Shown here piece by piece: positions 1 through 39,925 of a stretch of 39,925 bases of DNA. The DNA lies in assembly GCA_018897155.1 (NCBI GenBank), contig JAHILE010000028.1:1-39925 (forward strand). Direction: 5' to 3'. The DNA is from Nanoarchaeota archaeon. GTDB taxonomy: Archaea > EX4484-52 > LFW-46. The translations under genes were made by a program, and so were the position numbers. The notes below the pieces were generated by a model. The model worked only from the letters and a program-made list of their open reading frames with translations, made no database searches and was not told the origin of the DNA. Position 1 is the first letter of the stretch. The number at the start of each line of letters is the position of its first letter.

Positions 1-120
1 CGGCTCTTCGCCCTCCCAATACGGCGGTTTACTGCAATCTCTGTCTTGTTATCGGTTTTTATCGGCTTGATAACCTATGAAATAATTAATCTCTTCTTTG
101 TAGATGGATGCGTAGTGTGA
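1..120 (+). CDS. C-terminal end of a membrane protein (5' partial)
   Basis: Frame 1 is open from the first base of the window to a TGA at 118-120 and encodes 39 residues. After a short basic stretch (PIRRF) comes one strongly hydrophobic segment (about residues 12-33), ending FFVDGCVV. This looks like the last transmembrane helix of a membrane protein whose body lies to the left of the window. The gene would be convergent with the surface-protein operon that ends at 315. Only 39 codons are visible, so chance openness cannot be excluded and no family can be named. Confidence 0.4.
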   Translation, partial: RLFALPIRRFTAISVLLSVFIGLITYEIINLFFVDGCVV

Positions 121-314
121 TACGCATCATTCTTTGATAATCTGGGATATCCGGCGCATTAAATCGATGTTTCAAGCCATTAACCTTAAGAATAGGGTAT
201 TCTTTGCACAAATACAGGGCTGTCTTTGAGAAAGGTTCTATCATATACTATGAACGCTTAAGACAGGATGTGTTAGAGACTCCTTGGGCATCGAATAGTT
301 AAGTGAATGATTGA
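121..314. other. intergenic stretch, nothing recognised
   Basis: This is the gap between the presumed convergent ends of the left-edge membrane protein and the surface-protein operon. I see a small hairpin GAATA-GGG-TATTC and a CTTAAG sequence present twice, but no convincing terminator, RNA gene or ORF. Confidence 0.4.
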
Positions 315-1961
315 TTAAGTCTTCCAGGTCTCATCTATTTTATCTTCTTTTGTCAGGCCTTCTTTAGCCTTTTCTTTATCTCTTTTATGCATATAGAGCA
401 TTACTGCCGTAATCAGCATTATTATGAGAAGAATTATCAGAAGCCATATTGTCGGCGCCATTACGATAAGCATAGTATCACCCCTAGCGCGTGCCATTTC
501 AATTACTGCATTTATCAATGAGTTTCGCGTTTTCTTCAAGTTGTCGCGCGTCTTTTCATAATCTTTAAGCTTCAAAGCGCTTTTCGCAAGACTTAGGGTG
601 TTTTTTGCTTCATTTATGTAGGGCACCACTTTACTAGTGTTCTTTTTTGCAATATTGAGCTCATCCATTTCATCTTCAAGCTTGATAATCAGGTATTGGT
701 AGTTGAGTATAGTTCTTTCTAAACTGTCATCCAAAGTCGCTTTGCCCACTTCTACGTCAATATGGCCTTCATCTTTCATTTTATCAGTATATGCAGTAAA
801 ATCAAGCGAGTAGATACCTTCGTTAGTATCTGTGTTGGTGTCCAAAGTTATCATAAATACTGCAGAATTGTTTCCATATAATTCAGATACTATTCTTGGC
901 TGGACATCTATTATGATATCGCCGTTTATCTGTCCAAGAACCTGTATTTCTCTCAAAGCCATTGTGCCTTTGTTGGTGACAATAACATACGCCACTGCAG
1001 AGTCTCCCGGCGTGATATATATCTTATCGGGATATGATAGGGCTATGTTTTTTTTGCCGACATCCACTATTTTTTTAGGTATTGACACTTCTTTTGGAGG
1101 GTTCTCGAGTTGCACTGTTCTTATTATTTCCTCATAAGAGCCTCCGCCGGATGATGGCGGGGTTGGCGGTGGATAATATATTATATTATAATACGGCTTT
1201 ACTTGAAAAACCCCCCAAGCGTTCGCAGTTTTGTTCGAATAATGCACCTGAATGCGAATCCAGAACCACCCAGGTTGCATTGGAGTATACCTTAATTTTT
1301 CCACACTTCGGCTGCCGGGAGTTAATGAACTTATTGCACCGCTTCGATTGGCTATAAGAACCAACTTACCTTCAGAAAATCCATATATGTCTAGTTCGGT
1401 CTTCTTTGAATAGGAAGTACTGCCTGAATTTGTGAATTCTACAGTGATATTCATTCGCGAGTATTGTGTTAGCTCTTTTTGATAATCGAAGTAGCTGATA
1501 TAGCCGTTATCAAACGAATCGATTGAAATATTTATCGGCCTTTCCTTTTGAAGCGTGTGATTTACTACAATAAATGAGATATTTGCATTTGCCGTTTCGT
1601 TTAAGCTGTTCTTGCAGTAACCGGCTACATTGAAATGGCCCGCAATATAGAATGGCGAATTTGTCTTTGTTGAAATTGAGAGCATGTATGTAATGTTTGA
1701 TATGTTTTCGAAGACATTGTTTGGAAAAAATCCTTTTGTTGTGTTTATATCTGCATATACCGCAGTTATATTTGAAGAATTGTCTGTGCAATTAATTAAA
1801 ATTCTTTCGATTTCGCCAAGCATTATTATTGAATTCTCGGCAGATATATTCATATCCAATAAGGCGTATGCATCGTTTCCATAGGCCGCAAGAAATATTG
1901 CTGCAATCAGCGCGTAAATTAAAAGCGCGCCATGCAAAACCCCCTTGTTTGTTTTAGTCAT
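315..1961 (-). CDS. cell-surface protein with C-terminal membrane anchor
   Basis: A 548-residue extracellular protein. It has a signal peptide (about 1-32), then a two-cysteine domain (Cys58 and Cys116) homologous to the N-terminus of the 814-residue protein at 4060-6504. A proline/glycine linker (PPPTPPSSGGG, about 264-274) follows, then a beta-rich CARDB/NEW3-like domain (about 300-410), a charged, probably coiled-coil segment (about 415-490), one transmembrane helix (about 501-523) and a short charged cytoplasmic tail. Asn-X-Ser/Thr sequons are abundant, as in glycosylated archaeal surface proteins. The ATG is preceded by GGAGGCTC and overlaps the upstream gene by 8 nt, so it is the last gene of the operon. 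The role is probably structural, in the cell envelope or attached to pili; no enzymatic motif is visible. Confidence 0.85.
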   Translation of the reverse strand: MTKTNKGVLHGALLIYALIAAIFLAAYGNDAYALLDMNISAENSIIMLGEIERILINCTDNSSNITAVYADINTTKGFFPNNVFENISNITYMLSISTKTNSPFYIAGHFNVAGYCKNSLNETANANISFIVVNHTLQKERPINISIDSFDNGYISYFDYQKELTQYSRMNITVEFTNSGSTSYSKKTELDIYGFSEGKLVLIANRSGAISSLTPGSRSVEKLRYTPMQPGWFWIRIQVHYSNKTANAWGVFQVKPYYNIIYYPPPTPPSSGGGSYEEIIRTVQLENPPKEVSIPKKIVDVGKKNIALSYPDKIYITPGDSAVAYVIVTNKGTMALREIQVLGQINGDIIIDVQPRIVSELYGNNSAVFMITLDTNTDTNEGIYSLDFTAYTDKMKDEGHIDVEVGKATLDDSLERTILNYQYLIIKLEDEMDELNIAKKNTSKVVPYINEAKNTLSLAKSALKLKDYEKTRDNLKKTRNSLINAVIEMARARGDTMLIVMAPTIWLLIILLIIMLITAVMLYMHKRDKEKAKEGLTKEDKIDETWKT

Positions 1962-2619
1962 ACTTGTAGAGCCTCCATGCGATTATTGAAATGGCTGCAA
2001 TCATTATTAAGGGAATTTTCCATCTTGTGTCTTTTTCGGGTGGCGGATTTGAAACAGTTTCTAATGATTGCGTTTCAGGGGCTGTTCCGTCTATGAAAGA
2101 GGAGATGCTTATGAGTGTTGTTCTATTGACCGTTTTTTTATTTTCCTCGGCGGAATTGCCCGACACATTTATTCTGAAGTGGAGCTTTCTTTCCTGGAAA
2201 AGCGAAAATTCAGCATCTTTATTATTTCCCGCGATTGCATTAAGGGCAATTTCATACTCTCCTGAAACTGCCTTTTCAGGCGCGGTTATGTATATATCCA
2301 CAGTCTTTGCATCTATAGTATTCTTGTTTCCTGGAAGATAAATACGCTCTGTTTTTCCCAAAGGCGCGCTTCCAAGCTGAAATTGCTTTGGCAAAACTAT
2401 GATGAGCCAGCCTTTAGGCACCTTGGCATCGTTTATAGTTACTGCGTATTCTTCTTCATCCGCGCTCCAAAAAAGCGTGCGGAATACTGCAGTTTCCCCG
2501 CTATTGATGCTTGCTGTTGATGACTTTTGCAGTGTTCCAAGATTCAGGGCAAATGCTGTCGGGATTGCAAAAATCATTAATGAAGTGATAATTAAGGCTT
2601 TAAGGAGGCGCGCTTCCAC
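1954..2619 (-). CDS. secreted NEW3-like protein with C-terminal transmembrane helix
   Basis: About 221 residues: a signal peptide ending near IPTAFA, a beta-rich domain resembling NEW3/COG1470-type extracellular domains, a Pro-rich spacer, and a C-terminal membrane helix (IPLIMIAAISIIAWRLYKYD). I chose the GTG at 2617-2619 because AAGGTG lies 6 nt upstream, exactly as in the thermosome gene. A longer ORF starting at 2664 would extend into the upstream gene without homology-like content. The gene overlaps its neighbours by 20 nt upstream and 8 nt downstream, so it is translated within the surface-protein operon. The function is unknown; it could be an accessory of the other anchored surface proteins. 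Confidence 0.75.
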   Translation of the reverse strand: MEARLLKALIITSLMIFAIPTAFALNLGTLQKSSTASINSGETAVFRTLFWSADEEEYAVTINDAKVPKGWLIIVLPKQFQLGSAPLGKTERIYLPGNKNTIDAKTVDIYITAPEKAVSGEYEIALNAIAGNNKDAEFSLFQERKLHFRINVSGNSAEENKKTVNRTTLISISSFIDGTAPETQSLETVSNPPPEKDTRWKIPLIMIAAISIIAWRLYKYD

Positions 2620-4054
2620 TTTTAACACCTTGTATAAATACAGTTCCGTTGTAATTTGCCGCATATATCGGCGGCACGTTTAACCAATACCATGTTGTGA
2701 TATTGGTAAATGAGGCAACGTCAATCTTTAGAGGGTTGTATGTTTGAGTCATATTGAATGATGAGGAATATGCACTTGAGGTATTGCTCCATGTCAGGTT
2801 TCCTACGCCCAGAGAATATCCCAAGGAGCTGTTTTCCATATTCGTTCCCTTAATGTATAAATCCGTATTGCAGCTCCCTTGATTTATGGTTATATTGTAT
2901 TCGTCGCCGGCATTTCCCAGGGCAGGATTTTGATATGTGTTTGGTGCAAGCGGATTTTGGAAATCTATTGAAGCCCATTGTGCGGTTATATCAATAAAGC
3001 AATCTACTATAGAGACAGTTGCAAATGATGTCTCGTTTGGCGTTGTCCATGTTGAATTAGAGCTGAAATTTACGCCCAGTTTCCACGAGCTTAATGTTGA
3101 ATCGGTAGCATTGATGATCCATGTGAGATTGCAAATTGAGCCTTCAGAAAGGATTTCAGCGCATGATTTTGTTGAGCTTGCCAAGGTTTCATTTATAAAA
3201 AATGGATCTGTGCCCGCAACGGAGCTGATGGGCGTGTCAGGATTTGCTGATGTTTGGTTGTACAGTATAGTTCCCGAGACGTTTGCGCAACTTCCTTGCC
3301 TGCATATAATTGTTGCGTTTACAAGAAACGTGGTATTTTGGGCAAAAAGAGTGGTTTCTGTTGCTATTGGTTCTGACAGATTTACTTCCATAGTTGTATT
3401 TAATGTAAAGTACACTATAGAACCATTCACGTTTCCTGCACTGTCATTAACATAAACGCCAATGTTATTTGCTCCCGGCGCGATAATTATTGTCGTATTT
3501 GGTACAAACGTCGTATTCGGGGCTCCATTCAGCGAATATTGCCATGCATCCAGAGGTGAATCATCTGCAGCGCTTACATTAAGCTCAATCACTTTATCAG
3601 TATATGTTGTGTTCTTTGGCGATAATATATACACTGCGGGCAAAACCGTGTCTATAATTACAAACTGCCGTATGCTTTGATTCCAGTCGCCGGTAGTGTT
3701 TTCTGCCCAGATTGTATAGTTGTATATTCCGTCAGCCAGCTCAGTCATATTTATGTGCCAATTAATCAATGAGTCGTTTAGCATCGAAACATTAGTAAAT
3801 CCGGATAAGTTGCCCCATTCAATAAAAGACCGGTTTATGTCTTCGCTTGATGTTATATTCACATAGGTCCAGTTAAATGCCGTATAAGAATTATTTGCAA
3901 GCGTCGGCGCAACGAATTCCATTATTGGAAGGGCAGTTGTTATACCCATAATTAAAAGCAGGATACAAAAAACGACGCCTGAAAGCATTTTGCACTTAAT
4001 CTGTCCATAATTGCGTGAACTGAATTTATTGGCCGTGCATATAATCGCAGTCAT
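2600..4054 (-). CDS. secreted Ig-like surface protein
   Basis: About 484 residues. A hydrophobic signal segment lies around residues 23-42, followed by repeated bacterial/archaeal Ig-like beta domains (phrases such as SPKNTTYTDKVIELNVSA and GNVNGSIVYFTLN). N-glycosylation sequons are very dense. Several cysteines occur in the second half (CRQGSC, KSCAEILSEGSICNL), suggesting disulfides. No C-terminal anchor is visible, so the protein is probably released or held by partners. I prefer the ATG at 4054 because GGTGA lies 5 nt upstream; a GTG at 4063 overlapping the upstream stop as GTGA is the alternative. The gene is in the surface operon. The family is generic, so a precise role cannot be given. 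Confidence 0.8.
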   Translation of the reverse strand: MTAIICTANKFSSRNYGQIKCKMLSGVVFCILLLIMGITTALPIMEFVAPTLANNSYTAFNWTYVNITSSEDINRSFIEWGNLSGFTNVSMLNDSLINWHINMTELADGIYNYTIWAENTTGDWNQSIRQFVIIDTVLPAVYILSPKNTTYTDKVIELNVSAADDSPLDAWQYSLNGAPNTTFVPNTTIIIAPGANNIGVYVNDSAGNVNGSIVYFTLNTTMEVNLSEPIATETTLFAQNTTFLVNATIICRQGSCANVSGTILYNQTSANPDTPISSVAGTDPFFINETLASSTKSCAEILSEGSICNLTWIINATDSTLSSWKLGVNFSSNSTWTTPNETSFATVSIVDCFIDITAQWASIDFQNPLAPNTYQNPALGNAGDEYNITINQGSCNTDLYIKGTNMENSSLGYSLGVGNLTWSNTSSAYSSSFNMTQTYNPLKIDVASFTNITTWYWLNVPPIYAANYNGTVFIQGVKSGSAPP

Positions 4055-4059
4055 GGAAG

Positions 4060-6504
4060 TCACCAGTTTTTCACATACTTTGAAAACCGCCTTCCTTTTG
4101 CTTTTTTTTCGCGCGCCCTATCCGATTCGCTTATCTTGTTTTTTATCTCAAAAATCATGTTTCTATGGACACTTCTTTTTCCATTTACCGAATATTTTTT
4201 TGAAGCCAATCTTCTTTTTCGAAGCGCCAAAGCTGTTGAAAAGCTGATTGCTGCAAACGCGGCAACATAGACTAAATCGCTTTGCGCGGCAAAGAATGTC
4301 GAGAACGCAGTAGGCATGCCAAGCGAAAATGCTGATGTTGTCGAATTTGTGCTTTCCTCACCTAACGGAGCCTCTGTCTGTGTGATAATCACAGAACTGG
4401 AATCATTTGCAGATGGCAGGACTGTAAGCGCGAAATTCTGCAGTCTCACGAAGTCACCTTTTGATGCCTCAATTGATGCGCCGAATGTCGCCTTTGCAGC
4501 ATCATCCGGAATTTCAAAATGCACCGACACGCTTTTTTCAGCATCAGCCTTTACTTGTTCCACCGTATCCGAAGGCATTATGCGGTAATAGTTTGTTGGC
4601 AGGCCTTTTATTGAAAGCTTCATATCATTTAAATCGGCTTCACCGACATTTATTAGGCGGAACTGCACATCAGTTGTGTCTCCAGGCTTCATCCGTATTG
4701 TATCCGGGCCCATTATTGCGAGATCGGATGTTTTTACAACTGTGAATGCAACCTGCTTTTGCGAAGAAATATAGGGTGTTTTTGAAACGATTACTGTTGC
4801 AGTGTATGTGCCTTCTGCTCCCGGGCTGTCAAGCTCAAGCGAAAATATTCCCTGCGCATTGGATTTTCCCGAAGCGATAATCGGCAGGCCGCTTAAAGAT
4901 ATTGTGATTGATGCCTCAGGAAGCGTATTTTTTGCTCCGTTAAGGGCAATGCCCGTGATTTTTATTTTTTCATTTAGGGCGTAAATGTCTTTTTCCGCGC
5001 TTGCTTCGACACTTGCGCCATCCGGGCTTCCTATGATATATGCTGCGTTCAGTTCTGCGGAATCGATGTTTGCGACTTTTCGCACAGTGTCGATTTTTGA
5101 GTTAATTGTTTTCCAGTCTGTCATACATGCCTTTTTCCCCGAATTCCAGTTCTCGCAAATATATGCGCTAAGAAGCGATTCATCATTGATTTTGCTTTGA
5201 TCATACGGCAGCTTTAGATGCGCATCCGAATAGTCAAATGCTGCTCCATAATAGTATATTCCCGCTCCCTGTATTCCGCTGACAGTGCCGGAAACAATCG
5301 GCTGATACTTTATTCCGAAGTCGAATTCATTTATGTTTGTATCTATATTTGCGTCAAATATTTCAAGCATTGGCGTTCCATCAGTTATTTGAATTGTGTA
5401 TTTTGCCGGAGGGAGAAGCGTTGAATACGCGCCGTTGCCATCCACTTTGACAGTCACTACATTTGCGTTGCCAGAAATAAATTTCAGCTGCACTTGAGTG
5501 CTTTTCTCAGTTGCCAAAAAAATATTTCCCGAAACAGGAATTGTGTATAAGATGCTCTTGGAATATGAATTCGAGAAATTATTGTAATTGAAGGCGATTT
5601 TTAGCGTATGCGCTCCGGCAGGCATTGAAGGCGCGTTGAATTTGACATTATACACACCGCCAGTTGCAGGCGTTATTTCGGTGATGCTTGCGCTGGTCGA
5701 ATCCATCTGGATTGCAAGATATTCCTTTTTAATTTCTACGGGGTTGCCGCGCTCGATTGCTTTGAGTTGCACAGTGATTGCATCGTTTGCCGAAACCCAT
5801 GTTTTGTCAACACTTAAAAATGAAGATTCAATTGAATTAAAGATCTGTAGCTCTGATGCTGAAGAGATAGTTATCCTGCCGTAGTTTGCGCTTATTGAAA
5901 GCGTTTTTATTCCGGCAGTTTGCCCGGCAGTTGAAAACCGCAAAATCCAGCCGGCTGCGAAATCATAATACGGCTGCGCTAGAAGCGCTACATTCGCTCC
6001 GTTAAGGCTGACGCCAAAAGCAATGTCCGACCTTACCACTCCGCTGTCTTTTTTTACGAATACGTTTGCTTCTTCAATATCGCCGATATATATGGGTGAT
6101 GTTATTTTATTGACATTCATGCTGAGATTTGACACTGTGAAAAAAATTGACCGGTTTGCCGATTCATTTAATGCATTTTTGCAAAAAACAGTTGCATTGA
6201 AAACACCGGTCTTGTAGAAATTGGATGTCTGTGTTGTGGGTATCGCAAGGTAATAATTTCCGTTTGAGTCAACTGTGAAAAGATTATTTGGGAATATTGC
6301 GGTTGTTGTTGTTATATCCGCATAAGGCGGCGCAAGCGCAGTCGAATTATCATCTGTGCAATTCAGGAATATGGTTTCAGTTTCGCCGAGCCAGAGATTT
6401 GGCTCCTGCAAAGAGATATTATTTATGATTGGAAATGCATAGCCTGCTGTTGCAGAAAACAAAAAGACCATTAAAAAAGATGCATGAAGCAATCTGTTTT
6501 TCAT
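4060..6504 (-). CDS. large multidomain surface protein, membrane anchored
   Basis: An 814-residue protein and the largest product of the operon. It has a signal peptide (1-23) and an N-terminal two-cysteine domain (Cys49, Cys108) clearly homologous to that of the 548-residue protein: both carry NCTD(D/N), YADI, FPNN and CKN(A/S)LNE(S/T)AN. Several Ig/macroglobulin-like beta domains follow, then a NEW3-like domain (about 600-705). A transmembrane helix (about 742-761) precedes a strongly basic 50-residue cytoplasmic tail. AAGGGGT precedes the ATG. The stop is followed closely by the next gene. The architecture is that of an archaeal surface or adhesion protein (inference); the long basic tail could contact cytoplasmic partners. 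Confidence 0.85.
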   Translation of the reverse strand: MKNRLLHASFLMVFLFSATAGYAFPIINNISLQEPNLWLGETETIFLNCTDDNSTALAPPYADITTTTAIFPNNLFTVDSNGNYYLAIPTTQTSNFYKTGVFNATVFCKNALNESANRSIFFTVSNLSMNVNKITSPIYIGDIEEANVFVKKDSGVVRSDIAFGVSLNGANVALLAQPYYDFAAGWILRFSTAGQTAGIKTLSISANYGRITISSASELQIFNSIESSFLSVDKTWVSANDAITVQLKAIERGNPVEIKKEYLAIQMDSTSASITEITPATGGVYNVKFNAPSMPAGAHTLKIAFNYNNFSNSYSKSILYTIPVSGNIFLATEKSTQVQLKFISGNANVVTVKVDGNGAYSTLLPPAKYTIQITDGTPMLEIFDANIDTNINEFDFGIKYQPIVSGTVSGIQGAGIYYYGAAFDYSDAHLKLPYDQSKINDESLLSAYICENWNSGKKACMTDWKTINSKIDTVRKVANIDSAELNAAYIIGSPDGASVEASAEKDIYALNEKIKITGIALNGAKNTLPEASITISLSGLPIIASGKSNAQGIFSLELDSPGAEGTYTATVIVSKTPYISSQKQVAFTVVKTSDLAIMGPDTIRMKPGDTTDVQFRLINVGEADLNDMKLSIKGLPTNYYRIMPSDTVEQVKADAEKSVSVHFEIPDDAAKATFGASIEASKGDFVRLQNFALTVLPSANDSSSVIITQTEAPLGEESTNSTTSAFSLGMPTAFSTFFAAQSDLVYVAAFAAISFSTALALRKRRLASKKYSVNGKRSVHRNMIFEIKNKISESDRAREKKAKGRRFSKYVKNW

Positions 6505-6525
6505 TTGTTTTACCCCTTAAAACTA

Positions 6526-7272
6526 TTATACGCCCAGCCAGTCCATAAACCGGCCAAGCCACTTGTTTAACCCTTCTTCTTTTTTCATTGCGAATGTTTT
6601 TATCCCGTAATTGTGGCCGTCTTCACTGATGGCGATTAATGTTATTTCGCGTTCATAAAAAGCGCCGGTTTCATAGCGTATTGACGCTGATTTTTCACCA
6701 TCTGCAGCAATCTCTCCGATTTCATTTTGCTCGAACAGCCAGGCGCGAGGATGCTTTAGCGGATACACAATCACATTTTTCGCATCGTTCTGGCTTTTTA
6801 CGCGGAATGCGATTTCATTGTTATAGACGCGCACGCCGCTTATTTCAAGCGTGTTTGCCGAATCCCCTTTGCCGGATGTCTCTGTTAGGTTGCCGATTTC
6901 AATTATTTCATAGGCGCGATAAAGGCGCGCTACTGTAGTCCATGTCTCGTTTTCGTTTGGCGCATACCAGTACAGGTTTATTGTTTTGCGCACCCCCGGA
7001 TTGAGCGATTCTTCTTTGCTCCAAAGCGTTGCGGCGTATTTTGTTCCATTGAATACGTCAATGCGAACTCGGGCGCCATATTCAAGGCTTCCGGAATTAA
7101 GCACATCATAGCTTATTTTCAGCATGTTGTTGTACGAATCGTGGTTGATTTCCTTTGACTCGGAACTTATTTGTTCTGCGACATTCACATCGATTCTTGA
7201 TGAATTTGCAGCCGATGCCGCCATCATTACCGCTAACAGAACTGCAATAATTTGAAGCCCTGTTTTTTTCAT
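6526..7272 (-). CDS. secreted beta-rich protein of unknown function
   Basis: 248 residues: a typical signal peptide (MKKTGLQIIAVLLAVMMAASA) followed by two beta-rich stretches, the first resembling a CARDB-like domain (YDVLNSGSLEYGARVRIDVF). There is no transmembrane helix at the C-terminus, which instead ends in a short amphipathic segment (GLNKWLGRFMDWLGV) that could bind a membrane surface. GGGGA lies upstream of the ATG. It sits 21 nt upstream of the 814-residue gene in the same operon. No family is recognised beyond generic extracellular domains. Confidence 0.75.
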   Translation of the reverse strand: MKKTGLQIIAVLLAVMMAASAANSSRIDVNVAEQISSESKEINHDSYNNMLKISYDVLNSGSLEYGARVRIDVFNGTKYAATLWSKEESLNPGVRKTINLYWYAPNENETWTTVARLYRAYEIIEIGNLTETSGKGDSANTLEISGVRVYNNEIAFRVKSQNDAKNVIVYPLKHPRAWLFEQNEIGEIAADGEKSASIRYETGAFYEREITLIAISEDGHNYGIKTFAMKKEEGLNKWLGRFMDWLGV

Positions 7273-7331
7273 GCATTATTCCCCTGGTTTATTAGTTCCT
7301 TGTTTTCAGTAAGTATTTGTAATTATTCTAT

Positions 7332-7901
7332 TCATAGCAGTTTGGCCGCTATTATGTTTTTCGGCTTTTTCACAATTATGTCTATTTCTCCGGAATAGTT
7401 TCCAAGCGCGGTGTCATTTTTTGTTTCAAGTATGATTTCAATAGGCTTGGGCGCGTCTTTTTGGAGCAAAAAATTATTCTCGCTGAATTTTACCATTGGC
7501 GATATGTTTCCGTATGCTGTAAGCATTATTTTTGAAGGCCCTTCGGCAACGTTCTCAAGCGTTATGAATCGTTTTCCCAGATTTCCGCCCCGCGGAATTA
7601 TTCCGAAATTAATGCTTTCCGGATCCAGGGCAAAACCCATAGTTATATTTTGCCCGCTTACATTGCTTATCTCCACTCTTGCAGGATAGCGGTTTATTTC
7701 ATAGCTGAAAAGCATATTCTCATCAATTGCAAGCGTCTGGTTAGTGGCAAGCGTTTTTGGAGCTTGAGGAGAATACAGTATTGTGGCAATTCCGCCATAC
7801 ATAAGAACAAAAAGAGCCGCTACAAGAATTACTGCAAAAACCTTAGGATTGATTTTTTCCAGATGTTTTGGTTTTTCCGGATTTTCGGCTCCCCTTTTCA
7901 T
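7332..7901 (-). CDS. membrane-anchored extracellular domain protein
   Basis: About 189 residues: a basic cytoplasmic N-terminus, one transmembrane helix (about 24-43) and a beta-sandwich-like extracellular domain with a motif common in archaeal surface proteins (INFGIIPRGGNLGKRFITLEN). I chose the ATG at 7899-7901; the frame also opens with a TTG two codons earlier. A TATA box 33-43 nt upstream makes this the first gene of the operon running to 315. It probably works with the secreted partners encoded downstream. No catalytic residues are apparent. Confidence 0.75.
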   Translation of the reverse strand: MKRGAENPEKPKHLEKINPKVFAVILVAALFVLMYGGIATILYSPQAPKTLATNQTLAIDENMLFSYEINRYPARVEISNVSGQNITMGFALDPESINFGIIPRGGNLGKRFITLENVAEGPSKIMLTAYGNISPMVKFSENNFLLQKDAPKPIEIILETKNDTALGNYSGEIDIIVKKPKNIIAAKLL

Positions 7902-7933
7902 TAACAATCACACAATAATAATTGTTCTTGTTT

Positions 7934-7944
7934 GCTTATATATG
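7934..7944 (-). promoter_or_regulatory. TATA box of the surface-protein operon
   Basis: Read on the minus strand, CATATATAAGC lies 33-43 nt before the ATG at 7901. An imperfect palindrome (ACAAT-AATA-ATTGT, 7915-7928) lies between it and the gene and may be an operator. Position and composition fit an archaeal TATA element; no transcript data support it. Confidence 0.5.
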
Positions 7945-8054
7945 TTTGCAGGCGCCAAAAACGCGGTGCAGCGCTTATTTTTTGGCTCTTAAACAGGCAG
8001 ATGTCCAAAAGACGAAACTTCAAAAAATCAGTTGCTTGATGCGTTTTCTGAGTT

Positions 8055-9071
8055 TCAGGAATCTTTTTCGTCTTTTGAGTATAGCTTGTATGCGATTATG
8101 ATGATTATGAGTATTATCAGCCACACAAGATAATTGCTTCGCAGACTTTCGATTTTGGCAACCGGTTCCGGAGTTGTGATTGCCTTCGGATGCTTTATCA
8201 GTATTGTCGCTTCTTTTGACGTTGAATTTACGCCGTAGTCGACAGTTGCATTCACTTTATACATCCCTTCCAAAGAGAAACTTTCTGGCTTGAATTTTGC
8301 ACTCATTATCGTGGTTTTTCCGGGTTTTACAAATGTATGTCCGGATGCCAGCGAGCCTATTTTTGTGCCGTTTTCATAATATGCTGAAATCGATGATGCG
8401 CGCGCCGATACTGTGGCAGTTCCCGTATTTTGGAAATAGACGTCTATTTCAACAGTTCCGTCCGTAGTTTCTTCGTTTTGCAGAATGTCCAATATCCTTC
8501 CCTTTACTTCGCATTTTCCATCGATATTAAACATAATGGTTATTGCAGTAAGTGCAATTATGTTTACCGCGGTTCCGTATTCCTCAACTACATAAGGGTT
8601 CGGCCGGATATGAAGCGCATGATTGCACGGTTCCGCATCACTTGGCACATTTAAGACAAAGCTCACTTTTTTCCAATCCGCAATGCTTCCGCCTGCGGTT
8701 TTAAGCGATTCATTAGTGTGCTGCAGAACATATGGGTTGCTTGGAAAAAACGCCCAGCTTGAACTATCTTCTTCAGAGACTTTGTCTGCAATGCCCACAT
8801 AATCTGGTTTTTTGAAATAGGCGATGTTTGAGCGCTGCGCGTCAAGCTTCACAAGTATCTCGTCTTTTGAAGAAGTTACGATAAAAAATGAGCCTACTAT
8901 GCTCGTTCCTTTTGAGAGGTTGCCCAGGTCAAGAACAATCGGCGATACGCCTGCCTGTAGATCTTTTGCATCTGCTGTTGTTGAAAGCGCAAACGCGAAA
9001 AGAAAGATAATTGCGATTGGGAACCACATACCGATTCCTGCTGTTTTGCAGATTTTGGCACTCATTAGCAT
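8055..9071 (-). CDS. membrane-anchored surface protein, single-gene unit
   Basis: 338 residues with a signal peptide (about 1-35, ending STTADA), an N-terminal beta domain (VSPIVLDLGNLSKGTS, a motif seen in archaeal extracellular proteins), a second CARDB-like domain around 195-295, a C-terminal transmembrane helix (VWLIILIIIIIAYKLYS) and a short charged tail. It resembles the operon proteins downstream in style and probably belongs to the same envelope system, but has its own TATA box. The ATG lies about 10-25 nt after that element, suggesting a leaderless transcript. No enzymatic function is visible. Confidence 0.8.
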   Translation of the reverse strand: MLMSAKICKTAGIGMWFPIAIIFLFAFALSTTADAKDLQAGVSPIVLDLGNLSKGTSIVGSFFIVTSSKDEILVKLDAQRSNIAYFKKPDYVGIADKVSEEDSSSWAFFPSNPYVLQHTNESLKTAGGSIADWKKVSFVLNVPSDAEPCNHALHIRPNPYVVEEYGTAVNIIALTAITIMFNIDGKCEVKGRILDILQNEETTDGTVEIDVYFQNTGTATVSARASSISAYYENGTKIGSLASGHTFVKPGKTTIMSAKFKPESFSLEGMYKVNATVDYGVNSTSKEATILIKHPKAITTPEPVAKIESLRSNYLVWLIILIIIIIAYKLYSKDEKDS

Positions 9072-9144
9072 AGAATTCGCTTTTAAATCATATATATCCG
9101 TCGGTTAATGGGGTTATTTAAATAATGCCCGACCAAATATATTT
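9072..9144. promoter_or_regulatory. divergent promoter region
   Basis: On the minus strand an AT-rich stretch GATATATATGATTTAAAA (9081-9098) lies just upstream of the surface-protein ATG at 9071. On the plus strand GTTATTTAAATAATGC (about 9113-9128) and a later AAATATATTTATG could serve the rnp2 gene at 9145. Both genes then have very short or no leaders. Confidence 0.5.
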
Positions 9145-9543
9145 ATGAACGGTATACGGCTCAATACGCTTCCTCCGACTTTGCGCGAGAATGCGCGATA
9201 CCTTGTATTCGAAATTATCTCAAAGAAAGATTTCGATATAGCCGAAGCAGTGGACGCCCTTTGGCAAAACAGCCTCATGCTCTTTGGCGAGACCGGCGCC
9301 TCAAAATTTTCGCTTTGGGTCCCTTTCAATCTTTACGACCGCGAGAAGAAGCGCGGGATTGTGAAATGCGCGCATACGTCAGTCGAGGAAGTACGGTCTG
9401 CGATTGCCGCAATCAAGCAAATCGGCAACGAGCCTGCAATTATGCATGTTCTTGGCGTGACCGGCACAATACTTTCTGCAAAAAAGAAGTTTTTCGGGAT
9501 TGTTGACCTTAAGGCTTTCCAGAAAGAGCAAATTCAGGCATAG
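9145..9543 (+). CDS. rnp2: ribonuclease P protein component 2 (Pop5 family)
   Basis: 132 residues, the normal size for archaeal Pop5/Rnp2, a protein subunit of RNase P that helps mature the 5' ends of tRNAs. The N-terminal signature LPPTLRENARYLVFEII is typical of the family, and the remainder fits its alpha-beta fold (VLGVTGTILSAKKKF). The start is the first ATG after a TATA-like stretch. The gene is followed 13 nt later by ksgA in the same direction, so the two RNA-processing genes probably form an operon. Confidence 0.88.
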   Translation: MNGIRLNTLPPTLRENARYLVFEIISKKDFDIAEAVDALWQNSLMLFGETGASKFSLWVPFNLYDREKKRGIVKCAHTSVEEVRSAIAAIKQIGNEPAIMHVLGVTGTILSAKKKFFGIVDLKAFQKEQIQA

Positions 9544-9556
9544 CCGGGGTGACTGC

Positions 9557-10513
9557 ATGGAAAACGAAGTCCGCAGAAAGAACATTTCATATTTTCTTGA
9601 AACTTATGGCATCCGCCTCAAAAAAAGCCTTGGCCAGAATTTTCTTGTCGATAAAAATATAATCCGAAAAGAAGCAGAGCTTGCCCAAATAAAGCCTGGT
9701 GAGACCATTCTTGAGATAGGTCCGGGAGTAGGATTTTTGACGCGCGAACTTCTCTTGCGCACGAAAAATCATCTCGCTAGCGCTCGAAGCTTTTTGAACC
9801 GAAGATTCAAAAGCCTAGAGCAACGAAGTTGCGAAAGGATTCCAGCCCGGAGCGAAAAGCGAACGGCTGGAAAAGTAATTGCAATCGAGTTTGACAAAAA
9901 TCTTGCGGATATACTGGAAAAAGAATTTCAAAAAGAGATTGCTGAAAAGAAGCTAGAAATCATTTATGCAGACGCGCTGGAAATAGATTTTCCAAAGTTC
10001 GACAAATGCGTCTCAAACATACCTTACGAAATCTCGTCAAAAATAATCCTGAAACTCGGCAAATGCAAAAAGCCCGCAGTCCTTATTATTCAGAAAGAAT
10101 TTGCAGAGAGGCTCATTGCATTGCCTGGAGCGCGCGAGTATTCAAAAATTTCAGTGATGTCGCAGTATTATTTCCGTACAGAGCTGCTGCACATTGTTTC
10201 GAAAAAATCTTTTTTCCCTTCACCAAATATCGATTCAGCAATCGTGCGGCTTGAACCGCAAAGCGAAGCGTTCATAAAGTCGCTTGGCATTGCCGATGAA
10301 TCACTCTTCTTAAAAATAATTCATGCGCTTTTTCAGCATAAGAACATGACTGTCAGGAATGCGCTGATACATTCGCGCGGGGAATTCGGACTTGACAAGG
10401 AAACTGCAAAAAAAATAGCGGAGAATATTTCGCTGAAAGGCACAAAAGTCCGGATGCTTGATCTGATAATGATTGCACAAATTGCAGGAGAAATGTATGT
10501 CCAAGATATTTAA
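9557..10513 (+). CDS. ksgA: 16S rRNA dimethyladenosine transferase, with in-frame insert
   Basis: A KsgA/Dim1 enzyme that dimethylates two adjacent adenosines near the 3' end of 16S rRNA, using S-adenosylmethionine. The motifs are GQNFLVD near the N-terminus, LEIGPGVGFLT (SAM motif I) and NIPYEISS (the catalytic NIPY motif). At 318 residues it is longer than the usual 260-280 because residues 71-105 (9767-9871) interrupt the conserved LTRELLLRTK / KVIAIEFD junction between SAM motif I and the next strand. Removing those 35 codons restores a standard alignment. The start is the ATG at 9557 with GGGGTGA 5 nt upstream. The insert is in frame and free of stops, so the protein may still be active; this is untested. 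Confidence 0.9.
   Translation: MENEVRRKNISYFLETYGIRLKKSLGQNFLVDKNIIRKEAELAQIKPGETILEIGPGVGFLTRELLLRTKNHLASARSFLNRRFKSLEQRSCERIPARSEKRTAGKVIAIEFDKNLADILEKEFQKEIAEKKLEIIYADALEIDFPKFDKCVSNIPYEISSKIILKLGKCKKPAVLIIQKEFAERLIALPGAREYSKISVMSQYYFRTELLHIVSKKSFFPSPNIDSAIVRLEPQSEAFIKSLGIADESLFLKIIHALFQHKNMTVRNALIHSRGEFGLDKETAKKIAENISLKGTKVRMLDLIMIAQIAGEMYVQDI
9767..9871 (+). repeat. hairpin-rich in-frame insertion in ksgA
   Basis: 105 nt separating two contiguous parts of the KsgA fold. It contains three inverted repeats in series: an imperfect arm pair at 9782-9798 and 9806-9821; a perfect hairpin GCAAC-GAA-GTTGC (9820-9832); and TTCCAGCC / GGCTGGAA (9840-9847 with 9865-9872). GAAAA occurs at both edges (9763-9767 and 9870-9874), a possible short target duplication. 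The organisation resembles palindromic elements that insert in frame into bacterial genes, such as the Rickettsia palindromic elements. No sequence kinship with those is claimed. Confidence 0.7.
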
Positions 10514-10546
10514 TATATTTTCAATAGATGGCATAGTGTAACATTA

Positions 10547-11944
10547 TCAACCGGCGGCGCTTAATGACTTTTGATGTTTTTTTCTTATTTTTTCTACAAT
10601 TGCTTTTGTTCTTCTGAGGTCTTTTTCAAATTCCTCTGAATAGTGCAGCGCCATTATCCTGGCATTTTCCCGGGAAATGCCGTTTTTACTGTCCATTAAA
10701 TTATTCTCTTTTGCGAAGTTCACGATTTTGTCAGAAATGGACTTTCTTTCTTCAATCATATTTTCTATCTGTTTCAATAATGGGGCGTATATTTTAGGAG
10801 TGTTTGATTTGGCAAACCTGAAAAATTGTTGCGTATATTTGTGCAGTTCATCATTGTCGAACCCTTCATAAGCGCTTGCTTTTTGTAATATTCCTCTCAC
10901 ATGAGTATGCGGTGGGATGTATAGTATTCCGTTGCGCAGACGAAAAGATTGTTTTATTCCAATATCTGAAGGCAGCACTTCGATGAACTCTCTTTGTATC
11001 TTCTTAAGGCTTGATTTTATCAAAACTGAAACACCCAGAATAATGCTCAAATAATTCATATCCATGCCTCTTGATTCAAGCGTTCCATGTTTGTTTATTT
11101 TTACAGGATTCCAGGAGCTGTCAAGTTCGTAAGCGCATAATTTTTTTATGTCTGCATTTACGCCTGCCTTTTCTACAGCATTCATCCAGTTTTGATGCCT
11201 GTTTTTTATCCGCTTCATTAAGTCAGTCCCTGTTTGCTCGTATGGCAAAAGCGCGCCAACCTGCTGAAAATTACTATACACTCCGGGATAGCCCAGTTTT
11301 TTCCCGCCGCGATATACAATCATTCTTGAATTTTTTGCAAGCATATTTCCTTCAAAAAAAGGGGATGATTGCGTAAGAAGGGTTATTATCGGATCTATCG
11401 CTATTGCAAAATTATAGCTGCTCAAAAGGCTTCTTTTAAGCTTGCTGTTAACCAGAATTTTCAGGCTTTTTGTCTTATGGTCAAAAACACCTTTTGGAAG
11501 TGCGTAATGATGGTGAAATCCGGTTACTTTTGTAGCATGGCAGAAATTTTTTGCGCCAAGTATTTTTTCTTGTATTATATAACGCCCATCAGGGTGTGGC
11601 GTAATCCTGGACTCAATTTTTCCGGGATATGTGGAAAACGGATATAGTTTGAGCTTATTCTTTTCCGCCACTTCAATTATTTTCTCCAGTGAGGTTATAA
11701 TCTCAATAGCTGGATTGTTGGCATCTTTATGCGGATAACAGCATAGTTCAATTACATTCAATCCGCATTCTTTGACAACTGCAACATTTGGATATTTTTT
11801 TTTGATTTCATTTATCAGATTCAGCGATTTATAAGAAATATTGCCTTCGTTATCAATGATGTGCAGTTCTATCTCTAACCCCGTCATTGATCGCTTTAAT
11901 GGTTTTTTATCATTCTGCTTTTCTGCCAAATTTATTAGGTGCAT
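10547..11944 (-). CDS. GCS2-like carboxylate-amine ligase
   Basis: 465 residues of the glutamate-cysteine ligase 2 / carboxylate-amine ligase superfamily, which couples ATP hydrolysis to amide-bond formation on a glutamate-like substrate. Supporting sequence: GLEIELHIID near residue 22 (the acidic metal-binding strand), GFHHHYALP around 142-150, and GTLESRGMDMNY around 285-296, matching the family's conserved acidic/arginine strand. The C-terminal third is helical. The actual substrates are unknown; gamma-glutamylcysteine synthesis is only one possibility. It is convergent with ksgA and shares a 62-bp divergent promoter region with an N-formylglutamate amidohydrolase-like gene, suggesting a joint amide-making and amide-breaking role (inference). 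Confidence 0.75.
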   Translation of the reverse strand: MHLINLAEKQNDKKPLKRSMTGLEIELHIIDNEGNISYKSLNLINEIKKKYPNVAVVKECGLNVIELCCYPHKDANNPAIEIITSLEKIIEVAEKNKLKLYPFSTYPGKIESRITPHPDGRYIIQEKILGAKNFCHATKVTGFHHHYALPKGVFDHKTKSLKILVNSKLKRSLLSSYNFAIAIDPIITLLTQSSPFFEGNMLAKNSRMIVYRGGKKLGYPGVYSNFQQVGALLPYEQTGTDLMKRIKNRHQNWMNAVEKAGVNADIKKLCAYELDSSWNPVKINKHGTLESRGMDMNYLSIILGVSVLIKSSLKKIQREFIEVLPSDIGIKQSFRLRNGILYIPPHTHVRGILQKASAYEGFDNDELHKYTQQFFRFAKSNTPKIYAPLLKQIENMIEERKSISDKIVNFAKENNLMDSKNGISRENARIMALHYSEEFEKDLRRTKAIVEKIRKKHQKSLSAAG

Positions 11945-12006
11945 CAGATGTCTCCATAACCTATGTGTGATGAGAAATATATAAGCCTTAATGAGAATAT
12001 CAGCCT
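11945..12006. promoter_or_regulatory. divergent promoter of the ligase/amidohydrolase pair
   Basis: GAAATATATAAGCC at about 11974-11987 lies 20-33 nt before the plus-strand ATG at 12007, fitting a leaderless start. Its complement (GGCTTATATATTTC) can serve as TATA box for the minus-strand gene starting at 11944. The nearly symmetrical AT core means the two genes may be co-regulated. Confidence 0.5.
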
Positions 12007-13155
12007 ATGGGAAAAACAGCAAGGCTATTTCATAAAATAAAACGCATATTTGAAAAACTGAGTTTATTGAGCCCTGTTTTAATCCGGCCCACTTCAGATT
12101 CTATAACTGTTTCTCTATCAAAACGCTTTTTGCTTTTTCAGCTTTTGAATCAGTTAAGCCAAAAAATAGATGAGGATCCGCGCCTAAACTTCATGGGTTT
12201 TCTTAAAACACATAAGATATTCAGCACAAGCCTTAACGGAACCGTCCGTGATTTTTACAGAGACCGGGATGCTTTATATTTTACATATTTTTTCACATAT
12301 AAGGAACTGCATCTTAGAGTTAAATCGGATATTGAAAGAGTTTATAAGATAAATGCGGATGTCAAAGTTACAATATTTAAGGATGGTCTGGTTCTTTATG
12401 ATAATTACAAAAATCGCCAATTTAACATACTCTTATTGACATGCCATTCCGGTTCATATCTGCCGGAAAACATTGAGCAGAAACTTTTCCTGACAAGAGA
12501 ACAGCGATACAAAGAGGAGGATATCGCTTCGGATGAAATCTATAGCGAGCTTGTCTTAAAGCAGGGTGGCATCTGGATAGATAATAAAATGTCACGGTAT
12601 TACTGCGATCTTAACAGGAGTATGTCAAAGAGCATATATAAGAACAGGCCCAAAAAAAATATTATGATTTGGAAACAAAATTTGACGGATGAAGAAAAAG
12701 AAAATATCCGCCAATATTATAGGGATTTTTATTTTCTTTTGAAGAAACTGCTTGACATATATAAATTCAATGTGATTTTTGACGGGCACACTATGCAAGA
12801 CATGAAAGGGAGGGCAAATATCAGCATGGGAACTCATTTCATTCCAAAATTTTATTTGCCGATTGTTGGCAGCATCAATAAAAAGATAATTTATTTGGGC
12901 TACAAGTCCGTAGGGATTAACGAGCCGTATGGTGGCGGGTTTATCCTTGAATGGATTTCAACCAAATATCCCAATCTCTTTATTTTTTCAATGGAAGTTA
13001 ACAAAAAGCTATATATGACTAAAAACCGGCTAAAAATCAAACAAAAAAATGTATCTGCTCTGGCAGAGGATATGGTGGATATTTTTGACATCATTGAAGA
13101 CAAAAAGTATCGCTTGCCGGAAAATAAATATTCTAAACTGAATGAAACTCTTTGA
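12007..13155 (+). CDS. N-formylglutamate amidohydrolase-like protein
   Basis: 382 residues. The C-terminal two thirds match the FGase family of zinc amidohydrolases (the peptidase M14-like fold): TCHSGSYLP (CHSG at 146-149) with the metal-binding His, SRYYCDLNR (196-204) and DGHTM (259-263) align with the family's HSG, (S/A)R...DLNR and D-H-H/S motifs. The glutamate usually found downstream may lie in GFILEW. The N-terminal about 135 residues are an extra region with no recognised family. It is divergent from the GCS2-like ligase. The substrate is unknown; a hydrolase acting on an N-acyl or gamma-glutamyl compound is plausible. Confidence 0.75.
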   Translation: MGKTARLFHKIKRIFEKLSLLSPVLIRPTSDSITVSLSKRFLLFQLLNQLSQKIDEDPRLNFMGFLKTHKIFSTSLNGTVRDFYRDRDALYFTYFFTYKELHLRVKSDIERVYKINADVKVTIFKDGLVLYDNYKNRQFNILLLTCHSGSYLPENIEQKLFLTREQRYKEEDIASDEIYSELVLKQGGIWIDNKMSRYYCDLNRSMSKSIYKNRPKKNIMIWKQNLTDEEKENIRQYYRDFYFLLKKLLDIYKFNVIFDGHTMQDMKGRANISMGTHFIPKFYLPIVGSINKKIIYLGYKSVGINEPYGGGFILEWISTKYPNLFIFSMEVNKKLYMTKNRLKIKQKNVSALAEDMVDIFDIIEDKKYRLPENKYSKLNETL

Positions 13156-13210
13156 ACCTGATTGCTGCGAAATTGTTTATTTGACTGCAGTACATCATTT
13201 GGCGTATTGC

Positions 13211-13780
13211 TCAGTTACGTTTATCAAATTTTTTATGTGCGATATAAATCAAAACCGCAAGCGCAATACCCAGACCAGCAAGCTTGAAATATTGGTCAAG
13301 ATGATATAAGTAAATCCAAGAGTTTGCTAAAGACCACAGGAACAAAAGCACGCCGCCGCCAATAAATCCTGAGCCTACGCCTTCAACATGCATTCTGCTT
13401 CCGGCAATGATTGACACGATTCCGATAATAATGAGTATTATAAACGTATTTTTGGCATGCGCGTATTGCGGACTTTTTTTCTGGAATTCTTCATCGCACT
13501 TTGCGCTTTCTTTTTGGCACTCTTTGAATTTCTCGCTTTGTGTAATATTAAACGAGCATTCTTGCGCCTCTTTTGGAAAAGGCATGGGTACAGTGCTTGA
13601 AGTATCATAATATTTGCTTTCGCATTCACGCACAGGAGCGTAGCAGTCGTATTTGAGATAGCATTTGTTTACTGAATAATCGTATTCTGGCATCGGGTAA
13701 ATAACATTCAGCGCGTATGCTGCAAACGCCGCAAAGACAACGGCGATTCCGATTGAAAGAAATGTTTTTGAAAGGCTCAT
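13211..13780 (-). CDS. four-helix membrane protein with cysteine-rich outer loop
   Basis: About 189 residues starting at the ATG at 13778-13780; a GTG three codons earlier is the alternative. One N-terminal membrane helix is followed by an approximately 80-residue hydrophilic loop with six cysteines (YDC, REC, QEC, KEC and others), then three helices near the C-terminus and a basic end. The cysteine spacing suggests disulfides in an extracellular loop. I do not recognise a family. It is divergent from the next gene across an AT-rich region that could hold TATA elements in both directions. Confidence 0.75.
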   Translation of the reverse strand: MSLSKTFLSIGIAVVFAAFAAYALNVIYPMPEYDYSVNKCYLKYDCYAPVRECESKYYDTSSTVPMPFPKEAQECSFNITQSEKFKECQKESAKCDEEFQKKSPQYAHAKNTFIILIIIGIVSIIAGSRMHVEGVGSGFIGGGVLLFLWSLANSWIYLYHLDQYFKLAGLGIALAVLIYIAHKKFDKRN

Positions 13781-13832
13781 AAAATACACTGAACTTAAGA
13801 GTATTTATATTTTCAAGGAGCATTTTACTCAT

Positions 13833-14519
13833 ATGAAGAAAATCACGCAAATAAGTTGTGTTTTGCAATGCGCAACAGTAAACGACTTATATGACCTATC
13901 CTTGAAATCGGCTCAATCTAAGGAGAAAAAGGTATTCATATATGAAAAGAGTGACCTTTCAAAAATTATCGGAAGTGAAAAGGCAGAAGAATTAAGAAAA
14001 TTATTCCTCAAAAATGAAATAAAAATCAAACAAATAACAAATGTACCGATAATCCCTTCCTTTTCAAGAAATGTTGAATTTGTAAATAACTGTATGTTTT
14101 TTAGAGATCTGCCTAAAGAAACGTTTAATATCGATAACGAGATACTTATTTTTGATGATATTGTCGCAGTCTATAATATTGAGCCAAAGTTAAAATTAAC
14201 AATTATCAAAGACAAGAGTTTCGCTGAAAATCAAAAGCAACTTTTCACGAATCTTTGGGAACAAGGGCAAACTCCGAAATTGGGCTTTGAATATAAGCCA
14301 AACCACAGTTTTTACAATTCCATTAATTTCGCCATACAAAAAAAACACATAATTGTTTATCCGGACAAGGATGCTTTAGGCATGGCAAGCGGAAATACTT
14401 TATTAGTTCTTGATTATGAAGAAAAATTAAGGAGGCAATCCGAGGACTTAAAGTCGTATTTTAACGGTCCGTCTCCTCACTTGCCTTTAGAACTTCTCAA
14501 TGGAATGGATTTTTTATAG
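13833..14519 (+). CDS. unrecognised protein, possibly a regulator effector domain
   Basis: 228 residues, soluble, without signal peptide or membrane helix. The middle resembles the PLD-like/TrmB-type sensor half of archaeal transcription regulators: a region of the form KKVFIYEKSDL is followed by NEILIFDDIVAVYNI and SFAENQKQLFTNLWEQG, which is the typical ending of those domains. However, no helix-turn-helix is present at the N-terminus. The C-terminal about 80 residues are unplaced. The gene uses a TATA element ATTTATATTTT (about 13803-13813) and is convergent with the KaiC-like gene. The functional assignment is weak; that the gene is real is likely from length and coding style. Confidence 0.65.
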   Translation: MKKITQISCVLQCATVNDLYDLSLKSAQSKEKKVFIYEKSDLSKIIGSEKAEELRKLFLKNEIKIKQITNVPIIPSFSRNVEFVNNCMFFRDLPKETFNIDNEILIFDDIVAVYNIEPKLKLTIIKDKSFAENQKQLFTNLWEQGQTPKLGFEYKPNHSFYNSINFAIQKKHIIVYPDKDALGMASGNTLLVLDYEEKLRRQSEDLKSYFNGPSPHLPLELLNGMDFL

Positions 14520-14603
14520 CTAAGCAAAAATTAAATAAATTGATTTGAAATATAATTTATGTGGGCTCTCTTTTTAAAACAACGCGCATCAATAGATTAA
14601 GAA

Positions 14604-15302
14604 TTACATTATCACAATGCCTTTTTTTGTCACATCAAATTCAGCCCATGATCTGGACACCGCGGTGCCGCGCATTTTTGCCACGCGAAGCAGGCGCTTG
14701 TCCATCTCAAATTTCATTTCGATAAGCCCTTCTGCCATGTAATTCAATATTGCAACTGTCTTTTCGTCATGTATGCCTTCTTCTATTGTAAAAAGCAGGG
14801 TTGATTTCTGCGAGATGGCTGATGCTATAAAATCCTTTAAGAATTTCAATGAGAGCTCAGGGTCTGAATAAAGGAGAAGCGTTGACAGCGAGTCTACAAC
14901 AATTCTTTTTCGTTCTTTTCCGACATCGTTTAACATATCCTCAAAAATCATAGAGAGTTGATTCAAGTCTGAAAGGCCTGTCAGAGCGTATCGTGATGAT
15001 GATTGTACCCCGATTCTATAAGAAAAGCAGTCAAGGAAAATTATCTTGTTTTTTGTCTCCCAGCCGAAACGCGACATTGACGTTTCTATTGTTTCCGGCC
15101 TGACATCAAATGTAAGAAATATGCATCTTTCGTTTTTCTTTAATCCTTCATGCATGAATTGCTGGCAGAAAATGCTTTTGCCGACTCCCGGCGTTCCATA
15201 AAGCAGCACCGAAGTGCTTTCAGGAAATCCGCCTTCAAGCATGCCGTCTAGTTTTGGAATTCCCGTAGAAGTATTATTTGGTTTGATAGCCATAATGATC
15301 AT
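14604..15302 (-). CDS. KaiC-like RecA-superfamily ATPase
   Basis: 232 residues, a single KaiC-type ATPase domain: a TGIPKLDGMLEGGFPE entry, Walker A GTPGVGKS (36-43), a FLTFDVRPETI segment and Walker B RIVVDS (133-138). In archaea these single-domain proteins are proposed signal-transduction hubs (Makarova, Galperin and Koonin 2017). The V4R gene lies 21 nt upstream on the same strand, so the two are probably co-transcribed. It is one of two KaiC-like genes in this cluster; the other starts at 16585. An alternative start is the ATG three codons in. Confidence 0.88.
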   Translation of the reverse strand: MIIMAIKPNNTSTGIPKLDGMLEGGFPESTSVLLYGTPGVGKSIFCQQFMHEGLKKNERCIFLTFDVRPETIETSMSRFGWETKNKIIFLDCFSYRIGVQSSSRYALTGLSDLNQLSMIFEDMLNDVGKERKRIVVDSLSTLLLYSDPELSLKFLKDFIASAISQKSTLLFTIEEGIHDEKTVAILNYMAEGLIEMKFEMDKRLLRVAKMRGTAVSRSWAEFDVTKKGIVIM

Positions 15303-15323
15303 CAGCTACTAGTTCTGCAGATA

Positions 15324-15806
15324 TTATTCATCTATTCGCGCGATGAATTCGTCGCAATCGTCTCCAAGGCCTCCGCAAAGCGTTTCTGTGACTGTTATGC
15401 GCTTTCCGATCTTTGCTTCAAGAATTCCTGCAATAAGGCCTGCTTCAAAGAAACAAACTTGTTTTCCTACCGGTGGCATTTCCCAACAGGTGGAGCAGTG
15501 TTCAAGCCTGTAAACATATCTTCCGTTTTGCGTTCCGATAACTTTTAGCTTTCCAAATCCTAGGTCGCCGAAAAATTTCACAAGAAATATATTTGCATCG
15601 GGAATCTTTCCCTTTATTCTTTCCGCAAGCGTGTGCTTAGCGAATTTTTTTCCCGCCATATAAAGCGCGGAAAAATAGCCGACACTAAGCCATTCCAACG
15701 AATAGATTATCGCCCTTTTTGACATGATGCTTTCTTTCCCGCGTTTTTTCCCGGAAAAGTAATCATCAAGTTCTGATTTTATTGCAGTTTCCCAGCGTTC
15801 TATCAT
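15324..15806 (-). CDS. V4R (4-vinyl reductase) domain sensor protein
   Basis: About 160 residues. The C-terminal half is a V4R domain: CFFEAGLIAGILEAKIGK followed by VTETLCGGLGDDC matches the family's conserved C-x-F-x-x-G-x-I-A-G and E-T-x-C-x-x-x-G-x-x-x-C pattern. V4R domains bind small ligands, possibly hydrocarbons. Additional cysteines (HCSTC) suggest metal binding. I chose the ATG at 15806; a TTG at 15815 gives three more residues. The gene is paired with a KaiC-like ATPase downstream. Its presumed promoter lies beyond a 90-bp inserted block that also duplicates the start-codon region. Confidence 0.8.
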   Translation of the reverse strand: MIERWETAIKSELDDYFSGKKRGKESIMSKRAIIYSLEWLSVGYFSALYMAGKKFAKHTLAERIKGKIPDANIFLVKFFGDLGFGKLKVIGTQNGRYVYRLEHCSTCWEMPPVGKQVCFFEAGLIAGILEAKIGKRITVTETLCGGLGDDCDEFIARIDE

Positions 15807-15901
15807 TTCTCTCAACTCCGTTAATGACTGGTGCGTTCGGCGAAGCCGAATGCGCCTCAGTGCTCAAGGTTATGAGGAACCTTGGCGTTCTATCATTTCT
15901 C
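15795..15901. repeat. hairpin element bounded by 17-bp direct repeats
   Basis: GCGTTCTATCATTTCTC occurs at 15795-15811 and again at 15885-15901, exactly 90 bp apart. Between them are two hairpins: a 12-bp stem GGTGCGTTCGGC / GCCGAATGCGCC with a GAA loop (15830-15856, two G-T pairs) and CAAGGTT / AACCTTG (15865-15884, 6-nt loop). The repeat contains the start codon of the V4R gene on the minus strand, so the start exists twice; the outer copy opens an eight-codon frame ending at TAA. This looks like an insertion that duplicated its target. Confidence 0.75.
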
Positions 15902-15910
15902 ACCCACTTC

Positions 15911-15920
15911 ATTATAAAGA
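15911..15920 (-). promoter_or_regulatory. TATA box of the V4R/KaiC unit
   Basis: TCTTTATAAT on the minus strand lies about 15-24 nt before the outer, duplicated ATG (15894-15896) and over 100 nt before the ATG now used at 15806. Before the hairpin block was inserted, the gene would have had a nearly leaderless start at this distance. Now the transcript should carry a leader of roughly 80-90 nt with two strong stems. Confidence 0.55.
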
Positions 15921-15945
15921 CGATGCCTCGACAATATGATATGGA

Positions 15946-16224
15946 TTACACATGTTCTGTTTTATAAAGCATGTAGAAGCCATACACCAGCAAAATCGAG
16001 CCGGATATTGAGTATATCAGGTATACGTTGAAGAATTCGCTTATGATTAAGTGGAGAGGGCGCGCAATTTCAGATGCTGCGAAAAAAACAATTCCCTGAT
16101 AGATGTATTTCCAGTAATTTACTTCCACTACAAAATTCTTGGAATACTTGTAGATGAACCATGACAGAGAAACCAGAAGTGCAGCAGTTATCCAGCTTGA
16201 CACGAGTAATGTGCTTTCAAACAT
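15946..16224 (-). CDS. small three-helix membrane protein (sensor-module component)
   Basis: 92 residues with three predicted membrane helices (about 7-24, 39-56, 66-85) and a short C-terminal tail. It resembles the adjacent 100-residue protein in helix layout: both carry a YWKYIY/FWKLFF stretch before helix 2 and end helix 3 with YGFYMLYK or YGIYKIEE. Proteins of this kind accompany KaiC-like ATPases in archaeal signalling loci. It overlaps the upstream gene by 8 nt. No named family is recognised. Confidence 0.7.
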   Translation of the reverse strand: MFESTLLVSSWITAALLVSLSWFIYKYSKNFVVEVNYWKYIYQGIVFFAASEIARPLHLIISEFFNVYLIYSISGSILLVYGFYMLYKTEHV

Positions 16225-16519
16225 TTCTTGTCTCCTCCTCTATTTTATATATTCCGTATGTTGCAAGCAGTACACCTAATGGCTGCATGATGCTGTAAAA
16301 AAACACGTAATTCTGGAATGGGAACCATTCAATTACAAAAGGCAAAAACATCAGCGTATTTACCCCCATATAGAAAGACAATCCCAGAAAAAACAGCTTC
16401 CAGAATGATGGTATGGGACGATTTTCGAAGAACTCTGTCAGATACTTGTTAAAAAAATATATTGCGCCTGCAAGCAAAAGGATGAATGCGGATTCAAAAA
16501 TGTATTTATAGAGATACAT
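16217..16519 (-). CDS. small three-helix membrane protein, paralogue of the next gene
   Basis: 100 residues with three hydrophobic helices (about 8-26, 40-61, 71-92). The shared layout with the 92-residue neighbour suggests an old tandem duplication and possibly a heterodimeric membrane unit of about six helices. It is the first gene of a two-gene minus-strand operon, divergent from the second KaiC-like gene, so membrane component and ATPase could be co-regulated. The function is inferred only from neighbourhood. Confidence 0.7.
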   Translation of the reverse strand: MYLYKYIFESAFILLLAGAIYFFNKYLTEFFENRPIPSFWKLFFLGLSFYMGVNTLMFLPFVIEWFPFQNYVFFYSIMQPLGVLLATYGIYKIEEETRNV

Positions 16520-16584
16520 ACTAATATATTATAGCGCATAAGATATTTATATATGAGTGCTATCAAAGAGAGAGTGGTGGGTTT
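16520..16584. promoter_or_regulatory. divergent promoter between membrane pair and KaiC-like gene
   Basis: GATATTTATATATG (16542-16555) is a plus-strand TATA-type element about 30 nt upstream of the GTG at 16585. ACTAATATATTATAG (16519-16533) can serve the minus-strand gene. TATGAGTGCTATCA (16552-16565), directly after the plus-strand TATA, recurs exactly at 20859-20872. Confidence 0.5.
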
Positions 16585-17277
16585 GTGTTTGAAAAAATAG
16601 TTACTGGGATAAGCGGTTTGGATGTTCTTCTTGAAGGAGGCATTCCGAAAAATCACACGATTTTGCTTGCCGGAACTTCCGGCTCGGGGAAAAGCATTTT
16701 TTCGATGCAGTTTCTTTTGGCAGGGGCCCAAAAAGGCGAACCGGGACTTTATATTACCTTTGAAGAGGATGAGGCAAGTGTTCTTAAAGTTTTTGGCGAG
16801 TTTTCATGGGACTTGAAAAAATTTCTTAAAAATGACCTGATACGGATAATACGTTATGACCCCTACAGGTTTCAGGACATAATGGACATAATATCCAGCA
16901 ACATAAAGCAGATGGGCGCAAAACGGATTGTAATAGACTCGGTTTCTGCTATCGGCCTTTATATACAGGATGTGCGGGAGATAAGAAAGACGCTTGTTGA
17001 TATACAGAGCTTAGTAAAAAGCACGGATTGCACTGCGCTGATAATAACCGAAGCACCTTCAGATAATCCAAAAAAGCTCAGCAGATTCGATGTCGAAGAG
17101 TTTGTTGCGGACGGAATAATTGTCTTGTATTACACGCCGGTTTCAAACGAATACACTCGGGGCATTTTCGTATGGAAAATGCGCGGAACAAACCATTCCA
17201 GAAAGATACATCCTTTCAAAATAACTACTAATGGCATAACGGTTTATCCGAAAGAAGAGGCTCTTGTAAAATTATGA
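16585..17277 (+). CDS. KaiC-like RecA-superfamily ATPase
   Basis: 230 residues, a single KaiC domain: TGISGLDVLLEGGIP entry, Walker A GTSGSGKS (30-37), YITFEEDEASVL, and Walker B RIVIDS (114-119). The C-terminal KMRGTNHSRKIHPFKIT is the family's R-x-K/MRG-type strand. The start is GTG at 16585, preceded by GGTGGG. It is divergent from the two small membrane proteins and 140 bp upstream of the pilus platform genes on the same strand. A regulatory role towards pili or other surface structures is plausible from position but not shown. Confidence 0.88.
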   Translation: MFEKIVTGISGLDVLLEGGIPKNHTILLAGTSGSGKSIFSMQFLLAGAQKGEPGLYITFEEDEASVLKVFGEFSWDLKKFLKNDLIRIIRYDPYRFQDIMDIISSNIKQMGAKRIVIDSVSAIGLYIQDVREIRKTLVDIQSLVKSTDCTALIITEAPSDNPKKLSRFDVEEFVADGIIVLYYTPVSNEYTRGIFVWKMRGTNHSRKIHPFKITTNGITVYPKEEALVKL

Positions 17278-17416
17278 TATTACAGCGCTTCAAATAATTG
17301 CCTGCAGCGGTTCATTGGCAATTTATGGCTCTTATCTGCGGAGTCAAATATTCTTTGTTTTTGAAATATTTATGAACTTCGCTCGAGGAATATATGATTT
17401 ATTGGCGGTATGAAAA

Positions 17417-18589
17417 ATGGAAAACAAAGAAAACTTTAAATCGTCTGTATCTGGAAAAGGTGTTGCTTCAGCCGGCAATTCTTCAAAAAAATCTGATGGG
17501 AACAAAAAGGTTTCTGTTTCATCAAAAATCGATAAATATTTGCGCTCAAAGCTTGCGCCTGTAAAAAAAGAAGAAAGTGATGTAGAAAAATTGCGCTTCA
17601 GGCTGAAAGAGAGAAATCTTCTAAAAGATTATGCTGTGCTTTCTGTGCCTCTTAAAACAAGAATGTATAATACAATTAATATGCTTGTTTCGAATTTTAT
17701 GCGCGCAGAAACATCTAAGAATTCAAGAATCGCAGCAAATGTTTTTTTCGGGGGCTTTGTTAAAATATCTCCGGAGTATTTTGAGCCGTTAAAGGATGCC
17801 ATTGCCATATCGGATATGAAGATTATTCCTGAAAGCTATATCGGTATAGTGAGCGCAATCGCATTTTCCGCAGCATTCTCTGCGGCGCTGATCATTGCGG
17901 CAATTTCTGTAGTGTATGGGCTGAGCTTTTTATTGATGCTGGTGGGGATGCTGATTTTTCCCGCGCTTGTTTTTTTAATAACATTTACTCTCGGATATGC
18001 ATATCCTTTTCAAAGAGTGAAGTCAAAAATGCAGGACATAAATACAAATCTTCCGTTTGCAATAAATCACATGGCTGCGATAGCGTCTTCCGGAGTTCCA
18101 CCCGAGAAAGCATTCGAAATGATGGCGCAGTTCAAGGAATATGGCGCGGTTTCCATCGAATCAAGAAATCTCGTCAGGCAAATAAACGTATTTGGAAAAG
18201 ACATACTTAATGCCATACGATTTACCGCTATGCGCACACCGTCAAAGGAATTTAAAGAGCTTCTTTATGGCATTCTTTCAATAATAGAAACCGGAGGAAA
18301 TATGAAAGACTATCTTAATGAAATGTCTCAGCTCGCGCTTTTCAATTACAAGCTCGCAAGGAAAAAGTATATCGAGACGCTTTCAACATACGCAGACATT
18401 TACACAGCAATATTGATAGCTGCGCCGCTTTTCCTTGTTTCAATACTTGCTGTGATGAATATGGTTCCGGGCTCATCTGTAGGGGGGCTCAGCATAGAGG
18501 ACTTTATGTGGCTGGGCGTATATGTACTAATACCTGTTTTGAATGTCGGCTTCCTTTTATTCATTTCATATACTCAGCCGGATATGTAA
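17417..18589 (+). CDS. pilus assembly platform protein, GspF/TadC family
   Basis: 390 residues. A charged, low-complexity N-terminal about 60 residues precede a type II secretion F (T2SSF) membrane protein: two helices around 143-198, a cytoplasmic four-helix domain including INTNLPFAINHMAAIASSGVPPEKAF, and two helices at about 327-352 and 365-385. Archaeal Tad-like and archaellum systems use such a platform beneath the pilin fibre, driven by a GspE/TadA ATPase. That ATPase is not in this window. The gene is followed 18 nt later by a second platform protein, so they form a pair. Confidence 0.88.
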   Translation: MENKENFKSSVSGKGVASAGNSSKKSDGNKKVSVSSKIDKYLRSKLAPVKKEESDVEKLRFRLKERNLLKDYAVLSVPLKTRMYNTINMLVSNFMRAETSKNSRIAANVFFGGFVKISPEYFEPLKDAIAISDMKIIPESYIGIVSAIAFSAAFSAALIIAAISVVYGLSFLLMLVGMLIFPALVFLITFTLGYAYPFQRVKSKMQDINTNLPFAINHMAAIASSGVPPEKAFEMMAQFKEYGAVSIESRNLVRQINVFGKDILNAIRFTAMRTPSKEFKELLYGILSIIETGGNMKDYLNEMSQLALFNYKLARKKYIETLSTYADIYTAILIAAPLFLVSILAVMNMVPGSSVGGLSIEDFMWLGVYVLIPVLNVGFLLFISYTQPDM

Positions 18590-18607
18590 TTTATTAAGTG
18601 ATGTTTT

Positions 18608-19531
18608 ATGAAGACTCCGTTACAGAAAATTTTCAAATTAATGAAAACGAACGAGGAAAAGAGTACTATCATAATATCTGTTTTCGGAGGTATAGTATTC
18701 TTTCTTTTCAGTTATTTTTACCTTATACCAAAATTGAACAATGAGTTTATGTCTAACATCCTGATACTTCTATCATTTATTATGATGGGAGTCCCGCCGG
18801 CAATGCTCCGTTACAATAAATATCAACAAATGAAGGAAGTTGAAGAATCATTTCCTGATTTCATACGTGATATAACTGAAGGGTTGAGAGGCGGCATGAC
18901 GCTTTCGCTTGCAATAAAATATGCGTCTAACAATAATTATGGCGCGCTAAATTCTCATATAAAGACTCTTGTTGCGCAAATAACCTGGGGGATTCCATTT
19001 GATAATGCACTGCATAATTTTGTCAAAAGTATAGATGATCCGACAATCACAAGGGCAATTTCAACAGTGATAGAAGCGCACAGGTCTGGCGGAAATATTG
19101 CAGAAGCTCTTGATGCTGTGGGAAAATCCACTGTGGAAATAGAGAAGCTTCGCCGTGAAAGAACATCAAGAATTTCAAGCCAGATGATGACTGGATATGT
19201 CATCTTTTTCATTTTTGTCGTGATAATGATAGGTATGAGGGAATTCCTTCTTCCAGCACTTACATGGGGATCAGCAACATCTCCTGGAGCTGAGGAGATG
19301 ATGGCTGCTTCAAATGCAAATGTGAACGTAGAGGCATACGGGCGAATGTTTTCACATCTTGCAATAATACAAGGTATCTTTTCAGGCCTTGCAATAGGAA
19401 AACTTGCAGAGGGCAATCTTTCAGCAGGCGTAAAACACGCCGCTTTGATGTCCTTGATGGGGTATATAACTCTTATGTTGGCACATACTTTACTTGGCGG
19501 TGCGTCTGTAGTTAGCAGTGTTGGCGTTTGA
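18608..19531 (+). CDS. second pilus platform protein, GspF/TadC family
   Basis: 307 residues of the same T2SSF fold, without the N-terminal extension: helices around 20-42 and 48-66, a cytoplasmic domain with EESFPDFIRDITEGLRGGMTLSLAI (the conserved LP-x-F entry of the family is here FPDF) and HRSGGNIAEALD, then three membrane helices in the C-terminal third. Archaeal pilus operons often carry such tandem partners. The stop codon is only 2 bp before the IS6-like miniature element. Confidence 0.88.
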   Translation: MKTPLQKIFKLMKTNEEKSTIIISVFGGIVFFLFSYFYLIPKLNNEFMSNILILLSFIMMGVPPAMLRYNKYQQMKEVEESFPDFIRDITEGLRGGMTLSLAIKYASNNNYGALNSHIKTLVAQITWGIPFDNALHNFVKSIDDPTITRAISTVIEAHRSGGNIAEALDAVGKSTVEIEKLRRERTSRISSQMMTGYVIFFIFVVIMIGMREFLLPALTWGSATSPGAEEMMAASNANVNVEAYGRMFSHLAIIQGIFSGLAIGKLAEGNLSAGVKHAALMSLMGYITLMLAHTLLGGASVVSSVGV

Positions 19532-19533
19532 AT

Positions 19534-19672
19534 GGTGCTGTTGCACAATTCGCAGAGCACATACACCTTAGCGTTATCTGCAAAGCTAAAACCGAGTCAT
19601 TCAAAATTCTTGCGTTCAACGCTAAGATTTGAGCAAGAATTTTGGCATATATAAATCTTATGCAACAGCACC
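19534..19672. mobile_element. IS6-like miniature element (MITE)
   Basis: 139 bp bounded by perfect 12-bp inverted ends GGTGCTGTTGCA (19534-19545) and TGCAACAGCACC (19661-19672). The ends resemble those of IS6-family elements (IS26 begins GGCACTGTTGCA). There is no transposase ORF. Inside, TTAGCGTT (19568-19575) pairs with AACGCTAA (19618-19625) and CAAAATTCTTGC (19602-19613) with GCAAGAATTTTG (19633-19644), in crossing order. CATATATAAATC near its right end could act as a TATA box toward the pilins. I see no clear target-site duplication. Confidence 0.65.
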
Positions 19673-19692
19673 CGTAAATGCGGACATATAAT

Positions 19693-19702
19693 CTTTATAT
19701 AG
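19693..19702 (+). promoter_or_regulatory. TATA box of the pilin genes
   Basis: CTTTATATAG lies 74-83 nt before the first pilin ATG, implying a leader of about 50 nt. That leader contains a small hairpin ATATTC-AAAA-GAATAT (19722-19737). The region is outside the miniature element, so the pilin promoter may predate it. Confidence 0.5.
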
Positions 19703-19775
19703 ACAGAAGGATAAATAGTAATATTCAAAAGAATATAAGTTTTAGTCATATTATTTAATTGTTCAATGTGGTAAA

Positions 19776-20294
19776 ATGAGAATCTTAAAGGGAGTATCTC
19801 CGCTTATTGCTTCAGTTCTATTGATTGCATTTACCATGGCTATAGCGGCAGTTTTAACTGCATGGATTTCAGGCTTTACAACAGCGCAAAGGGAAAAGAC
19901 TGCAGTTTTTGAAGAGAAAATAGCATGCAATTACGGATTTATAGAGAACGATATTGATTTTACGGAATATAATTATACTGATGATACAACAGCGTTTTTC
20001 AAGACACGGCTAAAGAATACGGGCACCATAGACCTTTCAATAGGTAGATATCAGACATGGTTCGAAGACAGTTCAGTTCCCTTAGTGTGGACAATTGATA
20101 ATCCCGGAAACAATACTGCAATAAAGAAATTGAATGACAAAATACTTACCTTTAATGTGAGTGGAGGTCGTCTCATAAAGATAAAAATAATCGGGCACAT
20201 TTGTGACGGAATTACTGCGACTGTGAGCGAACCACTTGGCGGCTGGAATCGGGGTCCAACATTAGAATCTGATGCCGTGCCATTAAAAGAGTGA
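19776..20294 (+). CDS. archaeal type IV pilin
   Basis: 172 residues. The N-terminus MRILKGVSPLIASVLLIAFT followed by a hydrophobic helix is the archaeal pilin N-terminal domain, processed by a prepilin peptidase at or near KG/VSP. The remainder is a beta-rich head with two cysteines (IACNYG and GHICDG). It is the major or a minor structural subunit of an extracellular pilus built by the platform proteins upstream. It is probably co-transcribed with the paralogous pilin 51 bp downstream. Confidence 0.88.
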   Translation: MRILKGVSPLIASVLLIAFTMAIAAVLTAWISGFTTAQREKTAVFEEKIACNYGFIENDIDFTEYNYTDDTTAFFKTRLKNTGTIDLSIGRYQTWFEDSSVPLVWTIDNPGNNTAIKKLNDKILTFNVSGGRLIKIKIIGHICDGITATVSEPLGGWNRGPTLESDAVPLKE

Positions 20295-20345
20295 TTATTT
20301 GATAACTCTTCTTGAAAGCGCCATAAAACTTTGAGGTAATCTTAT

Positions 20346-20810
20346 ATGTATGTATTAAAGAAAAAGGGTGTATCTCCTCTTATTGCATCTGTGCTTTTGA
20401 TAGCATTTACACTCTCTATCGGGGCTTTCATGTCGACATGGCTTCAAGATATAACAAAAAAGCAAACATCAGAAGCTACGGAAAATTCAAAGCCGGAATG
20501 CCAGTTTGCAAATCTTAATATTCAGAATATTTCTTTTACCAATGCCACAACGAAATTGCGGATCGATGTCGAGAATACGGGAACGAAATCGGTTTTGATA
20601 AGCGGCATCAGAATAATATATTCAAACGACACGAATGCCGAGGCGAATTTCACAAAGACTATGATAAATGCCGGCGATGTTTATACTCTTGTGATGTACA
20701 ATACGACAGACAATTCTTCAATCAACAGCAATATAAGAAAGCTGAAATTAATCACCAGCTGCCCGAACAATAATTTGGAATATCTTGGAAGCTTTATAAC
20801 AATCATATGA
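20346..20810 (+). CDS. archaeal type IV pilin, second copy
   Basis: 154 residues. The N-terminal KKKGVSPLIASVLLIAFTLS is nearly identical to that of the preceding pilin, while the heads are divergent, so the pair are paralogues. The head carries the pattern VENTGTKSVLISGIRI common in this family and two cysteines (PECQF, ITSCPN). GAGGTAAT lies upstream of the ATG at 20346. It is probably assembled together with its partner. Confidence 0.87.
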   Translation: MYVLKKKGVSPLIASVLLIAFTLSIGAFMSTWLQDITKKQTSEATENSKPECQFANLNIQNISFTNATTKLRIDVENTGTKSVLISGIRIIYSNDTNAEANFTKTMINAGDVYTLVMYNTTDNSSINSNIRKLKLITSCPNNNLEYLGSFITII

Positions 20811-20899
20811 TTGTCGCAAATATGGTAGCTGAATTGCAGAATTAATCAGATTTATATTTATGAGTGCTATCACACACATATTTGGGTGTTAATCTGTAT

Positions 20900-21129
20900 T
20901 CAATAACATTTTTCCCTCTTATATGCGTAAAAGCAAACATTATTGGGCAATGAAATTTCGATGAGTGCTTCGTTGCCTTTTATATCAATCACTTTTATTG
21001 CATATTTTTTTTCCCTTCAAAAATATATTCAAAGTTACGGCTTTCTAATAGTTGTTTTACATTATCTCGAAATACTTCTAAAACTTCTTTTGGAATTGTC
21101 TTTACAACATTACTCACATCGTCGGACAT
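20900..21129 (-). pseudogene. small gene interrupted by a frameshift in an A8 tract
   Basis: An ATG at 21129 opens MSDDVSNVVKTIPKEVLEVF, continuing in a soluble-looking style to EGKKNMQ and a stop at 20995. After the run of eight A (T8 on the plus strand, 21005-21012), the frame -KYAIKVIDIKGNEALIEISL- continues for about 35 codons to a stop at 20900-20902. One extra A would join them into a protein of about 76 residues. The gene may be broken, or the run may be a sequencing error. It lies between the pilins and the thermosome. No family is recognised. Confidence 0.6.
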
Positions 21130-21224
21130 ACCATCACTAGTTATTATGAATTGGTGAATAATTTAAATCTACACGTTGGAATCAATTCCTGAAAATAATG
21201 AGATATTTGAGAAAAAGAACTTTT

Positions 21225-21245
21225 GAGGGCGCTTTTCGCGCCCTC
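21225..21245 (-). terminator. hairpin terminator after the thermosome gene
   Basis: GAGGGCGC-TTTTC-GCGCCCTC is a perfect 8-bp stem 11 bp beyond the thermosome stop. On the minus strand it is followed by a T-rich run (TTCTTTTTCTC). Archaeal termination relies mainly on T-runs, so the stem may also stabilise the 3' end. Confidence 0.6.
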
Positions 21246-21255
21246 TATAAATTAT

Positions 21256-22893
21256 TTAATAATCTCCGCCCATGCTGCCCATTCCAGGCGGCATTCCGCC
21301 CTTTGAGAGCTTGGATGCCGAAATGATGTCGTCGATTCTTAGTATCATTTCTGCAGCTTCTGATGCGGATTTTATCGCCTGCGTTTTGATTTTGAGCGGC
21401 TCGATGACATTGATTGCCTTCATGTCGCTGATTGTATTTTTCATTACATCAACACCCGCAGTTACCATGCCTTTGTCATGCCTTGCGCGAAGCTCTACTA
21501 GTATGTCAATCGGGTCAAGCCCTGCGTTTTCTGCAAGTGTTCTTGGAATGATTTCCATGGCGTTTGCAAAAGCGTTTACTGCAAGCTGTTCTCGGCCGCC
21601 GACCTGATCAGCATATCTTCGAAGATCTTTTGCGACTTCTGCTTCAGGAGCTCCTCCTCCTGCAACCATGAATCCGACTTCAAGGGCTGCTGCAACGCAT
21701 TTTACTGCGTCGTCCATTGCCCTATAGATTTCCTCAACAACGTGCTCTGTACCTCCGCGTACAATTATAGAGACTGCTTTCGGTTCTTTGCATTCGCGCA
21801 CGAATGTCATTGCCTCGCCTCCGACTTTGATTTCTTCAACAAGGCCAGCGAAACCTATATCTGTCTTTTCAAGGTCATTAAGGCTTGTCACAACTCTTGC
21901 ACCTGTTGCTCTTGCAAGCGCGTCCATGTCTGATTTTTTCACGCGCCTTGCAGCAAAAATACCTTTCTTTGAAAGGAAGTGCTGAGCCATGTCGTCAATT
22001 CCCTTCTGGCAGAATAATACGTTTGCGCCTGATGCAACTATTTTTTCAACCATTGTTTTGAGCATCTTTTCTTCGGACTCGACAAATGCCTGAAGCTGTG
22101 ACGGGTCTGTGATTCTTATCTGCGCGTCAGTTTCAGTTTCCTTTATTTCAAGAGCAGCGTCAACAAGCGCGATTTTTGCATCCTTGATACTTGAAGCCAT
22201 GCCCGAATGTACGCGCTCCTTGTCAACGATTATGCCTTTGATAAGTTCAGTCTCATCAGTTGAGCCTCCTGCTTTCTTTTCCATTTTCAGGTTGTCGAGA
22301 TTTATTGTGATTTTATTGCCGTCTTTTTCTGCAATTGAAATAACTCCATCAACAGCGATTTTTGCAAGGTGCTCTCCCGCGGATTCCGCGCTTTTTCCTG
22401 TCATCGAAGTTATTGCGATATTCTTCAGGAGATCCTTATCATTTAACGTAATCGGTATTGCGATTTTCTTTAGTATTTCAAGAGCCTTTGTTTTTGCAAG
22501 CCTGTATCCCGATGCGATTATTGTCGGGTGGACATTCTGGTCAAGAAGTGCTTCAGATTCTTTCAGAAGCGCGCCTGCAATAATCACTGCTGTTGTTGTT
22601 CCGTCGCCGACTTCCTTATTCTGGGTTTTTGCGACCTCAACAACCATTTTTGCTGCCGGGTGCTCGATTTCCATTTCTTCAAGAATCGTTACGCCGTCAT
22701 TTGTTATAACAACGTCGCCTATTGAGTCTGTAAGCATTTTGTCCATGCCCTTTGGGCCAAGAGTCGAGCGCACTGCGTCTGCCACTGCGCGTGCAGCTGC
22801 AATATTCTGCCGTTGCGCGCTTCTGCGGTTGTCCTTAAACGCCCCTTCGGGCAAAATGAAGATTGGTTGTCCTTGTCCTTGTTGATTTGCCAT
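21256..22893 (-). CDS. thsA: thermosome subunit (group II chaperonin)
   Basis: About 545 residues, full length for the TCP-1/CCT-like chaperonin that encloses and folds proteins in an ATP-driven double ring. Seen: [20 protein letters not shown], the ATPase motif GDGTTT near residue 90, GGGAPE in the lower half, and the typical Gly/Met-rich C-terminus [15 protein letters not shown] chose the ATG at 22893 with AAAGGTG 6 nt upstream; an in-frame GTG at 22902 is actually part of that ribosome-binding site. Only one subunit gene is present in the window; whether others exist elsewhere is unknown, so the letter of the symbol is nominal. Confidence 0.95.
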
Positions 22894-23132
22894 GTTTAAC
22901 ACCTTTGATATATCAGTATGATTTATGAATTATCAGTATTGTTATTATTGTTATAGAATTAAGCTTTATTAAGCTTAAGCAAACTTATAATTCATTGTAT
23001 TGCATTGCATTATTTTCTGATATGTTTAATGCGTGGCAAGCTTTAAAAAACTTGCTGATGTGCGTTTCTTGATGCATCCGAAGCAGCACATAATATTCCG
23101 AGAGTTAAATAGCTATTCAGGCAAACAATTAT
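22894..23132. other. thermosome-rfcL intergenic region with short repeats
   Basis: This AT-rich divergent region holds TATCAGTAT twice (around 22913 and 22932), TTAAGCTT twice, and the 10-bp palindrome TTAAGCTTAA. These could be regulator sites for the chaperonin gene. AGTTAAATAGC (23103-23113) is a plausible TATA box for rfcL, 20-30 nt before its ATG. I see no RNA gene or ORF. Confidence 0.45.
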
Positions 23133-24338
23133 ATGCTGACTGAGAAATACAAGCCAAAGTCTCTCAAAGAGTTTATAGGAAACGGCACTGTGGTTAATGA
23201 TATTCTTGCATGGGCCAAAAACTGGAAAAATGAGCCCAAAAAAATGCTTCTTATCCACGGAAAGCCGGGTACAGGAAAAACGACACTCGTGGAGCTTATT
23301 GCAAAAGAACTGAATTACCATCTTGTTGCCACAAACGCTTCGGATATGCGTTCTGCAAAGGCTTTACACGAAGGATTCGGCCATTCCCTTGAACAGCAGT
23401 CGCTTTTCTTTCGGGGGAAACTGGTTGTATTTGATGAAGTCGACGGCCTTTCCGGAGGGGATCGGGGCGGAGCGGGAGAGATAGCCAAAATCGCAAAGAC
23501 TTCAAAATTTCCAGTAGTTCTTCTTGCAAATGACATCTATGTGAAAAAGCTCGACCCGCTGAAAAAGGCGAGCAAAATCATCGCGTTTCATAGCATCTAT
23601 GCGGCAAGCATTGAAAAGCGCCTGAAAGAGATTTGCGAAAAAGAGGGTGTTGTGTGCGATGAGAAAGTTGTGAAATCCATTGCGTCAACTGCCGGAGGAG
23701 ATCTGAAAGCGGCAATAAACGACCTTGAAACTGTGATAACCGGGCGCAAAACTGCCGTCTATGAGGATTCAAAAATGCTTTCTCCGCGCGATGCAGAAAT
23801 GTCAGTCCAGGATTCGCTTCGCGTTGTGTTCAAGACGCTTTCTGCTGCTAATGCATGCGAAGCGATGCGCGATTCAGACAAGCCGGTGGATGAATTGATC
23901 CAATGGATTCGCGAGAATATACCGCTTGAATATGAGCGAGCCGATGATGTTGCGCGGGCTTATGCCGCTGTTTCCAGGGCGAATCTATTTATGGGGCGCA
24001 TTGTGCGCCAGCAGTACTGGGACTACATGGGTTATGCCTCGCAGATTGCAGGCGCAGGCGTTGCTTTGGCTAAAAAAGAGAAGTATTCAAAGTTCGTGCT
24101 TTACAAATTCCCGACAAGAATCGCGATGATGGGCAGGTCAAGAATTGAGCGCGCAATCCGCGATAAATTCGCCCTGAAACTGGCAGGGCACCTGCATTGC
24201 GGAAAGAGGGCAGCGCGCGAATATCTGCCGCTTCTGAATGTTATTGAAGAGGCGCGCCCGCAGGAGTACGGGCAGTTCTTAGTTGAGATTGGCGCAGGGG
24301 AAGCTGACAACGATGAAACTGAAAACAGCGATAACTGA
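23133..24338 (+). CDS. rfcL: replication factor C large subunit
   Basis: 401 residues. RfcL is the clamp-loader AAA+ subunit that, with RfcS, opens the PCNA ring at primer ends. Seen: YKPKSLKEFIGN, Walker A GKPGTGKT (43-50), Walker B VVFDEVD (98-104), LLANDIY (sensor 1) and GGDLKAAINDLE (sensor 2 region). The C-terminal domain is helical, and the tail is acidic (EADNDETENSDN); I see no clear PCNA-interacting Q-x-x-L-x-x-F box, which many longer RfcL proteins carry. The short leader implies leaderless translation. Confidence 0.93.
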   Translation: MLTEKYKPKSLKEFIGNGTVVNDILAWAKNWKNEPKKMLLIHGKPGTGKTTLVELIAKELNYHLVATNASDMRSAKALHEGFGHSLEQQSLFFRGKLVVFDEVDGLSGGDRGGAGEIAKIAKTSKFPVVLLANDIYVKKLDPLKKASKIIAFHSIYAASIEKRLKEICEKEGVVCDEKVVKSIASTAGGDLKAAINDLETVITGRKTAVYEDSKMLSPRDAEMSVQDSLRVVFKTLSAANACEAMRDSDKPVDELIQWIRENIPLEYERADDVARAYAAVSRANLFMGRIVRQQYWDYMGYASQIAGAGVALAKKEKYSKFVLYKFPTRIAMMGRSRIERAIRDKFALKLAGHLHCGKRAAREYLPLLNVIEEARPQEYGQFLVEIGAGEADNDETENSDN

Positions 24339-24395
24339 GCAACGCATAAACTAACTTTATAAATATTGGCGCACTCACTACTGCTCGGTTGATTT

Positions 24396-24746
24396 ATGGG
24401 TTGTAAACTATGCCTCAATGAACGTGGCTATAAGGGAAATTTTATAAAAAATGGTGTTTGTCCGATATATTTTTCAGAACTTGTTAATAGAGTAAATCAC
24501 TTTTCTGAAATGGTTCAAGGTGCTGCGGATGTATTCGCAGATTTGTTGAACTGTCCGCCGGAATACACAACCATAAACCAATATCTCAAAGAGAAAGATG
24601 AATTTGATGGCGATCTTATCAGAGGCATTGTTGAAGCGCATGATAGTACGTGGCAGAAGGCTCGAGAAGACAAAAAATTCACATTATTTTTGGATTCAAA
24701 TCCTGCGTTATACCACAATATTTGGCAGCTTGTTTGCGACCCATAA
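24396..24746 (+). CDS. small unknown protein with CxxC motif
   Basis: 116 residues, acidic and soluble. MGCKLCLNERG gives a CxxC pair near the N-terminus, and a third Cys (NGVCPIYF) may complete a metal site. The rest is helical, with a DGDLIRGIVEAHDSTWQKARED segment. CTTTATAAATA (24356-24366) lies about 30 nt before the ATG, a good leaderless arrangement supporting the start. I do not recognise a family. The gene is followed by 150 bp without features other than T-rich stretches. Confidence 0.65.
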   Translation: MGCKLCLNERGYKGNFIKNGVCPIYFSELVNRVNHFSEMVQGAADVFADLLNCPPEYTTINQYLKEKDEFDGDLIRGIVEAHDSTWQKAREDKKFTLFLDSNPALYHNIWQLVCDP

Positions 24747-24896
24747 TCTTTTTTGAAAAAGTTCGTATTAGTATCATCTCAGACATCAGTTCACATTAAA
24801 ATTGTGCGTTTTAGCGCGATAATGCATAATGTCCCATGATTTGCAGTTGTGTCGCATTTGGATTTTTCTTTGAGTTTTAGAATGTTCGGTTTTTTT

Positions 24897-25504
24897 TTAT
24901 ATCAATTTAACTAACCACCACGGCTTTTTTTTCACAGGCATCCATCGTTCACTGAATAGTATTTTAAAGCCGCACGCGCGCAATAAATTATTCATTTCAG
25001 GAAGCATCCACAATGCATGGCCTATCCCCACATCAGGTTTAGCGTTTATTCCGATCGGTTTTTCTCCGCGCCCTTCCTTCAATACTAACATGATGGCGCC
25101 TCCCGGTTTCATAACATTTCTGAATTCGATGAGCGCGGGTTTTGCATCTTTTTTCGGGATGTGGAGAAAGGAATATGATGCATAAATTCCGCCAAAAACT
25201 GCTTTTCGAAAGCCTAGTTTCCTTAAGTTCATGCGCGCGAAATATGCGTCCGGATACTCTTTTTTTGCAAATTTTAGCATTCCCTTTGAGAAATTTATTC
25301 CTACCTATCCGAATTTTTTTCTTTGAAATAATGCGTAAAGTTTCCGAGTCCGCAGCCAACATCTAATATCAGGGTGTTCTCAGTAAGAAGTGAGAGGAAT
25401 TTATCCGTCTCTTTTTTGTTGCTTATGTAGTTGTGTGATTTATCCGCATATTCTTTTACTAGTGTGTCGTATTTTGCAGATATTCCTGAAAAGTCGCACT
25501 TCAT
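24897..25504 (-). pseudogene. SAM-dependent methyltransferase, frameshifted
   Basis: The N-terminal part (25301-25504) gives a class I methyltransferase motif I, LILDVGCGLGNFTHYF, then a stop. The rest (24897 to about 25300) continues in another frame with motif-like VGINFSKGMLKFAKKEYP, FGGIYASYSFLHIP and MKPGGAIMLVLKEGRG, typical of class I enzymes. Joining the frames near 25300-25310 restores a protein of about 200 residues. A few bases may have been lost there, or the assembly is wrong. The gene starts 12 bp after HMG-CoA reductase and is in the same operon. The substrate is unknown. Confidence 0.7.
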
Positions 25505-25516
25505 TGCAAGTCCCTT

Positions 25517-26731
25517 TTATTTTCCCCTTCCCAATTTTACATGCGCCTTTGTCATTTGCCCGGATGCCTGCGCCGCAAGAATTGATAATTCTCCTGCAAG
25601 AATTGCTCCGGCAATTATTTCTGCGAGTTTCTTTGAATTTTCTCCCGGCACTTTTGTTGCTCCTCTGCAGCCCATAATCGATAGAGCTTCTTTCTGCGTT
25701 GCAAGCGATGTTCCTCCGCCGACTGTTCCGACATTTAGGCTTGAGATATAAACTGAAATATACAAGTCGCGTCCCTCCATTTCCGCGGTTGTGATGCTGA
25801 CGCTTCCATCCACTACATGCGCGGGGTCCTGGCCGGTCGCAATGAATGATGCGGCGATGATATTTGCAGCATGCGCGTTAAACCCGAGGCTTCCTGCAAG
25901 AGCAGAACCGACGAGGTTTTTACGGCAGTTCAGGTCAACTATTTCTTCGGGCGTGGTTTTGAGGACTTCTTCAACAACTTTTCGGCTTATTGTCGCCTCT
26001 GCAAGAACTGTTTTTCCCCGCCCCTCGATAAGATGCATTGCAGACGGCTTTTTGTCGATGCACATGTTTCCCGAGATGCTTATGAATTTCGCCTTTGTCT
26101 TTTCCGCGATAACCTTTGCCATGGCGTCGCTTGCTATTGTTATCATGTTCATTCCCATCGCGTCCTTGGAGTCGAATTCAAAGCGGACGTATACATTTTT
26201 TCCTGCGATCCATGTTTTTGCGCCTGTCAGTTCCCCGAAGTTTGTGGTTGATTCCGCGATTTTTTTCAGTTCGTTGAAGTGGGTTTCTACCCAGGTCTTT
26301 ATCTCTATAGAATGTTTTATCCCGTTTGATTTGAACAAAGGTGCTCTTGTCATCTTGTTTGAGACGATCCTGACTGTCGCGCCTCCTGAATTTGATATTG
26401 CCAGGCTTCCGCGGTTGACTGATGCGACTAAAGCGCCTTCTGTTGTTGCAAGAGGCACGTAGAACTCTCCTTTTGCGAATTCTCCTTCTACTTTGAGAGG
26501 ACCTGCGACGCCGACAGGGATGTGAATCGCGCCGATGATGTTTTCTGTGTTTCTTGTTGAAACCGATTCGATGTCAAAAGAATAAGATGCCATTGCCGAA
26601 AGTTTTGTGCTTGTTTTTTCCTCGATGAATTCCCTGCGCACTTTTATCGCGTCTTCTGCAGGGATGTCAAGCTCGTGCATTTTCAGCTTGCCTTTGATCA
26701 GCTTTTCCAATATCGCGTCGTCCGAAGCCAT
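25517..26731 (-). CDS. hmgA: 3-hydroxy-3-methylglutaryl-CoA reductase, class I
   Basis: 404 residues. This NADPH-dependent enzyme makes mevalonate, the precursor of archaeal isoprenoid lipids. Class I motifs: ENIIGAIHIPVGVAGPL, TTEGALVAS (catalytic Glu about 98), DAMGMN (coenzyme site), DKKPSA (catalytic Lys about 228), GQDPAHV (catalytic Asp about 302), and a C-terminal His in KAHVKLGRGK (about 397). I start at the ATG at 26731, because a TATA-like TATTTAAAAC lies 19-28 nt upstream. An ORF extended to 26809 runs through the promoter. It is divergent from the deaminase-like gene. Confidence 0.94.
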   Translation of the reverse strand: MASDDAILEKLIKGKLKMHELDIPAEDAIKVRREFIEEKTSTKLSAMASYSFDIESVSTRNTENIIGAIHIPVGVAGPLKVEGEFAKGEFYVPLATTEGALVASVNRGSLAISNSGGATVRIVSNKMTRAPLFKSNGIKHSIEIKTWVETHFNELKKIAESTTNFGELTGAKTWIAGKNVYVRFEFDSKDAMGMNMITIASDAMAKVIAEKTKAKFISISGNMCIDKKPSAMHLIEGRGKTVLAEATISRKVVEEVLKTTPEEIVDLNCRKNLVGSALAGSLGFNAHAANIIAASFIATGQDPAHVVDGSVSITTAEMEGRDLYISVYISSLNVGTVGGGTSLATQKEALSIMGCRGATKVPGENSKKLAEIIAGAILAGELSILAAQASGQMTKAHVKLGRGK

Positions 26732-26792
26732 ACATGACTTTGTTTTAGGGGTTTTAAATAGATTAATAAATTTTGGTTCTGCTTCGTTGCTT
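26732..26792. promoter_or_regulatory. divergent promoter of HMG-CoA reductase and deaminase-like gene
   Basis: A TATA-like TATTTAAAAC on the minus strand (about 26750-26759) serves the reductase. GATTAATAAATTT (26761-26773) on the plus strand lies 20-32 nt before the ATG at 26793. Both transcripts would be nearly leaderless. Confidence 0.5.
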
Positions 26793-27461
26793 ATGGTCGA
26801 TGACGACACGATAATAAGGAATTATTTGAAAGTGCTAGAATTTGGGGAAAAACACAGCGGATGCTCTAAGGCGCATCTTGGAGCAGGCCTTTTTTCCAAA
26901 GATGATAGTTATGAGCCGATTCTTGGAGCGAATGGAGTGGTAAGGGAAAATTGCAGGAAAAAAGACTCTTGTACCCGCGTAAGGGATGAGGGCCTGCAAA
27001 CAGAATTTAGAAGTTGCCCGTCTGCATGCGGAGAGGCAGCAGTATTATTTAATATGTACCATATTTCGCCAGAGGAACTCGAGAATATCTATATGATAAG
27101 TGTGCGCCCTCCATGCGAGCGTTGCACAGCCTTAATGATCATGTATGGTGAAAAAGAGATAATGACCGAGCTCTATTTTGGAGAATATAGGAACGGCGAG
27201 CCAAGGGATACGGATAATTTCAATGTGGATGTTGTGATTGCTTCAGGCATCAAGGTCCATCAGATCAAGTTTGTTGACGGGGCTTACAAAATATTTGATG
27301 TGGAGCAAAAGCATGATTTAAACGATCCTTATTACAAAAAATTAGGGCTGAAGCTGCCTAATCCTGTGCCTTATGGCCATATCAGGGGAAATAATCTGCC
27401 TTTGTCGCGCAAGTTATACAGTAAGAAACGAAAAGAAATATTCGGCAAGACCTATATGTGA
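26793..27461 (+). CDS. cytidine/dCMP deaminase-like zinc protein
   Basis: 222 residues. A zinc deaminase core is visible: CGE at 79-81 (Cys as zinc ligand and catalytic Glu, as in cytidine deaminases) and PCERC at 107-111 (the PCxxC zinc site). The N-terminus carries extra cysteines (24, 54, 60, 75) that could hold a second metal. The C-terminal about 100 residues are not part of the standard fold. The substrate is not clear: nucleoside, nucleotide or RNA base are all possible. The upstream ORF extension (from 26607) lies antisense to the reductase and is rejected. Confidence 0.7.
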   Translation: MVDDDTIIRNYLKVLEFGEKHSGCSKAHLGAGLFSKDDSYEPILGANGVVRENCRKKDSCTRVRDEGLQTEFRSCPSACGEAAVLFNMYHISPEELENIYMISVRPPCERCTALMIMYGEKEIMTELYFGEYRNGEPRDTDNFNVDVVIASGIKVHQIKFVDGAYKIFDVEQKHDLNDPYYKKLGLKLPNPVPYGHIRGNNLPLSRKLYSKKRKEIFGKTYM

Positions 27462-27516
27462 TATCGGCAACCCCTAAGCGTTACCTATATATCCCCCACA
27501 GAAATACATATTTTGT
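27461..27516 (+). repeat. upstream copy of the radC promoter repeat
   Basis: ATATCGGCAACCCC (27461-27474) followed by TAAGC and a TATA box (CCTATATATC) leads 56 bp later to an ATG with RadC-like codons. The same order occurs before the intact radC gene (28973 onward, 55 bp). The last 1 bp of the deaminase stop overlaps this repeat. Confidence 0.65.
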
Positions 27517-27570
27517 ATGCGAATAAAAGACATTCCGCATGGAAACAGGCCGAGGGAGACTTCATACAAA
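27517..27570 (+). pseudogene. radC 5' fragment (relic)
   Basis: ATG at 27517 reads MRIKDIPHGNRPRE then TSYK and a stop. MRIKDIP-x-x-NRPRE is the standard RadC N-terminus, and corresponds to [16 protein letters not shown] of the intact gene at 29028. Homology ends after codon 14, exactly where the ATPase gene ends on the opposite strand (27562). The rest of this copy is absent. It is a truncated radC, or the left arm of a duplication. Confidence 0.7.
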
Positions 27571-28821
27571 TAAAGATGAAATAAATACAAATGGTAAATA
27601 CACCACATTATCTGCTTCTTCCAGATTACTTTTGCAGGCTATAACAGTTATCTGCGGATTATATTTTTCTTTGAAACTCATTAATGATTTTGTTCTTTCG
27701 CTAAAACTGCTCTTTGATTCTATAGCGATTAATATTCCTTCTTTTTCAATGACAAAATCGACTTCTGCCTTTGCTTTACTCCTCCAGAATTTCGCATCTA
27801 TTCCCGCATAAGTGAACTCGGAAAATATGAAATTTTCGTTCAATTGCCCGATATCCTGCCGTGTGTCGTACGATCTGAAATCATCAAGGACGGTATTTCT
27901 GAATCCTGTGTCAAAGAAATACACTTTCGGAATTTTCACAAGCTCAGTTCTTTTATTTGTGTAAAACGGCGGCATTCTTTTGCAGATGAATGTCTTTTCC
28001 AGTATGTTTAGATGTGTGAGAAGAGATGCATAGTCAAAGCCGGAGACTTCAGAAAGGCCGTTATATGATATCATGCCGCCGGTTTGTATTGAAAGCGCCT
28101 TTATCAGTTTTGAGAGATTGAAATCTGTGGTAAGCGCCAATAAATCCTTTATTTCTCTTAAAAAATATGTGCTGTATATGTTCTTTAAGACCGTTCTTTT
28201 TTCTTCCATTGTTTTTGAAATTGCCGCTCTCGGATATCCGCCGTAAATCACATATTCGTCGTATATCTTATTTAGCCGCTGGATAATTGCCGCGCTGACA
28301 TCCGGAAGTTTGCCGCCTTTTTTCAGGTAATTTTGTATTGCTTTCTTTTTTTCAAAATAAATGCCGGATAATGGCTCGTCTTTGTATCTTAAAAATTCCT
28401 CGAATGAAAGCGGATACAGGTTGAAGACAAATATGCGCCCCACGAGGTACTTTATGCCATGCACTGTGAGCCCCGGGGCAGAGGAGCCGGAAATAATAAT
28501 CTTTGTCTTTGGATATGTGTCATATATGAATTTCAGCTTCTTTCCGCCGTCTTTTGCATACTGGAATTCGTCTATAAAGAGGTACTTTTTGTTTTTGGCG
28601 TATAGTTCGGCAAACGACTTTTCATCATCCATGAAAAGCTCAAGAGGCTCTCTGTCTTCAAAGCTCAGGAAGGCGGCGTCTTTCAGGTTTTCATAGATGC
28701 GCTTCAAGAGCGTAGTTTTTCCTGCCTGCCTCGGACCGATAACTGCGATTATTTCCGGGACATTCAGGTTCTTTAGTATTGTTTCTTCAAGGTCGCGCTT
28801 TATATATTCCATAAAAACCAT
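27562..28821 (-). CDS. AAA ATPase with DUF4143 C-terminal domain
   Basis: 419 residues. An N-terminal AAA_14-type P-loop domain (GPRQAGKTT at 29-37; LFIDEFQYAKD as Walker B; IIISGSSAP as sensor) is followed by the C-terminal DUF4143 domain, a PD-(D/E)xK-like fold seen in RSKAKAEVDFVIEKEG...AIESKSS (an E-x-D...E-x-K pattern). Such proteins are common, often transferred, accessory genes of archaea; their activity is unknown. The gene lies between two copies of the radC 5' region and its 3' end overlaps the radC relic by 9 nt. An ATG three codons in is an alternative start. Confidence 0.88.
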   Translation of the reverse strand: MVFMEYIKRDLEETILKNLNVPEIIAVIGPRQAGKTTLLKRIYENLKDAAFLSFEDREPLELFMDDEKSFAELYAKNKKYLFIDEFQYAKDGGKKLKFIYDTYPKTKIIISGSSAPGLTVHGIKYLVGRIFVFNLYPLSFEEFLRYKDEPLSGIYFEKKKAIQNYLKKGGKLPDVSAAIIQRLNKIYDEYVIYGGYPRAAISKTMEEKRTVLKNIYSTYFLREIKDLLALTTDFNLSKLIKALSIQTGGMISYNGLSEVSGFDYASLLTHLNILEKTFICKRMPPFYTNKRTELVKIPKVYFFDTGFRNTVLDDFRSYDTRQDIGQLNENFIFSEFTYAGIDAKFWRSKAKAEVDFVIEKEGILIAIESKSSFSERTKSLMSFKEKYNPQITVIACKSNLEEADNVVYLPFVFISSLFV

Positions 28822-28941
28822 TATTCCATATTCTTTAATAATACCCCTACTAAAATTTACCTATTTATAATTTTGGTAGCGCTAGTATTTAAGCTTTTCG
28901 GCGGGATTTCCGCGGTGTATTAGAAGAAAACAGCGTGCTGG

Positions 28942-28969
28942 ACCATTTTGTTGACGTCAACAAAATGGT
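28942..28969. repeat. 28-bp perfect palindrome
   Basis: ACCATTTTGTTGAC followed directly by its exact complement GTCAACAAAATGGT: 14-bp arms without a loop, centred at 28955/28956. It lies 3 bp before the radC promoter repeat. It could be an operator for a dimeric regulator, a recombination site, or an insertion remnant. Confidence 0.8.
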
Positions 28970-28972
28970 TGC

Positions 28973-29027
28973 ATATCGGCAACCCCAAGCCAATGCTCTT
29001 ATATAGTGGGCGCGAGAAATGAAATTG
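28973..29027 (+). repeat. radC promoter repeat, second copy
   Basis: ATATCGGCAACCCC (28973-28986) is identical to 27461-27474, followed by AAGC and a TATA box (CTTATATAG, about 28998-29006). The RadC ATG at 29028 lies about 22 nt after the TATA, so the mRNA is probably leaderless. Confidence 0.65.
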
Positions 29028-29690
29028 ATGCGCATAGCAGACATAACTTTAGAAAACAGACCGAGAGAAAGACTTCAAAAGCACGGTGTATCCGTATTAG
29101 GTGATGCAGAACTTCTTGCGATAATACTTAAGACTGGCACTAGAGGAGAAAACGTCATTGATATGTCGAATCGTTTGATTTCTCGATACGGCGTTGATAA
29201 ATTATCTGAGTTGTCTTTGCCAGAATTGCAGGAAATTAAGGGTATCGGGCCTGCAAAAGCAATGACAATAAAGGTATTGTTTGAGCTGAATAAAAGGCAC
29301 GCTTTGGCAAAGAAGAAGTTGACGAAGATTACTTGTGCAAAGGATGTTTATGAACTGATGAAAGAGAAACTATCTGATTTAAAGCAGGAAGTCTTTGTTG
29401 TTTTGTATTTGGATGCTAAGAATCATGTTCTAAAAGAAGAAATCGTGACAAAAGGAACCCTTGATGCTTCGCTGATTCATCCGCGCGAAGTCTTCAGAGG
29501 CGCAATAAAGGAAAGCGCGCATGCAATAATTGTGGTGCACAACCATCCGAGTGGCGATCCAAGCCCGAGTGAAGAGGATAAGCGCATTACTGAGAAGTTG
29601 TCGGAGGCTGGTGGTTTGCTGGACATAAAGATGTTGGACCACGTGGTTGTTGGCAGGAATGGGTTTTACAGTTTTGATTTGAAGATCTAA
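29028..29690 (+). CDS. radC: RadC family JAB/MPN+ protein
   Basis: About 220 residues. The N-terminal helix-hairpin-helix region ([17 protein letters not shown]) precedes a JAB1/MPN+ metalloprotease-like domain with the zinc motif [14 protein letters not shown] (about 171-184). RadC is mostly bacterial and often in genomic islands; its proposed DNA-repair role is disputed. I start at the second in-frame ATG (29028), matching the relic copy, rather than the ATG at 29019. It is convergent with hsdR, overlapping it by 4 nt. Confidence 0.9.
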
Positions 29691-32600
29691 TTTTTGTCGT
29701 GGTATTTCTCATTCTTTTCAGTGCTAGCCATAACTTCGGAACTTGTTGGAGTGTATTGAGTGAATGAAATTTGAGTTTTCAAAACATCCTCTTCCGCAAC
29801 ATCCTTGCATATTCTTTTTGCCTGTTCCAAAACCATTTCTGTAGCCATCTTTTGTTTATCCGGCGGATAACCATATTTATTCAGAATGCGTTTAACTGCA
29901 AGCCTCATTTTTGCCTGAACACTGTTTCTTAAGGTCCAATCGATGTTTGCGTTTTTACGAATCGTGTCTACAAGTTCTATTGCAATCATTCTTAGTACTT
30001 CATCACCTAGCACTTTGACTGCGCTATCATTAACATACAGCGCGTCATAGAACGCTATTTCATCATCATTCATTTTTAACTTTTTACCGCGCTCCTGCTC
30101 CTCTTTCATTTTTCTTGCAAGTTCTATTAGTTCTTCTATTACCTGTGCCGCTTCTATGTTTCGATTGGTGTATTTCCGTATGGATTTTTCTAGCATTTCC
30201 CTAAATGATTTTGCCTGAACGAGATTTTTCTTCATTCGAATGTTTATTTCGTCGTTAAGAAACCTCTTTAACATTTCAAAAGCAAGGTTTTTCTGTGGCA
30301 TATCCTTTACTTCTGCAAGAAATCCTTCTGAGAGAATTGAAATGTCTGGTTTTTTGAATCCTGTTGCCGAGAAAATATCCACGACTCGGTCAGATACAAT
30401 GGCTTTAGACAATATTTGTTTTATTGAAGAATCCAAATCTTCCTGATATTGTCCTTTGCTTGCAATTGTTTTTGATATTGTAGATTTTATTGCCTGAAAG
30501 AAACCAACATCTTCTTTGATTTCCATTGCTTTTTCATGAGGTACTGCAAGGGCAAATGCCCTAAGTAGTTCTGCGGTGTTCTTAAGGTATCTTTCTTTGC
30601 CATCCTTTTGCTTGAGTATATGTTCCATTGCCTGCGGTATTAGAGACATTCTCTCTTTTGGTTCAATCTTGAAAAATCTCTTATAATCGAAACCGTGAAA
30701 CATGTCGGACACTATTTCGTATTTTTCAAGCATCATCGCAACAGCATCTTCCTGTTCAAATGTTGGTTTGCCTTTTCCGCCGCTTTCTCTGTATTCAGAT
30801 ATTGCTTTTTTCAATTCAAGCCCGATACCGATGTAATCAACGATTAAACCGCCCGGTTTATCCTTAAAAACGCGGTTTACTCTTGCTATCGCTTGCATTA
30901 AACCATGACCCTGCATTGGCTTATCGATGTACATTGTATGCAAACAAGGGGCATCAAAGCCAGTGAGCCACATATCCCTTACAATAACCAGCTTAAGCGG
31001 ATCTTTTGAGTCCTTAATTCTATCTCCGATTGCTTTTCTTCTTTTCTTGTTCCGTATATGCTCCTGCCATTCTTTCGGATCGGATGCAGAACCAGTCATG
31101 ATTACTTTCAATATGCCTTTGGTATCGTCGTCGCTTGCCCATTCAGGCCGTAGTTTAATGAGTTCATTGTAAAGATCAACGCAAATTCTTCTGCTCATGC
31201 ACACAATCATGCCTTTTCCATCAAAAAAATTGACGCGCTTCTCAAAATGCCGGACAATATCTTTTGCTATCCGTTTTGTTCGCTTTGAGCTTCCAACTAC
31301 GGATTCAAGGCGCGCCCATTTGCTCTTTAAGGTTTCTTTTCGTGTGGCTTCTTCCCCTTCTGTGACTTCTTCAAACGCTTCATCAATTTTTGGCCGCTCT
31401 TCCGGTTTAAGATCAAGCTTTGCCAGCCGTGGTTCGTAGTATATTCTGACTGTAGCGCCGTCATTTACTGTCTGTCCGATATCGTATATATCAACATATT
31501 TACCAAAAACAGCAGGCGTGCTTTTGTCTGCTTGTTCTATTGGCGTTCCAGTGAACCCGATAAACGACGCATTCGGCAATGCATCCCGCAGGTATTTTGC
31601 AAAACCATAAGTTACTAGTGCCTGGTCTTCTTTTTCAACAACTTTTGCTTTGAAGCCATATTGGCTCCTGTGGGCTTCGTCAGCGATTACAATAATGTTT
31701 TCACGATTGGATAGCAGAGGATATTTTTCGTTTGATCCAACAGGCGAGAATTTTTGTATTGTAGTAAAAACTATTCCGCCCGAAGACACTTTAAGTAGTT
31801 CCTTAATTTTTTCTCTTGAATCCGCTTGTACTGGATCCTGTCTTAGCAAATCGTTGCATCTGCCAAATGTTCCGAAAAGCTGCTCGTCCAAGTCGTTTCT
31901 ATCGGTTAATACAACAATTGTGGGGTTGTCTAACGCTAAAACGAGTTTTCCAGTGTAGAAGACCATGCTTAGGCTTTTGCCCGAGCCTTGCGTGTGCCAG
32001 ACAATTCCTGCTTTTCTTTCCTTTTTTGTGGCATTTATTGTTGAAATGATCGCCTTGTTCACTGCATGATATTGGTGATATGCAGCAAGCTTTTTTTGAA
32101 GCTCTTTTTCCTTTTCAAAGACTATGAAATGCCGTACAAGGTCTAAGAACGTTTCTTTGTTGAACATTCCGCGTAAAAGAACCTCCATTGAAGTCATCTC
32201 GAACGCGTTCGAGAGCTTGCCGCTGGCAGGAGTGGACAAATGCGGCATGATATTTTTTGTATCTTTTGAGCCGTCAATGGTTTTCCATGGCATGAACCAT
32301 TCTTTATTTGATGTTAGTGTTCCTGCCTTTGTGAAAATGCCGTCGCTTATTACGAGAATCTCATTATAGCGGAATAATGACGGAATCTGGTCTTCGTATG
32401 TCTGAAGCTGGCTATATGCGGTTTCTATTGTGGCATTTTCATCTGTGGGGTTTTTGAGCTCAATAACAACAAGAGGCAGGCCGTTTACAAAAAGAATTAT
32501 GTCCGGCCTTCTGTTCGGAGGCTGTTTTGCAAGTATTGTAAACTGATTCACTGCCAGAAATTCGTTGTTTTTTGGATTTTCGAAATCGAAAAGTTGGACT

Positions 32601-32938
32601 TTATCGCCCTTGATTTCTCCGTCGGCTCTTTTATACTCAACATCAACACCCTCAAAAAGCATTTTGTGGAAGCTTTGGTTGTCTATAACAAGATTCGGGC
32701 TTTCTGTTCTAAGAACTTTTTTGAAAGCCTCTTCTCTTGCATCTTTTGGAATTTTGGGGTTGAGCCGGTTGATTGCGTTAAGCAATCTTTCTTTTAAAAC
32801 AACTTCAGAATAATCCTTTCTCTCGGGATTTGAGCCGTCCGGCGCAATGTCCGGACCGTAAATCACTTTATATTCGAGTTCAGAAAGAATACTAAGCGCG
32901 ACTTCTTCAACTTCGGATTCTGTCATTGCGTTTGGCAT
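29687..32938 (-). CDS. hsdR: type I restriction enzyme, R subunit
   Basis: 1083 residues, the translocating and cleaving subunit of a type I restriction-modification complex. The N-terminal PD-(D/E)xK nuclease is visible (RPDIILFV with Asp146; LVVIELKNP with Glu160 and Lys162). Next comes a superfamily 2 motor: TQGSGKS (316-322), a DEAH box in [13 protein letters not shown] (about 420), [10 protein letters not shown] (motif III), and [10 protein letters not shown] (motif VI). The C-terminal part is helical, fitting interaction with the methylase. GAGGGA lies upstream of the ATG. It is full length and intact. Confidence 0.95.
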
Positions 32939-32950
32939 AATGATGTCCCT

Positions 32951-33397
32951 CTATGATTTCGCCGCTTCCTTTAGCTTTGGATATGTTTTGTTCATAAAAT
33001 CAAAAACCTTTTTTGCATATTCGTCGTCCAGCGACCTGCCATAGTAGGTGATGCCGTTTCTGAAATATCTCATCTGGTCTGCAAACTGGACATCTATTTC
33101 CTTAAATCCGATTTTTCTAAGGTACGAGACTTCAGCTTCATGCGCCCCCTGCCCGGAGGCGTTATATCCGACTTTAAGCATGCACGCACGGATTAGCTCC
33201 ATTATTATGTCATAAGAGAGCTTGATAATAGTGGTGGCGTTCTGGCCTGTGATGCCATAATGCCCGATAATTTCCAAAAGAAATGTAAATGATTTTTCCG
33301 ACTCGCCCGCAAGAAAATTCGCCCTCGGCTTGTCAGAAGCCTGCTTTTTGACAATTCCTTCTTCAATAAAATCTTCAAAGTTCCTTACAGTCCTCAT
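32951..33397 (-). CDS. HEPN domain protein (toxin-antitoxin partner)
   Basis: 148 residues. The helical HEPN fold is suggested by TTIIKLSYDIIMELIRACMLK and by YFRNGITYYG, matching the family's R-x(4-6)-H/Y end motif with Tyr in place of the usual His. It follows the nucleotidyltransferase gene with an ATGA overlap and GGAGGA 8 nt upstream, so the pair is translationally coupled. HEPN proteins of this arrangement are RNase toxins, neutralised by the MNT partner. I start at the ATG at 33397; the longer ORF runs into the upstream gene. It ends 12 bp before hsdR. Confidence 0.75.
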   Translation of the reverse strand: MRTVRNFEDFIEEGIVKKQASDKPRANFLAGESEKSFTFLLEIIGHYGITGQNATTIIKLSYDIIMELIRACMLKVGYNASGQGAHEAEVSYLRKIGFKEIDVQFADQMRYFRNGITYYGRSLDDEYAKKVFDFMNKTYPKLKEAAKS

Positions 33398-33942
33398 AGC
33401 TCGATTCCTCCGACAAGAACAATTCCGTTGCATAGGTTTTCCTTAAGCTCTTTGTGTATTCCGTTAAATGAAGCGTAAAAGTTCAGATTGATTTTGCGCT
33501 CAAGCTTGGCTTCAAACTGCGCGAGGCCAAGTTCTTTTTCTTTTCTGCCGATGATTGCTATATCGATATCCGATTTAACTGTATCATCTCCGCGCGAATA
33601 GCTGCCGAAAAGAAGAATGGTTGCGCCGGGCAGTGTATCCTCAAGGAAGGATATTGTTCCGGATTCATAAAGCATTTTCAGATTTTCGGCTCTTTTTAAT
33701 GCAATGACCTTTGGATTATCCCTGTTTAATTTTATCGACCATCTGCCGGATTGCTCATCTTTTTCTATATTGATGAGCCCTTCTTTTTCAAGGAGCGGCA
33801 AGGCCTTTGAAACAGCAGTCTGCGACACTTTTAATGGCATTGCGACGCCTCTTGCGTTAAATGATGTCCCTGCCCTTACAAAAAGAAACCTTAAAATCTC
33901 CAGCTGCAATACGGTAAACTTTACTTTATACATATCAACCAT
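33394..33942 (-). CDS. HTH-nucleotidyltransferase antitoxin (MNT)
   Basis: 182 residues. An N-terminal winged helix-turn-helix (about 1-65, with VSQTAVSKALPLLEKEGLI) is fused to a minimal nucleotidyltransferase: LLFGSYSRG (113-118) then SDIDIAI (Asp125 and Asp127 as metal ligands). MNT proteins neutralise HEPN toxins, in some systems by AMP-transfer to the toxin. The HTH suggests autoregulation, and an inverted repeat TACATATC / GATATGTA covers its own start. The ATG at 33942 lies about 21-30 nt from a TATA box, fitting a leaderless start. Confidence 0.85.
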   Translation of the reverse strand: MVDMYKVKFTVLQLEILRFLFVRAGTSFNARGVAMPLKVSQTAVSKALPLLEKEGLINIEKDEQSGRWSIKLNRDNPKVIALKRAENLKMLYESGTISFLEDTLPGATILLFGSYSRGDDTVKSDIDIAIIGRKEKELGLAQFEAKLERKINLNFYASFNGIHKELKENLCNGIVLVGGIEL

Positions 33943-33972
33943 AGTTTAGATATGTAAACTTAAGTTTATAAA
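33929..33972 (-). promoter_or_regulatory. promoter/operator of the first MNT-HEPN pair
   Basis: TACATATC (33929-33936) and GATATGTA (33949-33956) are perfect 8-bp inverted arms with a 12-bp spacer covering the start codon. They are adjacent to a 12-bp palindrome AAACTTAAGTTT (33956-33967) that overlaps the TATA box (CTTTATAAAC on the minus strand, about 33963-33972). This is a good candidate site for the HTH of the MNT protein. Confidence 0.55.
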
Positions 33973-34136
33973 GATTTGTCCGGGAAATATTCTTTGTTGA
34001 AGCAGTCGTCGCACATCCCGCCGTACCAGTCTTTGTTATGCGCGGAAATCTTTTTGTTGCATTTTTTATTGCAATACAACGTATGCAATGCAATAAAAAA
34101 GCTTGAAAATCCGATTGTTCGCAGGTGGATTTTCAT
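33966..34136 (-). CDS. tiny cysteine-rich protein, possible zinc ribbon
   Basis: 56 residues, too short for many gene finders. YCNKKC near residue 22 and MCDDCF near residue 43 supply four cysteines in a CxxxC...CxxC arrangement, suggesting a zinc-ribbon. The preceding 20 residues are hydrophobic. Its ATG overlaps the stop of the previous small ORF as ATGA, and it lies just upstream of the MNT operator. No family is recognised; a regulator or small binding partner is possible. Confidence 0.55.
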   Translation of the reverse strand: MKIHLRTIGFSSFFIALHTLYCNKKCNKKISAHNKDWYGGMCDDCFNKEYFPDKSL

Positions 34137-34282
34137 GATTTTTTGCAGTTGAAATTCATATCTTCATCATGCCCTTTGTGGAAAGTTTTCATTTTCTGTT
34201 CTGCTTCTTTTCCTGTCATGGTTTCGGCAAACTCGCCTTCTGACCAGAAGCCGAGGTCTTTATCGGATTTTTGTTTTTTCAT
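34133..34282 (-). CDS. tiny acidic/charged protein
   Basis: 49 residues beginning MKKQKSDKDLGFWSEGEF and ending with FNCKKS. It contains many charged residues and one Cys, with no membrane segment. Its start overlaps the stop of a further upstream frame as ATGA, and its own stop overlaps the start of the cysteine-rich ORF in the same way. The chain of overlaps is the main evidence that it is real. Function unknown. Confidence 0.5.
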   Translation of the reverse strand: MKKQKSDKDLGFWSEGEFAETMTGKEAEQKMKTFHKGHDEDMNFNCKKS

Positions 34283-34413
34283 TGCTTCACCTCAACAGGA
34301 ACCCGAATCGCGCCGGACATCAATTCGAAGAGAATGCCGAGGGCGACGATTTCGAGTTCGGGCTCTGTGTTGCGTTTGTCATCACATAGCCTCCAGCAGT
34401 TTTTCCATTTCAA
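34279..34413 (-). CDS. possible tiny ORF between HEPN gene and small ORFs
   Basis: The frame ending EIVALGILFELMSGAIRVPVEVKQ-stop looks protein-like and its stop overlaps the next ATG as ATGA. There is no ATG or GTG at the right position; the TTG at 34413, within the HEPN gene, would give 44 residues. An internal ATG would give only the last 13 residues. The start is therefore unsure, and the ORF could be a remnant. Confidence 0.3.
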   Translation of the reverse strand: MKWKNCWRLCDDKRNTEPELEIVALGILFELMSGAIRVPVEVKQ

Positions 34414-34918
34414 GGCCGAATTCCTTTGCCCTGGCAAGCGAAGTTCTGGCTTTTGATTGCTTCTCGATTTCTATTGTCCTGTATTGGACCAGGCTTCGCT
34501 TATTTCTTTCAAAATCAAATGATTCTATCAGGGCATCTGCTTTCATTCCTGCAAGATTCAGGGCTTCGTCTTTTGTCTCTTCGTATTGTTCAAGCAGATT
34601 TTCCTTCAGCTTTCCCCGGGCATAAACAATCATTGCATCAGAGGTTACTTTGTGAACAATTTTTTCTCCAACCTTGTAACCAAGCTTTAAGAGAACCGCA
34701 TTTGCATAATAGAACATTGCGTAATAGGAGCAGACAATAACCCATAATTCGGAAAGATTCTTTTGATGGGCTTCCTGCGCCACCCTTAAGCTTTCTTTTG
34801 CGTTTCTTAGGAGAATATCCATTACTTGCTTATCTGCAGCCGCTTTTTTGAGCAGTCCCTCTTCCAGATAAGATTTTACATTGTCTTCTGCTTCTTTTAT
34901 TCGGTTTTTATCCAGCAT
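34382..34918 (-). CDS. HEPN domain protein (second toxin-antitoxin pair)
   Basis: 178 residues, helical. The core SYYAMFYYANAVLLKLGYKVGE and KIVHKVTSDAMIVYARGKL match the HEPN family PF05168. It overlaps the upstream MNT gene by 11 nt, so the two are translationally coupled. It is likely an RNase-type toxin, though the exact R-x(4-6)-H active motif is not obvious to me. The C-terminal tail is charged. This is one of two such pairs within 2.5 kb, not closely similar to each other. Confidence 0.75.
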   Translation of the reverse strand: MLDKNRIKEAEDNVKSYLEEGLLKKAAADKQVMDILLRNAKESLRVAQEAHQKNLSELWVIVCSYYAMFYYANAVLLKLGYKVGEKIVHKVTSDAMIVYARGKLKENLLEQYEETKDEALNLAGMKADALIESFDFERNKRSLVQYRTIEIEKQSKARTSLARAKEFGLEMEKLLEAM

Positions 34919-35474
34919 TTTTGACCAGCCTGTAATATTCCTCTATTCCGATTAATATGATGTTGTTCTTGATTGCTTCGCTTACAACCGTGAATTCCCT
35001 GCTTTTTGCCATGCGAATAAATTCTTCATAAGTTACTTGGGTTAAATGTATTTTGAGAGGCAAAAGCGAGAGCGTGGCTTTTATTTCCTTTTCGTCTCCT
35101 CCGATGGCTAAAATATCGATGTCCGAGTGCTTATCTGCTGTTCCTTTTGCGTGGGAGCCGAATAATAATGCGATAAATGGGAATTTAAGCTCTGCCAACC
35201 GGTTGTGGAGAATTAAGAAATCCTTGTTTTTAAACAAATCTTTTTTTCTTTCATATTCCGCCTCAAATACAATGCTATCGAATTTATTTGCGAACTCGCA
35301 GATTTTGGAATTGCCTGCTTTCGTAATTCTGATTAAGCCGCCTTTTTGGAGCAGCATTACCTTTTCGTATGCTGTCCGGTAGTTTATTTTCAAAGCTTCT
35401 GCTATCTTCTTTATGGTGTATTTTTCCTCTTTATTGCCAATCAGGAGCTTCAATATTTTTATTTCGCTGTCCAT
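34908..35474 (-). CDS. HTH-nucleotidyltransferase antitoxin (MNT), second pair
   Basis: 188 residues. The winged HTH (IKKIAEALKINYRTAYEKVM, about 21-40) is followed by the nucleotidyltransferase core ALLFGSHAKG (106-111) and HSDIDILAI (Asp118 and Asp120). It has the same architecture as the 33394-33942 gene but diverged sequence. The region upstream has two palindromes with GTAAT half-sites, fitting autoregulation through the HTH. A TATA-like TTTATATATTA lies 38-48 nt before the ATG. Confidence 0.85.
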   Translation of the reverse strand: MDSEIKILKLLIGNKEEKYTIKKIAEALKINYRTAYEKVMLLQKGGLIRITKAGNSKICEFANKFDSIVFEAEYERKKDLFKNKDFLILHNRLAELKFPFIALLFGSHAKGTADKHSDIDILAIGGDEKEIKATLSLLPLKIHLTQVTYEEFIRMAKSREFTVVSEAIKNNIILIGIEEYYRLVKNAG

Positions 35475-35477
35475 AAG

Positions 35478-35522
35478 TATTACCTATTGTAATAATACTA
35501 TTACTTAAAGTAATATATAAAT
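35478..35522 (-). promoter_or_regulatory. operator-like palindromes upstream of second MNT gene
   Basis: TATTAC-CTATT-GTAATA (35478-35494) and ATTACTT-A-AAGTAAT (35500-35514) share a GTAAT core. The second overlaps the minus-strand TATA-like TTTATATATTA (35512-35522). The arrangement suits negative autoregulation by the HTH-MNT protein. Confidence 0.55.
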
Positions 35523-35526
35523 GTTT

Positions 35527-36816
35527 CTATGTGTTTGCAGGAACTCTTATTTCCCCGGACATCAGTTTTGGAAGCAGAGCATCACGGATTTTTGACATAT
35601 TCTCGTTTTGATAAAGATTATTTTTTATTTGCATAAAGCTGGAATTAAGTGTCGAATGAAATTTTTGTAAAACTTCGTTAGACGGAATTAAAATATCAAT
35701 ATTTGAGAAGTTTCCTGTGTTAATGTTTAATGTTGCTGAACCACCACTTCCAAGAATTTTAAGAAACTCCCTCATCGAACTTATATTATAATACAGATAA
35801 TACGTGTAAACGCTTTTTTCTGGAACAATTGAATTAATTTGCTGATTTGTTTGAGAATCTTTATCTGTGATGCATACTAAGCCAACTGTAGCAATACAAC
35901 TAACACAAACAGAATTAGCTGGAATAGTTTTATTTTCTTGAAATTTTTTGCCCTTTTCGGTTAAAGAATCCTCCGTTTTTATTACAAAAACATCATTGTG
36001 CATATCGGGAATTTTTATGAATGGTATAATTCCTTCAAAATATTCTTTATTCGATTTTGAAGGAGTTTTACCACAAACTATGCGCCCAAAATCGCTAATC
36101 TTCCCAACTCTCCACCCCTTCGGCACCTCGCCAATGTCAGTTTCCATCATCTCCCCGCCGCTCGACCTGTAGGGCTTGCCCTCTTCATTCGGGAACTCAA
36201 AATCAACAAACCAGTGCTTGAAGAGCGCATGTCCGATGGATTCGAGGGTGGAGTTCATGGAGCGGTTGAGGGCGATTTTGTTATCTAGGGATGAGAGGAT
36301 GGCGGCGATGGAGTGCTGCTCGGAAATATCGGGTATGGCAACCAAAATTTGATCAAATGTTTGTCGTGTGATTGTGCTGAAAACAGAGCCGTGCGTTTTT
36401 GATTGGACATCTCGAACTTTGAATCTCAAAAGGTAATACAGAAAGTCATTTATTACTCCATCTTTTCCGTCAATACCGTAGCAGGACTGATTAAATGCCA
36501 TATCTCTTGTTATCTGTCCGATTTCACCAACAGTACCTCTTGCTGAGATAATCAGTTGACCTTCTCGCAATATGTTTGTTGAGCTTTCTTCTAATCCTTT
36601 TTTTGTAATATGTTTCTCAGTATCCCGAATCCATCTTCTACTACCGACAAAATCTGCAACAGATATCCATGGAATATCGCCACCCCAATACTCCGGCTTA
36701 GATGTTTTCGGTGTTCCGCCACCAATAATATTAACGATTTTAGAGAGAACTTTCACTTCCCAATCTTCAGGAATCGTTCCTATTTCAGTTTCCTTGAATT
36801 TAATTTGTTGCTTCAT
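35527..36816 (-). CDS. hsdS: type I restriction-modification specificity subunit
   Basis: 429 residues with two target-recognition halves: residues 1-200 start FKETEIGTIPEDWEVKVLSK, and about 225-429 start METDIGEVPKGWRVGKISDF, linked by a conserved helix (ALNRSMNSTLESIGHALFKHWFVDFEFP). Each half ends in the usual coiled spacer. HsdS recognises the DNA sequence for both the methylase and the R subunit. The start overlaps the membrane-protein gene by 17 nt and is preceded by GTGGTT. HsdM is not in the window. Confidence 0.93.
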   Translation of the reverse strand: MKQQIKFKETEIGTIPEDWEVKVLSKIVNIIGGGTPKTSKPEYWGGDIPWISVADFVGSRRWIRDTEKHITKKGLEESSTNILREGQLIISARGTVGEIGQITRDMAFNQSCYGIDGKDGVINDFLYYLLRFKVRDVQSKTHGSVFSTITRQTFDQILVAIPDISEQHSIAAILSSLDNKIALNRSMNSTLESIGHALFKHWFVDFEFPNEEGKPYRSSGGEMMETDIGEVPKGWRVGKISDFGRIVCGKTPSKSNKEYFEGIIPFIKIPDMHNDVFVIKTEDSLTEKGKKFQENKTIPANSVCVSCIATVGLVCITDKDSQTNQQINSIVPEKSVYTYYLYYNISSMREFLKILGSGGSATLNINTGNFSNIDILIPSNEVLQKFHSTLNSSFMQIKNNLYQNENMSKIRDALLPKLMSGEIRVPANT

Positions 36817-37438
36817 CTTTTAACCACTTTTCAAAATGTTCTTTAATCCTATCTGATCGTGAAGGATCGTCAGTATAATATTTCTTGGAGTTCTTAAGAA
36901 CGAGATAATATACAATTGCACTTCCAATAAAAATAAAGCCAATTGTGAATAATCTTAATTGCTCATGTGTTGCACCAATAATACTAATTAGTATTGCAGA
37001 GACAATTGCAAAAAAGATAAGAGAATAGCAAATGCGAAGTATCCTCCACTTTTCACACATATAATTATATGAATTGTTCTCACAAGCAATAATTTCTCCA
37101 AGGCTTTTTGTATAAAATACGCCCTTATCGAGAAAATCAGTGATCTCTTCTTTGGTAAACCATGGAACTGACATTTGTTTTGAAATAAATTGAATGAATA
37201 GGATTATCGCTGAAAGGAACAATAATAGAAATGGGATAATGTATATGCCCGGATTTAAAATTTTCTCTTTAAATAAGTCTGTATATCCTAACAAGAACAG
37301 AGTGTTTATTGCGAGTAAATAAGTTAGCTTATCTTCCACTATTCTTCTATCGTTAAATGCATGGATGTATAAATTCCAAACGTGTGAATGGATTTCTTTC
37401 AAAGCTTCCGCCTTTTTAGGATTATATCTATTTGCCAT
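36800..37438 (-). CDS. four-helix membrane protein in the defence operon
   Basis: About 212 residues: two helices (about 42-60 and 66-90), a 45-residue cytoplasmic loop, two more helices (about 137-157 and 165-182) and a charged tail. I prefer the second ATG (37438), with AAGGTG 5 nt upstream. The layout resembles membrane effectors of defence systems (SLATT- or Pycsar-type), but no signature can be named. It lies between OLD and HsdS, in the same direction, overlapping HsdS by 17 nt. Whether it is an effector is inference. Confidence 0.7.
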   Translation of the reverse strand: MANRYNPKKAEALKEIHSHVWNLYIHAFNDRRIVEDKLTYLLAINTLFLLGYTDLFKEKILNPGIYIIPFLLLFLSAIILFIQFISKQMSVPWFTKEEITDFLDKGVFYTKSLGEIIACENNSYNYMCEKWRILRICYSLIFFAIVSAILISIIGATHEQLRLFTIGFIFIGSAIVYYLVLKNSKKYYTDDPSRSDRIKEHFEKWLKDEATN

Positions 37439-37479
37439 CATTACACCTTAACGTACTTTCAAATGTCAGTTCTTTGAAC

Positions 37480-39312
37480 TTAGTTTTTACCATTTGTTTC
37501 ACTTAATAAAATTGATATTTTGTCAAACAGATTTTTGATATTTTTAAGAGTCGATTCTGATAAATCCTCTTTTTTAATTTTACCCGAATTTACTTTTTCT
37601 GAGAATTTTTTTGCAGGCAATTCTTTGCCGACCTTATTATTCTTTAGGTATTTGGCAATTCCTTCAGATAAATCCGCAGTTTCATCTTCTAAAATATGCT
37701 TTTTAAAATCTTCATCAGAAAAAAGTTCTTCTATAGTTTTACCGTTTTCTTCAGATATCTTAAGGATAACATTTTCCGAAATATCTAATTTTGTCTTCAA
37801 CTGATTAACTAATCTTGGCTTATCAGAGTCTAGAATAAAATATGGATCTAACCCCCATCCAAAAAGGATAGACGCTACTGCGGGAATATTATCCCCACAT
37901 CCCGGAACCATATTTATGTCTTGATCGAATCCAAGCAATTTTTTAAAGGCATGAATGTAATAATAGTCGGAGATTCCTTCCACAACAAAACTATTCTTTT
38001 TATCAACCCGTATTCCCTGAGATAAATCTTCACCTATAGCGGTAAGTATTGGTGTTAATGTTTCTTTATCTGCTTTTGCGTGAATTTTATTTATTTCTGT
38101 TCCTTTTTCTTTTGTCCGTTCAACAAGCCTCACTCTAATCAGATTATTTGGATCAATTAAATAAGGCGAATGTGTTGAGAAAATAATTGATACTTTAGTA
38201 GAACATTCTTCAAGTTTTCTTAAAATATCCTTCTGTGCCCGTGCGTGTAGAAATAAACCGGGTTCGTCTATTAAGATGATGTTTGGCACCTCTTCTTTTG
38301 ATCTTGCGGTTACCCTTACATAGAACGCTAAATGCCACTGTTTTCCCTTACTTCTTTGTTTCGGTTCATAATATTCCCCATCTTCTTTTATCCATAACAA
38401 TAGGTTCTCTTTATCCCAGTCCAAATATAGATTTGCAGCATCTTGTGCCCAAAATTTTTCATATTCTTCCGAAACTTTAATATTCACCTTATCCTTGTGC
38501 TTGAGATTTTCTCTGCTTAGACTCGGATCTTTGATTAATTTGATATCAAGATCGCTTATTGTCACAAGATCGCTAATAAACGTATTATTCTGTAGCTGAG
38601 TAATTGGCACGTTATTCGGAATCTGATCGTTATACGTGTCAAATAGTATGAAATTCGGAATATGTCGCTTAAATTCATCCAGAAATTTACTATCAAAATT
38701 ACGAAGATTACTAAACTCATCAATAATCTGCTTTAAAGTAGCAATAATCTCCAAAACTTTCTCCTTCTCATCTGCCGCAAGTTTTGAACTGTATGCTTCT
38801 ATATTCTGTTTTAAATTTGAAAATTGACTTGAAACCTGCGAGAAATTTTTTTCATTAAGAACATCAAGCGTTATGTTAATTTGATGATCTTTAAAAAAAC
38901 TAATTAACGAATTGGCCTGTTTTTCAAAGTCGTTTGTTCTTTTTTCATTAGCTTTTATTGTCTTTGAAAATAACTCTTCAGAATTAATTAGTGTATATGC
39001 ATTATAATACTCTTTAGATAGTGTGATATCGGTTTTCTTTTTATCCACTACAAGATAAGGGGATATTTTTTTAAATTCGTCTTCGTCAACTTCAAAAGTG
39101 ACGATGATTTCTGGTTTTAATTCACTATTGTGGATTGGTATGGCTTCTTTACGAATTTTTTTCCCTGTAGAAAAATCTTCTAAAGCTTCTAAAATGCTTG
39201 TCTTTCCACTTTCATTTTTGCCCGCAAGAACGGTAATAGCGTTCGATAAATAGCATTCTCTACTGTCTTTGATTGATTTATAATTCTTTATCCTAAAACT
39301 CTTTAGTTTCAT
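37480..39312 (-). CDS. OLD family ATPase-TOPRIM nuclease
   Basis: 610 residues. An ABC-type ATPase with Walker A GKNESGKT (31-38), a long coiled-coil middle, a Walker B NIILIDEPGLFLHARAQ and FSTHSPYLID H-loop, followed by a TOPRIM nuclease half with VVEGISDYYY and FILDSDKP. OLD proteins (named after P2 Old) are DNA nucleases in antiphage systems; class 2 members pair with UvrD-type helicases (Gabija), which is not seen here, so class 1 is likely. GAGGTG lies upstream of the ATG. It is probably the top of the unit that includes HsdS. Confidence 0.88.
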   Translation of the reverse strand: MKLKSFRIKNYKSIKDSRECYLSNAITVLAGKNESGKTSILEALEDFSTGKKIRKEAIPIHNSELKPEIIVTFEVDEDEFKKISPYLVVDKKKTDITLSKEYYNAYTLINSEELFSKTIKANEKRTNDFEKQANSLISFFKDHQINITLDVLNEKNFSQVSSQFSNLKQNIEAYSSKLAADEKEKVLEIIATLKQIIDEFSNLRNFDSKFLDEFKRHIPNFILFDTYNDQIPNNVPITQLQNNTFISDLVTISDLDIKLIKDPSLSRENLKHKDKVNIKVSEEYEKFWAQDAANLYLDWDKENLLLWIKEDGEYYEPKQRSKGKQWHLAFYVRVTARSKEEVPNIILIDEPGLFLHARAQKDILRKLEECSTKVSIIFSTHSPYLIDPNNLIRVRLVERTKEKGTEINKIHAKADKETLTPILTAIGEDLSQGIRVDKKNSFVVEGISDYYYIHAFKKLLGFDQDINMVPGCGDNIPAVASILFGWGLDPYFILDSDKPRLVNQLKTKLDISENVILKISEENGKTIEELFSDEDFKKHILEDETADLSEGIAKYLKNNKVGKELPAKKFSEKVNSGKIKKEDLSESTLKNIKNLFDKISILLSETNGKN

Positions 39313-39399
39313 ATTCTACACCTCAAATACCTTTTATCCCTCATTCATTCCATCCCCGCCCACAAACCCCTGCGCGCCCTCTCTCGGGAAGCAGCGCCC

Positions 39400-39925
39400 T
39401 CACTTCACCACTTCCCACCGCCCGCCTTTGTCCGGGCCGGTTCTTTTAATCCTGCCGGATTCTTTGAGTTTTTTGATTATCTTTTTGACTCCGCTTTCCG
39501 AATAGCCCAATTTCTGCATAAGCTCTTCTATTGTAATTTCGGGATTTTGAGAAATTAATTCAATAATTTTCTGGTCACTTTTCTGGCTACTTTTCTGGTC
39601 ACTTTTCTCCAAAGTTTTCTGCGCGTCAAAAAAGAATGATATCTTGTAATAATCTACGTCTCCGCCCACCACAGGATCCCTGCTATACTGGCTCCTCCAT
39701 CCGGAAAACATCTTGTCAAAGCCCGAGCCGGCGTTTTCGGAAAGGTTTATCGCACGAAAGATGCGCGCAATGATAGGATTCCTTGGCTGTGAAAAGTCTT
39801 CTTTCATGATTATTTTGAAATCCTTTGGCAATGCCCCTGGATTCATGAATTCTATTCTATCCGTAAAAACCCTGATGCGCGGCTTTAAGCTGCTGAAATA
39901 CTCCGAATGCATGAGAAGATTAACC
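39400..39925 (-). CDS. C-terminal part of a RecG/AlbA_2-like transcriptional regulator (5' partial)
   Basis: Open to the right edge: VNLLMHSEYFSSLKPRIRVF followed by EFMNPGALP is the HATPase_c_4/RecG-like C-terminal domain of Schlafen AlbA_2 proteins, then NAGSGFDKMF. A linker with SDQKSSQKSDQK repeats and a C-terminal winged HTH (PEITIEELMQKLGYSESGVKKI) follow. These proteins often occur in defence loci and may regulate them. The N-terminal AlbA_2 portion lies beyond the window, so completeness cannot be judged. Confidence 0.8.
   Translation of the reverse strand, partial: VNLLMHSEYFSSLKPRIRVFTDRIEFMNPGALPKDFKIIMKEDFSQPRNPIIARIFRAINLSENAGSGFDKMFSGWRSQYSRDPVVGGDVDYYKISFFFDAQKTLEKSDQKSSQKSDQKIIELISQNPEITIEELMQKLGYSESGVKKIIKKLKESGRIKRTGPDKGGRWEVVK

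Follow-up and report, generated by a model that had tools for sequence, protein, structure and literature searches.

The ksgA gene of the window, which is the whole 39,925-nucleotide stretch of DNA analyzed here, is interrupted by 35 in-frame codons. This insert is very probably a composite member of a family of palindromic, non-autonomous mobile elements found in this archaeal lineage. An earlier note, made from the sequence without database searches, had suggested a mobile element resembling the palindromic elements of Rickettsia. Genome comparison supports the suggestion, as the element is dispersed and occurs in frame in conserved genes. The same note held that it would be refuted by an insert shared among close relatives and conserved as protein but without hairpins, or by absence of the insert elsewhere in the genome. 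Neither was observed: the insert is missing from the close relatives, and its own genome holds many related copies. The genomes compared, among them the host genome (G000) and its same-genus relative (G001), are draft MAGs.

Structure of the ksgA insert

The coordinates of the gene, the insert, and its hairpins are summarized in Table 1. The reading frame and position assigned to the insertion in the earlier note were confirmed. The junctions are in frame (ACG AAA / AAT CAT ... GCT GGA / AAA GTA), and in the protein the 35 residues separate LLLRTK from KVIAIEFD. The Pfam and NCBIfam matches to RrnaAD/KsgA are both split around the insert. Protein alignment with KsgA homologues showed a gap at this site in 23/23 other sequences, including the KsgA of G001, which is 76% identical, lacks the insert, and reads ELLKYAKKVVAIEMD at the site. 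The G001 gene lies on the other strand, and the comparison was made on the protein. A second KsgA-like methyltransferase gene (39% identity) is also present in G000 (G000:C15:4505-5071), and second KsgA-like matches occur in several genomes of the same order.

Table 1. Positions of ksgA, its insert, and the hairpin modules, with copies of a second hairpin family
Feature	Position	Strand	Remarks
ksgA / rsmA (16S rRNA dimethyladenosine transferase)	9557..10513	+	318 aa including the insert; Pfam RrnaAD 2.8e-51; TIGR00755 213.7 bits (ksgA cut-off 171 bits)
In-frame insert	9767..9871	none	105 nt = 35 codons; edges lie in A-runs and are placed only to within a few bases
Peptide sequence at the insert			NHLASARSFLNRRFKSLEQRSCERIPARSEKRTAG
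Module A, linker hairpin type TTC/GAT	9765..9794	-	AAAAGCTTCGAGCGCTAGCGAGATGATTTT; exact pattern match
Central T4-palindrome-A4 hairpin	9791..9812	none	TTTT-TGAACC GAA GATTC-AAAA
Module B, linker hairpin type CTA/AAG	9809..9841	+	AAAAGCCTAGAGC-AACGAAGTT-GCGAAAGGATT; similar copies elsewhere
Terminal hairpin	9840..9872	none	TTCCAGCC...GGCTGGAA around GAGC..GCGAACG core; inverted-repeat match
Second hairpin family (copies in G001)	L146 9945-10046; L126 7697-7741; L121 10907-10951; L124 6188-6391

The insert is a mosaic, in which linker hairpin modules of one family alternate with T4-palindrome-A4 hairpins. The linker modules follow the pattern AAAAGC-NNN-GAG-(inner stem)-CGA-NNN-GATTTT. The module A type was also found in G001 and in three genomes of genus g11. 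Other copies of the central hairpin are palindromic too, with different stem sequences, and the core of the terminal hairpin resembles the linker module. Among the inverted repeats described earlier, TTCCAGCC/GGCTGGAA is a perfect arm pair of 8 bp; the other pairs are imperfect. The GAAAA at both edges had been read as a possible target duplication. Two copies are indeed present, but they are spaced by 107 nt rather than 105, which weakens the claim. The edges are better explained by a 3-nt A-run duplication or by plain insertion into an A/T run. A target-site duplication cannot be demonstrated, because the edges of the insert are homopolymers. At other loci, a tandem 63-nt duplication of a leader hairpin and a linker module lies upstream of a gene (L107 10112-10204), and the in-frame insert of a Fic-domain gene looks nested, with one element module interrupted by further hairpins (L180 641-769).

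The fold of 9750-9885 is barely more stable than that of shuffled sequences (z = -1.14); therefore, the hairpins alone are unconvincing. The insert stands above chance because it is repeated. When the host genome was searched with the 105-nt element, 45 partial matches were identified, the best of them 92% over 79 nt, and the exact linker pattern occurs 42 times in G000, compared with 0 for a reversed-pattern control.

In an AlphaFold model, most of the core was predicted with confidence (pLDDT > 90). The insert blocks scored 39-51, and the first part of the insert extends the first core helix. It is inferred, not observed, that the insert is translated; it would form a hydrophilic and poorly ordered loop that follows the first helix of the methyltransferase core and precedes its second strand, with the enzyme fold left intact. 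That this is a tolerated surface loop is likewise an inference.

Distribution of the element family

Copies of the insert elsewhere in G000 are also mosaics. The exact linker pattern was found 34 times in G001 and 2 to 4 times in each of the three g11 genomes; 29 further genomes of the order were searched and had none. A relaxed census counted 66 modules over 652 kb for G000 and 63 over 541 kb for G001 (reversed control, 2), which amounts to about 10 per 100 kb in the stretches sampled from the two species. These densities are somewhat inflated, since the first twenty stretches per species were chosen partly on known matches. In the GTDB 220 set (one genome per species), the type-A module was restricted to MAGs of this archaeal lineage, and it was absent from the viral contigs searched. 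There was no Rfam gathering match in the window, and element-rich loci gave only two Rfam matches at chance level (E 1.9 and 2.2). A loose regular expression of short words was discarded, as its matches were equally frequent in the reversed control and in the real sequence.

Several other repeats were noted. Contigs C46, C23, and C2 carry identical module copies at their ends (L022 48-78, L023 1501-1531, and L025 64-94), which suggests that the repeat breaks the assembly. Inside hsdR in the window, a perfect 18-nt palindrome with GCCGC/GCGGC arms (32193-32245) resembles the element modules, and the protein seems a dozen residues long there. This palindrome has no significant match elsewhere and was not accepted as a second element copy in the window. 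A second hairpin family, roughly GAGGAGYGAC...GATGGARYGACGA, has in-frame copies in G001 (Table 1) and few matches in G000. Its reverse strand contains CATCGTC, and it is possibly akin to CGTC-tagged repeats.

In-frame copies in conserved genes

Comparison of 150 reciprocal-best orthologue pairs between G000 and G001 identified 42 insertions of at least 8 residues. Where both flanks are well conserved, 12/12 insertions match DNA elsewhere (E < 0.05), and 8/12 have three or more matches. In-frame inserts occur reciprocally, each species bearing copies at sites that are empty in the other. The hosts include ksgA, ileS, gatA, porA, an aminotransferase, a HerA-like ATPase, and a Fic protein; uvrC and topA likewise contain copies. 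All copies found within orthologous genes keep the frame and contain no stops. They are read in different frames and may run with or against the gene. A blastx search around every module, with a query side independent of ORF calling, turned up no copy that disrupts a frame. One odd-frame case (L121, 16.2 kb) was rejected as a split gene; the subject ranges overlap, and it looks like two gene copies.

Many copies are located 3' of genes, inside genes, or between genes. T-runs are found at both ends of the copies in ksgA, the HerA-like gene, the aminotransferase gene, topA, and L126; the in-gene copies at L110, L118, and L108 have no clear T-runs at both ends. For orthologous 5' flanks bearing the element, the position is common to both species in 3/21 and one-sided in 18/21.

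Covariation of the stems and 5' leaders

Alignment of the full-length copies showed 19 base pairs, 13 of which have two-sided (compensatory) changes. The named structure is paired in 95.7% of cells, compared with 32-48% for slid control structures, and two-sided changes in the stems number 91, where shuffling gives a mean of 26. Amid the covarying stems, the G.A mismatches (GAG/CGA), the A4/T4 ends, and the loop around AACCAT are invariant. As judged from these alignments, the element is selected, or templated, as a hairpin. Covariation across copies cannot separate RNA from single-stranded DNA.

In G001, many full-length copies sit as 5' leaders just before gene starts. The three-hairpin form often ends in the hairpin NANCCCAA..ATGGAGAATGGNTN, followed by AAAATG. 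A Shine-Dalgarno hairpin at AAAATG was found at 27/98 ORF-start sites in G001, compared with 9/719 other sites; such leaders are few in G000 (3/109). The stems of this hairpin also covary (TAACC/GGTTA, TGACC/GGTCA, and CAAAC/GTTTG). From their position, it is inferred that the intergenic full-length copies act as 5' leaders with a Shine-Dalgarno hairpin. Exaptation as a leader is plausible, and its function is inferred only. It is possible, though less likely than not, that the mobile three-hairpin element in its full-length form brings along a Shine-Dalgarno hairpin, so that a gene could acquire a translation-initiation leader with each insertion, and that the stems diversify copy by copy via compensatory changes.

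Alternative explanations

BHB-type introns occur in archaeal protein genes, and the earlier note had offered as an alternative that the insert, hairpin-rich and in an archaeal gene, might be such an intron, removed from the ksgA mRNA by the tRNA endonuclease. This is very unlikely. Splicing would not require the copies in orthologous genes to keep the frame free of stops, with none disruptive; the copies may point the same way as the gene or the opposite way and are often intergenic, and no bulge-helix-bulge pairing of the insert edges was seen in the fold. Even less credible is a lineage-specific protein extension that serves KsgA function without mobility. The preserved frame and the predicted run of the first core helix into the insert would agree with it; however, the insert DNA recurs at dozens of unrelated sites, in different frames and both orientations, and therefore already contradicts it. 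The same-genus orthologue also lacks the insert.

The family might instead serve chiefly as a conserved cis-regulatory RNA leader, and its copies inside genes would then be by-products. The three-hairpin form of the full-length copies, their strong covariation, the Shine-Dalgarno sequence within a covarying hairpin directly 5' of start codons in G001, and the three leader positions common to both species all point in this direction. Such a leader would not account for the predominance of one-sided positions, the many copies 3' of or inside genes, the alternating arrays formed by the modules, or the scarcity of Shine-Dalgarno leaders in G000, and the reading is considered unlikely. Somewhat less likely again is that these are REP sequences mobilized by a transposase of the IS200/IS605 type (RAYT) encoded in the genome. 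The short hairpins and mosaics are compatible with this reading, and Y1 transposases of this type are encoded in both g1 genomes (three in G000 and one in G001). However, the module consensus has no GTAG tag, none of the four Y1 loci inspected is flanked by the element, and the element-bearing g11 genomes gave no Y1 match. No mobilizing enzyme was identified.

A mobile palindromic element remains the preferred reading. Its units are hairpin modules bounded by short A- and T-runs. Each unit is inferred to enter a T-run (on the opposite strand, an A-run), probably in the form of a single-stranded hairpin on which a host- or IS-encoded enzyme acts in trans. Insertion into the T-run that ends an existing copy would build mosaics; the ksgA mosaic and the alternating arrays at L097 (18.6-18.8 kb) may have arisen because units entered T-runs, including those at the end of older copies. 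Within genes, only stop-free insertions with a length that is a multiple of three would survive.

Relationship to known palindromic repeats

The palindromic elements of Rickettsia and Wolbachia are short dispersed repeats, found in frame in conserved genes and in intergenic regions, with no dedicated transposase known (PMC2229807, PMC3733652, PMC4224334). The Rickettsia units (RPE) are 105-146 bp long, with long stem-loops and a CGTC end (PMC2229807, PMC3733652). Their behavior is the closest match to the archaeal element, which is also dispersed, palindromic, and in frame inside conserved genes. However, the archaeal element consists of small alternating modules bounded by A/T, with conserved G.A mismatches, an inferred leader role, and an archaeal host. 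The module ends are AAAAGC and GATTTT, with no CGTC end. Membership in the RPE family itself is not supported; among one genome per species, the type-A module was found only in MAGs of this lineage.

REP sequences and BIMEs (GTAG/CGTC) are small hairpins that form mosaics, with alternative complementary stem residues and occasional intragenic copies (PMC3733652). The archaeal element shares all of these features, but lacks a GTAG or CGTC tag and has a G.A internal loop and T-run flanks. Prokaryotic MITEs are non-autonomous, under 200 bp, and highly structured, and form in-frame fusions (PMC10969869, PMC2229807). The same is true of the archaeal element, although its ends form no terminal inverted repeats corresponding to those of a transposon, and it shows no clear target-site duplication, which could not be told apart from its homopolymer flanks; no parent transposon was found. 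The nearest conceptual precedent is in Methanocaldococcus jannaschii, in which palindromic repeats, some fused into protein genes, were described (Suyama et al. 2005, cited in PMC2229807). On this secondary account, intragenic palindromic repeats in archaea are therefore not unprecedented; the sequences were not compared directly. What is new, judged against the literature searched, is how the modules are built, how many genes host them in frame, the covariation, and the leaders with a Shine-Dalgarno hairpin.

Palindromic elements that spread in frame into essential genes have been known mainly from Rickettsia and Wolbachia; the present case shows the same on a large scale for an archaeon, most likely of a DPANN-type lineage. 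The element appears to be a main source of insertions in the conserved proteins of this genus. With its covarying stems and Shine-Dalgarno hairpins, the family allows a test of whether selection acts on the folded strand as its unit, and of whether mobile repeats can be recruited as ribosome-binding leaders. If the element does carry its own Shine-Dalgarno hairpin with stems that diversify, a folded single strand, either RNA or DNA, would be what is recognized for its propagation or function.
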